From NCBI GenBank assembly GCA_903915655.1, contig CAIWTU010000157.1:1-64000 (forward strand): 64,000 nt of DNA, given 5' to 3'. Below are positions 1 through 64,000 of this stretch, piece by piece; position 1 is the first letter of the stretch; each line of letters starts with the position of its first letter. Source of the stretch: an uncultured Geobacter sp. GTDB lineage: Bacteria; Desulfobacterota; Desulfuromonadia; Geobacterales; Geobacteraceae. The translations under genes were made by a program, and so were the position numbers. Under the pieces are notes generated by a model that ran no database searches, had not been told where the DNA came from, and saw only the letters and a program-made list of their open reading frames with translations.

Positions 1-72
1 CTCACCCAGAATTTCTTCGGGGGTTTTGTAATGTTTGAGTAGTTCGTCGATTACGTCGGTGTTAATGGTCAT
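1..72 (-). CDS. IS256-family transposase, N-terminal fragment (cut by window edge)
   Basis: Twenty-four codons are visible, starting with ATG at 72 behind a clear AAGGAG site. The reading begins MTINTDVIDELLKHYKTPEE and continues ILGE, which matches the conserved N-terminus of IS256-type (mutator-type) DDE transposases, where the next residues are usually an NGLLKQLTK-like stretch. The gene is open at the window edge, so nothing can be said about whether the transposase is intact. Too short for the catalytic DDE residues to be seen; the family call rests on this opening peptide plus the terminal repeat. Confidence 0.72.
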   Translation of the reverse strand, partial: MTINTDVIDELLKHYKTPEEILGE

Positions 73-138
73 GTAAACTCCTTAGGGTGACTTGGTGTAC
101 CCACTAATGGCCATTTACACAAACCTTTTTACACCCTC
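1..138 (-). mobile_element. IS256-family insertion sequence, end fragment
   Basis: The minus strand reads from an outer edge near 138 (GAGGGTGTAAAAAGG then TTGTGTAAATGG) into a ribosome binding site and the first codons of a transposase. Short TGTAAA-rich terminal repeats of this form are typical of IS256 elements. Only this end is visible; the rest lies left of the window. The exact terminal base and any target duplication cannot be set without the other end. Confidence 0.75.
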
Positions 139-193
139 TCATCCCCGAATGCCTTTATCGGTGATCCAGTCTTTTCAGTCAGTTAAAATCTGA

Positions 194-218
194 ATTCCGG
201 CTAGGAGCCTGCCGGAAT
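194..218. repeat. Short hairpin repeat between the IS and the first gene
   Basis: ATTCCGGC at 194-201 and GCCGGAAT at 211-218 form a perfect 8-bp inverted repeat with a 9-nt loop, followed by GACAAT. It resembles the small GCCGGAATGACA-type palindromes scattered through many Geobacter genomes. There is no T-tract, so it is not a convincing terminator. No gene is seen between 139 and 373 apart from this and the promoter below. Confidence 0.5.
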
Positions 219-275
219 GACAATTATTCCGACTTTTGCAAGAGGCTCACTAATCTTCGATTTCCCGAAACGGCA

Positions 276-304
276 TTGACGATTTCATTCTCTCTCTATA
301 CACT
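276..304 (+). promoter_or_regulatory. Sigma-70-type promoter candidate
   Basis: TTGACG at 276-281 and TACACT at 299-304 are separated by 17 bp and lie about 70 bp upstream of the small gene at 374. Seen by eye only. Confidence 0.45.
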
Positions 305-373
305 GTAATCTGACACTGTTGCCCTTTATATAAGGTCAAATATATTTTACATCCCTTTTGAAAGGATAGCTTT

Positions 374-634
374 ATGTCCAAGTCCAATCCGCGGGTAAAT
401 TCTCTCATCATTCAGGTTGTGGAAAAACAGTTGCGCGACAACCTGCCACCCGAAACGGCAGAGACTTTGAGACGTCTCATGGCTGAAGGATTTGCCGAGG
501 AAGTGTCGAAACAACTTATTGGTTCGGCGATAGTTGCAGAGATGTATCATGTTCTTAAGAGTAGCACTCCATTCAACTCGAAGCGTTATATAGCCCTGTT
601 GGACAAATTGCCGTCACTGCCCGGGCCCGAATGA
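374..634 (+). CDS. Small conserved-looking protein of unknown function (86 aa)
   Basis: I do not recognise this protein. It starts with ATG behind GAAAGGAT and encodes 86 residues with no signal peptide or membrane segment. The first half is predicted helical and charged (VVEKQLRDNLPPETAETLRRL), with a heptad-like pattern, and the tail is proline-rich. It sits alone between an IS end and the helicase gene, with its own promoter candidate upstream and 132 bp to the helicase start. Codon use looks like the neighbours, so it is likely a real gene rather than an IS passenger. Confidence 0.6.
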   Translation: MSKSNPRVNSLIIQVVEKQLRDNLPPETAETLRRLMAEGFAEEVSKQLIGSAIVAEMYHVLKSSTPFNSKRYIALLDKLPSLPGPE

Positions 635-766
635 CGGAGGCGTATCTGGCGATATGGAGAGATGGCTCTCTTTCATCCGCTCTGCAGATCAAAAAAGAAG
701 TTGACACTTTACGTACGGGAAATTTTTTTCGTCCCGATTTGCAATCCCTTGAGACCGAGGTATCAC

Positions 767-2806
767 TTGCTTGACTTGACTACACTTAACAAGCCGCAGT
801 TGGCTGCGGTTCGACAGATAGAGGGTGCATTGCTCCTCCTTGCCGGGGCAGGTTCGGGGAAGACCCGCGTCATTACCTACCGCATTGCCTACATGATCCT
901 TTCCAAAGAGATCCCCCCCGAAAATATTCTGGCTGTTACCTTTACCAATAAGGCTGCCAACGAGATGAAAGAGAGGGTGGAGGATCTGGTGGGGAAGGCC
1001 CGTACCAAGGGGATGATTGTCTCCACTTTTCATTCTCTTTGCGTCAGGATTTTGCGTCTGGAGATCGAAAAGCTCGGTTATAAGCGGAACTTCAGCATCT
1101 ACTCCTCAGCGGATCAGGTAGGCCTGATCCGACAGATTGTTCGGGAAATATACCATGGCGACAAAAAGATCGACTCTGAAAAAATTCTCTGGATAATTTC
1201 TGCGGCGAAAAACGGATTGATCGGTCACGAACAGTTTTCTCCGAAAAAGGGTGACGAGTACGAACTCCTTGCGTCGAAAGTCTATCCGAGATACCGCTCC
1301 GCCCTCAAGGCGTTCAACGCACTCGATTTTGATGATATCATAATGCTGACGATCGAATTGTTTGAACGCTTTTCAGATATCCTTGACCGCTGGCAGGAGC
1401 GCTTCCGTTATATCATGGTTGACGAATACCAGGATACCAACGCAGCCCAGTTTCTCCTTATAAAGCTCCTTGCCGCGAAATATCGAAACCTCTGTGTCGT
1501 AGGTGATGATGACCAGTCAATATATGGCTGGAGGGGAGCTGACGTTGGCAACATCCTCGATTTTGAGAAGGATTACAGCGGGTGCCGTTTGATCAAGCTG
1601 GAGCAGAACTACCGTTCCACCGGCAACATCCTCAAGGCGGCCAACAGCGTCATCAAAAACAATAAGCAGCGGACGGGGAAAACGCTCTGGACCGATTGCG
1701 GTGCAGGTAAACTAATTGATATGATGGTTGCCCAAGATGACGAGGAAGAGGCGACGACTGTAGTGGAACGTATTCAGATGGAACGTTTTAAAAATGATCT
1801 CTCCTATGGTGACTTTGCTGTTCTCTATCGGGCCAACGCCCAAAGCAGGGCTTTTGAGGAACAACTACGTTATGAAAATATTCCGTATCTCCTGATTGGT
1901 GGCATGGAATTCTATGAAAGGAAGGAAGTAAAGGACTCTCTCTCCTATCTCAAGGCAATCAGCAATCCGAGTGATGAGGTCGCGCTGTTGAGGGTGATAA
2001 ACTTTCCACGTCGAGGGATCGGTGATGGCACGGTAATCAAGATCAACCAGTGGTCAGTGGAGCAGGGGTGTCAGCTCTTCGAGGCGTTCGGGCGGGTTGG
2101 TCAAATTCCCGGCATCTCTGTTGCGACAGGTGACCTGGTGCTGGGATTCCATGCACAGTTGATTGAATCACGGCAGCGACTGCAGAAAAAGGGTGGGCTT
2201 GCAGCAAAGGTGCAAGAGCTCTTTAAGACGCTGGGGATAGAGGAGGAGTTATATCGCACGATTGACGACCCGGCCTCCGCAAGGCGCAGGGTCGAAAATG
2301 TCGAGCAGATTGTTAATGCCGCAGCCGCCTACGAGGAGAGGACCGCAAACCCCACTTTGGCAGGTTTTCTGGAAAAGGTTTCTCTTCTGGATGATGGACA
2401 TTATCCGGGGATGGGCAAGAAAATTCCGGGGAGCGATGCTGTTGTATTAATGTCACTCCACTCCAGCAAGGGACTGGAATTTCCATACGTCTTTCTGGCA
2501 GGCCTGGAAGAGGGGAATCTCCCCCATAGCAAGTCGATAGACGAAGGATTCTCCATTGACGAGGAACGCCGACTCTGCTATGTCGGAATAACCCGGGCAC
2601 GGCGCCATCTTACCATAACTCGTTGTCTCTATCGCAAAAAGTACGGCAAACTCCAGGAAAGGTATCCCAGCCGCTTTCTTGAGGAATTGCCGGAAGAGCT
2701 GCTGAATCACCAGAAAGGGGCGATGGCTGCTGCGGCAACCGAAGCGGAAGCAGACAAGATGGCCAGCAATTTTTTTGCCCGAATGCAGAGCATGCTGGTT
2801 GCCTGA
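767..2806 (+). CDS. UvrD/Rep-family ATP-dependent DNA helicase
   Basis: Superfamily 1A 3'-5' DNA helicase, acting in repair or replication restart. All motifs are visible: Walker A GAGSGKT near residue 30, motif II DEYQD at about 219, GDDDQSIYGWRGAD (motif III), the LHSSKGLEF motif V and GITRARR motif VI near 605. From the TTG at 767 the protein has about 679 residues, close to Rep (673) and shorter than UvrD/PcrA, whose C-terminal extension is missing. The TTG start is chosen because the family begins just before the Q motif (LTTLNKPQ) and a CGAGG site lies 6 nt upstream; an in-frame ATG at 662 would add 35 unlikely residues. Rep versus PcrA/UvrD identity cannot be settled by eye. Confidence 0.92.
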   Translation: MLDLTTLNKPQLAAVRQIEGALLLLAGAGSGKTRVITYRIAYMILSKEIPPENILAVTFTNKAANEMKERVEDLVGKARTKGMIVSTFHSLCVRILRLEIEKLGYKRNFSIYSSADQVGLIRQIVREIYHGDKKIDSEKILWIISAAKNGLIGHEQFSPKKGDEYELLASKVYPRYRSALKAFNALDFDDIIMLTIELFERFSDILDRWQERFRYIMVDEYQDTNAAQFLLIKLLAAKYRNLCVVGDDDQSIYGWRGADVGNILDFEKDYSGCRLIKLEQNYRSTGNILKAANSVIKNNKQRTGKTLWTDCGAGKLIDMMVAQDDEEEATTVVERIQMERFKNDLSYGDFAVLYRANAQSRAFEEQLRYENIPYLLIGGMEFYERKEVKDSLSYLKAISNPSDEVALLRVINFPRRGIGDGTVIKINQWSVEQGCQLFEAFGRVGQIPGISVATGDLVLGFHAQLIESRQRLQKKGGLAAKVQELFKTLGIEEELYRTIDDPASARRRVENVEQIVNAAAAYEERTANPTLAGFLEKVSLLDDGHYPGMGKKIPGSDAVVLMSLHSSKGLEFPYVFLAGLEEGNLPHSKSIDEGFSIDEERRLCYVGITRARRHLTITRCLYRKKYGKLQERYPSRFLEELPEELLNHQKGAMAAAATEAEADKMASNFFARMQSMLVA

Positions 2807-2829
2807 ATAGAGATAGAGAACCGTTATGA

Positions 2830-2858
2830 CGGCAGATAGCTGCCGGAACAGTTTTTTT
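2830..2858 (+). terminator. Weak terminator-like hairpin after the helicase gene
   Basis: CGGCAG at 2830-2835 pairs with CTGCCG at 2840-2845 across a 4-nt loop; a run of seven T follows at 2852-2858. The gap of 6 nt between stem and T-run makes it weak. Confidence 0.45.
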
Positions 2859-2893
2859 ACTGTCTCTTTCTGAAATATCGGAAGTGTAAATTC

Positions 2894-2921
2894 TTGATTT
2901 CATGGATATTTCGGATATAAT
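2894..2921 (+). promoter_or_regulatory. Sigma-70-type promoter for the first histidine kinase
   Basis: TTGATT at 2894-2899, a 16-bp spacer and a perfect TATAAT at 2916-2921. It would give a leader of about 150 nt before the kinase ATG at 3080 and is the best candidate for driving the signalling cluster. Confidence 0.6.
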
Positions 2922-3079
2922 ATCAGGTATCTGTTGAAAAAACGTCACGAGAAAGTTGGGAGGTAGTCTGCGCAAGGTGCGAGACATGCCTGGCAGGCCC
3001 TGTGCAGATGAGTCTCTGGTTCTCCACACTGTTTTAATCATTATGCCGGAAGGATTGTGCGGCATATTCAGGAAGGTAA

Positions 3080-4336
3080 ATGGAGTTATCCGTGCAACAT
3101 GAAGAGTTAGAACAGCTTTTTAATCAGGTGACTATAGCGAAACAGGAATGGGAAGGCACCATGGACTGTATTGCGGATATCGTGATCCTGACTGATACAA
3201 GAGATAAAATCAAGCGCTGCAACAAGGCGTTACATGAGTTTAGCCGGAGGCCTTACGGGGAAATTCTGGGGAGAGACTGGAGGGAGTTGATGACTGAATA
3301 CGGCCTCCTTATCCCCTTTGACTGTCCGGCAGGCGCAGAACTGTACCATGAAGAATCTAAAAAATGGTTTGTTATTAATTTTTACCCTTTTAGCGATCGC
3401 ACCGAAAACGTAGTCTCCGGAGTTGTCGTTACCTTACATGATACTTCCATAGTAAAACGCTTCACCACTGAACTTGAAAAGGCCTATTCCGATCTGAAGT
3501 CAACGCAGACAAAGCTTGTTCAGCAGGAAAAAATGGCCTCAATAGGGCAACTGACCGCCGGAGTCGCTCATGAGATAAACAATCCGATGGCTTTTATCTC
3601 CAGCAATTTGAGCACACTCGCGAAATATGTAGAGCGCTTCAACGAGTTCATCCTGGCACAGTCGGAGATGGCTGAAACATTTTGTGACAAGGCTGCCATC
3701 GAGCTCCTGAGAAATAAACGGAAAGTCTTGAAGCTTGACTATATAATGGAAGACAGCAAGGCACTTATCAAGGAGTCACTGGACGGGGCCGAGCGGGTCC
3801 GGTCGATTGTCCAGAACCTGAAGAGTTTTTCCCGGGTAGATGACACGATGTGCAAGAACGCCGATATTAATGAATGTATAACCAGCGCAATAAACATCGT
3901 CTGGAACGAATTGAAGTACAAGGCGACTCTGCTAAAAGAACTCGGGGACATTCCTTTTGCCAGATGCTATCCCCAGCAGATAAACCAGGTCTTTTTGAAT
4001 CTGTTGGTCAATGCTGGTCAGGCCATTGAAAAACAGGGCGAAATCAGAGTCAAGACCTGGCATGACAGCGCTGCGGTTTATGCGTCTGTTTCCGATACCG
4101 GCTGCGGGATGTCGGCCGAAGTCCTCAACAGGATTTTCGACCCCTTCTTTACCACGAAGGATGTTGGTAAAGGGACAGGTCTCGGGCTTTCCATAACCTA
4201 TGATATTATAAAGACTCACAACGGAGAGATAACAGTAGAGAGTACGCCTGGCAAAGGTACAACATTTACGGTGCGGCTGCCGCTGACTCAGGGGAAATCT
4301 AATGGATCAGCCAATACGGATTCTCTTTGTAGATGA
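3080..4336 (+). CDS. PAS-domain sensor histidine kinase
   Basis: Cytoplasmic-looking kinase of 418 residues with no membrane segment. Residues 20-125 form a PAS-like sensor ([21 protein letters not shown]), followed by a coiled coil and the HisKA box with phospho-accepting His164 in GVAHEINNP. The HATPase domain shows the N box ([10 protein letters not shown]), G1 DTGCGM, F box FDPFFTT and G2 GTGLGLS, so it should be active. ATG is preceded by AGGAAGG. Its 3' end overlaps the next gene, a response regulator, by 35 nt, which makes the regulator its probable partner. The signal sensed is unknown. Confidence 0.9.
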
Positions 4337-5111
4337 TGAAATAAATGTGCTCCGCTCACTGGAGCGGGCCTTTATGGACGAGAATTATGAAATCCTGACC
4401 GCTTCTTCCGGAGCTGAGGGCTTGTCAGCTCTGCAGAGTGTCTCTACCGTACAGGTGGTTATTTCCGACTATCGGATGCCAGAGATGAATGGTGTGGACT
4501 TCCTCAGGAAGGTGCGTAAACTCTGGCCCGATACGGTCCGCATTGTCCTTTCGGGGTATGCCGATGCTGCCTCTATTGTTGCAGCAATCAATGAGGGGCA
4601 GATCTACAAATTCATACCGAAGCCCTGGAATGATGATGAACTCAAGGTTACTGTTGTTAATGCTCTAGAACGATATTTCCTTAACCAGACAAACGTTCAA
4701 CTTACAAATGAGTTGAAAAACAAGAACGATGAACTGAAAAGGATAAATGATCATCTGGAACGGCTGGTCTCCAAAACAGAGCCAAAAATAATCCCGCGAA
4801 AGATAACGCCGGCAACTGTGCAAATTTTAGATAGTGCCACTGCCGTTGGTGTAATCGGCGTTGACCATGAGGGGTACATTTTCCAATGTAACAAAGAGGC
4901 CATGGAATTGTGCTCTTTCCGTCAGAGTGACATTCTGGGAAATCGTTATCAGGATAAGCTCCCACCGGAGATCATCGAGTTTATTGAAAAAAACCTGGGA
5001 AAACAGTCAATGTCAGCAAGATTTCTTATTCATGGCGAAGAAATAAGGGTAACAGCCAGTTTCATGGATAACTGCTGCCAGGCGGGAATGCTCCTGATTT
5101 TTTGCAAATGA
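4302..5111 (+). CDS. Response regulator: receiver plus PAS-like output domain
   Basis: The receiver covers residues 1-125, with the acidic pair D11-D12, phospho-acceptor D56 (VISDYRMP) and K107 in the FIPKPW motif, so it should accept phosphate. A coiled-coil linker (residues 125-155, NELKNKNDELKRIND) leads to a PAS-like domain at about 170-269 (GVIGVDHEGYIFQCNKEAMELC). There is no DNA-binding, GGDEF or EAL domain, so output is probably through protein contacts or ligand sensing by the PAS domain. The start lies within the upstream kinase gene, which favours translational coupling. Confidence 0.85.
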   Translation: MDQPIRILFVDDEINVLRSLERAFMDENYEILTASSGAEGLSALQSVSTVQVVISDYRMPEMNGVDFLRKVRKLWPDTVRIVLSGYADAASIVAAINEGQIYKFIPKPWNDDELKVTVVNALERYFLNQTNVQLTNELKNKNDELKRINDHLERLVSKTEPKIIPRKITPATVQILDSATAVGVIGVDHEGYIFQCNKEAMELCSFRQSDILGNRYQDKLPPEIIEFIEKNLGKQSMSARFLIHGEEIRVTASFMDNCCQAGMLLIFCK

Positions 5112-5119
5112 GGGTAGAG

Positions 5120-6091
5120 ATGTCTGAAACAGTTTTGTTTGTGGATGACGAAGAAAACGTTTTGAATTCAATTATGCGAACATTTGTTGATAGTGGCCTC
5201 CGCGTTCTCAGAGCCGGAAACGCCGACAGCGCCCTGGAAATTATCAACAGAGAGTCGGTTGCAGTAATTGTATCAGACAATGTTATGCCCGGTATGAAAG
5301 GGCTGGAGCTCTTAAAACAGGTTAAAATTATCTCTCCGGATACCGTAAGAATTTTGATGACCGCCTTTGCAGATCTGCCAACCGCCATCGCGGCAATCAA
5401 TACGGGCGGAATTTTCCGCTTTATCGTCAAACCGTGGGAAAATCAGCTGCTATTGGATTCAGTGCGAGATGGAATTGATCAATATCGCCTTCTACGGACA
5501 CTTTGCAGGGGTTATGATGAAGCGTTGCTTAATTCCCTGGCTCAGACTATAGAATTGAAAGATCCTTACACCCGTGGCCATTGTGACCGCGTCGCGACGT
5601 ACTCGCTTATGATAGCCGATGTAATGAAACTTCCGGAAAAATTGCAGAATGATATCAAGCATGGCAGTTGGCTCCATGATTGCGGCAAAATCGGTGTGCC
5701 GGAAGGGATTCTGAATTTCGTCGGTAGACTTACGAAAAATGAGTTTCTGACTATAAAGAAACATCCGGATTGGGGTGCCGAAGTTGCCAGACTGGCAAAG
5801 CTTTCAACTCCTGTAGTAAACATTATCCAGTTTCACCACGAGCGGTGGGATGGCAAAGGCTATCCTTCAGGTCTTTCAGGAACAGATATTCCCCTGGAGG
5901 CCAGAATAGTTACAGTGGCGGATATATATGACGCACTGACAACCGACCGTCCTTACCGGCGCGCCTTTACAACAGGAAAGTCAAGGTCTATATTGTCTTC
6001 TTCAAGGGGACGCGCCCTTCAACCCGGGATAGTCGATATACTTTTATCTTTACTGGGTGGAGTATCGACTGTTTTTGAGCCAAGAGTTTGA
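5120..6091 (+). CDS. Response regulator with HD-GYP domain (predicted c-di-GMP phosphodiesterase)
   Basis: Residues 1-120 are a receiver with D9-D10, phospho-acceptor D53 and K104 (FIVKPW). An HD-GYP domain follows, with H186-D187 in HDCGK, HHERWDGKGYP at 239-249 and the DIYDALTTDRPYR block, so the metal ligands and the GYP motif are present. HD-GYP proteins of this build hydrolyse cyclic di-GMP. The last 30 residues diverge from the usual EALEI...GTHFDP pattern but stay alignable. ATG 5120 is preferred over TTG 5102 or ATG 5108 because GAGGG lies just upstream; the start is close behind the preceding stop, so it is likely in the same operon. Confidence 0.88.
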   Translation: MSETVLFVDDEENVLNSIMRTFVDSGLRVLRAGNADSALEIINRESVAVIVSDNVMPGMKGLELLKQVKIISPDTVRILMTAFADLPTAIAAINTGGIFRFIVKPWENQLLLDSVRDGIDQYRLLRTLCRGYDEALLNSLAQTIELKDPYTRGHCDRVATYSLMIADVMKLPEKLQNDIKHGSWLHDCGKIGVPEGILNFVGRLTKNEFLTIKKHPDWGAEVARLAKLSTPVVNIIQFHHERWDGKGYPSGLSGTDIPLEARIVTVADIYDALTTDRPYRRAFTTGKSRSILSSSRGRALQPGIVDILLSLLGGVSTVFEPRV

Positions 6092-6139
6092 TAAAAAGAG
6101 TTCAGGAAATTATCTGTACAGGAGATCTGAGGAAAACCG

Positions 6140-6796
6140 ATGATCGAATACGACGAGTTCGATAAAAGAATGGTTCTTAAACTGGTCTACTATGGGCCAG
6201 CCTTGTCCGGCAAAACCACCAACCTTCTGCAATTACACGATTTGCTCGCACGAGAAGGGAGAGGTGATCTCATGGTGCTTGATACAGCCGATGACCGGAC
6301 CCTCTTTTTCGATCTTCTCCCCTTTTTCCTTGTTGCGCCCAGTGGTCTGAAAATAAAGATCAAGGTCTATACCGTACCGGGGCAGGTAAGGCATGACGCA
6401 ACGCGTAAGGCAGTATTGCAACGGGCCGACGGAGTTGCGTTTATCGCTGATTCGCAACTTACGCAGTCCTGCAATAATGTTGAGAGCTTTGAGAATCTTG
6501 AGAAAAATCTGGCTTTTGTTGGACTTGATGCCGGGACGATCCCTCTGGTTATTCAGTTCAACAAACGTGATCTGCCGGACATCCTGCCTGAGGCAGAGAT
6601 CAGGCAGACCTGGAGCCCGACCGGCATTCCGATACGTATGGCGTCCGCTTTGAATGGTATCGGTGTTATTGATACCTTCGCCACTCTGGCGGGAATTGCC
6701 TATGATCATCTCGACCTTCGCTACCGCCTGAATGTCGATCATGGACTGGATCGGAGTGAATTCCTGCGCAAATTGACTGCCAGTACCGAAGACTGA
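6140..6796 (+). CDS. MglA-like small Ras-family GTPase
   Basis: A 218-residue GTP-binding protein. The P-loop is GPALSGKTT (K25), the G3 region reads YTVPGQ as in the MglA family, and G4 is NKRDLP, followed by a SALNG G5. MglA proteins, with the GAP MglB, set cell polarity and position type IV pilus motors in Myxococcus and relatives. No MglB/roadblock gene lies next to it here, so a partner must be elsewhere or absent. It sits 48 bp after the HD-GYP regulator and about 200 bp before the next kinase. Function as a polarity switch is inferred from family and context. Confidence 0.85.
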   Translation: MIEYDEFDKRMVLKLVYYGPALSGKTTNLLQLHDLLAREGRGDLMVLDTADDRTLFFDLLPFFLVAPSGLKIKIKVYTVPGQVRHDATRKAVLQRADGVAFIADSQLTQSCNNVESFENLEKNLAFVGLDAGTIPLVIQFNKRDLPDILPEAEIRQTWSPTGIPIRMASALNGIGVIDTFATLAGIAYDHLDLRYRLNVDHGLDRSEFLRKLTASTED

Positions 6797-6882
6797 ACAG
6801 GAGTAGAAACTGTTTTCAACCCGTAAACTGCCTGACCGGTTGTGACAAACGGTCCAACAGTTTCACGTTCGAGGTGAGCAGG

Positions 6883-6930
6883 GAGCTTGTCGAACAGCCT
6901 CACGCTGAACGCATCTCCTTCGACAAGCTC
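6883..6930. repeat. REP-like inverted repeat
   Basis: GAGCTTGTCGAA at 6883-6894 and TTCGACAAGCTC at 6919-6930 form a perfect 12-bp inverted repeat with a 24-nt loop, the second arm followed by AGGGC. This is the widespread 'CTTCGACAAGCTCAGGG' palindrome found between genes in many bacteria. It lies in the 201-bp gap between the GTPase and the second kinase. Confidence 0.7.
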
Positions 6931-6997
6931 AGGGCAAATGGTTTTATTAACGGTTTTTTTACAAGCCAGAAGGGCAAAGCCGTGAGGATAACTGGAA

Positions 6998-8299
6998 ATG
7001 CAAGATAAGGATGTAAAGCGAAGCGCGGACTATGTAGTCGGCCAGGAAAAGCGCCTTGCTGAAATAATCACTCAAATGGATATCTTGCCGCTTGTAAAGC
7101 CGGTGTTACAGGCAGGCGCTGACTCTGTTCGTATAACAGATGAACGGGAAAATACGATCTGGAGTTCTGGCGCCGGTGCAGTCGAGGATTCCATCGAGAT
7201 CTCCATGCCGCTATACCTTGAAGGTGAGGTAGTCGGTCTGCTTCACGTTACAGCTCCCTTTACCCAGGAATCTCGATTGAGGAGACTGGCGGAACTTTTG
7301 CTTGAATCGCTCAGAATTATTCTTGTAAACAATCTGAAAATGATGCTTACTTCGGAAGTGCACACTACAGTAATAAGTCAGTCTTATGATGAATTGCTGG
7401 AAATTAACCGTAGATTATCCGTTTCCGAGCGGAGGTATCGGGATCTTGCCGAAAACCTTGAAATAAAAGTTGCAGAACGGACCGAAGAGTTGAAGCGGGC
7501 CCATAGCAGACTGTTGCAGCAGGAAAAAATGGCCTCTATCGGTCAACTCGCTGCCGGGGTGGCCCATGAGATAAATAATCCGTTGGGCTTTATCTCCAGC
7601 AATTTGCAGACCATGGGGAAATACGTTGCTCGATTTATTGCAATGCTTGAGTTCTACCGCACCGCTCTTGCTGACAGAGTGGACAACGTGGAACTCGTAG
7701 AGTCGGCCCGGAGGAAATGGCAAGAGCTAAAGATTGACATGGTCCGGATCGATGCGGTTGATCTGGTCAGCCAGAGTCTTGAGGGGGCAGAACGGGTAAA
7801 AAAAATTGTTTCAAACTTGAAGGGTTTCTCCCATGTGGAGGATGTCGAACAGTTCCCGGCTGATCTTAACAGTGAAATTGATAAAACTCTGACCGTACTG
7901 AGCCATGAAATATCCGATGATACCGAGATAATAAGGAATTACGAGCCACTCCCTGATTTTCTCTGCAATCCAGCCTTATTGTGTCAGGTATTTCTCAACC
8001 TGATTCTGAATGCCTTGCAATTGCATAAGAAAGGTCTGCGACTGGAGATCACCACTCTCTCTGATGGAAAAAACATCTTGTTGACTTTTGCCGACAACGG
8101 CCCCGGCATCCCTGAAAATATACGGAACCGTGTTTTTGAACCTTTTTATACAACCAAGGATGTCGGTTCCGGTACAGGGATGGGTCTGACCGTGGCCTAC
8201 GATATTGTTACTGGATATGGCGGCACTATCGATGTAAACTGCCCGGAAGGTGGCGGGTCAACCTTTTCCATTGTACTGCCAATTATAAGAGGAAAGTAA
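6998..8299 (+). CDS. Sensor histidine kinase, second in the cluster
   Basis: Soluble kinase of 433 residues. The N-terminal 120 residues look like a small sensory domain (possibly PAS or GAF-like, with VRITDERENTIWSSG) but I cannot name it. A long coiled coil (residues 125-180, ERRYRDLAENLEIKVAERTE) precedes HisKA with His190 in GVAHEINNP. HATPase boxes are complete: NLILNALQL, DNGPGIP, FEPFYTT and GTGMGLT. The kinase core closely resembles that of the kinase at 3080, suggesting duplication. Its stop and the next start overlap as TAATG, so the receiver-ATPase downstream is its likely target. Confidence 0.9.
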   Translation: MQDKDVKRSADYVVGQEKRLAEIITQMDILPLVKPVLQAGADSVRITDERENTIWSSGAGAVEDSIEISMPLYLEGEVVGLLHVTAPFTQESRLRRLAELLLESLRIILVNNLKMMLTSEVHTTVISQSYDELLEINRRLSVSERRYRDLAENLEIKVAERTEELKRAHSRLLQQEKMASIGQLAAGVAHEINNPLGFISSNLQTMGKYVARFIAMLEFYRTALADRVDNVELVESARRKWQELKIDMVRIDAVDLVSQSLEGAERVKKIVSNLKGFSHVEDVEQFPADLNSEIDKTLTVLSHEISDDTEIIRNYEPLPDFLCNPALLCQVFLNLILNALQLHKKGLRLEITTLSDGKNILLTFADNGPGIPENIRNRVFEPFYTTKDVGSGTGMGLTVAYDIVTGYGGTIDVNCPEGGGSTFSIVLPIIRGK

Positions 8300-10731
8300 T
8301 GGCTAAATACTCTGAACTTTTCAGGAATCCTGTAAAAGGCGCCCGATCGGACCGCGTCGATGAAATTATCGATCCGGATAGCCTTGAAACCGAGCAGGGG
8401 TTTACCCTTCTTTTTGTTGATGACGAAGAAGGGGTCCTGCAGGCATTACGACGTATTTTCCTTGAGGAAAACTATAACATCCTTACTGCTGACTCTGCCG
8501 AAAAGGCTCTGGCGTTGATGGAAAAAACCAAAGTGCATCTGGTAATCTCCGATCATCGCATGCCGGTAATGTCCGGGGCTGAACTGTTGAAGGAAATCAA
8601 GCTGAAGTGGCCGGAGACAATCAGAATCATGTTGACCGGTTATGCTGATGTTCAATCTGTTATGGGGGCTGTGAAAGATGGTGCCGTCTACAAGTTCATC
8701 ACAAAACCGTGGCATGATGAAGACTTGCGGCTTACCGTAAGCCTGGCTCTGCAGCAGTATCACTTATTGCAGGAAAACCGAAAACTTAAGGAAATTGCCA
8801 AGAATCAACACCTGAAGATAAAAAATTATGCGGGTTTTTTTGATGAAAACAGGGGGAAGGTAGAGGTAATCCTTCTTAAGGCCGGTGAAATCAGGAATGA
8901 GGACCTGGAAAAGGCAAAAAAAGAACTTGCCGAAGATGAAACCATTGGCGAAGCCTTGGTCAGGTTGTCCATGACCACCGAAAAAAAGATCGTAATGGCG
9001 CTGCAAAAACATCTGAATATCGAATCGATAGATTTAAAAGAAGCAAACCTTATCCCGAGCACCGTCAGATTTCTGCCGCTGGAACTGTGCAAAAAAAACC
9101 GGGTGATACCGGTAAAGCTTGACGGCCGTCAGATTGTCCTTGCCATGGCCGATCCTTCGGATATCTACAAACTTGATAACATTTCTCTTATGACCGGCCT
9201 CAAGGTTGTCCCTCTGATCGCAACAAGCTCATCCATTCTCGACGAGTTGAAAAGGATTCACGGCAACGTGTCGGCCGATTCTTATGATGAAATCGGATTT
9301 CTCACGGATTTCGAGCCGCTTGATGTAATAGACATTGTGCTTGATGATGAAGAAAAGGAGATCAACGTACAGGAACTGATCGGTTCGTCTGAAGTTCCTC
9401 CCGTTATACGGATAGTCAATGCAATTATTTCGGAGGCCATACGCTTTCGTGCAAGTGACATTCACATTGAACCAAAGGCCAAATATACCGTGATTCGCTT
9501 CAGGATCGATGGGCTGCTGAATGCCAAAATAAAAATCCCCTCGGACCTTCACTCTGCAACCATTTCCCGGATCAAAATCCTGGCCAAAATGGATATTTCC
9601 GAGAGGAGAAAACCTCAGGATGGCAGAATAACGGTTAAAGCCGGGACTCGGATCGTAGACATGCGAGTTTCCTCGATGCCGACCTTAAGTGGTGAAAAAA
9701 TAGTCATGCGTATTCTTGACAAGAGCGCTTCGATAAAAAAACTGGAAGATTTGGGTGTCTTGCCGGATGACCTCAAAAAGATCAATGCCGTAATCAAAAA
9801 GCCTCAAGGGGTTATCATAGCGACAGGGCCTACCGGAAGCGGCAAGACAACCATGCTCTATTCCATCCTGAGCGCCATGATGGAAGGGAGCAAAAATTTT
9901 GAAACCATTGAGGAACCGGTGGAGTATTTTCTGGAAGAGGCTAACCAGGTTTCGGTGATGGACAAAATCGGCCTTTCCTTTGCCAGTATTCTGCGGGCTA
10001 CCTTACGTCAGGACCCTGATGTCATTCTGGTTGGAGAGGTCAGAGACTATGAGACGGCGGATGTCGCCTTCAAGGCATCCCTTACCGGTCACATGGTCCT
10101 TACCACCCTCCACACCAACAGTTCCGTGGCTTCAATAACCCGCCTTATGGACATGGGTATAAAGCCTTACATCCTGGCTTCAGCGTTGGAAGCGATAATG
10201 GCCCAGCGCCTGGTGAGAAAGATTTGCGAGCACTGTAAAGCTCCGGTTGCGCCTGATCAAGCGATACTTGACCTGCTGAAAATTTCGTCAAGCTCTTTAG
10301 GCGGAGAAACCTACCGTGGCAAGGGGTGCAATAAATGTAACAATTCCGGATACTACGGTAGAATTGGTGTTTTCGAGCTGTTCGTTATGTGTGAGGATTT
10401 TCGTCATTTCATCAGCAGCAATTATAAAGAGGTGGAACTTCTCGAGATGGCGCGTGCCAACGGAATGAAAACCCTCATAGAAGATGGATTGGAGAAGGTA
10501 AAGAATGGAAAAACAACCCTTGATGAGCTGCTAAGGGTTATAGGACCGCAAACAATATATGAGCGTGTCTGCTCAAACTGTGAAAGAGTAGTGGATGCCA
10601 AGTTCCTTTTCTGCCCCCATTGTGGTTCATTCAGGCAAAACTATTGCAAGAGTTGTCGATTGCCGCTGGAAGCTGAATGGATAAATTGTCCATTCTGCGG
10701 TACGCAGAGGGACGCAATTTCAAATAAATAA
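8299..10731 (+). CDS. Receiver domain fused to PilB/GspE-type ATPase with extra zinc ribbons
   Basis: A rare fusion of 810 residues. Residues 36-155 are a receiver with D41-D42, phospho-acceptor D85 and K136 (FITKPW). Residues of about 185-320 resemble the MshEN/GspE N-terminal domain (IGEALVRLSM, FLPLELCKKNRVIPV, LAMADPSD). The ATPase follows: ASDIHIEP, Walker A GPTGSGKT at 510-517, Walker B region DPDVILVGEVRD and the His box TGHMVLTTLHTN, all intact. The usual CEHC...CNKC zinc site is present, and the C-terminus adds a tandem zinc ribbon (CSNC, CPHC, CKSC, CPFC). It predicts a secretion or pilus motor gated by phosphorylation. Start ATG overlaps the kinase stop. Confidence 0.88.
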   Translation: MAKYSELFRNPVKGARSDRVDEIIDPDSLETEQGFTLLFVDDEEGVLQALRRIFLEENYNILTADSAEKALALMEKTKVHLVISDHRMPVMSGAELLKEIKLKWPETIRIMLTGYADVQSVMGAVKDGAVYKFITKPWHDEDLRLTVSLALQQYHLLQENRKLKEIAKNQHLKIKNYAGFFDENRGKVEVILLKAGEIRNEDLEKAKKELAEDETIGEALVRLSMTTEKKIVMALQKHLNIESIDLKEANLIPSTVRFLPLELCKKNRVIPVKLDGRQIVLAMADPSDIYKLDNISLMTGLKVVPLIATSSSILDELKRIHGNVSADSYDEIGFLTDFEPLDVIDIVLDDEEKEINVQELIGSSEVPPVIRIVNAIISEAIRFRASDIHIEPKAKYTVIRFRIDGLLNAKIKIPSDLHSATISRIKILAKMDISERRKPQDGRITVKAGTRIVDMRVSSMPTLSGEKIVMRILDKSASIKKLEDLGVLPDDLKKINAVIKKPQGVIIATGPTGSGKTTMLYSILSAMMEGSKNFETIEEPVEYFLEEANQVSVMDKIGLSFASILRATLRQDPDVILVGEVRDYETADVAFKASLTGHMVLTTLHTNSSVASITRLMDMGIKPYILASALEAIMAQRLVRKICEHCKAPVAPDQAILDLLKISSSSLGGETYRGKGCNKCNNSGYYGRIGVFELFVMCEDFRHFISSNYKEVELLEMARANGMKTLIEDGLEKVKNGKTTLDELLRVIGPQTIYERVCSNCERVVDAKFLFCPHCGSFRQNYCKSCRLPLEAEWINCPFCGTQRDAISNK

Positions 10732-10790
10732 GCGGTATGATGAAATAACTCTCTATTTGAGTTTTGAGTAGTTATTGGACAGGGCTGTCT

Positions 10791-12008
10791 ATGTTTAATA
10801 TTTTTTTTATATCAAATGATGAAAGAGTGACAAAGCTCATAGAGCGTTTTCAGCCTTTCATCAAGACCAAGTTAAGGCGGGCTTCCGACTTTGATCATGG
10901 TTTAAAGGAGTTGTTTGAAAACCGTCCTTCTCTGGTATGCATCCAGTCGCATATAGAAAATGTCTCTGGAGAGACTGTTGCCAGACATATAAAATCTCTC
11001 ATGGGAACCTCTTCTCCCAAGATAATTCTTCTGGTCGACTCTGCAATATCAACTAAAATTCCCAATGAATCATACGATGACTGGCTGCCGATAGTTGATT
11101 CGGAACAAGAATTTTATGACGTTTTTGTGAAGATGCTGAAAAGAAATCTCCCGCTATATCGTGCTGAACTCAGTACCGACAGTTATAATAATGATCAATA
11201 TGTTACAGGATGCGGCCCTGAAGCGGCGGACCCTGGTGAGAAAAGTTCAGTTCCGGCTGAAGATCCCCGTTGTAATTATGATGACAATACCACCCCTTTT
11301 AACGAGTCAGGTGCAGCATCAATTGCGATAGGCAAGGAAAGTCCCTCTCCAGCAAAAGGGGGCGGAGTAACTTCCGACAACCAGTTTTCTCCTGATATCG
11401 AGTTTTTCGGCGATCCGCATCATGTCGGACAGCATCTCCACCGTCTACCTCACGAGTTTAGCTGGATGGGGAAAAAATGCGCCAAAAGGTTTTCCCTTTT
11501 TATTTTACTCACACTTCTTGTCCTGGCTTTTGGGATCTTTCTTTATCACTCGGCCCATCGCGAAAATACCGGAGGCGGGCCAAAAAGCTCTCCGGCCACC
11601 CTCCAACTCAAAGCGGGAAAGGATAACACCTCTTTCCCAAGGTCCAAGGTCGTATTCAAGGGCCTACCTTCATTTGTACCGGCAGAAGGGCGTGTCCCCG
11701 CTTTTACTATTGCCAACCCCGGGTGGGAAAGATATCTTTCTCCCGACTTCGACTTCCGCCTCTTCAGGGAAACCGGAGCGATAAAGGCTCTGCAGGTTAT
11801 TGCCCTGGGTGATCAGGGCGTACCCGATTCTTTCCTCTCTTCGATCTTGAAAGATCTTGACTTTACTCCCCCTAAGAGGAGTGGAAAACCAGTTCTGAAA
11901 GATGGTTTCCTAATGGAGAAAAGCATAGCTGGGGGAGTTGCGGAAATTGTCTGTTACAGAACTCAAAAGCACAACAAAATTGTGGCTTTTGTCGTTGTAA
12001 TCAACTGA
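10791..12008 (+). CDS. Membrane protein with degenerate receiver-like N-terminus (unknown function)
   Basis: From ATG 10791 the protein has 405 residues. Residues 1-115 have the length and hydrophobic pattern of a response-regulator receiver (FFISNDERVTKLIERF; KIILLVDS), but the acidic pair is reduced to one Asp and the phospho-acceptor position reads VCIQSH, so it should not be phosphorylated. A low-complexity linker follows, then one membrane helix at about 233-252 and a C-terminal domain of 150 residues, probably outside the inner membrane, that I do not recognise. An in-frame TTG at 10764 is less likely. It lies between two PilB-like ATPase genes and may link them to the envelope; that is inference. 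Confidence 0.65.
   Translation: MFNIFFISNDERVTKLIERFQPFIKTKLRRASDFDHGLKELFENRPSLVCIQSHIENVSGETVARHIKSLMGTSSPKIILLVDSAISTKIPNESYDDWLPIVDSEQEFYDVFVKMLKRNLPLYRAELSTDSYNNDQYVTGCGPEAADPGEKSSVPAEDPRCNYDDNTTPFNESGAASIAIGKESPSPAKGGGVTSDNQFSPDIEFFGDPHHVGQHLHRLPHEFSWMGKKCAKRFSLFILLTLLVLAFGIFLYHSAHRENTGGGPKSSPATLQLKAGKDNTSFPRSKVVFKGLPSFVPAEGRVPAFTIANPGWERYLSPDFDFRLFRETGAIKALQVIALGDQGVPDSFLSSILKDLDFTPPKRSGKPVLKDGFLMEKSIAGGVAEIVCYRTQKHNKIVAFVVVIN
11336..11375. repeat. Possible in-gene copy of the dispersed hairpin element
   Basis: The stretch AAAGTCCCTCTCC, then AGCAAAAGG and a GGAGTAACTT segment, matches the core of the element seen at 41217, 61835 and 62924. It encodes the linker ESPSPAKGGGVTSDN of the membrane protein, upstream of its membrane helix. 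The outer arms are not clearly conserved, so the assignment is tentative. Confidence 0.35.
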
Positions 12009-12145
12009 TCTGGAGCGTCTGTCAAAGATGCAGGGAGGTCTGCCCGGATCTTGGGTGCGCCATCAGGCACCTTTGGCCAGTCTGGAGAAAATATATCCTG
12101 CAGTGTACCGGTATGACTGGAACCTATTGTTAAGGGGGGGCTCTT

Positions 12146-13987
12146 TTGCTGCGATTTGTTTTGAAATTGTCTTTGAGTAGTTTTTTTATTATGTTATTTT
12201 TCAGCCATCGATTTGAGCTCTCTTTTGCCATGGAGCCGCAGTTTGAACTGGACATCAATCTTATCAAGAAAAAGGAGCTACGATCTCCAGACGATAGCAG
12301 TACAAACCCCCCTGCAAAAAAAGCCGACGGTTTCCCGAAATCCGGGACAACGCCCCCCAAGCCGAAAGATGCTCTGTTGAAAAGGCAAAAGGAGATTAAT
12401 CCCCAACTGAAACGGGCTGAGAAAAAGTCGGGACTCACAAAAGAGGGGTATAGAGAGAAGCGATCTGTAAAGGTGAAGGAACGGTTCGAACGCCCCTCTT
12501 CAGGAGATCGATCTCCTCTCGCTCCCTCCATGACAAGGTTGCAGAAAAAATCTGATATCATCTTTTTTATTGCAGAACCGGCGGCTTATTATCCACCTCA
12601 CAAGACAAATTCTATCTGCGAGAGAAAGAAGGGAGTTGACAGCGGCCAAATTTTTTGGGAAGGTCTACTCTCCGGTGGTGGAGAGAAGAGCTATTCCTCA
12701 CAGATGCAGGGTTCCAGTTGCCTGAAACGAGAGGACAAAAAGTCTCTGCTGACAAAAGAGGGGTATAGAGAGAAGGTCTCTGTCAAGAGGAAGGAACGGT
12801 TCGTACGGAGGAAGACGATTGCCTCTTCAGGAGATCGGCGCACTCCCCCTACCTCTCCTGCCAAGCTGCAGAAAAGATCTGATGGCAAGTTTTTTGGGTC
12901 ACAACCACTGCTTTATCATCCACTCCGCATGGTTAGCCAGAGCTACGAGAGTGAGGGTGAAGTTGACAGGGCACTGATTTTATGGGAAAGGATACTCTCC
13001 GGTGGTGGAGATGCAAGCCATTCCTTGCAGATGAAGGGTTCTGATTTTTCTCTGTCGCTCGACCCGGCTAAATATCCGATCTTTACTGCGGCTGACGGAG
13101 GAAAGATTATAGTTGACGCCAAAGGGACTCTCCCCCCCCTCGTGAAAACGATAATTCAGGAAAAAGAGCCTAAAGTCAGAATAATTGCGGAAAACCCTGA
13201 TAATCGAAAACGTTTCTATAGTGCGCTACTCGATGCGGCACGGTTTTACTCCATGGAAGAAAACTTTACTTTAAACTTCGGATCTGACCCGAAATTGACC
13301 GTGACATCGAACTTCAAAATAGAAAAGAATGGCGAAAGCCTTTTGCTTAACGATATAATCCTCCTGAATATCGATGAAAAGCAGATGGGAACACCTTCAC
13401 CCCTTGTCAACTTTCTTGCAACCCAGGGTTTTCGCGTTGTTGACCTCTACCCGGTCTCCCCTGGGATGCAGGGTAGAGGTCAACGCCTATTCTATAGCAT
13501 AACTACACGGAATCAGAGGGCAATAGTTGACTCGATCATGAAAGCGCTATCGTTGCGATATGATGCGGAAAGGGAGATGCCGCTGGATAACGGTTCATTG
13601 AGCGGTGTGAGCCTTTCCGTTCGAGTCGATCGTTATTTTGAGATAGATGGCAAGGGGGTTGTTATTTCCTTTTCTGAAGCGGATAGAGTCAACTCTGCGT
13701 CGCTGAAGCTTCTCGAAAACAGGGGATTTCGGGTAGTCATCATAAAGCCAACAGACGGATTCAGAAAAATTTCAGGAAAGATTTTTTCAGTCATGAAGAT
13801 GAATGCCTCCTATGGAATGCATTCGCTCTGGAAACCGCAAGAAGCCCCCTTTGATCTTCAATTGTCAGGATGCTTTCTGCCGGCGCCTTACGGGGAGGGG
13901 AGGGTAACTTTCCTGAGCGATATAAAAATCGACCCTCTGACCAGGGAACTGATCGAATCGAGAGGTTACACGGTCATTGCAGATTGA
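12146..13987 (+). CDS. Exported protein with internal ~105-residue duplication (unknown function)
   Basis: Starts at TTG 12146, 5 nt after a strong AAGGGGGGG site; 613 residues. Residues 1-28 form a signal peptide (hydrophobic SSFFIMLFF, cut after SFA). Residues of about 93-193 and 198-302 are imperfect copies: both contain LTKEGYREK, SVK.KERF, SSGDR, LQK.SD, and W(E)..LSGGG followed by SLQMKG/SSQMQG. The C-terminal half has three short motifs of the form D....L...GF.VV (near LATQGFRVVDLYP, LENRGFRVVIIKP, IESRGYTVIAD). No family is recognised. Position between two PilB-like ATPase genes suggests an envelope component of the same system, but this is inference. Confidence 0.68.
   Translation: MLRFVLKLSLSSFFIMLFFSHRFELSFAMEPQFELDINLIKKKELRSPDDSSTNPPAKKADGFPKSGTTPPKPKDALLKRQKEINPQLKRAEKKSGLTKEGYREKRSVKVKERFERPSSGDRSPLAPSMTRLQKKSDIIFFIAEPAAYYPPHKTNSICERKKGVDSGQIFWEGLLSGGGEKSYSSQMQGSSCLKREDKKSLLTKEGYREKVSVKRKERFVRRKTIASSGDRRTPPTSPAKLQKRSDGKFFGSQPLLYHPLRMVSQSYESEGEVDRALILWERILSGGGDASHSLQMKGSDFSLSLDPAKYPIFTAADGGKIIVDAKGTLPPLVKTIIQEKEPKVRIIAENPDNRKRFYSALLDAARFYSMEENFTLNFGSDPKLTVTSNFKIEKNGESLLLNDIILLNIDEKQMGTPSPLVNFLATQGFRVVDLYPVSPGMQGRGQRLFYSITTRNQRAIVDSIMKALSLRYDAEREMPLDNGSLSGVSLSVRVDRYFEIDGKGVVISFSEADRVNSASLKLLENRGFRVVIIKPTDGFRKISGKIFSVMKMNASYGMHSLWKPQEAPFDLQLSGCFLPAPYGEGRVTFLSDIKIDPLTRELIESRGYTVIAD
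12424..13045 (+). repeat. Tandem in-frame duplication inside the exported-protein gene
   Basis: Two DNA copies: AAAAGAGGGGTATAGAGAGA recurs at 12439 and 12754 (offset 315), and ACTCTCCGGTGGTGGAGA recurs at 12667 and 12994 (offset 327). The 12-nt difference between offsets keeps the frame, so insertions or deletions since duplication have been selected to preserve translation. Confidence 0.8.
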
Positions 13988-14091
13988 CGCTACTTCTCTT
14001 TATTTGCATCCCATGGCTCCTTTAAATAGAGTTTATTATAACCCCGTGGTCGGTGTTCCGGCCACTACTTTGACACATTAACCAGCGGGTA

Positions 14092-16029
14092 ATGTCCATG
14101 TCCAAAAAAAAGCTCGGAGATATCCTCCTTGAGAACAATCTGATTTCGGAGCAGCAGCTTGGAGAGGCACTTGAACTGCAGAAGACTATTCCGGGAGAGA
14201 CGGTAGGTCAGCTGTTGTGCAAACTCGGATTCATGAAAGAATCCGATTTAAACTACATCCTTGAACAGACCGGGATGCGAAAAAAACTGGTAGATATCCT
14301 TATACAGGGGAGTCTGGTTACCAATGCGCAAATTGACCAGGCACGGGTGTTAAGCAGAAAGGACGAAATTCCGCTAGAAAAAGCGCTGTTAAGACTCGGT
14401 TTCCTTAGAGAAGATCAGTTGTCAAAAGTAATCTCTATACAGTATGATCTCCCGTTTGTTTCACTCGAAAATTTAGTAATAAATCAGGAATTGGCCAATT
14501 TTACCAACGCAAGCTACGCGCAGAAACAGAAGATATTACCGATCTCGAAAATCGGTAATACTCTTACGCTGGCAATGGCATACCCTGTAAAGCTTCATGA
14601 GTTGAAAGACTTGGAAACTGCAACACGTCTGAAAATTATTCCTGTTATTGCACTTGAATCCGAGATAGCTACGGCCCAGAAGAGATTGTACAAAATCAAT
14701 ACTCAGACAGACCAGTCTGCATATGATGAGGGGAGTCTGGATATCCCTGACAGCATGGATGATATCCTTACAAAAACCGATTTTTCAGATGATCCTGAAG
14801 TGGACGATGAGATCCGGAAGGTTTCTGAGCGGGACAGCATTATTGTAAAGCTGGTCAATAAAATCATTTATGACGGATATCAAAACAGGGCCTCGGATAT
14901 TCATATAGAGCCGTATCCCGGCAGAAAAGATGTTACAGTCAGGATGAGAATTGACGGTCAGTGCAGGATTTATCAACGGATTCCATACAAGTATAAATAC
15001 GCGATCCCTTCACGGATCAAGATAATGTCCGAACTTGATATCTCTGAAAGGAGAAAGCCGCAGGATGGGAAGATCAATTTCAAAAAATTCAGTTCGATAG
15101 ATGTAGAGTTGAGGATTGCCACTATGCCGACAGTCGGGCAACTGGAGGACGTGGTGATCAGAATACTCCATACCTCTGATCCCGTTACGTTAGCGGATCT
15201 CGGGATCAGTCCACGCAACATTGAGATCTTTGACCGATCCATCATGAGTCCGTATGGACTGATACTTGTTGTAGGCCCTACTGGCTCCGGAAAGACGACT
15301 ACACTTCACTCGGCCATTGCCAAAATCAATATACCCGAGACTAAAATATGGACAGTGGAAGACCCCGTGGAGATAACACAGCGGGGTCTGAGGCAGGTTC
15401 AGGTTAATCCCAAGATCGGCCTTACCTTTGCTGCTACGCTCCGTTCTTTTCTGCGGCTCGATCCCGACGTAATAATGGTAGGTGAGATGCGGGATGAGGA
15501 GACTGCTTCCATAGCTGTAGAAGCCTCTCTCACAGGCCATCTGGTACTTTCCACACTCCATACGAATACTGCTCCTGAAACCGTTACCAGATTACTGGAC
15601 ATGGGGCTTGATCCTTTCGGTTTTTCTGATTCTCTTTTGTGTATTCTGGCACAGAGACTGGCCCGACGTCTTTGCAACGACTGTAAAAAAGAGTATAAAC
15701 CTGAAAAGCATGAACTGGACGAAATCATAGAGGAATATGGGGTTGAAGCTTTTCGCAGCACCGGCTTGATTGAAGAGGAACTGAGAGTTTCCGTGCCGGT
15801 CGGATGTGAACGATGCAATAATACCGGCTACTACGGCCGGATGGGTATACATGAACTCCTAGAATGTAACGACCAGTTAAAAAGCCTGATTAAAAAAAAC
15901 CCCGGGACGGATGCTATCAGAAACCAGGGAATTGCGGACGGGATGACATCCCTTAAACAGGACGGCATCCTGAAGGTTTTACAAGGCCTGACCGATATAC
16001 ATGAGATCCGTAAAATATGTATCAGATAG
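14092..16029 (+). CDS. PilB/GspE-family ATPase with duplicated MshEN-like N-terminal domain
   Basis: 645 residues. The N-terminus holds two similar modules: KKLGDILLENNLISEQQL...LELQ (residues 5-60) and KKLVDILIQGSLVTNAQI...LRLGFLREDQL (65-125), each like half of a MshEN domain, a family known to bind c-di-GMP. The ATPase core is intact: ASDIHIEPY, Walker A GPTGSGKTTT, DPDVIMVGEMRD and TGHLVLSTLHTN, plus a CNDC/CERC zinc site. Start may be ATG 14092 or 14098; no strong ribosome site helps. A terminator follows. It closes the signalling cluster; no platform protein or pilin gene is adjacent, so its machine is unknown. Confidence 0.85.
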   Translation: MSMSKKKLGDILLENNLISEQQLGEALELQKTIPGETVGQLLCKLGFMKESDLNYILEQTGMRKKLVDILIQGSLVTNAQIDQARVLSRKDEIPLEKALLRLGFLREDQLSKVISIQYDLPFVSLENLVINQELANFTNASYAQKQKILPISKIGNTLTLAMAYPVKLHELKDLETATRLKIIPVIALESEIATAQKRLYKINTQTDQSAYDEGSLDIPDSMDDILTKTDFSDDPEVDDEIRKVSERDSIIVKLVNKIIYDGYQNRASDIHIEPYPGRKDVTVRMRIDGQCRIYQRIPYKYKYAIPSRIKIMSELDISERRKPQDGKINFKKFSSIDVELRIATMPTVGQLEDVVIRILHTSDPVTLADLGISPRNIEIFDRSIMSPYGLILVVGPTGSGKTTTLHSAIAKINIPETKIWTVEDPVEITQRGLRQVQVNPKIGLTFAATLRSFLRLDPDVIMVGEMRDEETASIAVEASLTGHLVLSTLHTNTAPETVTRLLDMGLDPFGFSDSLLCILAQRLARRLCNDCKKEYKPEKHELDEIIEEYGVEAFRSTGLIEEELRVSVPVGCERCNNTGYYGRMGIHELLECNDQLKSLIKKNPGTDAIRNQGIADGMTSLKQDGILKVLQGLTDIHEIRKICIR

Positions 16030-16055
16030 GGTGACATAGTTTTTTAGTATAGAAG

Positions 16056-16085
16056 CGGCGAGTCAACTCGCCGTTAATTTTTTTT
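16056..16085 (+). terminator. Rho-independent terminator after the PilB-like gene
   Basis: CGGCGAG, 4-nt loop TCAA, CTCGCCG, then TTAATTTTTTTT. It separates the signalling cluster from ychF, whose ATG is only 15 nt further on. Confidence 0.85.
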
Positions 16086-16100
16086 GAAAGAAGGATTCCA

Positions 16101-17195
16101 ATGGGTTTTAATTGCGGTATAGTCGGTCTTCCTAATGTGGGGAAGTCCACCATTTTTAATGCGCTCACCTCGGCTGGCGCAGAATCGGCTAATTATCCTT
16201 TCTGTACGATTGATCCGAATGTGGGGGTAGTCCTTGTCCCCGATATCCGGATGAAGAAGCTGGCAGAGTTTGTAAAGCCGGAGAGAATACTCCCCACGAC
16301 AATAGAGATAGTTGATATTGCCGGTCTCGTTAAGGGCGCCAGCCAGGGCGAAGGACTCGGAAACAAGTTTCTGGGTCATATCCGGGGAGTCGATGCGATT
16401 ATTCATGTGGTGCGCTGTTTCGATGATGAAAATATTATCCATGTAAACGGAAATATTGACCCGGTCAGGGATGTTGAAATTATTCAGACCGAATTAGCCC
16501 TTGCCGACCTTGATACTGTTGAAAAAAGGCTTTTGCGGGTTGAAAAGTTTTCGAAGAATGGTGACAGAAAATTGAAGGAGGAATCGGATTTTTATCTTCG
16601 CCTAAAGCAGGCGCTCGAGCAGGGTAGGGGCGCTCGCGGAGTTGCCGAGACTGCCGAGGAACGGCTTCTGATGCGTGATATCCATCTGCTGACCGATAAG
16701 CCTGTCCTCTATGTTGCTAATGTCGCGGAGGACGATCTGGAAGGAACCCATCCTTTTGTCTCAGAAGTACATGGGCTTGCCGCCAGGGAAGGGGCAGGGG
16801 TCGTTGTGATCTGTGGCAGTGTCGAGGCGGAGATATCCGAACTGGCGGAGGAGGAGAAGGGGACGTTCCTTGCGGAGATGGGGCTAATGGAATCTGGGCT
16901 GGATCGCCTGATCAGGAGTGGCTACGAGTTGCTCGGTCTCATTACCTATTTTACCGCAGGTAAGAAAGAGGTGCGCGCCTGGACCATACCGGTGGGGACC
17001 AAGGCTCCACAGGCCGCTGCCGTGATACATTCCGATTTCGAAAAAGGTTTTATTCGCGCCGAAGTGATAGCCTATTCCGATTATATTATCGCTGCGGGTG
17101 AAGCAGGAGCTAAAGTGAAGGGGTTGATGAGACTCGAAGGGAAGGAATATGTTGCTCAGGATGGGGATGTGATGCATTTCCGGTTCAATGTCTAG
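16101..17195 (+). CDS. ychF: YchF/OLA1-type ribosome-associated ATPase
   Basis: Universally conserved Obg-like P-loop ATPase of 364 residues (usual length 363). The P-loop GLPNVGKST is at residues 9-17, followed by YPFCTIDPN, the DIAGLVKGA G3 region, and the C-terminal TGS domain ending AQDGDVMHFRFNV, all hallmarks of YchF. The NKxD motif is changed to NVAE, consistent with ATP preference. Implicated in ribosome binding and stress response. ATG follows GAAGGAT. Transcribed alone between two terminators. Confidence 0.97.
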   Translation: MGFNCGIVGLPNVGKSTIFNALTSAGAESANYPFCTIDPNVGVVLVPDIRMKKLAEFVKPERILPTTIEIVDIAGLVKGASQGEGLGNKFLGHIRGVDAIIHVVRCFDDENIIHVNGNIDPVRDVEIIQTELALADLDTVEKRLLRVEKFSKNGDRKLKEESDFYLRLKQALEQGRGARGVAETAEERLLMRDIHLLTDKPVLYVANVAEDDLEGTHPFVSEVHGLAAREGAGVVVICGSVEAEISELAEEEKGTFLAEMGLMESGLDRLIRSGYELLGLITYFTAGKKEVRAWTIPVGTKAPQAAAVIHSDFEKGFIRAEVIAYSDYIIAAGEAGAKVKGLMRLEGKEYVAQDGDVMHFRFNV

Positions 17196-17220
17196 GGAAA
17201 TAGGCTTCCCTCCCTGGTAA

Positions 17221-17268
17221 AAAAAGAGAAGGCGCCCAGCTGTAAACAACCGGGCGCCTTCTCTTTTT
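17221..17268. terminator. Strong bidirectional terminator between ychF and tRNA-Leu
   Basis: AAAAAGAGAAGGCGCCC at 17221-17237 pairs perfectly with GGGCGCCTTCTCTTTTT at 17252-17268. A-run and T-run flank the GC core on both sides, so it can end transcription from ychF (+) and from the tRNA (-). Confidence 0.92.
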
Positions 17269-17271
17269 ATC

Positions 17272-17358
17272 TGGTGCGGTCGGGGAGAATCGAACTCCCA
17301 CGGCTGTTAAGCCACAAGTCCCTCAAACTTGCGTGTCTACCAATTCCACCACGGCCGC
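17272..17358 (-). tRNA. tRNA-Leu (anticodon GAG)
   Basis: The minus strand reads GCGGCCGTGGTGGAATTGG, an anticodon arm CAAGT-TTGAGGG-ACTTG giving anticodon GAG, a long variable arm, T arm GGGAG-TTCGATT-CTCCC and encoded CCA. Class II build with A73 fits leucine. The acceptor stem pairs except for one C-A mismatch at position 5-68, which is unusual. It decodes CUC/CUU codons. Confidence 0.93.
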
Positions 17359-17542
17359 GCAATTAAAACATAACTATCGGTTTCCTGACGGAAACTATTT
17401 AATTTATACATCTGATTAATGAATGTGCTAACCCTTATAATCCGGCGTACGAGATGATCGACCAACAGCCGTACATCATCGCAAGCAGGAGTGTTTTTCT
17501 ACCATTTAGTTCGACGGTTGTCAATAAAAAATGCGCGAAAAC

Positions 17543-17896
17543 TTATTTTTTTGGAGCCTGTTGGGGCGCCACAGGAACAACAGGTGGTTTAGCCTGAACG
17601 GGGGCTCCCTGTTTGGGCGCTACCTTATTCTGGTTTGCTGTTGCAGGCATAATGGATGAAGTTGAAGGCTTACTCGACAGATATGCGAGGAGCAGGGAAG
17701 AAAGCATGAATGCTACGGCCGTGCCCGTGGTAAGTTTACTCAAGAGGGTGGCGCCACCGCCCACTCCGAAAAGCGATTGACTGCCGCCGGTGCCGAATGT
17801 TGCGCCCATTTCTGCCCCTTTGCCAGCCTGGAGCAGAACTATTACGATCAGCGAAATACTGACCAAAACATGGATTGTAACAAGAAAAGCTATCAT
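17543..17896 (-). CDS. secG: Preprotein translocase subunit SecG
   Basis: Small inner-membrane subunit of the SecYEG channel. From ATG 17896 it has 117 residues: membrane helix MIAFLVTIHVLVSISLIVIV, the conserved LLQAGKGAEMGATFG loop with GGSQSLFG, and a second helix AFMLSSLLLAYL. The C-terminal tail (about 45 residues) is rich in Pro, Ala and Gln, longer than in E. coli SecG and common in this group. ATG 17896 is chosen for the family N-terminus and a GAAGGAAA site; upstream codons are not conserved. It follows tpiA by about 130 bp, likely in the same gap-pgk-tpiA-secG operon. Confidence 0.93.
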   Translation of the reverse strand: MIAFLVTIHVLVSISLIVIVLLQAGKGAEMGATFGTGGSQSLFGVGGGATLLSKLTTGTAVAFMLSSLLLAYLSSKPSTSSIMPATANQNKVAPKQGAPVQAKPPVVPVAPQQAPKK

Positions 17897-18025
17897 TTGA
17901 CTGGTTTCCTTCTGAAATAAGATCACGCATACATAGCATGAAGGAGCAAAAAAACAAAGCATTAATTCGACCGTTTAGGCTATCTCCAAGGGAAATAGGT
18001 CAAGCTTATAACATGACTTGTTACC

Positions 18026-18790
18026 TCATTCCTGAAACTCGGCAAAACGGACTATGGCTGCGAACGACTCGGCCTTGAGACTTGCTCCGCCTACCAGTGC
18101 GCCGTCGATATCAGGTTGGGACATAAGTCCACCTATATTATCGGCCTTAACGCTGCCGCCATACAGAATGCGTATCCTGGAAGCCATGTCAGGACTGTAT
18201 AATTCCGACAATAGCTGACGGATAAAAGCATGAGTTTCTTGAGCCTGGCCTTCTGAAGCTGTTTTTCCTGTGCCAATCGCCCATACCGGTTCATAGGCAA
18301 TTATCAATCGGTCAGATTCAGTTTCAGAAAAACCTGTGAGAGCTTCCGCAATCTGTCTCCTCAGAACAGCAAATGTATTTCCCGATTCCCGTTCGGCAAG
18401 GGTCTCTCCGATACAGAAAATAACGGTAAGTCTGCCCGCAATTGCCGCCTTTAGCTTTTTGTTGACGGTTTTGTCCGTTTCACCGAAGAACTGCCTCCGC
18501 TCGGAATGTCCGATCAGGACATGGCTGCAGCCGACGTCGGTAAGCATCATCGGTGAAACCTCGCCGGTGTAGGCCCCTTCTTCCTCCCAGAAGCAGTCCT
18601 GGGCCGCGAGTTGTATGCCTGAGTCGGCAAGGGCCTTTTTTACCGCTGACAGCGCGGTAAATGCCGGTGCAACAACTATCTCTGTCAGCGCAGTGTCGCT
18701 TACGAGGGGAATAAGTTCATCTATCAGTTTAACGGCTTCAGCCGTAGAGTTGTATAATTTCCAGTTCCCTGCAATGACCGGTTTTCTCAT
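18026..18790 (-). CDS. tpiA: Triosephosphate isomerase
   Basis: Interconverts dihydroxyacetone phosphate and glyceraldehyde 3-phosphate. 254 residues, normal length. Catalytic Lys11 in GNWK, the His in IGHSERR and the Glu in AYEPVWAIGTGK are present, as are the flexible-loop residues and the GGSVKADN phosphate site. Third gene of the glycolytic operon gap-pgk-tpiA, 24 bp after pgk. Confidence 0.98.
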   Translation of the reverse strand: MRKPVIAGNWKLYNSTAEAVKLIDELIPLVSDTALTEIVVAPAFTALSAVKKALADSGIQLAAQDCFWEEEGAYTGEVSPMMLTDVGCSHVLIGHSERRQFFGETDKTVNKKLKAAIAGRLTVIFCIGETLAERESGNTFAVLRRQIAEALTGFSETESDRLIIAYEPVWAIGTGKTASEGQAQETHAFIRQLLSELYSPDMASRIRILYGGSVKADNIGGLMSQPDIDGALVGGASLKAESFAAIVRFAEFQE

Positions 18791-18814
18791 GGTTATATCC
18801 TGGGTAATAATAGT

Positions 18815-20017
18815 TTAAAACTGCGTCCCTTTTTCTTCCAAAACCTTGATTCCAGGGAGAACCTTCCCTTCCAGAAGCTCAAGGAAGGCGCCACCACCGG
18901 TAGAGATATAGCTGATTTTAGCGTATTCGCCGGCACGGTGAACTGCAACATCTGTATCGCCTCCGCCAACGATGGTCAGCGCATAGGAATTGGCTACCGC
19001 GCTGACCATGGCAAAAGTTCCCCTGGAGAATGCGTCCATTTCAAAAACCCCCATCGGGCCGTTCCAGACGATGGTTTTTGCGTTCTGGATCGCTTCGCTG
19101 AACAGTGTTACAGTTGCGGGGCCGATGTCAAGGGCCATCCAGTCCTGGGGAATTTCCTGTACGGTGGTAACCTTTGTCTCGGCAGTCGGATTGAATTGGT
19201 CAGCCACCACACAGTCAACCGGGAGATAGAATTTTATCCCCTTTTCACGAGCCTTGTTGTAGGCGATGCGGGCAGTATCGACCAGGTGTTCTTCCACCAA
19301 TGATTTCCCAACGTTGTAGCCTAACGCCTTCAAGAAGGTAAAGGCCATGCCGCCGCCGATTATTATCTTGTCCACCTTGTTCAGAAGATTCTCCACAACC
19401 TCGATCTTTCCGGATACTTTGGCGCCACCCAGGATGGCGACCAGCGGCCGCATCGGGTTTTTCATCGATTTCTCAAAATAGTTCATCTCTTTCTTCATCA
19501 GAAATCCGGCAACGGCAACCGGCACGAACCTGGTTATTGCCTCGACCGAGGCATGAGCCCTGTGTGAGACGGCGAAGGCATCGTTAACATATATATCGCA
19601 CTGTTCTGCCAGCGCCTCGGCAAAGTCGGGGTCATTTTTTTCCTCACCGGGATGAAAGCGAAGGTTTTCAAGCATAACGATATCACCAGGCTTCATCTTC
19701 GCCAGAATTTCGTCGACTTCGCTCCCGATGCAGTCCAGAGCCAGCAGAACATCCTTATCGAGGAGCCTGGAAAGCCTTTTGGCCGCAGGGGCAAGGGAAT
19801 ACTTCATGTTCCTTTCTCCCTTGGGGCGTCCCAAGTGAGAGGCGATAATCACAATTCCATTTCCATCCAGGGCCTGATTTATTGTAGGGAGTACTGCCCT
19901 GATGCGTGTATCATCGGTGATATTCAGGTTTTCATCAAGTGGAACATTGAAATCCACCCTGATAAAAATCTTCTTTCCCTGCAAATCCCTTATTTCATCG
20001 ATATAGCGAATTGACAT
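18815..20017 (-). CDS. pgk: Phosphoglycerate kinase
   Basis: Transfers phosphate between 1,3-bisphosphoglycerate and ADP in glycolysis or gluconeogenesis. 400 residues, typical. Signatures seen: RVDFNVPLD near residue 20, ASHLGRPKG, the [12 protein letters not shown] hinge region and the GGGDTDVA nucleotide loop near the C-terminus (usually GGGDTVAA, so slightly altered). ATG follows CCTGGAGGAGT-type ribosome site (plus-strand CTCCTCCAGGAGG). Lies 21 bp after gap. Confidence 0.98.
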
Positions 20018-20038
20018 GACTCCTCCAGGAGGTTTTTG

Positions 20039-21037
20039 TTATGCGCCGACGAGTTTCATGAGTTCAATGAGCCTTTGGGAAAAACCGCTTTCGTTATCAT
20101 ACCAGGAGATAACCTTGACCATGTTGCCCCCTATTACCTTTGTACACTGGGAGTCGACTATGGAGGAGCAAATATTACCGTTAAAGTCTATTGATACCAG
20201 TGGCTCCTCGCAATAACCGAGTATCCCCTTGAGCCCTCCGCGGGAAGCCTCTTTGAGTGCATTGTTTACCTCATCGGCGGTGGTCTTCTGGGAAAGAGTG
20301 GCAACAAGATCAATAACGGAAACGTTGGGAGTTGGTACGCGAATGGCCATGCCGTCCATTTTTCCCTGCAGTTCCGGCATTACCAGTGAAATGGCCTTTG
20401 CTGCGCCTGTCTTGGTGGGGATCATCGAGAGGGCGGCAGCCCTCGAGCGGCGCGGATCTTCATGTGGCAGGTCGAGGATACGCTGGTCGTTCGTATACGA
20501 ATGAATGGTGGTGACAAGACCCTTTTCAATCCCGAAGTTTTCATGCAGTACCTTGGCGACGGGGGCCAGGCAGTTTGTAGTACAGGAGGCATTGGAAATT
20601 ATGCTGTGTTTTAATGGGTCATAGGTTTTATCGTTTACACCCAGTACGATTGTTATATCCGGGTTTGTAGCAGGGGCGGATATAATGACCTTTTTTGCTC
20701 CTGCTTTCAGGTGCATCTCAGCCTGTTCCCGCTTCGTAAAGTTACCCGTTGCTTCAAGGACGATGTCGATTTTTTCGTGGTTCCAGGGGAGCTCGGCCGG
20801 GTCTTTTACGGCAAGTATTTTGACTGGCCTGCCGTTTACCACCAGATCGCCGTCTATCGTCTCCACAGTTCCCTGAAAAATTCCGTGAACGGAATCGTAT
20901 TTCAACAAGTGTGCGATAGTAGACAAGTTTGTCAAATCATTAATGGCAACGATCTCTAAATCCTGGTCGTAGAGCGCAGCTCTCATAACCTTGCGACCGA
21001 TTCTGCCAAAACCGTTAATTGCAATCCGCAATGCCAT
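20039..21037 (-). CDS. gap: Glyceraldehyde-3-phosphate dehydrogenase
   Basis: NAD-dependent oxidation and phosphorylation of glyceraldehyde 3-phosphate. 332 residues. The Rossmann start INGFGRIGR, catalytic Cys in [12 protein letters not shown], the TKTGAAKA and [12 protein letters not shown] segments and the C-terminal [11 protein letters not shown] are all present. Asp at the end of the second strand (INDLT) suggests NAD specificity. First gene of the operon; a sigma-70 promoter lies about 65-90 bp upstream. Confidence 0.98.
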
Positions 21038-21100
21038 TGCTAACCTCCAAAGGTTGAGTTTTGTGGAAAATGTAGAAAATGTCTTTGCTAAATCGGGAAT

Positions 21101-21128
21101 ACTATATCTCTTGTTGTTATCAAGTCAA
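21101..21128 (-). promoter_or_regulatory. Sigma-70-type promoter for gap-pgk-tpiA-secG
   Basis: On the minus strand TTGACT (21128-21123), 16-bp spacer, TATAGT (21106-21101). Upstream of gap by about 65 bp. The gap-to-hydrolase interval (21038-21387) holds this and the divergent promoter below; no gene is seen in it. Confidence 0.6.
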
Positions 21129-21250
21129 TAATTTTAATATGAATTTACCCCGACTGCGTGGTAGCACGGGCGTACCTCCCCCCCCTGTTCTCTCCGGAAA
21201 TGACTACCTGTTACGAAAACAGCTATTAAAATACTCTCCCTAGTTTACCC

Positions 21251-21279
21251 TTGAATCTTCTTTCTGTTTCCTGTATAAA
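21251..21279 (+). promoter_or_regulatory. Sigma-70-type promoter for the MBL hydrolase gene
   Basis: TTGAAT at 21251-21256, 17-bp spacer, TATAAA at 21274-21279, about 110 bp before the TTG start at 21388. Confidence 0.55.
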
Positions 21280-21387
21280 AAACGAGCGGTAGAGAGTTAT
21301 TTTCGTTCAGAATAAAGGATCAAGACTGGTCAGGCAGCCCCATTAATTTCAAGGTAACCGACCTTGGCATGTCCTGAAGGAGGGTTT

Positions 21388-22158
21388 TTGCGGGTCTGTT
21401 TGCTTGCCAGTGGCAGTAAGGGAAATTCAATCTTCATAGAGACCGGACAGTCAAAAATTCTTGTGGATGCAGGGCTTTCTGCCCGTGAAACCGATAAGAG
21501 GCTTGCCGATATAGGGGTCGAAGGTTCCGACCTTGACGCAATATTTATTACTCACGAACACACCGATCATATCCGTGGCGCCGGCATACTTGCCCGAAAA
21601 CACCAGATACCTGTTTTTATCAGCTATCCGACCAATAGTAATTCGAAAGACTTATTTGCAAAAAATGAAGTTGTCGAATTCGAATCCGGCTGTTCATTTA
21701 CTTTCAGAGACATGTTAATCGACCCTTTTCCGATAACGCATGATTCAAGCGATCCTGTCGGGTTTGTTATCGAGAGCAGACAGAACCGGGTAGGGATAGC
21801 CACCGACCTCGGAATCGTTACCCGCCTTGTCAGGGAAAAGCTGAAGGAATGCGGTGTGCTTGTGCTGGAATTCAACCATGATGAAGAGATGCTTTTGAAC
21901 GGGCCCTATCCATGGCATCTGAAGCAGAGGATAAAATCGCGTCACGGCCATCTTTCCAATAATGAGACAGCTCAACTGCTGAGTGAAATTGTCCACGACA
22001 GGCTTGAAGGAATTTTTCTGGCTCATCTTTCCGAGGTAAACAACGATCCTGCAATCGCCTCTGACACGATCAATAAAACCCTTGGCAGGCAGAACAGATG
22101 TCATCCAGAGCTCTTTATGGGGTGCCAGTACCAGGTGAGCCCTGTTTTTCAGGCCTGA
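21388..22158 (+). CDS. Metallo-beta-lactamase-fold hydrolase, WalJ/YycJ-like
   Basis: 256 residues from TTG 21388. The metal site is THEHTDHIRG (HxHxDH), with a further His in PFPITHDSSDPVG and HLS near the C-terminus. The opening RVCLLASGSKGNSIFIE is the WalJ/YycJ hallmark. Those proteins are predicted nucleases (5'-3' exonuclease activity in relatives) linked to DNA repair and replication control in Firmicutes; here the role is not shown. TTG is chosen because GAAGGAGGG lies 4 nt upstream and the family begins here; an earlier TTG at 21364 precedes that site. Confidence 0.88.
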   Translation: MRVCLLASGSKGNSIFIETGQSKILVDAGLSARETDKRLADIGVEGSDLDAIFITHEHTDHIRGAGILARKHQIPVFISYPTNSNSKDLFAKNEVVEFESGCSFTFRDMLIDPFPITHDSSDPVGFVIESRQNRVGIATDLGIVTRLVREKLKECGVLVLEFNHDEEMLLNGPYPWHLKQRIKSRHGHLSNNETAQLLSEIVHDRLEGIFLAHLSEVNNDPAIASDTINKTLGRQNRCHPELFMGCQYQVSPVFQA

Positions 22159-22221
22159 AATAGTACTGCTCGGAAGCTTGCAGCCTTATTTTATTTAATC
22201 TGACAAAAGGAATTACTACGA

Positions 22222-23517
22222 ATGATAGAACGTTATAGCAGACCTGAAATGACCCGCATATGGGGAGCGGAAAACCGGTACCAGAAATGGCTGGATATAG
22301 AAATCTATGCGTGTGAGGCCCATGCCGTGATGGGGACTATTCCCGCTGAAGCCGTTGCGCGGATCAAGGCAAAGGGAAGCTTTGATATTCACCGTATCGA
22401 TGAAATCGAAAAAGTGGTCAAGCACGATGTTATCGCTTTTCTCACTTCGGTTGCCGATTACATCGGTGAAGACTCCCGCTTTCTGCATCTGGGGCTGACA
22501 TCATCCGATGTGCTTGATACCTCCTTTGCCATGTTACTCAACGAAAGTGGCGGGTTGCTGATCGATGGTATAAAAAAACTGATGGAGGCTATAAAAAAGA
22601 GGGCTATCGAGCATAAAGAGACACCGATGATCGGCCGTTCCCACGGTATCCATGCGGAACCGGTCACATTCGGGATAAAAATGGCACTCTGGTACGATGA
22701 AATGCGGCGCAATTTGAGGCGCATGGAGGCTGCACGGGAGACCGTATCCTATGGCAAGATTTCCGGCGCTGTCGGGACGTTTGCCAACATCGATCCAGAG
22801 GTTGAAGAATATGTCTGCGCCAAGGTCGGGCTGAAACCGGCGCCCTGTTCGACACAGATCATCCAGCGGGATCGCCACGCCGAATTTTTCTCGACTATGG
22901 CAATAATTGCCTCCTCTATCGAGAAATTTGCCGTAGAGATACGTCACCTGCAACGTACCGAGGTGCTTGAAGTAGAGGAATTCTTCAGCAAGGGGCAGAA
23001 GGGTTCTTCTGCCATGCCTCATAAGCGGAATCCGGTGTTATCGGAGAATCTTTCCGGTTTGGCCCGACTTATTCGCGGTTATTCTCTGTCGGCTCTGGAA
23101 AATATTCCGCTTTGGCATGAGCGGGATATCTCCCACTCTTCTGTGGAGCGTATAATCGGACCGGATGCAACCGTCCTTCTGGATTTCATGCTTTACCGAT
23201 GTACCTCGCTCATTGATAACCTGGTGGTTTATCCGGAAAACATGATGAGAAACCTGAACCAGATGAAAGGTCTGGTCTTTTCACAACGGGTTTTGCTTGC
23301 TCTTACGGGGAAGGGGGCTTCCCGGGAAACTGCCTATACCCTGGTTCAGCGTAATGCAATGAAAGTATGGGAAGAGGGAAAGGACTTCCAGGAAGAGCTG
23401 ATAGCTGATCGTGAAGTGCGGGGTTACCTTTCTTCTGAAGAGATCAAGGAGAAATTTGATCTGGCTTATCACCTGAAGCATGTGGATACTATCTTCACGA
23501 GGGTCTTCGGTGTATAA
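22222..23517 (+). CDS. purB: Adenylosuccinate lyase
   Basis: Cleaves SAICAR to AICAR and adenylosuccinate to AMP, two steps of purine synthesis. 431 residues. Fumarase/aspartase superfamily signature SSAMPHKRNP with its flexible loop, GRSHGIHAEP and TSSDVLDTS are visible. The N-terminus MIERYSRPEMTRIW is standard. A good AAAGGAATT site precedes ATG. The 3' end overlaps the mechanosensitive channel gene by 8 nt if that starts at GTG 23510. Confidence 0.98.
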   Translation: MIERYSRPEMTRIWGAENRYQKWLDIEIYACEAHAVMGTIPAEAVARIKAKGSFDIHRIDEIEKVVKHDVIAFLTSVADYIGEDSRFLHLGLTSSDVLDTSFAMLLNESGGLLIDGIKKLMEAIKKRAIEHKETPMIGRSHGIHAEPVTFGIKMALWYDEMRRNLRRMEAARETVSYGKISGAVGTFANIDPEVEEYVCAKVGLKPAPCSTQIIQRDRHAEFFSTMAIIASSIEKFAVEIRHLQRTEVLEVEEFFSKGQKGSSAMPHKRNPVLSENLSGLARLIRGYSLSALENIPLWHERDISHSSVERIIGPDATVLLDFMLYRCTSLIDNLVVYPENMMRNLNQMKGLVFSQRVLLALTGKGASRETAYTLVQRNAMKVWEEGKDFQEELIADREVRGYLSSEEIKEKFDLAYHLKHVDTIFTRVFGV

Positions 23518-24592
23518 GATTATTGATTTCTACCGGATAAGGGCAGATGACAACCTGCTTCTCTTCTGGATCAAGGAAATCGTGATTGCCTTGGCCATTA
23601 TCGGACTCTTCTGCGGACTTGCCCTGCTTCTCCGGTACCTGTTGGCCAATGTTGCCCCCCGGTTTACCGCTTATACCAGAACCGATCTGAGTGACCGTCT
23701 CCTGAAAAGGATAACCCATCAGGCTTCGCTGCTTGTTTTTTTTGCCGGACTCTACATTGCGGTTCATTCACTTCCTTTGCCTGACAAGGCGCAACTGGTT
23801 ACTTCCGGTATCATATTTGTTATCAACGTAGTGATTTTGACTAATATCGCTTTCCGGATCTCTAACGTGCTTCTTTCCTGGTACGGTGCCCGGGTGATGG
23901 AAAAACCGGGAGGCGGACCTGACCGGCAGATACTCCCGCTGATTGAAAAAGTTATTGCAATAGTTCTGATCTCTGTTGCTCTGATTATTGCGCTCAAGCA
24001 CTTTGATTGTGATATTTTGTCCCTGGTAACGGCACTCGGCATCGGTTCTCTGGCCATCGGACTTGCGGCAAAGGATACCCTGGCGAATATGATTTCAGGA
24101 TTTACCCTTATGATCGATCGCCCCTTCTGTATTGGCGACCGTATCCAGCTTGCAGGCGGTCAATGGGGCGATGTTGTTGATATAGGTCTCCGCTGTACCA
24201 GGATTCAGACTGCCGATAACACCCTTCTGATCATCCCCAACTCGGCTCTCTGCCAAAGCACCGTTACAAACATGGCATTGCCCGATATGAAAGGAAAAGG
24301 GAGGGTAAATGTCGCAGTTTCCCATGGGAGTGACGTCTCTGTCGTGAAAGGGGTGCTGGTTGATACAGCGCTTGAGTTGCCAGATGTTCTGCGGGACCCC
24401 CCTCCTGAGGCTTTCTTTATGACGTTAGGCGACAGTGCCCTGAATATTTCACTTTTTTTCTGGGTCGCTGATTATAATAAGATGTTTGCAACGACAGATC
24501 GATTGAATACCTTGATAATAACCCGTTTCAGGAATGCCGGTATAAAAATACCGTATCCGACAAGAACGGTTATACTGGAGAAGGAAGAATAA
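23510..24592 (+). CDS. MscS-family mechanosensitive ion channel
   Basis: Inner-membrane protein of 360 residues. Three or four membrane helices occupy residues 20-165 (IVIALAIIGLFCGLALLLRYLL; LLVFFAGLYIAV; IVLISVALIIAL). The pore helix and MscS signature follow: LGIGSLAIGLAAKDTLANMISGF, then FCIGDRIQL and the beta domain with IPNSALCQSTVTNM. Such channels open under osmotic downshift. GTG 23510 is preferred over ATG 23480 because GAGGG lies 6 nt before it. It is wedged in a purine operon (overlaps purB and, as TAATG, purL), a chance operon partner as far as I can see. Confidence 0.92.
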   Translation: MYKIIDFYRIRADDNLLLFWIKEIVIALAIIGLFCGLALLLRYLLANVAPRFTAYTRTDLSDRLLKRITHQASLLVFFAGLYIAVHSLPLPDKAQLVTSGIIFVINVVILTNIAFRISNVLLSWYGARVMEKPGGGPDRQILPLIEKVIAIVLISVALIIALKHFDCDILSLVTALGIGSLAIGLAAKDTLANMISGFTLMIDRPFCIGDRIQLAGGQWGDVVDIGLRCTRIQTADNTLLIIPNSALCQSTVTNMALPDMKGKGRVNVAVSHGSDVSVVKGVLVDTALELPDVLRDPPPEAFFMTLGDSALNISLFFWVADYNKMFATTDRLNTLIITRFRNAGIKIPYPTRTVILEKEE

Positions 24593-27582
24593 TGGCACAC
24601 AGAATTGAAGTTGCGCTGAAAGACCAGGTGCGCGATGCGCGTGGCGAGAGGATCCGGCGGGAGATTGAACAGTTTCTGCATCTACGTGTAGAGAGTGTCC
24701 GTACCATAGATATTTACACCGTGGATGCGGATCTTTCTGATACCGATCTAGTGAAAACGGCCGCCGGCCCCTTTTGTGATCCGGTGATCCAGCAGTACGC
24801 CATAGATAGTCCTGCAGCAAAAAACTTTGACTTTCTTGTCGAAGTAGGCTTCCGCCCGGGTGTTACCGACAACGTCGGTCGTACCGCGAGGGAAGCTATT
24901 GAATATATTTCAGGACACTCCTTTGCTCCGGGTGAGGGGGTTTATACCTCCGTACAGTATCTGCTCCAGGGTTCGATAACGCTGGCTGATGTGGAGAGAA
25001 TTTCCACCGGTCTCCTTTGCAATACCCTGATCCAGCGATATCAGATACTCGAATCTGCAGCATTTGCTGAGCAGAACGGTGTAGCTCCGTATGTCCCGAA
25101 GGTCTCCGGCCGGGTTGAGCCCGAGATAAGGGAGATCAACCTGAATGTTTCCGATGAAGAGTTGGTGCGAATCAGTAGGGAAGGGGTTCTGGCTCTCACC
25201 TTGGCGGAGATGAGGATTATCAGGGACTACTTCGTAGATGAGCAGGTCAGCGGAGAACGGAAGAGGATGGGCCTTACCCTCTCTCCGACCGATGTGGAAC
25301 TGGAGGCTCTTGCACAGACCTGGTCCGAGCACTGCAAGCACAAAATTTTTTCAGGTATAATCGAATATATCGACGAGAACGGGAATAGGGAGGAGATCCA
25401 CTCCCTATTCAAGACATTTATCCAGGGCGCCACGAAAAGAGTCAGGGATATCCTTGGAGAGAAGGATTATTGCCTCTCAGTGTTCAAGGACAATGCCGGT
25501 GTCATCAAATTCAACGATGAATACTCGCTGGTATTCAAGGTTGAAACCCACAACTCCCCAAGTGCACTCGATCCTTACGGCGGGGCTCTGACCGGTATCG
25601 TCGGTGTAAACCGCGATCCATTCGGAACCGGTATCGGCTCGAAACTTATATTTAATACCGATGTATTCTGTTTTGCTTCTCCGTTTTACGCAAAAGCTCT
25701 CCCTTCCCGACTGCTGCACCCGAGACGTATCTATGAAGGGGTGGTGGAAGGTGTGGAGCATGGCGGCAACAAGAGCGGGATTCCGACGGTAAACGGTTCC
25801 CTGGTTTTCGATGATCGTTTTGCGGGTAAGCCCCTTGTCTTTTGCGGAACGGCAGGATTCATGCCTGCGATTATCAACGGTCAGCCATCTCATTTCAAGA
25901 AGATAATTCCGGGTGATTTGATTGTAATGACCGGCGGTCGAATCGGTAAAGACGGTATCCATGGCGCAACTTTTTCTTCCGAAGAACTGAGCGAAACCTC
26001 GCCGGTCTCAGCGGTCCAGATTGGTGACCCGATAACCCAGAAACGGATGACCGACTTCCTGTTGCGTGCCCGCGACCGTGGATTGTATAATTTTATTACC
26101 GATAACGGCGCCGGAGGTCTTTCCTCATCAATTGGCGAAATGTCAGGCGAATGTGGCGGGTGCCGTCTCGATCTGGCCAGGGCGCCCCTCAAATACCCAG
26201 GGCTCGACCCGTGGGAAATTCTTGTTTCAGAGGCCCAGGAGCGGATGAGCCTTGCCGTCCCGCCGGAAAAACTAGACGAATTTCTTGCCCTTGCAGTCCA
26301 TATGGGTGTTGAGGCCAGCGTGCTTGGCGAATTTACCGATTCCGGTTATTTCCACATTCAGTACGGGGAGAGAACCGTAGCTTACCTCCCGGTAAGCTTT
26401 CTTCACGAGGGGCTACCTCCTATGAGGATGCGGGGGGTATGGGAAACAAGACGTCATCCCGAGCCCGAAGCAATCGTGAAAGACGATTATACCGGTGATC
26501 TCAAAACCCTTCTTTCGTCTCTCAATATTTGTTCCAAGGAATCGGTTGTGCGGAGATACGACCATGAGGTGCAGGGGGGAAGCGTTGTTAAACCTTTCAC
26601 CGGCCTGGATAACGATGGTCCCTCCGATGCTGCGGTGATCCGTCCGATCCTCGACTCATTCGAAGGGGTGGTGGTTGGCCACGGTATCTGTCCGCGTTAC
26701 AGCGATATAGATACCTACCATATGATGGCCAATGCAATTGACGAAGGTCTCCGAAATTACGTTGCCGTTGGCGGCTCACTCGATCTGGTTGCCGGCCTTG
26801 ATAACTTCTGCTGGTGTGATCCGATTCAGTCAGAGAAGACCCCGGACGGTGAATATAAAATGGCGCAACTGGTTCGTGCGAACAAGGCATTGTACGATTA
26901 CTGCGTCGCTTTCGGAGTTCCGCTTGTTTCGGGCAAAGACTCCATGAAGAATGATTTCTATGACGGTTCCACCAAGATATCTATTCCACCTACGGTGCTC
27001 TTTTCCGTCATCGGCAAGATCGAGGACGCCCGAACGGCAGTGACCATGGACGCAAAACGGCCGGGTGACGTAGTCTACCTGCTAGGGAAAACAGCGTTTG
27101 AACTTGGTGGCTCCGAGTATTACGCAGCAAAGGGGTTTATCGGAAACCGGGTTCCGCGTGTTAATGCGGAAAAGAGCCTGAAACGGTATCGAGCCTATCA
27201 CGAGGCTCTGAAAAGGGGGGTTGTAGCTTCCTGTCATGATCTCTCGGATGGCGGCCTGGCCGTTGCCATGGCCGAGACGGCCTTTGCAGGAGGTTTTGGG
27301 TTGTCAGTCGATCTCGGAAGGGTCCTTTTCACAGGTGTCCCCTGCGACAGGAGGGACGAGGTGCTGCTCTTTTCCGAAACGGCTTCCCGTCACCTGGTTA
27401 CTGTTCGCCCGGAAAATCGGGAGATATTTGAGGATCTGATGAGCGGAAACTGCTTCTCTATAATCGGTATGGTAGTGGAAGACAAGACGCTGACGGTAAC
27501 AGGACTGAATGGCTCCATTGTGCTGAACGGTGAACTTGCAGATCTTAAGGAAGCGTGGCAAAGTCCACTGAGGGAGATGTGA
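24592..27582 (+). CDS. purL: Phosphoribosylformylglycinamidine synthase, PurS-PurL fusion
   Basis: Converts FGAR to FGAM using ammonia from PurQ. 996 residues, much longer than stand-alone PurL (about 740). Residues 1-80 (IEVALKDQVRDARGERIRREIEQFL) and about 85-160 (FLVEVGFRPGVTDNVGRTAREAIEYI) both resemble PurS, so the N-terminus looks like a PurS pseudo-dimer fused to PurL. PurL hallmarks follow: TWSEHCKHKIF, VETHNSPSALDPYGGA, DNGAGGLSSSIGE, SGKDSMKND and CHDLSDGGLAVAMAE. The glutaminase is encoded separately just downstream. Confidence 0.95.
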   Translation: MAHRIEVALKDQVRDARGERIRREIEQFLHLRVESVRTIDIYTVDADLSDTDLVKTAAGPFCDPVIQQYAIDSPAAKNFDFLVEVGFRPGVTDNVGRTAREAIEYISGHSFAPGEGVYTSVQYLLQGSITLADVERISTGLLCNTLIQRYQILESAAFAEQNGVAPYVPKVSGRVEPEIREINLNVSDEELVRISREGVLALTLAEMRIIRDYFVDEQVSGERKRMGLTLSPTDVELEALAQTWSEHCKHKIFSGIIEYIDENGNREEIHSLFKTFIQGATKRVRDILGEKDYCLSVFKDNAGVIKFNDEYSLVFKVETHNSPSALDPYGGALTGIVGVNRDPFGTGIGSKLIFNTDVFCFASPFYAKALPSRLLHPRRIYEGVVEGVEHGGNKSGIPTVNGSLVFDDRFAGKPLVFCGTAGFMPAIINGQPSHFKKIIPGDLIVMTGGRIGKDGIHGATFSSEELSETSPVSAVQIGDPITQKRMTDFLLRARDRGLYNFITDNGAGGLSSSIGEMSGECGGCRLDLARAPLKYPGLDPWEILVSEAQERMSLAVPPEKLDEFLALAVHMGVEASVLGEFTDSGYFHIQYGERTVAYLPVSFLHEGLPPMRMRGVWETRRHPEPEAIVKDDYTGDLKTLLSSLNICSKESVVRRYDHEVQGGSVVKPFTGLDNDGPSDAAVIRPILDSFEGVVVGHGICPRYSDIDTYHMMANAIDEGLRNYVAVGGSLDLVAGLDNFCWCDPIQSEKTPDGEYKMAQLVRANKALYDYCVAFGVPLVSGKDSMKNDFYDGSTKISIPPTVLFSVIGKIEDARTAVTMDAKRPGDVVYLLGKTAFELGGSEYYAAKGFIGNRVPRVNAEKSLKRYRAYHEALKRGVVASCHDLSDGGLAVAMAETAFAGGFGLSVDLGRVLFTGVPCDRRDEVLLFSETASRHLVTVRPENREIFEDLMSGNCFSIIGMVVEDKTLTVTGLNGSIVLNGELADLKEAWQSPLREM

Positions 27583-27583
27583 C

Positions 27584-28411
27584 ATGGCGCTGGCAAAAGC
27601 TATCATCATTACCGGTAACGGTACGAACTGTGAAACGGAAGCAGCCCACGCCTGCAGGCTGGGGGGGTTCGATGAGGCGTATATAGCTCATATTTCCGAT
27701 GTCCTCTCCGGTGAGGTGAGGCTGGATGATTTTCAGTTTTTGAATCTCACAGGGGGGTTTCTCGATGGGGATGACCTGGGGAGCGCCAAGGCACAGGCAA
27801 ACCGCTTCAAATATGCCAGAATGCCAAGTAGCAGCGAGCATTTTATCGAACAGTTACTCCGGTTCATTGCCGATGGTAAACTGATTCTCGGGGTCTGCAA
27901 CGGCTTCCAGTTGATGGTCAAGATGGGCTTGCTTCCGGCGCCGGGCGGCAACTATCTCCAACAGGTGGCGACGCTGACCTTTAATGACTGCGGTCGCTTT
28001 CAGGACCGCTGGGTCTATCTTAAAAACGACCCCGCCTCGCCAGCTGTTTTCACCAAAGGGATCGACAAAGGAATTTATTTACCGATACGCCATGGGGAAG
28101 GGAAGTTTTGCGTTGATTCTACCGAAGTCCTCGACCATATAGAGGCTCTTAATCTTGCAGTATTCAAATATTCGGATTCCGGTTATGAGCGTTCAGTGAT
28201 GGAGTTCCCAGAAAATCCTAATGGTTCTGTAAACGCAATTGCCGGCATTTGTGACGAGTCTGGACGGCTGATGGGACTTATGCCCCATCCAGAGGCCTTT
28301 ATTCACAGGACTAATCATCCTCGCTGGACGAGGGAAGAATTGCCGGAAGAGGGTGATGGGCTTATCCTGTTCAAGAATGCAGCGGAGTACGTGAAAAAAA
28401 ACCTGTTGTAA
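27584..28411 (+). CDS. purQ: Phosphoribosylformylglycinamidine synthase glutaminase subunit
   Basis: Class I glutamine amidotransferase, 275 residues, longer than the 225-residue Bacillus PurQ. The nucleophile Cys lies in LGVCNGFQLM and the His/Glu pair in MPHPEAF; the oxyanion region reads NLTGGFLDGDDLG. It supplies ammonia to the PurS-PurL fusion encoded 1 bp upstream, so the two form the FGAM synthase complex. The larger size fits the FGAM glutaminase type seen where PurL is of the long form. Confidence 0.93.
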   Translation: MALAKAIIITGNGTNCETEAAHACRLGGFDEAYIAHISDVLSGEVRLDDFQFLNLTGGFLDGDDLGSAKAQANRFKYARMPSSSEHFIEQLLRFIADGKLILGVCNGFQLMVKMGLLPAPGGNYLQQVATLTFNDCGRFQDRWVYLKNDPASPAVFTKGIDKGIYLPIRHGEGKFCVDSTEVLDHIEALNLAVFKYSDSGYERSVMEFPENPNGSVNAIAGICDESGRLMGLMPHPEAFIHRTNHPRWTREELPEEGDGLILFKNAAEYVKKNLL

Positions 28412-28584
28412 TAAACAGGCAGTTATAGGTCTGCAAAAGATTTGAGATTTTTACAGGGCTACAAGGGGATTTTTGCCTGGCCAGGCAGGTCAGTGAGTCC
28501 TGACCCGTATCGAAGATCAAGACGCGCAGTGCATTTCAGTTGGCGCACAACTATGCTTTTGTGTATATAAGGAGCAGCCAGATA

Positions 28585-29994
28585 ATGAAATTACAAAGGC
28601 CAGAAGAAGAGTGTGGTATTTTCGGCATCTACAACCACCCGGAAGCTGCCAACCTTACCTATCTCGGGCTTTATGCCCTGCAACACAGGGGACAGGAAAG
28701 CTGCGGCATAGTCTCTTCCGATGGGGCAGTCCTCCATTCACACAAGAACATGGGCCTTGTGGCGGATGTATTTGGAAACCAGGAGATATTCAAAAAATTA
28801 CCTGGAAAGGCGGCTATCGGTCACGTGCGATATTCGACTACCGGTTCCTCGGTGATAAAAAATGTTCAGCCGCTCATGGTTGATTATTCCAGGGGGTCTA
28901 TTGCCATCGCTCATAATGGAAATATCGTTAATGCCCAGCTGGTCAAAGATGAACTTGAAGCGTGGGGGTCTATTTTTCAGACAACCATGGACACTGAAAT
29001 AATCGTCCACCTGCTGGCGACATCGAAGGCGAATTCATTGGTTGACCGACTTACCGAGTCGCTGAACACAGTAAAAGGCGCCTATTGTCTCTTGTTACTC
29101 ACCAAAACACGTATGATCGCGGTTCGCGACCCGAATGGGTTCCGCCCTCTTTGCCTTGGCAAACTCGGCAATTCATATGTAGTCGCCTCCGAAAGCTGTG
29201 CGCTTGATCTTATTGAAGCCGAGTTCGTAAAGGAGATTGAGCCAGGTGAATTGATCGTCGTGGATAAAAATGGTCTTACTTCCTTTTTTCCGTTCAAAAA
29301 AATAGAACCGACTCCCTGTATTTTCGAGTTTGTATATTTTGCCCGCCCCGATTCCTATATTTTTGGCAAAAACGTCTACGCAGTAAGAAAAGAGCTGGGG
29401 CGTCAACTTGCGAGGGAATATCAAATCGATGCTGATATTGTTATACCTGTGCCGGATTCGGGGGGGCCCGCAGCCCTTGGCTACGCCCAGGAATCGGGGA
29501 TCCGCTTCGAGTTCGGGCTCATGCGCAACCATTATGTGGGCCGAACCTTTATCGAACCCCAACAGTCAATCCGCCATTTTGGCGTCAAAATCAAGCTTAA
29601 TCCTGTACGGGATATTCTCAAAGGTAAAAGAGTCCTGGTTATTGATGACTCCATAGTTCGCGGAACTACCTCACGCAAGATTATCAAGATGATCAGAAGC
29701 GCCGGGGCAAAAGAGGTACATACCCTTATTTCATCTCCTCCTACCAGTTACCCCTGCTATTACGGTATTGATACCCCTAACCGCAAAGAGCTCATATCAT
29801 CTTCGCACACGATTGAAGAAATAAGAAAATACATAACGGCCGACTCGCTTAATTATCTTTCCGAACAGGGGCTCCTGGATGCGGTAGGGGGTGGCGACGG
29901 TAATAATTACTGCAAGGCCTGTTTTACCGGTGGTTACCCGGTCAAATTTCCAAAATTGACAGCTGAGTCGCAACTTGACTTGTTCGAGGAGTAA
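28585..29994 (+). CDS. purF: Amidophosphoribosyltransferase
   Basis: First committed step of purine synthesis: PRPP plus glutamine to phosphoribosylamine. 469 residues from ATG 28585, chosen because AAGGAGCAG lies 7 nt upstream and the short leader MKLQRPEEE precedes Cys10 of CGIFGI, the catalytic N-terminal nucleophile exposed by propeptide removal. The glutaminase domain ([16 protein letters not shown]) is followed by the PRTase domain with PRPP loop [13 protein letters not shown]. Cys-rich C-terminus (YCKACFTG) may hold an iron-sulfur cluster as in Bacillus PurF. 173 bp gap after purQ. Confidence 0.97.
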
Positions 29995-30001
29995 CAAATT
30001 T

Positions 30002-30550
30002 ATGACAGCATGGGAGAGACTGAAACTTATCATCCTGGAAAAATCGTACGAAAAGAGAAAGGTTGTCCTTTCTTCAGGGCAGGAGAGCGATTTCTATTTT
30101 GATGGAAAACAAACCACCCTGGACGCTGAAGGGGCCTACCTCACCGGCAAGCTTTTTTTTGAAGCGATCAAGGATATTGAAGATATAAAAGGGGTAGGTG
30201 GTCTTACGCTCGGCGCGGATCCAATTGCAACGGCAACCTCCGTTGTGAGTTACCTGGAAGGTAAGCCGATACCTGCTTTTATTATACGTAAAGAGCCAAA
30301 GGGACATGGCACTGGCGCATGGATGGAGGGGAGACGAAATCTCCGCCCAGGTTCCAGGGTAATCATACTGGAAGACGTCGTCACAAGTGGCGGATCATCC
30401 CTGAAGGCCATAAGTCGTGCGGAGGAAGAGGGTATGCAGGTTCTTGGTGTGGTTACACTTGTGGATCGCGAAGAGGGGGGGAGGGAGAATATAGAAAAAA
30501 AAGGATACTGGCTGAAGTCGATCTTTACCAAGACGAATATACTGTCATGA
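30002..30550 (+). CDS. pyrE: Orotate phosphoribosyltransferase
   Basis: Makes OMP from orotate and PRPP in pyrimidine synthesis. 182 residues from ATG 30002, preceded by GAGGAGTAAC that includes the purF stop. The PRPP-binding motif VIILEDVVTSGGSS and the Lys residues in FIIRKEPKGHGTG are present. Placed directly behind purF, so purine and pyrimidine steps share a transcript. Its TGA overlaps the next ATG as ATGA. Confidence 0.95.
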   Translation: MTAWERLKLIILEKSYEKRKVVLSSGQESDFYFDGKQTTLDAEGAYLTGKLFFEAIKDIEDIKGVGGLTLGADPIATATSVVSYLEGKPIPAFIIRKEPKGHGTGAWMEGRRNLRPGSRVIILEDVVTSGGSSLKAISRAEEEGMQVLGVVTLVDREEGGRENIEKKGYWLKSIFTKTNILS

Positions 30551-30615
30551 CCTCATTTCAGTTAATCAAGGTTGAAGGCGATGCGTTATACGGCCCCTTC
30601 CCGGTTTATGGATGA
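30547..30615 (+). CDS. Possible 22-residue ORF coupling pyrE to the next gene
   Basis: ATG at 30547 overlaps the pyrE stop (ATGA) and the TGA at 30613 overlaps the next gene's ATG (ATGA), so a 22-codon frame exactly fills the gap between two genes with 4-nt overlaps at both ends. The peptide begins MTSFQLIKVEGDALYG and ends PFPVYG. No ribosome site of its own is needed if coupled. It could be a real mini-gene, a coupling device, or chance; I do not recognise it. Confidence 0.4.
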   Translation: MTSFQLIKVEGDALYGPFPVYG

Positions 30616-31301
30616 TAACCGTACTGCAAAATTATGGTACTCTCCTGGCTTCGGTAGATCGCTGGTTTGCCGATTGCTGTACCGATGCAGGAGGTGAAAT
30701 AGCATGTGCCCGAGGTTGCTCGGCCTGCTGTCGCGGACTGTTTGATATCACCCTTTTGGATGCCTGTTATCTGAAGATCGGTTTTGATCGGATAGGGGAG
30801 GGTAACCGGAGGGTTGCGCTGGAAAAGGCAAACAGGTCGCTGGAACTGATCAGGGTATCGTGGCCCGAGTTCGATACGCCATATATTCTCAATGTCAGAC
30901 CTGAAGAAGAGTGGCAGGTTCTGATGTCAGATGACGATCAGACAGCATGTCCACTTCTATCGGAGTCTGGTGGATGTCTGGTCTACGACTATCGTCCAAT
31001 GACCTGCCGTTTGCACGGTATACCTAATATCGATCTGTCCGGGGAGTTTTTTTCCGACGAGTGGTGTACCATGAATTTTCCCGGTGCAAACCCTCTCGCA
31101 AATAAAGAGCTGCGCTGGGATTTTAAAAATTGTTTTCAAGCTGAATTGGAGATATTCAAGCAGTTTACTGCTAAATTGTTTAACCAGAGCTTCAACGAAA
31201 TTGACACCTTCATTCCGATGGCTTTACTTATGGACTTCGATGCTATTAGCCAATCGTTTTGCACTGTTTCCGGTCCGGAGTTTCCGAATGGAGGCATATA
31301 A
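30612..31301 (+). CDS. YkgJ-type cysteine cluster protein
   Basis: 229 residues with the YkgJ/UPF0153 pattern of conserved cysteines: CARGCSACCRG near residues 33-43, then CPLLSESGGCLVYDYRPMTCRLHG at about 115-140 and a later DEWC. These proteins are predicted to bind zinc or an iron-sulfur cluster; no activity is established. No signal peptide or membrane helix. It follows pyrE with the small ORF between them and ends 22 bp before the convergent purN. Confidence 0.8.
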   Translation: MITVLQNYGTLLASVDRWFADCCTDAGGEIACARGCSACCRGLFDITLLDACYLKIGFDRIGEGNRRVALEKANRSLELIRVSWPEFDTPYILNVRPEEEWQVLMSDDDQTACPLLSESGGCLVYDYRPMTCRLHGIPNIDLSGEFFSDEWCTMNFPGANPLANKELRWDFKNCFQAELEIFKQFTAKLFNQSFNEIDTFIPMALLMDFDAISQSFCTVSGPEFPNGGI

Positions 31302-31323
31302 CAGTCTCTGAAGATACCGCCGG

Positions 31324-31971
31324 TTAAGAGTCTGCCTCAAGAAGTCCCGATGCCGGCGGTGGTTCGATGATTACAGTCCTCCCCCGCAGAGAGAGCCGCC
31401 CTTCGGCAAAGAGCTGGATAGCTTGCGGGTATATTATGTGTTCTTCCACAAGGATCCTTGCGGCAAGGGTTTCTTCCGTATCGGTGTCATAAGCAGGTAC
31501 CGCCGCTTGGATAATTATAGGGCCGCTATCTGTTCCTCTGTCTACAAAATGCACAGTACATCCCGTTATTTTTACTCCATGTTGAAGAGCCTGCCGCTGT
31601 GCGTGCCGTCCCGGGAAAGCGGGAAGCAATGCCGGGTGGATGTTTACAACCGACTCTGGAAAGGGGTCGAGCAGTACCGGCGTGACAATCCTGTTGAAGC
31701 CGGCCAGTGCGACAAGTTGTACAGAGTGTTGACGCAACAGAACTACCACTTCGTTATCGAAGGCCTCTCTGGAGGGAAACGCTCTCTGATCGATATGGAA
31801 GGCGCTGATGTTATGTCTTTTTGCCCTCTCAAGGGCATAAGCTGTAGCGTTGTTGCTTATGACGCAGGAAATCCGGGCGTCAATCCTCCCGGCTTCCAGA
31901 GAGTCTATTATTGATTGAAGGTTGGAGCCGTTCCCGGAAACAAGAACCCCGATATTTAACTTCACAGTCAT
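31324..31971 (-). CDS. purN: Phosphoribosylglycinamide formyltransferase
   Basis: Transfers a formyl group from 10-formyl-THF to GAR. 215 residues. VLVSGNGSNLQSI near the N-terminus, the catalytic region with Asn-His-Asp (VVNIHPALLPAFPG; FVDRGTDSGPII) and the usual length support the call. Translation may begin at this ATG or two codons later. Follows purM by 79 bp on the minus strand, forming purM-purN. Confidence 0.96.
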   Translation of the reverse strand: MTVKLNIGVLVSGNGSNLQSIIDSLEAGRIDARISCVISNNATAYALERAKRHNISAFHIDQRAFPSREAFDNEVVVLLRQHSVQLVALAGFNRIVTPVLLDPFPESVVNIHPALLPAFPGRHAQRQALQHGVKITGCTVHFVDRGTDSGPIIIQAAVPAYDTDTEETLAARILVEEHIIYPQAIQLFAEGRLSLRGRTVIIEPPPASGLLEADS

Positions 31972-32050
31972 AAAACTACCTGAAAAAACATACCTTTGCT
32001 ACAATCCGGAAAACTGGATAGTAACCTGTTGCGTCCCGGATGGAAACAGG

Positions 32051-33097
32051 CTAAATCAAATCGACACACTCTTCGCCGGCTTCACACTTGCCTACTTCCC
32101 CTATGACAAAAGCCTGCTCGTTCAACCCGGAAAGCCTTATCAATACCTCTTCTGCTTCGCTTTCAGGGACAACCAGTACCATACCGATACCGCAGTTAAA
32201 GGTACGAAACATTTCCATCTCGTCAATATTGCCCGCCTGTTGCATCAGCATGCAAATTGCGGGCATACCCCAGGTATTTTTATTGATTATCGCCTTGCAG
32301 CCGTTAGGTAGAACCCTCGGAACGTTTTCCAGCAGACCTCCGCCGGTTATATGGGCAATACCGTTAATACGGAAATCTCGTATCAGGTTGAGTATACTCT
32401 TTACATATATGCGAGTCGGTATCAAGAGTTCTTCTGCTACAGATCTGCCCAGACCCGGCAGTTCATCGTTGATGCCCAGCCCGAGTTTATCAAAGATTAT
32501 TCTGCGTGCCAGGGAGTAGCCGTTACTGTGGAGCCCGCTGGAGGCAAGCCCGATAAGTTTGTTGCCGACCGTGATGCTTGAGCCGTCAATCAAGTTGTCG
32601 CGCTCGACTACGCCCACCGCAAAGCCTGCAAGGTCATATTCTTCGGAAGAATAAAAACCGGGCATTTCAGCGGTTTCTCCGCCAATAAGGGCACAGCCTG
32701 CCATGGAACATCCCTGCGATATACCTTTGACAATCTCGGCGCCTTTTTCAGGGATCAATCTACCAGTCGCCAAGTAATCTAGGAAAAAAAGCGGTTCCGC
32801 TCCCTGGACGATAATGTCGTTAACGCACATGGCAACCAGATCGATGCCGATCGTATCGTGCTTATCCGCTTTAAAGGCAACCTTGAGCTTTGTTCCGACG
32901 CCGTCGGTGCCAGACACGAGGACAGGATGCCTGTATTTACCAGCATTAAGAGAAAAAAGGCCGCCAAAACCGCCAATGTCCGCCATGACTTCGGGTCTGT
33001 AGGTGGCCTTGACCAAAGGCTTTATGAGTTTGACAAACCGGTTGCCGGAATCTATATCAACACCGGCATCCTTGTAGGTAATTGAAGAGTCACTCAA
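32051..33097 (-). CDS. purM: Phosphoribosylformylglycinamidine cyclo-ligase (AIR synthetase)
   Basis: Closes the imidazole ring (FGAM to AIR). 348 residues from TTG 33097. The start is chosen because the family begins (M)[15 protein letters not shown] and GGAGG lies 8 nt before this TTG; an ATG-like start at 33139 would add 14 unconserved residues. [41 protein letters not shown] and [13 protein letters not shown] are visible. First gene of the purM-purN pair, with a promoter just upstream. Confidence 0.97.
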
Positions 33098-33127
33098 TGC
33101 TTGTTCCTCCGTTATTGTTAGTTCGTA

Positions 33128-33156
33128 TGTGTAAACCATATTACCGCAAATGTCAA
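33128..33156 (-). promoter_or_regulatory. Sigma-70-type promoter for purM-purN
   Basis: On the minus strand TTGACA (33156-33151), 17-bp spacer, TACACA (33133-33128), ending about 30 bp from the purM TTG. No PurR-type operator was recognised. Confidence 0.55.
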
Positions 33157-33249
33157 ATTGAAACCTTCAGACAGCTATTCAAAGAGTCTATATAAAGTTC
33201 CGCTTTTTATCAGAAAGGGATGCCCCGCAACTCTGACGCCCGGTTTTTT

Positions 33250-33278
33250 TTGACATTACGGCTGAAGCAGGGTAACCT
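33250..33278 (+). promoter_or_regulatory. Sigma-70-type promoter for rimI-pyrK-pyrD
   Basis: TTGACA at 33250-33255, 17-bp spacer, TAACCT at 33273-33278, about 75 bp before the GTG start at 33353. The purM-rimI interval holds only these two divergent promoters. Confidence 0.55.
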
Positions 33279-33352
33279 AACCTGACGAGAGGCCGGCAGA
33301 ACCGTTTTGTTACAATTGAGCGTAATCTCACCCAGCAGCTAAGAGGATTGTT

Positions 33353-33826
33353 GTGATCGAAATCATGATCTGCCCCATGACAGAAGATAGTCTCGACGCC
33401 GTACTTGCCATTGAGTCGGACTCTTTCCCCTCTCCATGGAGCAGACCGCTTTTCATCGGCGAACTGAACTCCGATTATTCCACTCCCATGGTAGCTTTGG
33501 ATCCCGATGGGGTGATAGTCGGTTATGTCTGTTTCATGCTTGTAATTGACGAGGGGCACATACTCAACGTGGCGGTTGATCAAAATTCTCGCGGACAAGG
33601 GATCGGTCGTCTCCTTGTAGAACGTGTAATAATTGACTGCCGGATACAGGGGGCCGAGTACGTTTCGCTTGAAGTGCGACCCTCTAACCTCCCTGCTATC
33701 TCGCTTTACAAGCAACTTGGTTTTATCGTTACAGGGCGTCGCAAGGCTTATTACGAAAACGGTGAGGACGCGATCATGATGGAATATATTTTCAGCGGTC
33801 ACGAGGGGTATAATGAGGCACTTTAA
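33353..33826 (+). CDS. rimI: GNAT N-acetyltransferase, RimI-like
   Basis: 157 residues, size of ribosomal protein S18 alanine N-acetyltransferase. Acetyl-CoA loop QNSRGQGIGRLL, the conserved FPSPWS near residue 30 and the C-terminal LYKQLGFIVTGRRKAYYENGEDAIMM are typical of RimI. GTG 33353 follows AAGAGGA. The 3' end overlaps pyrK by 14 nt. RimI identity versus another GNAT enzyme is likely but not certain. Confidence 0.88.
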   Translation: MIEIMICPMTEDSLDAVLAIESDSFPSPWSRPLFIGELNSDYSTPMVALDPDGVIVGYVCFMLVIDEGHILNVAVDQNSRGQGIGRLLVERVIIDCRIQGAEYVSLEVRPSNLPAISLYKQLGFIVTGRRKAYYENGEDAIMMEYIFSGHEGYNEAL

Positions 33827-34631
33827 GTCAATGGTCGTGTTAAATGAAGAGGTCTCTCCAGGATACGCCAGAATACGCCTGACCGCTCCGCGCGTGATAA
33901 TGCGCGCAAAACCGGGCCAGTTTGTTATGATAAGGGTGTCAGAAGGAATCGACCCTTTGCTTCGGCGTCCGTTCGGGATATACGACCTCGGGAGTTTTAT
34001 GCCGGAATATCCCGATGCCCCCTTGCAGGATTATCTTGAAGTCCTATACAAGGTTGTCGGCAAGGGGACACGAATACTCTCCTCCCTGCATCATGGTGAT
34101 TATCTTGATATTCTGGCCCCGCTCGGCACCGGTTTTACTCAAGGCAATCCTGAAGAGGAAAAAATTCTCGTAGGGGGGGGCGTTGGCCTGGCACCCCTCT
34201 ATTTTCTTGCAAAACAGTTGGTTAAAAAGTCAAAAGTCAAGGTTTTCATAGGCGGACGGAGGAAAGAAGATATCCTCTCTGTCACTGAATTCGAACGGCT
34301 CGGCATCGACACCTATGTCGCCACTGATGATGGCACCCTTGGCGCAATGGGACTGGTGACCGAGGTCATGGAAAGTAATCTGGCGAATGGAGATGCAAAG
34401 CGCTCGATCTTTGCCTGTGGTCCGCTACCGATGCTTAAATCAGTGGCGGGAATATCCGAACGCTGGGGGGTATCCTGCCAGGTCTCCCTCGAGGCAAACA
34501 TGGCCTGTGGTGTCGGGGCGTGTCTCGGCTGTGTCACAAAGGGGCGCAACCATTCGGAACAGACACCTGATTACCGATGTGTCTGCAAGGACGGCCCTGT
34601 ATTTGATTCCAGGGAAATCATGTGGGAGTAA
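33813..34631 (+). CDS. pyrK: Dihydroorotate dehydrogenase electron transfer subunit
   Basis: FAD and [2Fe-2S] subunit that passes electrons from PyrD(B) to NAD. 272 residues: FAD-binding RPFGIYD near residue 51, NAD-binding [14 protein letters not shown], and the cluster cysteines in the C-terminal CGVGACLGC and CVC segments. Overlaps rimI upstream and lies just before pyrD, its catalytic partner. Confidence 0.95.
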
Positions 34632-34645
34632 ATAAAAGAGATAAT

Positions 34646-35563
34646 ATGAAAAAACCTGATCTTTCCGTTGAAATAGCCGGTATAAAAATGCGCAACCCTG
34701 TGATGACCGCCTCCGGAACCTTCGGGTACGGTGAGGAGTTTTCCCCATACCTCGATCTGGATACCCTCGGCGCTATCGTAACCAAAGGGCTTTCCCTCGC
34801 TCCAAGGGCTGGTAACCCCACGCCCAGAATCGTTGAAACTCCAGGCGGGATGCTCAATGCCATAGGGTTGCAAAACGTCGGTATTGATGCCTTTATCGAG
34901 AAAAAAATCCCTTTTCTGAGAAATTTGAACACTCCGGTTATCGTCAATTTCTTCGGGAACAGTATTGATGAATATGCCGAACTGGCCGCCCGCCTGGATT
35001 TGGTTCCCGAAGTGGCCGCCATGGAGATCAATATTTCATGCCCGAATGTAAAGCATGGCGGCATTGCTTTCGGGGTCGATCCGAAGGCGGCTTTCTCGGT
35101 CGTAAAGGCAGTGCGGGAAATGACCATTAAGCCGATCATTGTTAAACTATCACCCAACGTAACTGACATAGTGGAAATGGCACAGGCATGTGCCGAGGCC
35201 GATGCCGATGCGCTTTCCCTGATCAATACCCTGACCGGTATGGCTATTGATCTGGATAAACGAAAACCGGTGCTGGCGAACGTGACAGGTGGATTGTCGG
35301 GTCCGGCCCTGAAACCACTGGCCCTGCGGATGGTCTGGCAGGTGTCCCGGGCGGTGAAGCTGCCAATCATCGGTATTGGAGGCATTACCAATGCAATCGA
35401 TGCGCTCGAATTTATGCTGGCTGGCGCCACGGCAGTACAGATCGGTACTGCCAATTTCATAAACCCCGGCATTGCACAGAAAATTACGGAGGATATGGAG
35501 CTTTACCTTGTCAAAAACGGGATAACAGATGTAAAGGAACTGGTCGGTGCACTAGAAATCTGA
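34646..35563 (+). CDS. pyrD: Dihydroorotate dehydrogenase, class 1B catalytic subunit
   Basis: Oxidises dihydroorotate to orotate, FMN-dependent. 305 residues from ATG 34646 (start [12 protein letters not shown] as in the family; a GTG at 34622 is possible but less conserved). Class 1B features: catalytic Cys in [11 protein letters not shown]-binding [26 protein letters not shown], and the adjacent pyrK. Feeds orotate to PyrE. Confidence 0.96.
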
Positions 35564-35601
35564 TAATATGGTAAATAACTTCAAGAATGAAGGAGTCGGC
35601 T

Positions 35602-36165
35602 ATGAAAACCCTGGAGGCAATCAAAACATGGAGGAGTACCCGCAGATTTCTTGATAAACCTGTCGAGAAAGAGAAGCTTGAGGCTATCCTTGAGGCTGTA
35701 CTGAGGGCGCCCTCCTGGGCCAATACGCAATGCTGGAGGCTGATACTTGTTGAAGATCTGGTCATGAAGCAGAAACTCAGCGAACTCTCCTACGTCGAGT
35801 CTTTTTTCGCACGAATACAGTACAAGTCAAATCCTGCACAGAAGGGGATTGTCCAGGCGCCGATGGTTATTCTCCTTTGTGCCGACCCGGCCAGCTCGGG
35901 TAAAATATGGGAGAAGGAATATTATATGACAGATGCTGGCATTGCTTCCCAGAACCTTATGCTTGCGGCCCATTCTCTTGGCCTTGGCACGGTATTCGTT
36001 GGGGTTTTTGACGAAGAGAAGATCCGCTCCCTGCTGCAGATCCCCGAGGGGATCCGGATTGTGGGCCTATTTCCGGTCGGTTATCCGGCTGATGTAGGTG
36101 AAGTTAGGCCAAGGAAATCGTTGGGTGAAATTGTCTTCTCGGAAAAATGGGGAGCAAGCTTCTGA
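35602..36165 (+). CDS. Nitroreductase-family flavoprotein
   Basis: FMN-dependent NAD(P)H oxidoreductase fold, 187 residues. RSTRRFLDKPVEKEKLEAILEAVLRAPSWANTQ is the classic FMN-binding N-terminus; GIASQNLMLAAHSLGLGT and the C-terminal PVGYPA complete the family pattern. Substrate unknown. ATG 35602 is preferred over 35587 because AAGGAG is 6 nt upstream and the family starts at MKTLEAI. Last gene before a terminator. Confidence 0.9.
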   Translation: MKTLEAIKTWRSTRRFLDKPVEKEKLEAILEAVLRAPSWANTQCWRLILVEDLVMKQKLSELSYVESFFARIQYKSNPAQKGIVQAPMVILLCADPASSGKIWEKEYYMTDAGIASQNLMLAAHSLGLGTVFVGVFDEEKIRSLLQIPEGIRIVGLFPVGYPADVGEVRPRKSLGEIVFSEKWGASF

Positions 36166-36188
36166 TCTGAAGCTTGATGATGAGTAGG

Positions 36189-36222
36189 AAAAGGGCGGAA
36201 TCGATAGATTTTCCGCCTTTTT
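36189..36222 (+). terminator. Rho-independent terminator after the nitroreductase gene
   Basis: GGCGGAA at 36194-36200 pairs with TTCCGCC at 36211-36217, preceded by an A-run and followed by TTTTT. Confidence 0.8.
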
Positions 36223-36431
36223 AATTGCGTTTCTTTCCCGGATATTCTGCGTGCGACGGGTAGTTGTTTACTCGACGTGCGAGCTGGAAGATATCTTTGA
36301 AAGTCCAGCTTGACAGCTGAGATTCCCTGCCGGGTAGGAGGTACTCCTGATGAGTGTCGATTTTTCTTACAACACTAATAACAACCCAGCTAAAGGCAGT
36401 AAAATACCTCTTAATATCAACTACATACAGA

Positions 36432-36448
36432 TTGGCATAACTATTGCT
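36432..36448 (+). promoter_or_regulatory. Sigma-54-type promoter for the PEP-CTERM gene
   Basis: TTGGCATAACTATTGCT contains GG at 36434 and GC at 36446 separated by exactly 10 bp, with TTGC at the -12 position, close to the consensus TGGCAC-N5-TTGCW. It lies 67 bp before the ATG. The rest of the interval 36223-36514 shows nothing I can assign. Confidence 0.6.
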
Positions 36449-36514
36449 GCTCTGTAATCAACTACCTTTCCCGAATTGATAACTCAAACCTGACGACAGA
36501 CAAGGAGTAAAATC

Positions 36515-37219
36515 ATGGAAAAAATAATCGTTCTTCTAACTCTTTTGGTGTTGATGTCCGGGCTAACTAACGGGGCTACCGCCTACACTATCAACTATTC
36601 AAACACGGGGACTGGTGGTCAGTATACAACTCCCTACCTTGCTGGTCCTGGCGTTGCCAATCTGACGGTAGAAACTTTTGACCCTCAGACTCAGCCTCTA
36701 AATTGGACATGGGATGGTAACTACAGTGTTGTTACAGGGAGCCAAAGTGGTCTTTATGCTGCACCAGCGGGTGGTTTGAGCGTTTCTGACCCTTCCCGCT
36801 ATGTGACGACCCCAAAACAACTCGGCGCCTCACCCGGTAATTATGTGACGGTAACAAACTTAGGCGGAACATATAATTATTTTGGTCTCTGGTGGGGGTC
36901 TGTTGACGGGTACAATACCCTGACATTTTACAAAAATGGACAGCTGGTACAATCTTTTACAGGTAACGAGGCGATAAATCCGAGTCATGCGAATGGCGAT
37001 CAAACCGCATCCTCAACCAATCTGTATATTAATTTCCTCAACCTGCCCGAGTTCGATAGCTTCAGGCTGGCAAGTACGAATTATGCTTTCGAGGCTGACA
37101 ATATTGCAGTCGGTAATGTTGCTCCTGTCCCTGAACCAGGCACAGTATTACTGTTAGGTCTCGGACTGTTCGGACTTGCCATCTATGGCAAGCGTCGCAT
37201 GAACAGGGAAGCCTTATGA
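36515..37219 (+). CDS. PEP-CTERM-sorted exported protein
   Basis: 234 residues. Signal peptide of about 23 residues (IIVLLTLLVLMSGLTNG.ATA). The C-terminus has the full sorting signal: VPEPGT, a hydrophobic segment LLLGLGLFGLAIYG and a basic KRRMNR tail, which exosortase recognises and cleaves; mature proteins go to the surface or exopolysaccharide matrix. The middle is rich in Gly, Asn, Thr and aromatic residues (beta-rich, FGLWWGSVDGYNTL), cysteine-free, with no named domain. ATG follows AAGGAG. A monocistronic gene with its own sigma-54-type promoter and terminator. Confidence 0.9.
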   Translation: MEKIIVLLTLLVLMSGLTNGATAYTINYSNTGTGGQYTTPYLAGPGVANLTVETFDPQTQPLNWTWDGNYSVVTGSQSGLYAAPAGGLSVSDPSRYVTTPKQLGASPGNYVTVTNLGGTYNYFGLWWGSVDGYNTLTFYKNGQLVQSFTGNEAINPSHANGDQTASSTNLYINFLNLPEFDSFRLASTNYAFEADNIAVGNVAPVPEPGTVLLLGLGLFGLAIYGKRRMNREAL

Positions 37220-37242
37220 TAAATACCAGTCAGAGCTTACTG

Positions 37243-37275
37243 AAAAAGGGCGTTGTGATACAACGCCCTTTTTTT
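37243..37275 (+). terminator. Rho-independent terminator after the PEP-CTERM gene
   Basis: AAAAAGGGCGTTGT and ACAACGCCCTTTTT pair with a 3-nt loop at 37257-37259, continuing into a T-run ending at 37275. It can also work for the convergent minus-strand operon. Confidence 0.9.
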
Positions 37276-37379
37276 GTCAGCAAACTTTACAGGCTTGAGA
37301 AACCGGTTGAGAGCAGGGTGGCTGAGAAAGAGATACTGGAACAGGGAATTCCGGAACTCATATCAGTTTACGACCCTTT

Positions 37380-37574
37380 TTATTCACCTGTCACCCGGTT
37401 CAGTTCTTCAAGAAGCAAATCGACATCGACCTTGTGCACGACGGCGCTGCTTTCCAGTTTCTCAAAGTCCGCGACCTGACATTCAAAACAGTCAAGGCCG
37501 AATTTGTCGAATATTACAAGTGTTTGCGGGTAACTTCTTATTATGTCGCCAATAATCATATCTTTGGTAATCAT
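37380..37574 (-). CDS. DUF1858 domain protein
   Basis: A 64-residue protein that is a single DUF1858 domain: ITKDMIIGDIIRSYPQTLVIFDKFGLDCFECQ, with a CxxC pair (Cys29 and Cys32), then a helix ending DVDLLLEELN. The domain occurs alone or fused to redox proteins, often near hybrid cluster proteins, and a redox or disulfide role is proposed but unproven. ATG follows GAGAGG. 38 bp after the aspartate aminotransferase gene and likely co-transcribed. Confidence 0.85.
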   Translation of the reverse strand: MITKDMIIGDIIRSYPQTLVIFDKFGLDCFECQVADFEKLESSAVVHKVDVDLLLEELNRVTGE

Positions 37575-37612
37575 GGGTGCCTCTCAATGCTGGTGATTAA
37601 ACCGGTCTGGCT

Positions 37613-38806
37613 TTACTTGAGGTTTCTTACGGCCGTATCGATCCGATCAAGGCCTTCAGTTATATTCCTCATGCTGGTGGAATAGGATAGTCTGACGAAT
37701 TTGTCAGCCCCGAAGGCTATGCCCGGGACCAGAGCCACCCTGGCCTGTTCCAGGAGATAAGCAGCAAAATCAGTGGAGTTACAGATTACCTTCCCCTCAA
37801 AACTCTTACCGTAGATTTGCGAAAAATTCGGAAAGGCATAGAAGGCGCCGGTTGATTTGAAACATGAGACGCCAGGTATGGCGTTAAGACGGTCTATGAT
37901 ATAGGTGCGGCGTTTTTCGAATTCGACCACCATGCTGGCTACGGCGTGCTGTGGACCGTTCAGCGCCTCGACTGCTGCCTTTTGTGCAATGGAACAGGGA
38001 TTGGAGGTGGACTGGGACTGCATCTTGGTCATGGCGGATATCAGATCGGCTGGGCCGGCGGCGTAACCAATTCGCCATCCAGTCATTGAATATGTCTTGG
38101 AGACGCCGTTCACCACAATTACGCGTGGTTGCAGAGCCGGCAGGGCAGTGGCAATGTTGTAGAATGTCTGATTGTCGTACAGTAGTCTTTCATAGATATC
38201 GTCTGTTATTATTGCAAAATCGTGCCTCAGGCAGACTTCTCCCAGGCTCTTCAATTCGTCCAGGCTGTATGTGGAACCGGTCGGATTGCATGGTGAGTTT
38301 AGGATGAGCGCCCTGGTATTTTTTGTAATTACCTTTTCCAGCTGCTCAGGGGTAATTTTGAAGGCGGCCCCCTCGTCGGTTTCTATAAAAACCGGTTTGC
38401 CCCCGGCCAGGATGACCTGGTCGGGATAGGAAACCCAGTAAGGCGCCGGGATGATAACTTCATCGCCTTCCTGGACCAAGGCCTGTGAAATATTGTAGAG
38501 GGAGTGCTTTGCGCCACAGGCAACGGAGATCTCGTTTCTCGCATAATCGAGGGCGTTATCTCTTTTCAGTTTGGCGATAATGGCATCCTTGAGTTCATCT
38601 GTACCCCCCACTGGCGTATATTTGGTGAAGCCGGTCTCTATCGCCTTCCTGGCTGCTTCCTTGATATTATCCGGCGTGTCGAAATCCGGTTCTCCGGCGC
38701 CAAAGCCTATGACATCCAGACCCTGTGACTTGAGGGCCTTCGCCTTTGCGTCTATAGCCAGGGTAGGTGAAGGCTTGATTTTGTTCACGCGATCTGCCAG
38801 GTGCAT
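37613..38806 (-). CDS. Pyridoxal-phosphate aspartate aminotransferase (class I)
   Basis: 397 residues, subgroup I-gamma of the aminotransferases. PLP lysine in VNGVSKTYSMTGWRIGY, substrate-binding GAGEPDFDTPDNI and YTPVGGT near the N-terminus, and NSPCNPTG are present. Usually transaminates aspartate with 2-oxoglutarate; some homologues also act on prephenate. ATG follows AAGGAG. Part of the minus-strand run aldolase-rsmD-coaD-aminotransferase-DUF1858. Confidence 0.93.
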   Translation of the reverse strand: MHLADRVNKIKPSPTLAIDAKAKALKSQGLDVIGFGAGEPDFDTPDNIKEAARKAIETGFTKYTPVGGTDELKDAIIAKLKRDNALDYARNEISVACGAKHSLYNISQALVQEGDEVIIPAPYWVSYPDQVILAGGKPVFIETDEGAAFKITPEQLEKVITKNTRALILNSPCNPTGSTYSLDELKSLGEVCLRHDFAIITDDIYERLLYDNQTFYNIATALPALQPRVIVVNGVSKTYSMTGWRIGYAAGPADLISAMTKMQSQSTSNPCSIAQKAAVEALNGPQHAVASMVVEFEKRRTYIIDRLNAIPGVSCFKSTGAFYAFPNFSQIYGKSFEGKVICNSTDFAAYLLEQARVALVPGIAFGADKFVRLSYSTSMRNITEGLDRIDTAVRNLK

Positions 38807-38854
38807 TAGTATCTCCTTGTCATTAAATGGAATGGAAGTTCTATTGAGGCAGAT

Positions 38855-39340
38855 TCATCTGCCGAATTTAGCGTCGAGCGCTTTCTTGACAATTGGCGGC
38901 ACCAGTCCGTCAACAGGGCCGTTCAGTGAACTCACCTCTTTTACTACAGAAGAGGAGAGGAAGCTGTAGAAAACCGAGGTCATCAGAAATACCGTCTCTA
39001 CATCTTTGGCAATGTTGCGATTTATCTGTGCCATCTGTAATTCATACTCAAAATCAGAAATTGCTCTCAGACCACGAATGATGACCTTTGCCTTGTTGGC
39101 GTGCACGTAGTCTATCAGAAGACCCTCGAAGGTGTCAACTTTTGCCCGACTGTTTTCCTTCATCGCTGCCTTGATAAGTCCGACACGTTCTTCAACGGTG
39201 AAGAGCGGATCTTTCTTGCTGTTGCGCGTAACGGCAATGATAACTTCATCAAATATTGTCATGGCGCGATTAATGATATCGAGATGACCAAAAGTCAACG
39301 GATCGAATGAACCGGGGTAGACGGCAATTTTTCTGTTCAT
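38855..39340 (-). CDS. coaD: Phosphopantetheine adenylyltransferase
   Basis: Penultimate step of coenzyme A synthesis. 161 residues. The nucleotidyltransferase motif PGSFDPLTFGHLDII, RGLRAISDFEYELQMA and the SSSVVKEV segment match the hexameric bacterial enzyme. Start overlaps the rsmD stop (ATGA), a common rsmD-coaD pairing. Confidence 0.97.
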   Translation of the reverse strand: MNRKIAVYPGSFDPLTFGHLDIINRAMTIFDEVIIAVTRNSKKDPLFTVEERVGLIKAAMKENSRAKVDTFEGLLIDYVHANKAKVIIRGLRAISDFEYELQMAQINRNIAKDVETVFLMTSVFYSFLSSSVVKEVSSLNGPVDGLVPPIVKKALDAKFGR

Positions 39341-39915
39341 GATGTTAATTCTCCAGTCTGTAAGGTAAAGAAGGCGAGGGCCGTGTCGCCATAGATCCTT
39401 CTGTCTATTTCCCGCAGACCCCCAAAAGTGGTCCCTGGATTTTCTTTGGAAGAAAACTCTGTTATAATTAAAGAAGTTGCATCGATCAGGCTTGAAGTTG
39501 CGAGGTAATACATCGGTTTATCCAGTAGATTCTGGTGATAGGGTGGATCAATAAAAACCAGCCGGAAAGTTCGTTCGGTTTCTTCCAGAGACTTCAGCGC
39601 CGCAATACTATCCTTTAGAAGAACCTGACTTCTCCCGGAAAAATCTGTCATCTCAAGATTCTTTTTCACAAGTTCGACCGAATCGCGATGATTGTCTATG
39701 AACACCGCTTCTACCGCTCCCCTGCTCAAGGCCTCGATCCCAAGATTGCCGGTGCCGGCATAGATATCAAGGACGTGACAACCGGAGAAGGAGCCGATCA
39801 TTCCGTTCAGGATATTAAACAGAGCTTCTTTTACCCTGTCGGAGGTCGGTCTTATTCGCCGGTCCTTGGGGGAATATAGTCTGCGTCCTTTGGCGGAACC
39901 GGCGATGATCCTCAC
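39337..39915 (-). CDS. rsmD: 16S rRNA (guanine966-N2)-methyltransferase
   Basis: 192 residues, SAM-dependent N2-methylation of G966 of 16S rRNA. MRIIAGSAKGRRL, RPTSDRVKEALFNIL, the SAM motif DIYAGTGNLGIEALSRGA and the catalytic DPPY motif are present. Its start overlaps the stop of the aldolase-like gene by 4 nt and its stop overlaps coaD, so the three genes are translationally coupled. Confidence 0.96.
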   Translation of the reverse strand: MRIIAGSAKGRRLYSPKDRRIRPTSDRVKEALFNILNGMIGSFSGCHVLDIYAGTGNLGIEALSRGAVEAVFIDNHRDSVELVKKNLEMTDFSGRSQVLLKDSIAALKSLEETERTFRLVFIDPPYHQNLLDKPMYYLATSSLIDATSLIITEFSSKENPGTTFGGLREIDRRIYGDTALAFFTLQTGELTS

Positions 39916-40997
39916 GAGTCGCGCAGCAGGGCATGGGCAAGTTTGGTGGCGCTTCCTCTGGCGTTAAAGGCTGTCAGGAATTCCTTGGCTTCCCGGTAGG
40001 CCATTTTATCTATCTGGCGAATATTTTCTTCAGGAATGGAATCTATTTCGGCTTTAAACACCTTCGTGGCATATTTGATGTCTCTTTTGTTTTCCCTTGC
40101 CCAGAGTCGCATGGAGTCTATCAACTCGAGTGGCAGACCGGCATGCGCCACATTCTGCCAGAGTGTCCCGATATTGCCTTTTTGTATCCCATATTTGACA
40201 AGCTTGCCGACCAGATGTGGCGGTGTTCCGGTAATGCCGTGCTGTACGAGCCCGGTTAATCCGTACGATCTGGCGACCTTGAATATTTTGAGAGTCCGGG
40301 TGAGGTCGATTTTGACTACCTCCCCTTCAAGGTAGTTACCGCGTTTGGAGCCGTTGTTTATGGAGAGTAGTTGCGGTGCAACTCCGTGTGCCTTTATACC
40401 GGCAAGAAAAATCTCGGCTTCAGATAGCGTAGTCAGGGATGCCGCATCACCCCCCTGTCTTTCCTCGCCAATTTCTAATTCCAGACCATATCCCAGTGCC
40501 AGGATTTTCTGCGCAAGCCCGGATACAATACCACAGTTTTCCTGCAGCGGGTTGAAAGAGGCATCGAGGGCGAACGAGGTATAACCTGCATCTATCTGAG
40601 TCTGGATAAGTATTCGAGCTGCCGATAATTCTTCGGGGCCGGTATCCCGAATGGTGATATGATCACCACAGATGAGAAAAGGTCTGGTAAAGTTGCACTT
40701 TTGCGCATATTCAAAAATAGTGTTGCAAAAAATTTCCGGGGTTTGGGCAGTGTAACCGCCATCGGTTCCACCCTCGGTTTTGGTGAGTTCAAATGCTACA
40801 ACGGCATCCAGATCCTCAGCGGCTTTCATAATACCAGGTATTACATGTTTAATTCTGGTATTACACCCCATTATGATCATGTTTTCGTCTTTCAGCGCCG
40901 TAAAAACATCCCTGCCGCTCAGGAGGCAGATATTATTCTGATTGCCCAGGATTTTTCGAATTTTTTCGGGAACATGTTCGAGCAGTTTTTTATTCAT
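39912..40997 (-). CDS. Class II aldolase-like protein
   Basis: 361 residues from ATG 40997. Pattern matches class II fructose/tagatose-bisphosphate aldolases: FLICGDHITI (metal His), YTSFALDASFNPLQEN, a Glu-rich LELEIGEERQGGD, and LVQHGITGTP (second metal His) followed by GNIGTLWQN. The region that normally supplies another metal His (GxxHGxY) reads NNGSKRGNYL, so a zinc ligand seems to be missing. Function as a true aldolase is therefore doubtful. A GTG at 41051 would add 18 residues; neither start has a good ribosome site. First gene of the rsmD-coaD operon. Confidence 0.65.
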   Translation of the reverse strand: MNKKLLEHVPEKIRKILGNQNNICLLSGRDVFTALKDENMIIMGCNTRIKHVIPGIMKAAEDLDAVVAFELTKTEGGTDGGYTAQTPEIFCNTIFEYAQKCNFTRPFLICGDHITIRDTGPEELSAARILIQTQIDAGYTSFALDASFNPLQENCGIVSGLAQKILALGYGLELEIGEERQGGDAASLTTLSEAEIFLAGIKAHGVAPQLLSINNGSKRGNYLEGEVVKIDLTRTLKIFKVARSYGLTGLVQHGITGTPPHLVGKLVKYGIQKGNIGTLWQNVAHAGLPLELIDSMRLWARENKRDIKYATKVFKAEIDSIPEENIRQIDKMAYREAKEFLTAFNARGSATKLAHALLRDS

Positions 40998-41085
40998 GCG
41001 AGCACCAATTATTCTTCGTAAATAACAAGAAATGTTCGAAAAATCTACCACGACCCGGTTCCGGGAGTCAAGGGCAACTTTCTGG

Positions 41086-41114
41086 TTGACACCCTTCGCT
41101 GCGCGGAGTCTAAT
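41086..41114 (+). promoter_or_regulatory. Sigma-70-type promoter for the dGTPase gene
   Basis: TTGACA at 41086-41091, 17-bp spacer, TCTAAT at 41109-41114. It gives a leader of about 235 nt that carries the hairpin element at 41217. Confidence 0.55.
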
Positions 41115-41216
41115 GTTTAAACTGTATCAGGAGATTATAGGCCAGGTAAAGGCAGAATAGTCAAGAAACGAGAGGATTAGGGCAGGAAATAAAATTCAGT
41201 GGAATCTGTAATTGGT

Positions 41217-41292
41217 GCACTCGCAAATAGTAGTTCACCCCTTGACGGGAGGGGGGCAGGGGGGAGGGGACTTTTCTGAGAATTTGCGAGAG
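41217..41292. repeat. Dispersed hairpin element with terminal inverted repeats, copy 1
   Basis: Bounded by GCACTCGCAAAT and ATTTGCGAGAGC, an 11-of-12 terminal inverted repeat; the interior has GACGGGAGGGG and GGGGAGGGGACTTTTC. It reads in the minus sense as the same element as at 61835 and 62924. Size and terminal symmetry suggest a MITE or REP-type non-autonomous element. Confidence 0.65.
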
Positions 41293-41356
41293 CAGCTGTT
41301 ATTGATTAAATTACTCCGTAAGCAGTTTTGAGAGCAATCAGAGGAGGCTAAATACC

Positions 41357-42505
41357 ATGTTTGTAACATCTTCACGGGAGAGACCGGACCTGGCTGACTA
41401 TGCTGCAAAAAGTTCACTCTCCAGGGGTAGAAAACATCCAGAGGAATTAAGGGACGACCGTCCGGTCTTTGAGCGGGATCGGGACCGGATTATCCATTGT
41501 GCCGCTTTCCGCCGACTAGAATACAAGACACAGGTGTTCGTCAATCATGAGGGTGACTACTACCGGACCAGGCTTACCCATTCCCTGGAGGTTGCCCAGA
41601 TCGGCAAGGCGGTTGCCCGTCGCCTGAACTTAAATGAAGAACTTACCGAGGCATTGGCGCTTGCCCACGACCTTGGGCACACACCATTCGGTCATACCGG
41701 TGAGGAAGTGCTGAATCTGTTGATGAAAGGTCATGGCGGTTTTGAGCACAACCTGCAGTCACTCAGGGTGGTAGATCAACTGGAGGAGCGCTATCCGGGC
41801 TTCAACGGCCTGAACCTCTCCTGGGAAACCAGAGAGGGAATTATCAAGCATACCTCGCCCTACGACCGCCCTGCAGAGATCATAGCGGAGTTTTTGCCTG
41901 GGACGGTTCCGCTGATCGAGGCGCAGATTATCAATTATGCCGATGAGATTGCTTACAATAATCATGATATAGACGATGGTCTAAAGTCGGGTCTCATAAC
42001 CCTTGCCCAGTTGGAGGAGGTTGAGTTGTGGAAAGAGGTACATGATACTGTCGAAATGCGGTACCCCGGCATAGCTCCTGACAGAAAGAAGTATCAGACT
42101 ATCAGTTCTCTTATCGGACTTTTAATAAATGACCTGAGTTCCAGAACAGTTGAGAACCTCTCCAACTCCTCGATACACTCCGTTGACGACCTGCGGCGAG
42201 TAAACCGGCAGGTGGTTTCGTTCAGTCCTCTCATTGCTGAAAAAAGCTCAAAATTAAAGAGTTTTTTGCTGGAAAACCTCTACAAACACTTTAAGGTTGA
42301 AAGGATGAGGGTAAAGGCTGAGCGTTATCTGTCGCAATTATTCGATACCTACATAAAGCATCCGACACTTTTGCCCAGCAAGTACCAGAAAAAGATGGAG
42401 ATCTTCGGGAGGGAGCGGGTAGTTTGTGATTATATAGCCGGAATGACCGACCGTTTTGCCCTGGACGAATTCAAACGGCTGTTCGAGCCCTACGAGAGGG
42501 TTTGA
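41357..42505 (+). CDS. dGTP triphosphohydrolase-like HD-domain protein
   Basis: 382 residues. The HD motif is spread as HCAAFRRLEYKTQVF...RLTHSLEVAQI...AHDLGHTPFGHTGEEVL, typical of the dGTPase (Dgt) type 2 family, which hydrolyses dNTPs to nucleoside and triphosphate and so tunes dNTP pools. The C-terminal region (AGMTDRFALDEF) is also conserved. ATG follows AGAGGAGG. Separate transcript from corA is not clear; the gap is 34 bp. Confidence 0.93.
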   Translation: MFVTSSRERPDLADYAAKSSLSRGRKHPEELRDDRPVFERDRDRIIHCAAFRRLEYKTQVFVNHEGDYYRTRLTHSLEVAQIGKAVARRLNLNEELTEALALAHDLGHTPFGHTGEEVLNLLMKGHGGFEHNLQSLRVVDQLEERYPGFNGLNLSWETREGIIKHTSPYDRPAEIIAEFLPGTVPLIEAQIINYADEIAYNNHDIDDGLKSGLITLAQLEEVELWKEVHDTVEMRYPGIAPDRKKYQTISSLIGLLINDLSSRTVENLSNSSIHSVDDLRRVNRQVVSFSPLIAEKSSKLKSFLLENLYKHFKVERMRVKAERYLSQLFDTYIKHPTLLPSKYQKKMEIFGRERVVCDYIAGMTDRFALDEFKRLFEPYERV

Positions 42506-42539
42506 TTTCCATCGACTCGTTTAGAAGAGGATTGCATCT

Positions 42540-43604
42540 ATGGCCAAATTTATGAAGAAGAGATCGGTTAAAGCCGGACTACCGCCAGGTTCACTCGTAT
42601 TTATAGGCGATAAAATGGCAGGAGATGCCAAAATAACAATCATCGATTATGATGAAAACGGAGTCGAGGGAAAAAAAGCGAGTTCAATAGACGAATGTTT
42701 TCCATATAAAAACAAACCGTCGACAACATGGATCAACGTGGACCTTGTACATCAGGTCGAGATTATAGAAAAACTCGGTGAATGTTTCCATCTTCATCCC
42801 CTCGTCCTGGAAGACATCCTGAATACTGATCAACGTCCGAAAATGGAGGATTTTTCCGAATACCTCTACGTGGTCGTGAGGATGCTCTCCTGCAACGGAG
42901 GGAATGCTAAAATTGAATCAGAGCAGGTAAGCCTCATCCTGGGCGCCAACTATTTGATATCCTTTCAGGAAAAAGAAGGTGATGTCTTCGGTCCGGTAAG
43001 GGAGCGGATCAGGGGGGGGAAGGGGCATATAAGGAAAGCCGGTCCGGATTACCTTGCCTACGCTCTCCTCGATGCAATCGTGGATAACTATTTTGTGGTA
43101 CTGGAAAAAAATGGGGAGAGGATTGAGACCCTGGAGGATCAACTGCTGACCAACCCGAACCCTGCTACCCTGCAGGAGATTCATTTATTGAAGAGAGATA
43201 TGATTTTTCTCCGGAAGTCTGTCTGGCCTTTGCGTGAGGTAATTGCAGGGTTGGCGCGGGAAGGTTCCTCTCTGATCAGCGACTCCACCAGGCTTTACCT
43301 GCGTGATGTTTATGACCATACTATCCAGGTGATTGATGCGCTGGAAACTTTTCGAGATATACTCACTGGGATGCTTGAGATCTATCTCTCCAGCATAAAC
43401 CACAGGTTGAACGAAATCATGAAGTTGTTGACAATAATTGCGACCATTTTTATTCCACTGACCTTTATAGTTGGTCTATATGGGATGAATTTCAGCTATA
43501 TGCCCGAACTTAAGTGGCATTGGGGGTACCCGGCGGTCTTGTTGCTGATGCTTTCAATCAGCATCTTCATGTTGTGTTTTTTCCGAAAAAAGAAATGGCT
43601 GTAA
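42540..43604 (+). CDS. corA: CorA-family magnesium/cobalt transporter
   Basis: 354 residues. The large N-terminal cytoplasmic domain (about 285 residues, TTWINVDL, HPLVLEDILNTDQRPK) is followed by two membrane helices at the C-terminus with the YGMNF selectivity signature between them, and a positively charged end (FFRKKKWL). It forms a pentameric Mg2+ channel in the inner membrane. ATG follows AGAGGATTG. Confidence 0.95.
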   Translation: MAKFMKKRSVKAGLPPGSLVFIGDKMAGDAKITIIDYDENGVEGKKASSIDECFPYKNKPSTTWINVDLVHQVEIIEKLGECFHLHPLVLEDILNTDQRPKMEDFSEYLYVVVRMLSCNGGNAKIESEQVSLILGANYLISFQEKEGDVFGPVRERIRGGKGHIRKAGPDYLAYALLDAIVDNYFVVLEKNGERIETLEDQLLTNPNPATLQEIHLLKRDMIFLRKSVWPLREVIAGLAREGSSLISDSTRLYLRDVYDHTIQVIDALETFRDILTGMLEIYLSSINHRLNEIMKLLTIIATIFIPLTFIVGLYGMNFSYMPELKWHWGYPAVLLLMLSISIFMLCFFRKKKWL

Positions 43605-43672
43605 AGTAGATGTAGCCGGATGAAAAACTATCGGTTTACGTCCGGAAATCAGATAGCGCAGGGGAGGTTAAT

Positions 43673-45151
43673 ATGTTCGAATCGGCGGAATTGGGGCATA
43701 CAATAGATAAGGATACTTACCGTAAGGAAGTGCCTCTGTTGCGCGAGGCATTGCTGGAGATGCAGCTCGATCTGCTGCAAGCGGCTAAATTTCCTGTGAT
43801 AATACTTATTACTGGTGTTGACGGAGCAGGAAAAGGGGAAACGGTTAATATTCTCAATGAATGGATGGATCCTCACCATATCCAGACCCATGCTTTAAGC
43901 GATCCTACCGATGAGGAACGGGAGCGTCCGGAGATGTGGCGTTACTGGCGGGTTCTGCCGCCGAAGGGGAAAATAGGCATATTTTTTCGTTCCTGGTATT
44001 CTCTCCCAATCAACGAGGCTCTTCAGGGATCCGGCAAAAATTCCGAGCTGGACCAGCATATGGGACGTATCAATAACTTCGAAAAGATGCTGACCGACGA
44101 GGGGGCGCTGATCTTGAAATTCTGGCTTCATCTTGGGAAAGAACAACAGCGGGCAAGGTTGAAAAAACTGGAGAAAGATCCGAAAACCCGCTGGCGGGTT
44201 ACGGATAAGGACTGGCAGAACTTCAAGATTTACGAGCGCTTCCGCAGGGTGGCTGAACATGCGCTGCGCCAGACCAGCACCCCGGATGCCCCCTGGATCA
44301 TAATCGAAGGAAACGATCCGCGGTATCGTTACCTGGCCGTGGGCAAGGCTATCCTGCAGGCGCTGCAGACCCGTCTGAAAAACGGTGAACCCCGAAAAAC
44401 GTCTGTTTCTGTCCCTCCTCTCCTCACTAAAATTGATAAACTTAATGTTTTAAAAAAACTGGATATGTCCCATAAACTTGCCAAGAAAGAGTATGAGGAT
44501 GAACTGGAAAAGTACCAGGGTCGGCTGAATCTCCTTATGCGACATGCAAATTTCAAGAAAATTTCTCTGGTGACCGTTTTCGAGGGTTCTGATGCGGCAG
44601 GCAAGGGGGGCAGCATCCGTCGTATCACCGGAGCGCTTGACGCCAGGTTTTACGAAGTTCTGCCGACCGCTGCTCCGACCGAGGAGGAACTTGCCCAGCC
44701 CTACCTCTGGCGTTTCTGGCGGCACATGCCAAGTCGGGGACGTCTGGCCATATTCGACCGCTCATGGTATGGGCGCGTGCTGGTGGAGAGAGTCGAGGGG
44801 TTCTGTTCCGAGTCCGATTGGATGCGGGCCTATAGCGAGATAAACGACTTCGAGGAGCAATTGATCAGAAGCAAGACCGTGCTGGTGAAGTTCTGGCTCA
44901 GCATCAGCAAGGATGAGCAGCTCAAACGCTTCAAGGAAAGGGAAAATACCGGTTTCAAGCGGTTCAAGATTACCCCTGATGACTGGCGCAACCGGGAAAA
45001 GTGGGATGAATACGAGAATGCCGTCTGTGACATGATCGACCGCACCAGTACCGAAATTGCACCATGGACCCTGGTCGAGGCCAACGATAAAAATTTCACC
45101 CGCATCAAGGTGCTAAAGACGCTCTGCAAGATGCTGACGGAAGCGCTGTAA
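43673..45151 (+). CDS. pap: Polyphosphate:AMP phosphotransferase (two-domain PPK2)
   Basis: 492 residues with two tandem PPK2 domains. Domain 1: Walker A GVDGAGKGE near residue 50 and RSWYS. Domain 2: Walker A GSDAAGKGG near residue 307 and FDRSWYGRVLVERVEGF. Two-domain PPK2 enzymes make ADP from AMP and polyphosphate. In domain 1 the Walker B Asp before RSWY is Phe (IFFRSWYS), while domain 2 keeps FDRSWY, suggesting the C-terminal domain does the catalysis. ATG follows GGGGAGG. It may recycle energy from polyphosphate under stress. Confidence 0.9.
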   Translation: MFESAELGHTIDKDTYRKEVPLLREALLEMQLDLLQAAKFPVIILITGVDGAGKGETVNILNEWMDPHHIQTHALSDPTDEERERPEMWRYWRVLPPKGKIGIFFRSWYSLPINEALQGSGKNSELDQHMGRINNFEKMLTDEGALILKFWLHLGKEQQRARLKKLEKDPKTRWRVTDKDWQNFKIYERFRRVAEHALRQTSTPDAPWIIIEGNDPRYRYLAVGKAILQALQTRLKNGEPRKTSVSVPPLLTKIDKLNVLKKLDMSHKLAKKEYEDELEKYQGRLNLLMRHANFKKISLVTVFEGSDAAGKGGSIRRITGALDARFYEVLPTAAPTEEELAQPYLWRFWRHMPSRGRLAIFDRSWYGRVLVERVEGFCSESDWMRAYSEINDFEEQLIRSKTVLVKFWLSISKDEQLKRFKERENTGFKRFKITPDDWRNREKWDEYENAVCDMIDRTSTEIAPWTLVEANDKNFTRIKVLKTLCKMLTEAL

Positions 45152-45598
45152 CAACCGGTATTTTTTTCAGCAAAGGTATCACAGCGTTCCTGGCTTGACC
45201 CCGATTGTTTACGGATAGTGTACCTCACATTTTTCCTGTTTAATGTAACCCTCGCATTGGATAGCAGCACCATCCCCGCACAGGGTGGGCTTGCCTTCAT
45301 CGGCCGGGAAAACAAGCTGCGCCTGCTCCCCCCCCGACCGGCAACAACAACCTGAATCAATCTACACCGCTCAACCTGGGTAAACTGGCGCTGGTCAATG
45401 CAAAGGGACTTCTCATGACGCTATCTCAGTCAGTCCCTCTCGACAAAAAGGACGATTACTAGATGATTGCCCTGCCGATGCGGCTGGTCTCCACAAAAGC
45501 GTCGCCCCTACGGAGGACAAACGAGGCGGTACCAAGATGATTCTAAATGCATAGCGGGGACGCATATGACCAAATGGCTGCCAGATGACGAACCATTC
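45152..45598. other. Intergenic stretch with no convincing gene
   Basis: 447 bp between the PPK2 gene and the convergent dinB. In the frame of the PPK2 gene the sequence stays open for about 65 codons after its stop, and a frame shifted at an eight-C run (45328-45335) is open to a TAG near 45463, so a frameshifted gene remnant is possible. The peptide matches nothing I recognise. No clear terminator was seen. Confidence 0.4.
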
Positions 45599-46834
45599 CT
45601 ATTTCACATCGACATTTCGAATGCCATCCGGTCGCCAAGCTGGGGAGATGACATAGCTCCCTTTGTTATTTCCATCAAGTAAGCTACCAAAGGTCACGGT
45701 AAAATCACCATATCTGTTGTTGACCTTGTCCATTGCATCGACTAGGAATGTCTTTCTCCGTTCTTCACTAAATAATGGAAGCTGATTGGATTCGTAACGG
45801 AGGTTGCTGAGGCGCACGCCAAGAAGTCGAATAGGTTGCAAAAGCACCAGATTGTCCAGAATGCAGGTTGCCGCTTTGTAAATATCCTCGCTTTGGTTGA
45901 TATGACAAGATAACGTTTCCTGCCTGCCTACCGATGTGTCGAAGTCAGCATAACGGATGGAGAGAGTGATTGTTTTTCCGTACACGTTATACCTGCGGGC
46001 TCGACGACCAACCATTTCTGAAAGCTGGAGGATGTTTTTCAATATTTCTCTCCTGTCACTGATGTCTCTTTCCAGTGTCATGGAGTGGCCAACTGATTTT
46101 ACCTCCTCGGCATCCCCTGCAGGAATCACCGGAGAATCGTCGACTCCCAGACCCATGAAATGCAAACGCTCGCCGATGATGCCAAAACGTTTGCGAAGAA
46201 TCTCGACAGGGAACCGTCCCAGTTCACCGCAGCTCTTTATCCCGTAGAGAGCCAGTTGCCTTGCCGTCTTGGCGCCTATCCCGCAAAGTTCCCCGGTCGG
46301 GATCCGTTCCAGTACCTCTGTCGCCTCTTCAGGGCGGATAACGGTCAATCCGTCCGGCTTTTCCATGTCCGAAGCCAGTTTTGCCAGTAACTTGTTCGGG
46401 GCGATGCCGATAGAGCAATGGATACCAAAGTGGTGATTTATCTGGGCTTTGAGAAGGTAAGCGATCCGCTCGGCGCTGGTGAAGAGAGCGATGGAGCCTG
46501 AGAGATCGAGAAAGGCTTCGTCGATGCTGAATACTTCAACCAGAGGGGTGAACTGGAGCATAATTTTCATGATCTGTGCCGAAGTATAGGTATATTTTCT
46601 GTTATCACCAACTACCAGGCTGATCTCCGGGCATTTCTGTTTTGCTTCCCATACCGTCATGCCGGTCTTCACCCCATAGGCCCGCGCCTCGTAGGAGCTG
46701 GTTGTTATAATCGTCCTCTTGGCCGAGCCGATGACTGCAACCGGTTTGCCGCGCAGGGCGGGGTTGTTCTGCTGCTCCACACTGGCAAAAAAGGCGTTCA
46801 TGTCGATGTGCATGATGATTCTGTTCTTTTCCAT
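45599..46834 (-). CDS. dinB: DNA polymerase IV (Y-family)
   Basis: 411 residues. MHIDMNAFFASVEQQ holds the first metal Asp, and FSIDEAFLDLSG the catalytic Asp-Glu pair; YSSYEARAYGVK-like (TTSSYEARAYGVKTGM) and IGIAPNKLLAKLASD are standard. An error-prone translesion polymerase of the SOS response. ATG 46834 lies 3 bp beyond the stop of the 82-residue gene; a GTG at 46840 is an alternative. The C-terminus lacks a clear QxxLF-type clamp motif, but QLPLF occurs near residue 355. Third gene of the lexA cassette. Confidence 0.96.
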   Translation of the reverse strand: MEKNRIIMHIDMNAFFASVEQQNNPALRGKPVAVIGSAKRTIITTSSYEARAYGVKTGMTVWEAKQKCPEISLVVGDNRKYTYTSAQIMKIMLQFTPLVEVFSIDEAFLDLSGSIALFTSAERIAYLLKAQINHHFGIHCSIGIAPNKLLAKLASDMEKPDGLTVIRPEEATEVLERIPTGELCGIGAKTARQLALYGIKSCGELGRFPVEILRKRFGIIGERLHFMGLGVDDSPVIPAGDAEEVKSVGHSMTLERDISDRREILKNILQLSEMVGRRARRYNVYGKTITLSIRYADFDTSVGRQETLSCHINQSEDIYKAATCILDNLVLLQPIRLLGVRLSNLRYESNQLPLFSEERRKTFLVDAMDKVNNRYGDFTVTFGSLLDGNNKGSYVISPAWRPDGIRNVDVK

Positions 46835-46836
46835 GA

Positions 46837-47085
46837 TCACTCCGCATCGACGCTCTCGAGTGTCCAGATCTGCCTGGATGCGTCATAAATCAGTTCATAA
46901 AGTGCTGTTCCGTCCGTTACGGTGTAATGGAGCAGCAGGGCATTTCCGAGCATGTTGCGCCAGTGGTAGGTAACTTCCCTGATGGTGTGCTTTTGCCGTC
47001 TCCAGTCGAACCAGACGGGATTGACCCTGGCGCCTGGTCCATGGATAACTCCGACCCGAATATTTTCACGGACGCGCTGCAACAT
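46837..47085 (-). CDS. Small protein between lexA and dinB (DUF6504-like?)
   Basis: 82 residues, starting MLQRVRENIRVGV at ATG 47085, which overlaps the lexA stop as TAATG, and ending just before dinB. The pattern PVWFDWRRQKHTIREVTYHW...ALYELIYDASRQIWTLESV (WR in strand one, tryptophans, Y.L.YD...W.L) resembles the small DUF6504-type proteins found beside Y-family polymerases in other bacteria; this is by eye and unproven. No signal peptide. Tight coupling on both sides makes it a probable SOS accessory. Confidence 0.65.
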   Translation of the reverse strand: MLQRVRENIRVGVIHGPGARVNPVWFDWRRQKHTIREVTYHWRNMLGNALLLHYTVTDGTALYELIYDASRQIWTLESVDAE

Positions 47086-47690
47086 TACTCGATATCCCGG
47101 ACAATTTTGATGACCTTTCCAAGGATGACAACCTCTTGCCATGCAGGGATGATGATGGGGGGGAGGTCCGGGTTTCGCGGTTGCAGGCGGATATGGTCTT
47201 TCTCGCGGTAAAACCGTTTCAGGGTTGCTTCATCCCCTACAATGGCAACGACTATGTCGCCGTTCATGGCTGTCGATTGTGGACGGATAAGAGCCAGATC
47301 TCCCTCGATGATGGCGTCGTTTATCATCGAATCTCCCCGGACCCTAAGAAAGAATGTTCCCCCCTTGAGCTGCATCCGGTCAACCTGGCAATACCCCTCT
47401 ATATCCTCAAGAGCAAGGGCGGGGAGGCCGGCGCGGACCACCCCGACGATAGGGACGGAAACCGTTTCCGGTTGAGGTTCACGGTTCAGGATTATGGCGC
47501 GTGAGCTGCCGGCGTCCCTTCGCAGATAACCCTTCCTCTCAAGGGCTTCGAGATGATGAATGGCGCTGACAGTGCCGCTAGTTCCTATCTGCCGGGAGAT
47601 TTCACGTAAAGTGGGGGGATAGCCATGCTCACTGATCTGGCGGGATATAAAGTCGAGCACCTGTTGCTGCCGAGGGGTAAGATTCTCCAT
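47085..47690 (-). CDS. lexA: LexA repressor
   Basis: 201 residues. Winged-helix DNA-binding domain at 1-70 (LTPRQQQVLDFISRQI, GYPPTLREISRQIG); cleavage-site region VRAGLPALA with the Ala-Gly replaced in order as AG; catalytic Ser in RGDSMIND and Lys in VVAIVGDEATLKRF. It represses SOS genes until RecA-stimulated self-cleavage. ATG follows GGAGTAGAG. A palindromic operator overlaps its own promoter. Confidence 0.96.
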   Translation of the reverse strand: MENLTPRQQQVLDFISRQISEHGYPPTLREISRQIGTSGTVSAIHHLEALERKGYLRRDAGSSRAIILNREPQPETVSVPIVGVVRAGLPALALEDIEGYCQVDRMQLKGGTFFLRVRGDSMINDAIIEGDLALIRPQSTAMNGDIVVAIVGDEATLKRFYREKDHIRLQPRNPDLPPIIIPAWQEVVILGKVIKIVRDIE

Positions 47691-47705
47691 CTCTACTCCG
47701 GTACT

Positions 47706-47735
47706 ATATCATTTGGTATGCATATCAAATGATAT
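47706..47735. promoter_or_regulatory. Putative LexA operator (perfect 10-10-10 palindrome)
   Basis: ATATCATTTG at 47706-47715 and CAAATGATAT at 47726-47735 are perfect inverted arms around a 10-bp spacer that is itself partly palindromic (GTATGCATAT). It lies 16 bp upstream of lexA and covers the -10 element, the classical position for self-repression. It differs from the Gram-negative CTG-N10-CAG box, from the Gram-positive CGAACATATGTTCG box, and from the GGTT-N2-C-N4-G-N3-ACC motif described for G. sulfurreducens LexA, as I recall it. Confidence 0.7.
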
Positions 47736-47759
47736 ACTACTGAAAAGGAGAAAAGTCAA
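47731..47759 (-). promoter_or_regulatory. Sigma-70-type promoter for lexA-dinB
   Basis: On the minus strand TTGACT (47759-47754), 17-bp spacer, TATATC (47736-47731). The -10 box overlaps one operator arm. Confidence 0.7.
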
Positions 47760-47786
47760 GAGGTTGGTTTGACGGGGGGTAATGGT

Positions 47787-48596
47787 TTAAAGGTTTAATT
47801 CCCGTTTTGTTTTCGCTATGAGATCAGCGAATGCCTCTTCGAGGTAAGAGGTGGAGTTCCGTATTTCATCCGAAACCCGTCTGGTGTAGAGGGCATGAGC
47901 TTCTTTTATGTCGTGTTCAAGCAACCTGTTAAAGGTGTTGTTTCGCACCCCATCCTCCAGCAATTTCCTGTTGTAGAGGGCTATTTCGGAGACTATCAGC
48001 CTGGCGAGACGCCTGGCTTTCGCGTTGGCTGGATCAAGGGGAGGGGGCTCCGGTTGTGGCGGGGGAACGTACGCTTGCTCCGGTTTAACCTCAGGGTGCA
48101 GGGGTTCAACTGGTTCAATTTTTTTCTCAGATAGTGATTTACTGATCCGGATATTATCTTCTTCCAGCGAGGCTATCCTTGCCGCAAATTGCTCAAGCCG
48201 GATTTTGTGTCCGGTTTCACTTTCGGCTGTTTTTTTGAGTACAGATTCTATTGATGCAGTAAAAAAAGCCCTGATACCCTCTTTCAGCTGCCCGGTTTTT
48301 GCGGCTATTTCTTCGGCGCTTTTAACGGTCTGATCCTTTATTGCCTCCTTGAGGGACTCCTGATCGGTTTCTACTCTCTGCAACCGCTCCTCAAGATCGG
48401 AGGAGGTATCAACGCTCTTCTTTGAGGATTCTTCACTTAAGGCAAGCTCGATTAACTCCAGACTGCTTTCCAGAGTTTGTAACCGCTCCTCAACGGTTGA
48501 AATTGACCTGCGTGCTACACGGATAATGTATATCAACGATAGAACCATTACCAGTGATAAGAGTGAAATAAGTATGTACGGTAAAAATGGGATCAT
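47787..48596 (-). CDS. Membrane-anchored coiled-coil protein (unknown function)
   Basis: 269 residues. One N-terminal membrane helix (residues 4-26, PYILISLLSLVMVLSLIYII) followed by basic RVARR, then long coiled coils (30-165, repeated EERLQ.LE), a proline-rich linker (PPPQPEPPPLDP) and a C-terminal helical domain of about 75 residues (ARRLARLIVSEIALYNRKLLEDG...YLEEAFADLIAKTKREL). Likely an inner-membrane protein with the coiled coil in the cytoplasm. No known family; the C-terminal domain looks conserved in form. Between lexA and an HD-domain gene, on its own minus-strand transcript or with the latter. Confidence 0.75.
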   Translation of the reverse strand: MIPFLPYILISLLSLVMVLSLIYIIRVARRSISTVEERLQTLESSLELIELALSEESSKKSVDTSSDLEERLQRVETDQESLKEAIKDQTVKSAEEIAAKTGQLKEGIRAFFTASIESVLKKTAESETGHKIRLEQFAARIASLEEDNIRISKSLSEKKIEPVEPLHPEVKPEQAYVPPPQPEPPPLDPANAKARRLARLIVSEIALYNRKLLEDGVRNNTFNRLLEHDIKEAHALYTRRVSDEIRNSTSYLEEAFADLIAKTKRELNL

Positions 48597-48672
48597 GGTT
48601 AAACGCTCCGTTACAATGTTTGCCGGTCCATCCTGCAGGGAGAGGGAATTCAGTCTGATTCAGCTTATTGCC

Positions 48673-49218
48673 TCACCCGCTGAATTCCTCTAGCCATTTT
48701 TCAAAGAGAGCTATCTTTTGTTCCCCATGTTTCAGGAGATTTGTTCTCACCTGTTCAACTGTTTTCTCACAATGTATGCTCCCGAGTCTTTTGGAATAAA
48801 ACAGGTCGGCGAAACAGATGATCCTTTCTGCCATGGTGACAGGCTCCATATTTCTTTCGGGTAGCGACAGTTGCTGCTCAACAATATCCTGAACCGTTAG
48901 TCCGACACCGATGTGTCGTTCACATACCAGGGCATGGGCCGGAAGACCCTCGGCATCAAGGAGTTCCCTTCCCAGCACGCCATGCCGGATGTATGGCTCA
49001 TTGCCGTAACAGCTTATCTTGGGCGCGTGCGTGCGTGACACTCCTATGTCGTGGAGCAGGGCTGCTTCCTCAATAAATTGTAACTCCTGTTCCGTATTTC
49101 TCTGCCGGCGAGCGACAAGGAGCGCTTTATCGGCCACCATCCTGCTGTGCTCGAGGACAATTTCGAAAGAGATGCGGTTTCGGACAAAATATTTTTCTAG
49201 AAGGGCTACGGCATTCAT
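48673..49218 (-). CDS. HD-domain protein (HDIG), predicted phosphohydrolase
   Basis: 181 residues. HD motif LLHDIGVSRTHAP with an upstream His (EHSRMVADKAL) and further His in YIRHGVLG and CERHIGVG, all as in the HDIG subgroup. Probable metal-dependent phosphohydrolase of unknown substrate; HD-domain proteins act on nucleotides or second messengers. No other domain. ATG 49218 has no strong ribosome site. Precedes the membrane-anchored coiled-coil gene by 76 bp, probably in one operon. Confidence 0.85.
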   Translation of the reverse strand: MNAVALLEKYFVRNRISFEIVLEHSRMVADKALLVARRQRNTEQELQFIEEAALLHDIGVSRTHAPKISCYGNEPYIRHGVLGRELLDAEGLPAHALVCERHIGVGLTVQDIVEQQLSLPERNMEPVTMAERIICFADLFYSKRLGSIHCEKTVEQVRTNLLKHGEQKIALFEKWLEEFSG

Positions 49219-49432
49219 GTATAACAGTTTGTCCCGGTGAATTAACCTTTATTATGATATAAGGGGGGGCGAGTGTCAACCGCGCATTTTCATCCGGTTG
49301 GGGAAAAGAGCTACTCTTCCCTCTATCCAGACGGGATCCATTTTGACTATTCGGGGCTATCTTCTTGACCATCAATGCCTGTTTGGTTTATCCTGTACCC
49401 CAACCAAATAACAGGCTTGCAAGAAGGTATAT

Positions 49433-49903
49433 ATGATCCGACCCTCCTGGGACGAATATTTTATGGAAATAACCCATCTGGTGGCACGGCGTTCCACCTG
49501 TATACGGAGAAAGGTGGGCGCCGTTCTTGTCAAGGGGAGGAACATCCTGGCGACGGGTTACAATGGGGCGCCATCCGGGGTCGGCCACTGTCTCGATGTC
49601 GGCTGTCTGCGCGAGCGCCTGGCCGTGGTATCCGGAGAACGTCATGAGCTTTGCCGTGGCCTGCATGCCGAACAGAACGCCATTATCCAGGCGGCAAAAC
49701 ATGGTACCAACATCAATGGTTCAACGATCTACTCCACTACCATGCCTTGTATCATCTGCGCCAAGATGCTGATAAATGCAGGGATTGAACGAATTGTCTA
49801 CGAAGACGGATACCCTGATCAATTAGCCGAAGAGATGATCGCGGAGGCCGGCATTGAGGTTTTGCGGTTTTCCAGTCCAGGTATAACCGGAGAGGTGTCC
49901 TAA
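49433..49903 (+). CDS. dCMP deaminase family protein
   Basis: 156 residues. Zinc site HAEQN (His, catalytic Glu) and PCIICAKML with two Cys, as in ComEB/dCMP deaminases, which make dUMP from dCMP for thymidylate synthesis. The N-terminal [29 protein letters not shown] is typical. ATG follows AAGGTATAT. Its TAA overlaps the nrdR ATG (TAATG). Deoxynucleotide control (nrdR) and this gene being coupled supports the dCMP role over cytidine or tRNA deaminases. Confidence 0.9.
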
Positions 49904-50355
49904 TGAAGTGTCCCTTCTGTTCACACCCCGACAGCAAGGTTGTTGATTCCCGGCCGGACAAGGATGGTTCGACTATTCGCCGCCGTAGAGAATGTGAGGA
50001 TTGCGGCAGGCGTTTCACCTCCCATGAGCGGGTTGAAGAAATTCTGCCGATGGTTTTGAAAAAGGATGGCCGCCGGGAACCTTTTGACAGGATGAAGGTC
50101 ATTGCCGGTCTCAAGAAGGCCTGCGAAAAAAGGCCAATATCGGTCGAGACCATTGAGAAAATGGTGGACCGACTCGAGACCAGAATGCAGGAAGGGAACG
50201 ACAGGGAGATTCCGAGCAGCACTATCGGCGAATGGATGATGAATGAGCTCCATGAAGTCGATGAGGTTGCATATGTCCGTTTTGCCTCGGTCTATCGTTC
50301 GTTCAAGGATATCAATGAATTCATGCGGGAACTCCAGGATCTTCTGAATAAATAG
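49903..50355 (+). CDS. nrdR: Ribonucleotide reductase repressor NrdR
   Basis: 150 residues, usual length. N-terminal zinc ribbon CPFC...CEDCGRRF (Cys3, Cys6, Cys31, Cys34) and an ATP-cone ([28 protein letters not shown]). Represses nrd operons through NrdR boxes according to dATP level. Coupled to the dCMP deaminase gene and followed closely by ribD, a common nrdR-ribD order. Confidence 0.97.
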
Positions 50356-50371
50356 CGAAGGGGTGACCTGT

Positions 50372-51484
50372 ATGACCGATTTTCAGATAAAAATCATGAA
50401 ACGGGCGCTGTCGCTGGCGCGCAGGGGTATCGGCAAGACGTCGCCGAATCCGGCGGTCGGCTGTGTCATTGTCCAGGGTGAAACGATTGTCGGTGAGGGG
50501 TGGCATAGAAAGGCAGGAACGCCACATGCGGAGGCTCATGCCCTGCGTCAGGCGGGAGACAGGGCGAAAGATGCTGATGTCTATGTGACACTAGAACCGT
50601 GCAGTCATTTCGGCAAGACCCCCCCCTGCGCGGTAGCCCTGGTGAAAGCCGCTGTTTCCAGAGTTTTTGTCGGTATGATTGACCCTAATCCGTTGGTCTG
50701 CGGCAGGGGGAGCGCTATACTGAGGGATGCCGGGATCGAGGTGATTACCGGTCTTCTGGAAATGGATTGTGCCCGGATCAACGAAGCATTTGTAAAACAT
50801 GTCACGACCGGCCGCCCTTTCGTTATCCTCAAAAGCGCCATGACCCTCGATGGAAAAACGGCAACCTCCACGGGCCATTCTAAATGGATTACTTCTGATA
50901 TATCAAGAGATTATGTTCATAAACTTCGTGCAACAGTTGATGCCGTAATGGTTGGTGTCGGGACGGTTATCGCCGACGATCCGCAGTTGACCTGCAGGAT
51001 AAAAGGGAAGAGAAAAGACCCCAAAAGGATAGTTGTTGACAGCAGGTTGAGGACTCCCGGCGATGCGCGGCTCCTGCAGCCGCAATCCGCAGCAGGAACA
51101 TATATGGCCACCATAGAGGAAGATCCGGCAAAACTTGATCAGTTCAGCAGGCTTGGGGCCGAATTGATCCTCTGCCGCGACAGGGGGGGGCGGGTAGATC
51201 TGGACGACCTGATGGTAAAACTCGGCGTATTGGGTATACAATCGGTCCTTCTGGAAGGGGGACGCGAGCTGGCAGGGGAGGCCCTCCGCCTTGGTCTGAT
51301 CGATAAATTCCTCTTTTTTTACGCACCTAAACTGTTGGGAGGGGAGGACGGTTTCGGGCTTTTTTCAGGGAGGGGAGTTGAAAGCATGGCGGACGCGCTG
51401 AAACTGAGCGATATTAAAATTAACCGTTTCGGTGAAGATTTTATGCTGGAAGGGTATCCGGAGAGATCATGTTTACCGGCTTGA
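50372..51484 (+). CDS. ribD: Riboflavin biosynthesis bifunctional deaminase/reductase
   Basis: 370 residues from ATG 50372 (AAGGGG site 9 nt upstream; GTG 50363 is too close to it). N-terminal deaminase: zinc HAEAHAL and PCSHFGKTPPC, near residues 47-85. C-terminal reductase: KSAMTLDGKTAT and VLLEGGRELAG. Makes 5-amino-6-ribitylamino-uracil phosphate from the GTP-derived intermediate. The 3' end overlaps ribE by 16 nt. Confidence 0.97.
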   Translation: MTDFQIKIMKRALSLARRGIGKTSPNPAVGCVIVQGETIVGEGWHRKAGTPHAEAHALRQAGDRAKDADVYVTLEPCSHFGKTPPCAVALVKAAVSRVFVGMIDPNPLVCGRGSAILRDAGIEVITGLLEMDCARINEAFVKHVTTGRPFVILKSAMTLDGKTATSTGHSKWITSDISRDYVHKLRATVDAVMVGVGTVIADDPQLTCRIKGKRKDPKRIVVDSRLRTPGDARLLQPQSAAGTYMATIEEDPAKLDQFSRLGAELILCRDRGGRVDLDDLMVKLGVLGIQSVLLEGGRELAGEALRLGLIDKFLFFYAPKLLGGEDGFGLFSGRGVESMADALKLSDIKINRFGEDFMLEGYPERSCLPA

Positions 51485-52116
51485 TAGAAGATGTGGGAAC
51501 GGTCCTAAGGCTTGTCAGGGTCGGCGACTCGGCTCGCCTGGAAGTTGCCGCAGGCTTTCCCCCCGAAGAGATCCGACTTGGAGACTCCATTGCCGTTAAC
51601 GGGGTCTGCCTCACCGTTGTCGAGAAAGGCCCGACACAACTCTCTTTCGATATTTCACCCGAGACGATAGAATGCACAACCTTTAAGAGGGTCAGGCCCG
51701 GACAACCGGTCAACCTGGAACGTGCCCTGCGACTTGGCGACCGCTTTGGGGGGCATATAGTCAGTGGCCATGTTGACTGCGTCGCTACTATCGTCGAGCA
51801 TCGGGAGCTTTCGGCAAATCATCTCTTTACATTCCGCGTTCCGGGCAAATACTCCAGATATATTATCGGGAAGGGTTCCATAACGATCGAGGGGATAAGC
51901 CTTACCGTCAACACGGTTTCCGAAGACCGGTTTTCGGTCAATATTATCCCCCATACGGCCGAAAAGACAACTCTGCGGCACAAAAAGGCCGGAGATCAAG
52001 TAAATATTGAAACCGATATCATCGGAAAGTACATCGAGCGGCTTTTGACCGGACAGAAAGATCTCCCTGCCAGTGGTGTAAACATGGACCTGCTTGCCAG
52101 GAACGGGTTTCTCTGA
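51469..52116 (+). CDS. ribE: Riboflavin synthase alpha chain
   Basis: 215 residues. Two lumazine-binding repeats: MFTGLIEDVG...GDSIAVNGVCLTV and GGHIVSGHVDCVATI...GKGSITIEGISLTVN. Dismutates two lumazines to riboflavin. In many relatives ribBA and ribH follow; here the next gene, slt, is on the other strand, so they must be elsewhere. A short GAAACCG/CGGTTTC hairpin lies at about 52169-52202. Confidence 0.97.
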   Translation: MFTGLIEDVGTVLRLVRVGDSARLEVAAGFPPEEIRLGDSIAVNGVCLTVVEKGPTQLSFDISPETIECTTFKRVRPGQPVNLERALRLGDRFGGHIVSGHVDCVATIVEHRELSANHLFTFRVPGKYSRYIIGKGSITIEGISLTVNTVSEDRFSVNIIPHTAEKTTLRHKKAGDQVNIETDIIGKYIERLLTGQKDLPASGVNMDLLARNGFL

Positions 52117-52200
52117 CGAGACCCTGGCGGCTACGCCGAAGGTATTTACCACGTTGATGAAGGGGTGGGAAACCGGCTGTTCCCGCTGGATCCGGCGGTT

Positions 52201-54360
52201 TCAGTGGGATGATTCTACAGCTTCCGATCGGTTGACGGAGGGGGGATCGGCTTCCTTCGGAACAATTGCAGCTACAGGCTTTACCCCGTTATACAGGGCG
52301 TTGTAGATTTCCAGGTTCGTCAAAACCTTTTTTACATACTCGCGGGTTTCCGGGTAGGGTATGTTTTCAATGAATTCATCAGGCCGTGAAGCGTCTGAAA
52401 TCTTGAGCCAGCGCTCAACCGGGGTGGCGCCGGAGTTATAGGCAGCTACTGCCTGTATGAGATTGCCGTTAAAGCGTACAAGAAGATTTTTCAGATGCCT
52501 CACTCCGAGGCCGATATTCAGTTCGGGGGATGTCAACTGGGGTGTATCAGCTCCTTCAGATTTTACCTTTGCCAGCGATCTCGCAGTGGCCGGCATCAGT
52601 TGCATCAGGCCTACGGCGCCAACCGGGGAAAGGACTGTAGGGGAAAAACTGCTTTCCGCACGGATGATTGAATATGCGAGGCTCTCCGGTATCTCATGTT
52701 TGGCTGTATGGCTTACAATTGCGTCCCGATAAGGGATCGGGTAGCTGTATCCCCACGTTGAAAGAGTGTTCGGGCCAGCTTTCTGAACAGATATCAGAGC
52801 TGATCGGTAATCGCTGATCTCCCAGTAGAGCCGGGCAAGGTCGAGGAATCGGGAACTGGAGGCTCCTTTTATTCTAACCGCAGCAAGTTCCATTCTTGCC
52901 TCGTTGAACATTCCAAAGGATATGAGCGCCTTGACCCTTTTGTAACCGGAAGGCAAAGGGATTGACGAAACAGATGCACTGTCCAGGGCAGGTAACAACC
53001 CGATCCTCAACCCGGCCTCTTTTCTGAAGTGGAGGGAGTAGAAACCAAAAGGATATTCTTCCCTGAGCAGTTTAAACGCGGCGTTGGATCGTTCCCTCTC
53101 TCCTGAAGCTTCTTCTGATTTGCCGAGCCAGTAGAGAGCCTTTTCCCGGTAGGAGGCGTTGTCTAGGAGCCGTTTCAGTGATTCGGAGGCGCCCCTGAAA
53201 TCCCTGGAGAGGTAACGGGCCCATGATTTTTCCCATAGGGCTCTCGGTTTAAGGGTTGATGACGGATAGCGGTCTAATAGTCTATCGAGTAGACTCACTG
53301 CAGCAGACTTGTCTCCATGCCCCCGCCTGGACAAAGCTGCCTGCAACAGTGCGTCATCCGCAAGTTCCGAGCCGGGAAAGCCTTCTGCAAGTTTGAGATA
53401 TGTAGCGACGGCCCGGTCCTCCAGGCCTCTCTTCTCCTGTGTCCTTGCAAGCCAATAGGTCGCCTCGGTTGAAATCTCCCTGTCGGCCCCTTCGGCAAGT
53501 TCTGTAAAAAGATGTTCCGCCTTCCTGTACTCTCTTGACTTGAAGAGCGCCTGGGCAGACTTGAAGTCGAGTCTGGTCTTCATTTTTCCGGTCATGGTTT
53601 GCCTGGAAACAGCGTTAAGAGTTTCCATCGCCTGGCTGTACTTTCCCAGGGAGTAGAGGATGTTTCCCCGTTTTAACAGTTCTTCTGCCGTATAGGGGGG
53701 GACTGTGATCTGCTCGGCTTTAAGCCTCTGCAGGTTGGCCTCCGCGGCTGCGGCCACAGGCGAACCGGGGTGGTTGAGCCAGATGTTACGCAGTTCTGAT
53801 ACGGCCCTCTGCTTGTTCCCGAGCGCTTCCCGGGAGAGTGTTGCCTGCAGGGATGCTCTCAGTGCATCAGCACCCGATGGGTAGGTTTCTATGAAGGACT
53901 GGCTGGCGTCTAGTGCTCTCTGATACTCTTTTTTATTGAACAGATTGTCAGCGTAGAGTGAATTTGCCCCCCGCAAAAATCTGCTAGCGGGATAATTCCG
54001 TTTCAGTTTATCGAGCAGGGCCAGGGATTCCTCATAGCGGGATAGTCGCGATAGGGCATCGGCGCGATAGTAAAGAGTATAATCGGCAAGCAGTTCAAAA
54101 TCGTCAACAGATTTTGCAAGGTATTTCACCGTATCTTCCCAGTTTTCGAGTCGATATGAGGCAACGCCAAGCATGAAATTTCTGGTTGGACTGTCGGGTG
54201 ATTTCAGGGCGTTATCCCGAGCTACGATGTAGTTTTTGACTTTGAAAGCCTCTGCAAATTCTTTAAGACTTTGCTCTTTTAATGGCATAGTTGGTGCGCT
54301 GAAGGAAGAATGTTCAAGGAAAATAGTCAGCAGAAGTGTAATAATCAGGCGGAAATACAT
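52201..54360 (-). CDS. slt: Soluble lytic murein transglycosylase with TPR-like repeats
   Basis: 719 residues from ATG 54360 (GGAGCAG just upstream). N-terminal signal peptide (MYFRLIITLLLTIFLEHSSFSA). A long helical region of TPR-like repeats (residues 50-500; KNYIVARDNALKS, EESLALLDKLKRNYPAS) is followed by the catalytic SLT domain near residue 580: ESLAYSIIRAESSFSP with the catalytic Glu, GLMQLMPATA and AVAAYNSGATPVERW. Cleaves peptidoglycan with 1,6-anhydro product in the periplasm. In-frame starts farther upstream to 54447 lack a signal peptide. Confidence 0.93.
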   Translation of the reverse strand: MYFRLIITLLLTIFLEHSSFSAPTMPLKEQSLKEFAEAFKVKNYIVARDNALKSPDSPTRNFMLGVASYRLENWEDTVKYLAKSVDDFELLADYTLYYRADALSRLSRYEESLALLDKLKRNYPASRFLRGANSLYADNLFNKKEYQRALDASQSFIETYPSGADALRASLQATLSREALGNKQRAVSELRNIWLNHPGSPVAAAAEANLQRLKAEQITVPPYTAEELLKRGNILYSLGKYSQAMETLNAVSRQTMTGKMKTRLDFKSAQALFKSREYRKAEHLFTELAEGADREISTEATYWLARTQEKRGLEDRAVATYLKLAEGFPGSELADDALLQAALSRRGHGDKSAAVSLLDRLLDRYPSSTLKPRALWEKSWARYLSRDFRGASESLKRLLDNASYREKALYWLGKSEEASGERERSNAAFKLLREEYPFGFYSLHFRKEAGLRIGLLPALDSASVSSIPLPSGYKRVKALISFGMFNEARMELAAVRIKGASSSRFLDLARLYWEISDYRSALISVQKAGPNTLSTWGYSYPIPYRDAIVSHTAKHEIPESLAYSIIRAESSFSPTVLSPVGAVGLMQLMPATARSLAKVKSEGADTPQLTSPELNIGLGVRHLKNLLVRFNGNLIQAVAAYNSGATPVERWLKISDASRPDEFIENIPYPETREYVKKVLTNLEIYNALYNGVKPVAAIVPKEADPPSVNRSEAVESSH

Positions 54361-54648
54361 CGGCTGCTCCGATATTGCTTGTATGATTTGAAAGATATGA
54401 ATCAGTTTCCATACGAAAACCGAGTATGGGTTGACAAACAGAGTCACCGGAATAAATTAATATGCCGCGACATCCATAGCTGTGGTATATAGTAAACGTA
54501 ATGTTCCACAAAAAGCAAAGGTTTTCCTTAAGAACCGTAAATCCAGCTACGATATCGAAACAGTCTCCTCTCCCTTCTGGGGCTCTAAAGGGCCTTAAGC
54601 TAAAGATCGGTTGTCGGCAACCTTGGCCGTAAAAGAAAGAGAGCAATA

Positions 54649-56931
54649 ATGAAAAAACGGACAGAGGATATAACAGATTTTTTCCGGAATAAAGCGACTC
54701 ATCCCTTGACATTTGTAGAGCTCAACCGTCTGCTTGAAATTACCAGGAAAGAACGGGCAGAGTTCAAATCCGTTCTCGATGCAATGGTGGCTGCCGGCGA
54801 TCTTATAAAAACCAGTGGAGACAACTATGCTCTCCCGACCAGGCTCGACCTTGTAATCGGGCGCCTTTCGTGTCACCGGGATGGCTATGGTTTTGTGACT
54901 CCTGAGGAGGGGGGGGACGATATTTTCGTTCCTGCCAGGTATCTAAGGGAAAATATGCATGGTGACAGGGTTGCTGTACGCATTGAGTCGATTAAGGGCG
55001 AAGGGAAAAGAGAGGGAAGGATTGTTCGGACTCTGGAGCGTGGATGCTCCAGGCTGGTCGGAAGATTCGAGGCATCCAAGAACTTTGGATACCTGATCCC
55101 CGATGACCACCGCATAAATCATGATATCTACATCCCCCCTTCTGCCTACGGTGCAGCCGGCAGCGGGCAGGTGGTTGTTGCGGAAATAACGGCATACCCT
55201 GCCTCCCGGCGCAATCCGGAGGCGCGGGTTGTAGAGGTCCTCGGCTGGCCCGATGATCCCGAGGTGGAGGTTCAAACCATTCTCAGGAAATATGACCTCC
55301 CCGATCTCTTTTCAGCTGCGACCCTGGCGGAGGCGCGCGCCATACGACAAACCCTGTCAGATGCCGATTCGGAGGGGAGAGTCGACCTCCGGGGGAAAGT
55401 TACGGTGACCATTGACGGCGAGACGGCACGCGATTTTGACGACGCGGTATCGGTAAAAAGAGAGGCCGATGGTTTTGTACGGTTGTGGGTTTCCATCGCC
55501 GATGTCGCACACTATGTCAAACCTGGTTCTTCCCTTGATCAGGATGCCTACGCGCGCGGAACCTCGGTCTACTTCCCGGATCGCTGCATACCGATGCTTC
55601 CGGAGGAGCTCTCCACGGGGATATGTTCGCTCAATCCCGATGTAGACAGACTGACCATGACTGCCGAGATGCTGTTCGACTCTTTTGGCGAGATGCAGGA
55701 GACGGCCTTTTATCCAAGTATCATCAGGAGCGCTGCCAGGCTGACTTATACTATCGTCAGTGATTTTCTGGAGCAGAAAGGAGCTGGATCGGTGACAGGG
55801 GAGGCTGTATATGGTGCGGATCTGCTCCTGATGAAAGAACTGGCGTTGAGACTTAACGAAAAACGGAAAAAGCGTGGAAGCATCGATTTTGATCTGCCGG
55901 AACCGGAAATAGTACTCGATCTTGCAGGAAAGACCGAGGCGATATTGAAAGCGGAGAGAAATATTGCGCACAGGCTGATCGAAGAGTTCATGCTGGCAGC
56001 CAATGAGGCTGTTGCTCTACACATTACAGGCAAGGAAATTCCCTCCCTTTACCGGGTGCATGAGCATCCTGATGAGGTAAAACTCCAGGATTTTATGGAA
56101 TTCATCTTTAACTTCGGTTATGAATTCAAGACCTCGGGGGGGAGGGTGGAGCCAAGGGATCTGCAGCGTCTCCTGGAGCAGGCGGAAGGTAAACCAGAAG
56201 AAAAAATGCTGAACAAGGTACTGCTCCGCTGTATGAAACAGGCGCGGTATTCGGTAGAAAATCTTGGACACTTCGGACTGGCTGCTCCATGCTATACCCA
56301 CTTCACTTCTCCCATCCGCCGTTATCCGGATCTGGTGGTCCATCGGATTCTGAAAGCTATTGTAACAAAGAACTTAAAGAAGAGAAGAGTCGATCAACTC
56401 GCAGCGACCCTTCCGGAAGTGGCTGGCCACACCAGTAAAAGGGAGCGGGTGGCTATGGAAGCGGAGCGGGAGATCACCGAACTGAAAAAGTTGCAGTTTA
56501 TGCAAAACAAGATCGGGGAGGAATTTGACGGTTTTGTTACCGGTGTGACCTCGTTCGGATTTTTTGTGGAACTGGCGGAGTTTTTTGTGGAAGGATTGGT
56601 TCATCTCTCTACACTACGGAGGGATTTCTATCACTACGTCGAAAAACAGCATTCGCTGGTCGGCGAAAATACCCGTGAAACATTCCGTATCGGTGATACT
56701 GTCAGGGTGCTGGTGGCTAACGTCAGCCTGGAAAAAAAACAGATCGACTTTACGCTGCTTGACAGTAAGGCGAGGCGCGGCTGCGGAACGAAAAAAACTG
56801 CCGGGGAGGCGCAAGGAGCCGTTGTTAATAAAAAGCCTTCCGCAAAAATCAGTCGTGGAGTAAAAAGAAACCCTTCCGGTGGAAAGGGGGCAACCCGATC
56901 AAAGCGAGGCGTCCCAAGGGGGAAGCGATGA
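54649..56931 (+). CDS. rnr: Ribonuclease R (RNB-family 3'-5' exoribonuclease)
   Basis: 760 residues. N-terminal winged-helix region (residues 1-70, RTEDITDFFRNKATHPLTF), two cold-shock domains (GRLSCHRDGYGFVTPEEGGDDIFV; RLVGRFEASKNFGYLIPDD), the RNB catalytic domain with acidic DFDDAVS near residue 265, DRCIPMLPEELS, and an S1 domain (FDGFVTGVTSFGFFVEL). The C-terminus is a basic, Lys/Arg-rich tail of about 50 residues. Degrades structured RNA. ATG follows AGAGAGCAATA. The 200-bp divergent gap to slt shows no clear promoter. Confidence 0.96.
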   Translation: MKKRTEDITDFFRNKATHPLTFVELNRLLEITRKERAEFKSVLDAMVAAGDLIKTSGDNYALPTRLDLVIGRLSCHRDGYGFVTPEEGGDDIFVPARYLRENMHGDRVAVRIESIKGEGKREGRIVRTLERGCSRLVGRFEASKNFGYLIPDDHRINHDIYIPPSAYGAAGSGQVVVAEITAYPASRRNPEARVVEVLGWPDDPEVEVQTILRKYDLPDLFSAATLAEARAIRQTLSDADSEGRVDLRGKVTVTIDGETARDFDDAVSVKREADGFVRLWVSIADVAHYVKPGSSLDQDAYARGTSVYFPDRCIPMLPEELSTGICSLNPDVDRLTMTAEMLFDSFGEMQETAFYPSIIRSAARLTYTIVSDFLEQKGAGSVTGEAVYGADLLLMKELALRLNEKRKKRGSIDFDLPEPEIVLDLAGKTEAILKAERNIAHRLIEEFMLAANEAVALHITGKEIPSLYRVHEHPDEVKLQDFMEFIFNFGYEFKTSGGRVEPRDLQRLLEQAEGKPEEKMLNKVLLRCMKQARYSVENLGHFGLAAPCYTHFTSPIRRYPDLVVHRILKAIVTKNLKKRRVDQLAATLPEVAGHTSKRERVAMEAEREITELKKLQFMQNKIGEEFDGFVTGVTSFGFFVELAEFFVEGLVHLSTLRRDFYHYVEKQHSLVGENTRETFRIGDTVRVLVANVSLEKKQIDFTLLDSKARRGCGTKKTAGEAQGAVVNKKPSAKISRGVKRNPSGGKGATRSKRGVPRGKR

Positions 56932-57067
56932 AGCGCGAAAGCGGTTGCGAACGTTTCACCTGCTATGTTAAGCTTGACGCAGGTTCGTTTTCAGCATGAA
57001 GTCAACAATAAATAGTTTCTCATCCGGAGTTTCAAATGGGCACTTCTGAATAGGAAATCAAGACTAT

Positions 57068-57907
57068 ATGGAAAACCAGAAAACCGCGCCGTTCATGGAA
57101 CACCTGGTGGAATTGCGCAAAAGGCTTATTGTTGTATCCATTGCAGTTTTTATCGGTATGGGAGTAGCTTGGAATTTTTCCGGTTATATCCTCTCTTTTA
57201 TAGAAAAGCCTTTGACCGGACGGACATATCTTACCGATCTGAAAAAGAGTGTCTATCAGGAAGTAAAAAGACGCTATCCTGCAAAGTACAAACGTTACGA
57301 CCTTGGAAAAGATGTCGCTGCCGCCGTCAAGGACCGACAGCTGAACTACAGTGCGCCGCTTGAACCCTTCTTTGTCCAGTGCAAAATCTCGATTATAGCC
57401 GGGTTCATTCTGGTTCTGCCGGTGGTTTTTTATCAGGTCTGGCTCTTTGTTTCCCCCGGATTGACGCAGAAGGAAAGGCGTATGGTTGTACCTTTCATAA
57501 CAGCGACCACAATAAGTTTTTGTGTTGGGGCCTTTTTCTTTCTAATGATTATATGGCCGGTCATAATCAATTTTTCTCTTTCCTACGAGGCCGAAGGTCT
57601 AAGGAGCTGGTTCAACCTGACAGCGTATGTCAACTTCTGTATGCGTTTGATCCTGATTTTCGGGCTTATCTTCGAGCTGCCGGTATTATCCCTCCTCCTT
57701 TCCCGCTTTGGTCTTCTGACGGTAAACCTTCTGGCGAAAAATCGCAAATACGCCGTTCTGGCAAGCGCCGTTATTGCCGCCTTTCATGCGGACCTAATTA
57801 CCATGTTTGTTGTCATGCTTCCGCTTTACTGCATGTACGAGGTGAGTATCCTTGTCGTATATCTTTTCGGCAAGAAAAAACGTTCCGAATCCCCGGCACA
57901 GGCGTAA
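57068..57907 (+). CDS. tatC: Sec-independent protein translocase subunit TatC, with loop insertion
   Basis: 279 residues. HLVELRKRL at the N-terminus and FYQVWLFVSPGLTQKERR identify TatC, and six membrane helices can be counted. The first periplasmic loop (residues 50-95) carries about 35 extra residues, strongly basic (DLKKSVYQEVKRRYPAKYKRYD), compared with E. coli TatC. No TatA/B gene is near. A promoter is not clear; 136 bp separate it from rnr. Confidence 0.92.
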   Translation: MENQKTAPFMEHLVELRKRLIVVSIAVFIGMGVAWNFSGYILSFIEKPLTGRTYLTDLKKSVYQEVKRRYPAKYKRYDLGKDVAAAVKDRQLNYSAPLEPFFVQCKISIIAGFILVLPVVFYQVWLFVSPGLTQKERRMVVPFITATTISFCVGAFFFLMIIWPVIINFSLSYEAEGLRSWFNLTAYVNFCMRLILIFGLIFELPVLSLLLSRFGLLTVNLLAKNRKYAVLASAVIAAFHADLITMFVVMLPLYCMYEVSILVVYLFGKKKRSESPAQA

Positions 57908-57908
57908 T

Positions 57909-58862
57909 ATGAAAATAATCAGGAACGTTGAAGAGATACCGGCTAAACTTTTGAATCCTGCGGTGACCATCGGGAACTTTGACGGGGTGCATCTCGGTCA
58001 CCGGGAGATATTCAGGCGGGTAAAGAAGAGCGCAGCCGAACTCGTCGGAGATTCGGTGGTCATAACCTTCATTCCTCATCCCCTGAAGGTATTGGCGCCC
58101 GACAGAGGCTTCAGACTGATTACTACCTATGAAGAAAAGGAAAGATTGATAGAGGCGTCAGGGGTCGGGTATCTCGTTACGATACCCTTCACCAGAGAAT
58201 TTGCCGCCGTTTCAGCGGAAGCATTTGTCAGGGATATCCTTCTCCAGAAGATCGGAATGAAGAAGCTGATTATCGGTTATGACTATGCATTTGGCCGTAA
58301 CAGGGAAGGGGATGTCACCCTGTTGCGCCGCCTCGGAAGCGAATACGATTTTACCGTGGAGATGCTTGACCAGATTGGAAACGGTGAAACCAGCTTCAGC
58401 AGCAGCGCTGTTCGTACATTGATCGAGGATGGTGAGGTGGAGAAGGTCGTACCTTTCCTGGGCAGATATTTTTCCGTCAAGGGGGGGGTTGTCCATGGCC
58501 TGAACCGTGGCAGCCGACTCGGGTTTCCTACTGCGAATATTGACGCAGTCGAGGAACTCCTTCCGAAGGAAGGTGTCTATGCGGTTAAAGTCTCTTATGC
58601 CGACAGGAATTTTGACGGTGTCTGTAATATAGGTTTTAACCCTACCTTCGATAGTCGGAAGCTTACCGTCGAGGTGAATATTTTCGATTTCGACGGTGAC
58701 CTGTACGGTAAGGAATTAAAGGTTCATTTTGTAAAAAGGGTACGTGGAGATGTCAAGTTCTCGAACGTAGATGCACTGAAAGAGGCTATTGCCAGTGATG
58801 TCGCCTTTTGCCGGGGGGTTCTGTCCGGAATTTCTCTCCTGGAATACCATGAAAAAGGCTAA
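57909..58862 (+). CDS. ribF: Bifunctional riboflavin kinase / FAD synthetase
   Basis: 317 residues from ATG 57909, 1 bp after the tatC stop. N-terminal FAD synthetase domain: AVTIGNFDGVHLGH near residue 20, GYDYAFGRNREGD and SSSAVR. C-terminal riboflavin kinase: GLNRGSRLGFPTANI and GVCNIGFNPTF. Converts riboflavin to FMN and FAD. Overlaps the next gene by 14 nt. Confidence 0.97.
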   Translation: MKIIRNVEEIPAKLLNPAVTIGNFDGVHLGHREIFRRVKKSAAELVGDSVVITFIPHPLKVLAPDRGFRLITTYEEKERLIEASGVGYLVTIPFTREFAAVSAEAFVRDILLQKIGMKKLIIGYDYAFGRNREGDVTLLRRLGSEYDFTVEMLDQIGNGETSFSSSAVRTLIEDGEVEKVVPFLGRYFSVKGGVVHGLNRGSRLGFPTANIDAVEELLPKEGVYAVKVSYADRNFDGVCNIGFNPTFDSRKLTVEVNIFDFDGDLYGKELKVHFVKRVRGDVKFSNVDALKEAIASDVAFCRGVLSGISLLEYHEKG

Positions 58863-59886
58863 CGTCCTCCAGATGTTAAAATTTGCCGGATGCGACAAGC
58901 GGTTATGGCTTGGTTTAGGCGTCAGCCTTTTGCTCCTCTTTATCCTCTTCCGCCGGATTAATTACGGTCGCTTGCTTGCGGCGTTTTCCGAAATGGATTA
59001 TCGCTATCTCCTTGTTTCGGTTCTCTTCACCCTTATCGGTTATTTTTTGCGGGCCGTCCGCTGGAAGTTGCTCCTGACGCCGCTCAAAGACCCGGGAATG
59101 CGCAACGTTTTTTCCGCCACCATTATCGGCTATATGGCCAATAATCTGCTGCCGGCCAGGCTTGGCGAATTTGTCCGGGCCTATATCCTCGGAGAAAGGG
59201 AGCAGATCGATAAGAGCGCCGTTTTGGCGACACTTGTTATGGACCGACTGTTTGACGGTTTTTCGGTGTTGTTGCTGCTCGTTATTGCCCTTTTTACCAT
59301 CAAATTGCCGAATGGGGGGGAAGAAGCGCAGAAATACCTTGAATATGGCGGGTACGCAACCCTTCTTGCCTCTCTTATCGTGGTGCTCTTTCTCGCTGTA
59401 ATGAAAAAATATCCGCTCTGGACGATGAACAGTCTTGCCCGATTGCTGAAGCCGTTACCGACCAGATTTACGGCAAAGGTTATCCCGTTGTCGGTTTCTT
59501 TTATTGAAGGAATCCGTTTCCCTTCCTCACCTCTACAGATGACGCTCCTTTTGATCACATCAATCCTTGTCTGGGCGCAGGCAGTCTGGACTCTGGATCT
59601 GACGCTCCAGGCCTTCAGTATCGATCTTCCCGTAACGGCGGTTATTATTGTCCTCTTGTTCCTGGTCCTTGCGGTGATGGTGCCCGCTTCGCCAGGTTCT
59701 GTCGGTACTTTCCATGCAGCCTGTGTCTACGGTCTCATGGCGTACGGCCTGCCGAAGGAGAAGGCGCTCAGTGTTGCCCTTATGGTGCACGGTATTAATT
59801 TCTTCCCGGTAATTTTTCTGGGTCTCTATTACCTGTTAAAAGAAAATAGTTCCATCCTGGATCTGAAAGCAAATTTATCACCGTAG
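58849..59886 (+). CDS. Flippase-like membrane protein (UPF0104/YbhN family)
   Basis: 345 residues from ATG 58849. About eight membrane helices; the family signature GYMANNLLPARLGEFVRAYILGE near residues 85-110 and VPASPGSVGTFHA near 280 are clear. Relatives include AglD and the membrane domain of lysyl-phosphatidylglycerol synthases; proposed to flip lipids or glycolipids. Overlaps ribF and is 10 bp before a membrane glycosyltransferase-like gene, which supports an envelope-glycan role. Confidence 0.88.
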   Translation: MKKANVLQMLKFAGCDKRLWLGLGVSLLLLFILFRRINYGRLLAAFSEMDYRYLLVSVLFTLIGYFLRAVRWKLLLTPLKDPGMRNVFSATIIGYMANNLLPARLGEFVRAYILGEREQIDKSAVLATLVMDRLFDGFSVLLLLVIALFTIKLPNGGEEAQKYLEYGGYATLLASLIVVLFLAVMKKYPLWTMNSLARLLKPLPTRFTAKVIPLSVSFIEGIRFPSSPLQMTLLLITSILVWAQAVWTLDLTLQAFSIDLPVTAVIIVLLFLVLAVMVPASPGSVGTFHAACVYGLMAYGLPKEKALSVALMVHGINFFPVIFLGLYYLLKENSSILDLKANLSP

Positions 59887-59896
59887 GGGTTTTTCT

Positions 59897-61780
59897 TTGA
59901 AAGAGGGTAGGTTGCCGTTAAAAATCGATATCTTTGCGCTTTTGTCCATTGTTATCCCGTTTGCCATTTATCTTTTAACTCTGGCGCCATCGGTAACTTT
60001 CTTTGACAGTGGCGAGTTCATAACTGCAATCCAAGCTCTCGGTTCCCCGCACTCACCCGGTTACCCCCTTTTTGTTCAATATGCCAAGCCTTTTACCTGG
60101 CTGCCGTTCGGCAATATTGCATACCGTGTTAATATTGCGACGGCTATTTCCGCTGCTCTTGCCTCTTTTGGTGTCTATCTGCTGGTCAGACAGCTACTGG
60201 ATGAAGGGGAATCGGCGCCAGCTGATAAATTTTCTTTTTATCTGGATAAATCGACAGCCCTCTCCGCCGCATTAACTTTTGCCTTTTCAGCCCGACTCTG
60301 GCTGCAGTCGAACCATGATAAGCCATATCCGCTCTTCGCATTTCTAACAGCGTTGATTTTTTACCTCTTGTTCCTCTACAGAAAAAAATATCGGCAAGGT
60401 GTCGAATCTCCGGCTTTCATCTATCTTGCGGCCTTTCTCTGTGGTTTAGCTTTTGGCGCCCACCAGAGCATGCTTTTGTTCCTCCCCTGTTTTGCATTTC
60501 TTCTCCTCTCATTAGACATTCGCCTCATTTCCAGGTTTAAAGAGCAGATACTGGCCGGCTCTTTTTTTCTGCTCGGATTTTCCGTTTACCTCTACCTGCC
60601 GATCAGGGCAACCAGAAATCCGCTTCTCAACTGGGGAGACCCTGCGACTGCAACCCGGTTTCTCTGGCATTTCCTCCGTAAGGGGTACCCCGCTGAAATG
60701 GTGGAGAGAGATTTATCCCTCCTATTTAAACAGCTTGCCGCCTTTAATATTATTCGCGAATTTACTATTGCCGGATTTTTGATACTCTTGATTGGTATCT
60801 TTGTTTATGCAAAGACGAGACGACATGAGATAATTGCCTATGTCATTGCCATCTGCACGTTTCTTGCGGTACTGGTTGGTTACCAGAATACTGCCGCCGA
60901 AATGATATTTTTAACCGAGGAGTTTTTTACCCCGCTTTACCTTTTAACGGCGGTATTCATCGGACTGGGCCTCTATCACCTGGTGAAATTTGTGATACTG
61001 AAGCTGAAGTTTATCAGCTATCAGGGATTCAAAACCAGGTTGCTTGCCTCTATTGCGCTTCTTCTCCTTCCGGTGACTCTCTGTGCGATGAATTACTATG
61101 AAAATGACCAGCATGACAACTACATTGCCTATGATTATGCGAACAATACGTTTCGTTCTCTCTCGGATGATGCGGTTCTCTTTACCTGGGGGGATAGCGG
61201 CGCCTTTCCTCTCTGGTATTTGCAGGGGGTGGAAAGAATGCGGGAAGATCTGCTCCTCCTCCATACTCCCCACCTTTCATTCAAATGGTACCTTGATGCA
61301 TTTCCGGATATATTTCGCACCAGCCTGTTGCGGTCAGGGTCTCTCGATCAGTCGGCGCCCGACCTTCTCCGGGTCGCAATTGCGGAGCAGATGAACAAAA
61401 GACCGGTTTTTGTTGATTTTTCTACTAAATATTCTGTAAAGTTGGATAGTTATCGGTTGCGGGAGAGTGGAATATGTTACAAGGTCGAAAAAGGGGAAGG
61501 AGGCTCTCCTTTACCTCCGGAAAGTTCCGTCCGGCGTCTTTACACAAACAGAGGACTTGCCGGTGATTCCTGTTCCTTTCGAGACCTGGATACCGGGAAG
61601 GCCGTTCTCATATATGCAATCAGCCAGATGAATGCCGGCGAAACGCTTCTTTCCCTCGGAAGGGTGCCGGAAGGTTATGCCGAGCTGAAGAGGGCAGTGG
61701 AAATTGCCCCGTGGTTGCAGGCGCAGGTACGGCAAATCAAGTCGAGAGTTGGTAAAAAGAGTGAAACAGTGAAACAGTGA
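59897..61780 (+). CDS. DUF2723 membrane protein with TPR-like end (possible O-mannosyltransferase-type)
   Basis: 627 residues from TTG 59897 (AGGGG 8 nt upstream). N-terminal helices with PSVTFFDSGEFITAIQALGSPHSPGYPLF, the conserved DUF2723 start with acidic D/E in the first loop, resembling GT-C glycosyltransferases. About ten helices to residue 400, then a soluble domain (TWGDSGAFPLWYLQGV) and a short TPR-like end (NAGETLLSLGRVPEGYAELKRAVEIAP). The last codons, SETVKQ and stop, fall in an octamer repeat. With the neighbouring flippase-like protein it may glycosylate exported proteins; unproven. Confidence 0.85.
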   Translation: MKEGRLPLKIDIFALLSIVIPFAIYLLTLAPSVTFFDSGEFITAIQALGSPHSPGYPLFVQYAKPFTWLPFGNIAYRVNIATAISAALASFGVYLLVRQLLDEGESAPADKFSFYLDKSTALSAALTFAFSARLWLQSNHDKPYPLFAFLTALIFYLLFLYRKKYRQGVESPAFIYLAAFLCGLAFGAHQSMLLFLPCFAFLLLSLDIRLISRFKEQILAGSFFLLGFSVYLYLPIRATRNPLLNWGDPATATRFLWHFLRKGYPAEMVERDLSLLFKQLAAFNIIREFTIAGFLILLIGIFVYAKTRRHEIIAYVIAICTFLAVLVGYQNTAAEMIFLTEEFFTPLYLLTAVFIGLGLYHLVKFVILKLKFISYQGFKTRLLASIALLLLPVTLCAMNYYENDQHDNYIAYDYANNTFRSLSDDAVLFTWGDSGAFPLWYLQGVERMREDLLLLHTPHLSFKWYLDAFPDIFRTSLLRSGSLDQSAPDLLRVAIAEQMNKRPVFVDFSTKYSVKLDSYRLRESGICYKVEKGEGGSPLPPESSVRRLYTNRGLAGDSCSFRDLDTGKAVLIYAISQMNAGETLLSLGRVPEGYAELKRAVEIAPWLQAQVRQIKSRVGKKSETVKQ

Positions 61781-61832
61781 AACAGTTGAAAAGTTGAAAA
61801 GTTGAAAAGTTGAAAAGTTGAAAAGTTGAAGA
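61761..61832 (+). repeat. Octamer tandem repeat at the gene end
   Basis: Nine 8-bp units: GTGAAACA three times, GTTGAAAA five times, then GTTGAAGA. It spans the stop codon of the DUF2723 gene (TGA 61778-61780). Isolated related units recur at 61904-61918, beyond the hairpin element. Confidence 0.9.
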
Positions 61833-61834
61833 TT

Positions 61835-61898
61835 CTCTTGCAAATCCTCATAAAAGTCCCCTCCCATCAAGGGAGAAGGAGTGACTTTTTGCGAGTGC
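61835..61898. repeat. Dispersed hairpin element, copy 2
   Basis: Begins CTCTTGCAAATCCTCATAAA and ends TTTTTGCGAGTGC; core has AAAGTCCCCTCCC and GGGAGAAGGAGTGACTT. It matches copy 1 read in the minus sense (TCGCAAATTCTCA.AAAAGTCCCCTCCC). The tandem GAAACA units on both sides suggest insertion in the repeat array. Confidence 0.6.
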
Positions 61899-62019
61899 AT
61901 CATTGAAACAGTGAAACAGAGGTCTCTTTTAACTTTATACAGGATAAAAACTGATCCTTTACTCTGTTCAGGATGACAAATCGGAATATTTATAATAGCC
62001 TCGGCCTGCAAGGATAGAT

Positions 62020-62880
62020 ATGCAACTTACCGGAAAAACAAGAGTTTTGGGAATCATAGGGCATCCGGTTGCTCATTCCCTTTCACCGCTTATGCAAAAT
62101 GCAGCGATTGTGGCACTCGGTCTGGACTATATCTATGTACCATTCCCGGTTGAACCGCAGGATCTTCCCGGTGCGGTGAAAGGCCTCCGTTCATTGGGTG
62201 TTCATGGGTTTAACGTTACCCTGCCTTACAAGACAGCTATTATTCCTTTGCTGGACAGGATTTCACCGGAGGCGGAGTTGAGCGGAGCGGTCAACACCGT
62301 AAAGCGTGAAGATGGTCTCTTGATTGGCTATAATACCGATGGGACCGGTTTCATAAAATCTCTTGCAGTTGATCTTTGCTTTAACCCGCTTGGGGCCACG
62401 GTCCTTATCCTCGGAGCAGGTGGAGCTGCAAGGGGCGCTACAGCCGCACTTTGCAGCTCTGGTGTCAGGAAAATTATTGTCGCCAATCGGACGATGGAGA
62501 ATGCTCTGGCCCTCGTAACTTCATTTTCAGACAAATATCGGGGTATAGAATTTGGGCTTTCTTCCCTGGAAACAAAGGAGCTCGCCGGCCCCTTGGGAGC
62601 GGCGAATCTCCTGGTAAATACCACCTCCGTCGGAATGAGCGGCAGCTCTTTCAATAACCTTGATCTGGAGGTGATGACGACCGGCGCGAAGGTTTATGAT
62701 ATGGTCTATTCTCCTCCGGAAACCCCGTTGATTGCTGCGGCAAAGAGACGGAATCTTTCCTGCGCCAACGGGCTTGGAATGCTGGCTGCCCAGGGAGAAA
62801 ATGCATTCTATCTCTGGACGGGGGTGACGCCACCTCCGGGAACCATGAAAACCATGCTCCTGAAGGCGATCAATCTATAA
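62020..62880 (+). CDS. aroE: Shikimate dehydrogenase
   Basis: 286 residues. NADP-dependent reduction of 3-dehydroshikimate. HSLSPLMQNAAI, FNVTLPYK (catalytic Lys), NTDGTGF (Asp) and the Rossmann GAGGAARGA with NRT are present; the N-terminus reads IIGHPVAHSLSP. ATG at 62020 follows CAAGGATAG. Adjacent to pilB, the order I recall from Geobacter genomes. Confidence 0.96.
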   Translation: MQLTGKTRVLGIIGHPVAHSLSPLMQNAAIVALGLDYIYVPFPVEPQDLPGAVKGLRSLGVHGFNVTLPYKTAIIPLLDRISPEAELSGAVNTVKREDGLLIGYNTDGTGFIKSLAVDLCFNPLGATVLILGAGGAARGATAALCSSGVRKIIVANRTMENALALVTSFSDKYRGIEFGLSSLETKELAGPLGAANLLVNTTSVGMSGSSFNNLDLEVMTTGAKVYDMVYSPPETPLIAAAKRRNLSCANGLGMLAAQGENAFYLWTGVTPPPGTMKTMLLKAINL

Positions 62881-62884
62881 GTGC

Positions 62885-62913
62885 TTGACATTAGATATCA
62901 TTCAAAATACTAT
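62885..62913 (+). promoter_or_regulatory. Sigma-70-type promoter for pilB
   Basis: TTGACA at 62885-62890, 17-bp spacer, TACTAT at 62908-62913, 5 bp after the aroE stop. The predicted leader to the pilB ATG is about 165 nt and carries hairpin element copy 3. Confidence 0.65.
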
Positions 62914-62923
62914 TTCCGTTGAG

Positions 62924-62991
62924 GTTCTTGCAATACTCCAATAATGTCAAAAAAGTCCCTCCCCGGGGGAGGGTGATTATTTTTGCACGAG
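62924..62991. repeat. Dispersed hairpin element, copy 3
   Basis: GTTCTTGCAA...AAAAAAGTCCCTCCCC and GGGGAGGG..ATTTTTGCACGAG parallel copy 2 segment by segment. The centre CCCTCCCCGGGGGAGGG is nearly palindromic. It falls in the pilB leader. The remainder to 63083 shows nothing else. Confidence 0.6.
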
Positions 62992-63083
62992 GTTCTGTTC
63001 TCATCCCGGTTAATTCCCCTCCGGAAACTCTGGATGAGCGGCTGTACGTTTTAAATTCGGAAAATCAAGCGATTGGGGTCTAT

Positions 63084-64000
63084 ATGCAGTCCAGCAGGTT
63101 GGGTGATCTCCTTGTAAGAAGTGATCTTATTACAAAGGAACAATTGAAGAAAGCCCTTGAGGAACAGTCGGAATCAGCCGGTCAGCTCAGGCTTGGTTCT
63201 CTTCTGATCAAAAATGATTTTATCACCGAAGTCGAACTTACCTCCTTTCTCTCCAAACATTACAGCGTTCCCTCTATAAACCTTTCGGAATTCGAGATCG
63301 ATCCTGCGACCATAAAGCTCATTCCTATTGATCTGGTCCAGAAGTACCAGGTGATTCCGGTAAACCGCTCCGGCTCAACTCTTATCATCGCCATGGGTGA
63401 TCCTTCCAATATTTTTGCCATCGATGATATAAAGTTCATGACGGGCTACAATGTGGAAGTTGTTGTCGCCTCTGATTCCGGAATCAAGGCAGCCATAGAC
63501 AAGTATTACGATCAGTCCGCTTCCCTCTCCGACATGATGACCGACCTGGAAATGGAGGATTTCGAGGTAATCGGCGAGGAGGAAAAAGTTGATGTTTCCT
63601 CTCTGGAGCGTGCTACTGAGGATGCCCCTGTCATTAAACTGGTCAATCTGATACTCAGTGACGCCATAAAAAAGAAGGCGAGTGATATTCATATCGAGCC
63701 ATACGAACGTTCTTTCCGGGTACGGTACAGAATTGACGGTATACTGTATGAAGTTATGAAACCGCCGATGAAGCTGAAAAATGCCATTACCTCACGTATC
63801 AAGATAATGGCGGAGCTTGATATTGCCGAGCGGAGACTTCCCCAGGACGGCCGGATCAAGATAAAGCTGGGAGGGGGTAAAGACATGGACTTCCGGGTGT
63901 CGGCGCTACCCACCCTTTTTGGGGAGAAGATCGTTCTCAGGCTTCTCGACAAATCGAATCTGCAGCTTGATATGACCAAACTTGGTTATGAGCCGTCAGC
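63084..64000 (+). CDS. pilB: Type IV pilus assembly ATPase PilB, 5' part (cut by window edge)
   Basis: 305 codons are visible; the catalytic part lies beyond. N-terminal MshEN-like domain (RLGDLLVRSDLITKEQLKKAL, LGSLLIKNDFITEVEL, IPIDLVQKYQVIPV) and then ASDIHIEPYERSFRVRYRIDG, SRIKIMAELDIAERRLPQDGR and GEKIVLRLLD typify PilB. It would drive pilus extension. The Geobacter-type location beside aroE supports assignment as the true pilB, in contrast to the two related ATPases at 8.3 and 14.1 kb. Confidence 0.93.
   Translation, partial: MQSSRLGDLLVRSDLITKEQLKKALEEQSESAGQLRLGSLLIKNDFITEVELTSFLSKHYSVPSINLSEFEIDPATIKLIPIDLVQKYQVIPVNRSGSTLIIAMGDPSNIFAIDDIKFMTGYNVEVVVASDSGIKAAIDKYYDQSASLSDMMTDLEMEDFEVIGEEEKVDVSSLERATEDAPVIKLVNLILSDAIKKKASDIHIEPYERSFRVRYRIDGILYEVMKPPMKLKNAITSRIKIMAELDIAERRLPQDGRIKIKLGGGKDMDFRVSALPTLFGEKIVLRLLDKSNLQLDMTKLGYEPS

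Follow-up and report, generated by a model that had tools for sequence, protein, structure and literature searches.

A PEP-CTERM protein gene behind a predicted PrsR/sigma-54 promoter in an uncultured Geobacter, with a candidate second PrsR-type box behind the gene

The closest described counterparts of the gene considered here are the PEP-CTERM/EpsH system, the pepA gene of Aquincola tertiaricarbonis and a PrsR-type regulon in Desulfovibrio vulgaris, a member of another class of bacteria. For the PEP-CTERM/EpsH system, Haft et al. 2006 (PMC1569441) described a 17-nt upstream motif (motif 1) with the 3' end TTTACA, a spacer of 62.8 +/- 10.6 nt, and a motif 2 that precedes the start by 71 nt on average. 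The Aquincola pepA gene has a mapped transcription start and requires rpoN1; plasmid-borne prsK or prsK-prsR failed to restore a prsK mutant of that organism (PMC9850573). In D. vulgaris the PrsR homologue is DVUA0057, which in vitro bound the five PEP-CTERM targets predicted for it (PMC3333781), and one common motif has been given for DVUA0057 and a second regulator, DVU0110 (PMC4641369). A search of the Geobacter RpoN regulon paper (PMC2725144) for six terms returned no passage, and PMC12316311 makes no mention of PEP-CTERM or exosortase.

The present gene lies in a stretch of 64,000 nt from an uncultured Geobacter sp., analysed as a whole and referred to here as the window; its features are collected in Table 1. 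It shares with the system of Haft et al. a C-terminal sorting signal, a predicted single-gene arrangement behind a gap of more than 200 nt (here 349 nt, to a nitroreductase-type gene at 35587-36165), a 17-nt box ending in TTACA, a -24/-12 element that precedes the start by 66 nt, tandem PrsK and PrsR genes, and an exosortase with EpsI among polysaccharide genes. The box precedes the -24/-12 element by 61 nt, inside the range of 32-92 nt of that study, and its likeness to motif 1 was judged by length, 3' end and spacing. The window differs in that its box ends in CTTACA instead of TTTACA, in that PrsT lies on another contig, and in having an extra box behind the gene. Aquincola pepA is likewise a PEP-CTERM gene with a -24/-12 element, an enhancer-like upstream sequence and a terminator after it; however, the window protein scores 25.1 bits with the PepA model, short of its cut-off of 80, and so is not of that family, and prsT follows pepA but not the window gene (PMC9850573). 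In the DVUA0057 regulon, as is predicted here, a PrsR-type regulator binds PEP-CTERM promoters that have sigma-54 sites (PMC3333781, PMC4641369).

Table 1. Features of the PEP-CTERM unit; positions are those of the window.
Feature	Position	Strand	Remarks
Upstream PrsR-type box (motif 1), 17 nt, TGTCGATTTTTCTTACA	36355..36371	+	61 nt before sigma-54 site; 19.5 bits
Sigma-54 (-24/-12) promoter element TGGCATAACTATTGCT	36433..36448	+	0 mismatches to TGGCAY-N5-TTGCW; 66 nt before ATG
Probable ribosome-binding site AAGGAG	36502..36507	+	read from sequence
PEP-CTERM protein gene, Npun_F0296 (NF050191) family, 234 aa	36515..37219	+	ATG at 36515
PEP-CTERM sorting signal	37124..37198	+	PF07589, 34.9 bits in genome search
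Intrinsic-terminator-like hairpin with T run	37235..37281	+	inverted repeat, 22-nt arms; fold z-score -5.2
Second PrsR-type box TGTCAGCAAACTTTACA	37275..37291	+	21.0 bits; at terminator end, downstream of gene

The 234-aa product has a signal peptide (recognised by eye), a body predicted to form a beta-sandwich and a VPEP-TM-Arg/Lys tail that reads VPEPG, a hydrophobic stretch and KRRMNREAL. A preliminary description of this DNA had called the gene a PEP-CTERM gene, and models run on the protein itself agree: both PF07589 (30.8 bits, cut-off 20.7) and TIGR02595 (23.5 bits, cut-off 16) exceed their cut-offs. The same description found no named domain; this is wrong, as a named family, NF050191 (Npun_F0296 family exosortase-dependent surface protein), is matched over residues 49-198 (94.2 bits, cut-off 29). 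That family is present in 16 of the 277 genomes of the class, and its model entry gives no function for it; in Nostoc the namesake gene is up during hormogonium development (PMC12188702). The named relatives of the protein come mostly from Desulfuromonadales/Geobacter-type bacteria. An AlphaFold2 model (alignment of 18 sequences; mean pLDDT 71.7) has a body resembling carbohydrate-binding-module and MAM-like beta-sandwiches, with many near-equal matches; CBM8 comes top (Z 10.6, rmsd 3.0, 134 residues, 10% identity) among many similar rows, and Foldseek gave TM values of 0.3-0.4. On this model it is plausible that the product is a sugar-binding surface protein. The strong hairpin with its T run is predicted to close the unit. 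The next real gene on the 3' side is a convergent aminotransferase gene (37613-38806), and the PEP-CTERM gene is predicted to be a single-gene transcription unit of an XrtA-type PEP-CTERM system.

The consensus for sigma-54 promoters is TGGCAY-N5-TTGCW. In the window, GG at 36434-36435 and GC at 36446-36447 are separated by 10 bases, with 67 bases from the GC to the ATG, and the whole 16-mer fits the consensus without a mismatch; the GG-N10-GC element with good flanks 67 bp before the ATG, as first described, is thus borne out. Transcription is predicted to start near 36459. Across the 3.36-Mb genome the consensus has 11 matches against 3 for the reversed pattern, and a control pattern with its spacing off by one base has 1 against 2 reversed. 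Neither strand of the 64-kb window holds a second sigma-54 site with at most one mismatch. We collected 44 loci with relatives of the protein or its tail (a gene on contig C38 of the same genome, plus 30 and 13 others), which after removal of three duplicates gave 41 distinct genes, among them the window gene and the second PEP-CTERM gene of its genome. Of these 41 genes, 27 have a sigma-54 site with no more than one mismatch in the 300 nt upstream, in 26 cases at 30-100 nt before the ATG; the reversed and antisense controls gave 0 and shuffles a mean of 0.11. Contig C51 of the same genome carries two sigma-54 sites with related flanks (L026 and L027, near 61914 and 141637); a long CAGT tetranucleotide array comes after the second.

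The box motif, TGTCGAAAATCTTTACA, was learned de novo from the stretches before the sigma-54 sites of 25 other PEP-CTERM genes with the window left out, and is the best of four runs of the motif finder, the other three giving weaker or shifted motifs. When the upstream stretch was shuffled 2000 times, the score of the window box was never reached; the distance of this box from the sigma-54 site agrees with the 59-64 nt found in most of the other genes. The pattern TGTCG-N7-TTACA has eight exact matches in the genome (reversed control, four); two of the eight are followed by a sigma-54 site, and these belong to exactly the two detected PEP-CTERM genes. Elsewhere in the genome matches to the box matrix are rare (1 in 124 kb of other loci). 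Box and sigma-54 site occur together in 31 of the 41 genes, 25 of which trained the box, compared with 0 in 4100 shuffles and 0 antisense, and the pair recurs among NF050191 homologues in several other families. It is absent from the remaining 10, so not all PEP-CTERM genes use it. The shared upstream enhancer sites for which a search had been proposed were found, before both PEP-CTERM genes of this genome and before those of relatives.

The preliminary description had proposed PrsK/PrsR control with sigma-54, and had set down in advance that a genome lacking an exosortase or PrsR would speak against it. In the genome (3.36 Mb, 171 contigs) all the partners score above their cut-offs: PrsR at 648.7 bits (cut-off 502.6), PrsK at 556.7 (300), a single PF09721 exosortase at 232.7 (25.7) and one RpoN at 206.2 (22.8); with the shared upstream boxes, they support the proposal. 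The exosortase lies at the line of the XrtA model (209 bits, cut-off 208) and is followed by EpsI (87.9 bits, cut-off 42.8), in a locus that also holds glycosyltransferase-type and polysaccharide/polymer genes, the polysaccharide genes being recognised by eye from translations. PrsT is above its cut-off too, with a model that also passes in 1 of 14 control genomes. Two genes in the genome reach the Pfam PEP-CTERM model, the window gene and the one on contig C38 beside prsR-prsK. Among 58 relatives PrsR exceeds its cut-off in 29 of 31 genomes with a match to the protein or its tail and in 9 of 27 without (p 1.3e-6), a survey that is not a full PEP-CTERM census because its query was the window protein. 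The two exceptions among the 31 are 78% and 81% complete; the sole other searched genome of the genus has neither a protein match nor a PrsR match at the E-value used.

What was observed directly is the set of sequence elements with their spacing and recurrence, together with all the partner genes in the genome; as a whole these observations are best explained, with a probability of roughly 90%, by a PEP-CTERM unit that is controlled by PrsR and sigma-54 and processed by the exosortase. Binding, phosphorylation, transcription, cleavage and location would follow the published system. In such a scheme PrsK, on some signal, would phosphorylate PrsR, which would bind the box at 36355-36371, reach by looping the sigma-54 RNA polymerase that sits 61 nt farther on at the -24/-12 element, and open the promoter by ATP hydrolysis. 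The signal peptide would export the product and the C-terminal helix hold it until the exosortase cleaved it and passed it toward the cell surface or exopolysaccharide, where the beta-sandwich may bind sugar. Control by exopolysaccharide-linked signals, as first proposed, may be read from the place of the exosortase among glycosyltransferase and polymer genes. The experiments on Aquincola pepA (PMC9850573) and on DVUA0057 (PMC3333781) speak for this scheme; against it stand the Aquincola prsK mutant that was not restored, the 10 of 41 genes that lack the box-site pair, and an exosortase only just over the XrtA cut-off. As judged from sequence, the gene is a well-supported addition to the published system.

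Two other accounts of the promoter have to be weighed. That the -24/-12 match arose by chance, the gene being read from another promoter, for example of the sigma-70 type, is highly improbable: a weak sigma-70-type match does lie at 36378-36405 (9 of 12 positions; shuffle mean 1.7), but 27 of 41 genes share a -24/-12 element in the same position, against controls close to zero, and the window element has an upstream box at the published spacing. We rejected this account on the genome pattern counts, the recurrence of the element, the box shuffles and the controls for the box-site pair. It is unlikely, though less remotely so, that the sigma-54 promoter is driven by an NtrC-family activator other than PrsR. 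The link between box and PrsR draws on co-occurrence and on other species and is to that extent putative; the PrsR model scores more than 160 bits on 16 stretches of the genome but exceeds its cut-off on just one, and the binder need not be PrsR alone because DVUA0057 and the second D. vulgaris regulator DVU0110 were assigned the same motif (PMC4641369). Against another activator stand the strong co-occurrence of PrsR with PEP-CTERM matches and the second PEP-CTERM gene of this genome, which has the same box and adjoins prsR-prsK.

The box behind the gene is the only part of the PrsR/sigma-54 unit that is out of the ordinary, and it is a candidate site. It is one of only two matches of at least 15 bits to the box matrix in the 64-kb window. 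The hairpin that it overlaps was not listed by a consensus terminator scan because stem and tail fall outside the scan rules. The 130 nt after the box contain no GG-N10-GC site with up to three mismatches, and no gene judged real follows on the same strand. The C38 gene has a 3' box of its own, 2 nt after its stop (C38:26346-26362, minus strand, locus L075), so that both PEP-CTERM genes of this genome have 3' boxes near terminators and without sigma-54 sites. Among relatives we surveyed 98 PEP-CTERM genes, located by simple rules for PEP tails and starts that miss some genes; 97 had full downstream flanks, and for 88 of these no further PEP-CTERM gene was detected in the 1200 nt downstream. 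Within 300 nt behind the gene, a box occurs in 17 of the 57 cases with the upstream pair and in none of the 31 without it (p 0.0004), and in held-out genes outside the first 41 the counts are 11 of 33 and 0 of 26 (p 0.0013), p values that are optimistic because related genes are not independent. The reversed matrix gave 0 and column-permuted matrices a mean of 0.12. Downstream boxes occur in 16 of 37 genomes; per 10 kb there are 21 of them over the first 100 nt, about 1 between 300 and 800 nt, and 2.8 from 800 to 1200 nt. A further 40 stretches, nearly all around PrsR genes, yielded three new full-flank genes, two of them isolated and both of those without the upstream pair. The boxes do not always turn their TGTCG end toward the terminator hairpin; this idea was rejected on the sequences of L052, L172, L045, L117, L134 and L148, which do not fit it.

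What the downstream box might do is a separate question. We put it at even odds that the box at 37275-37291 has no role for the gene, being either a remnant of a neighbouring PEP-CTERM unit since lost or a match by chance. PEP-CTERM genes often stand in tandem, and one of the 17 boxes, that of L121 (among the 11 held-out cases), is explained as belonging upstream of another PEP-like gene; on the other side, the 31 genes that lack the upstream pair have no 3' box, no sigma-54 site with one mismatch or fewer comes after any of the 17, and downstream boxes score like upstream ones. It is possible, if rather doubtful, that PrsR needs two boxes for an active ring, the second lying beside the first or, often, behind the gene near the terminator, in which case the boxes at 36355-36371 and 37275-37291 would be the candidate pair bracketing this gene. 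Of the genes with a single upstream box, 15 of 36 had a downstream box, compared with 2 of 21 (p 0.015 with the threshold at 10 or 12, 0.11 with it at 15). The link held within families (one-sided p 0.034); within genomes there was none (permutation p 0.66), which favours the leftover or chance account. Overall the two-box test is weakly positive, and its p values, too, are optimistic because the genes are related.

The excerpts seen of PMC1569441, PMC9850573 and PMC3333781 make no mention of boxes behind PEP-CTERM genes, and a literature search found no paper titled on the subject. The D. vulgaris study differs from ours in the stretches in which motifs were sought, which ran from -650 to +50 around the starts in the case of its one-component regulators and were upstream regions in other cases, so boxes behind genes fell outside its motif search; it notes that activator sites may sit far up- or downstream, beyond its limits (PMC4641369). 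If 3' boxes are functional, searches confined to upstream regions miss part of PEP-CTERM gene control.

The sequence evidence confirms a textbook-like PrsR/sigma-54 unit in a lineage with a two-gene candidate regulon, and because the whole candidate regulon is two genes, PrsR binding could be tested cleanly there. Between prsR and the second PEP-CTERM gene lies a CAAX-type protease gene (PF02517; L075:11478-12260, minus strand); in L148 a PEP-CTERM gene has behind it a frame whose C-terminus is similar (WHFW). Just past the window, at 68219-70374 of its contig (C157), is a histidine kinase/NtrC-type regulator pair that scores below the PrsK and PrsR cut-offs. In the PrsR neighbourhoods of relatives (L184-L223), 36 box matches of at least 15 bits lie in 694 kb outside the flanks of detected PEP-CTERM genes, compared with 3 matches for the reversed matrix over all of these loci, so PrsR may control other genes there.
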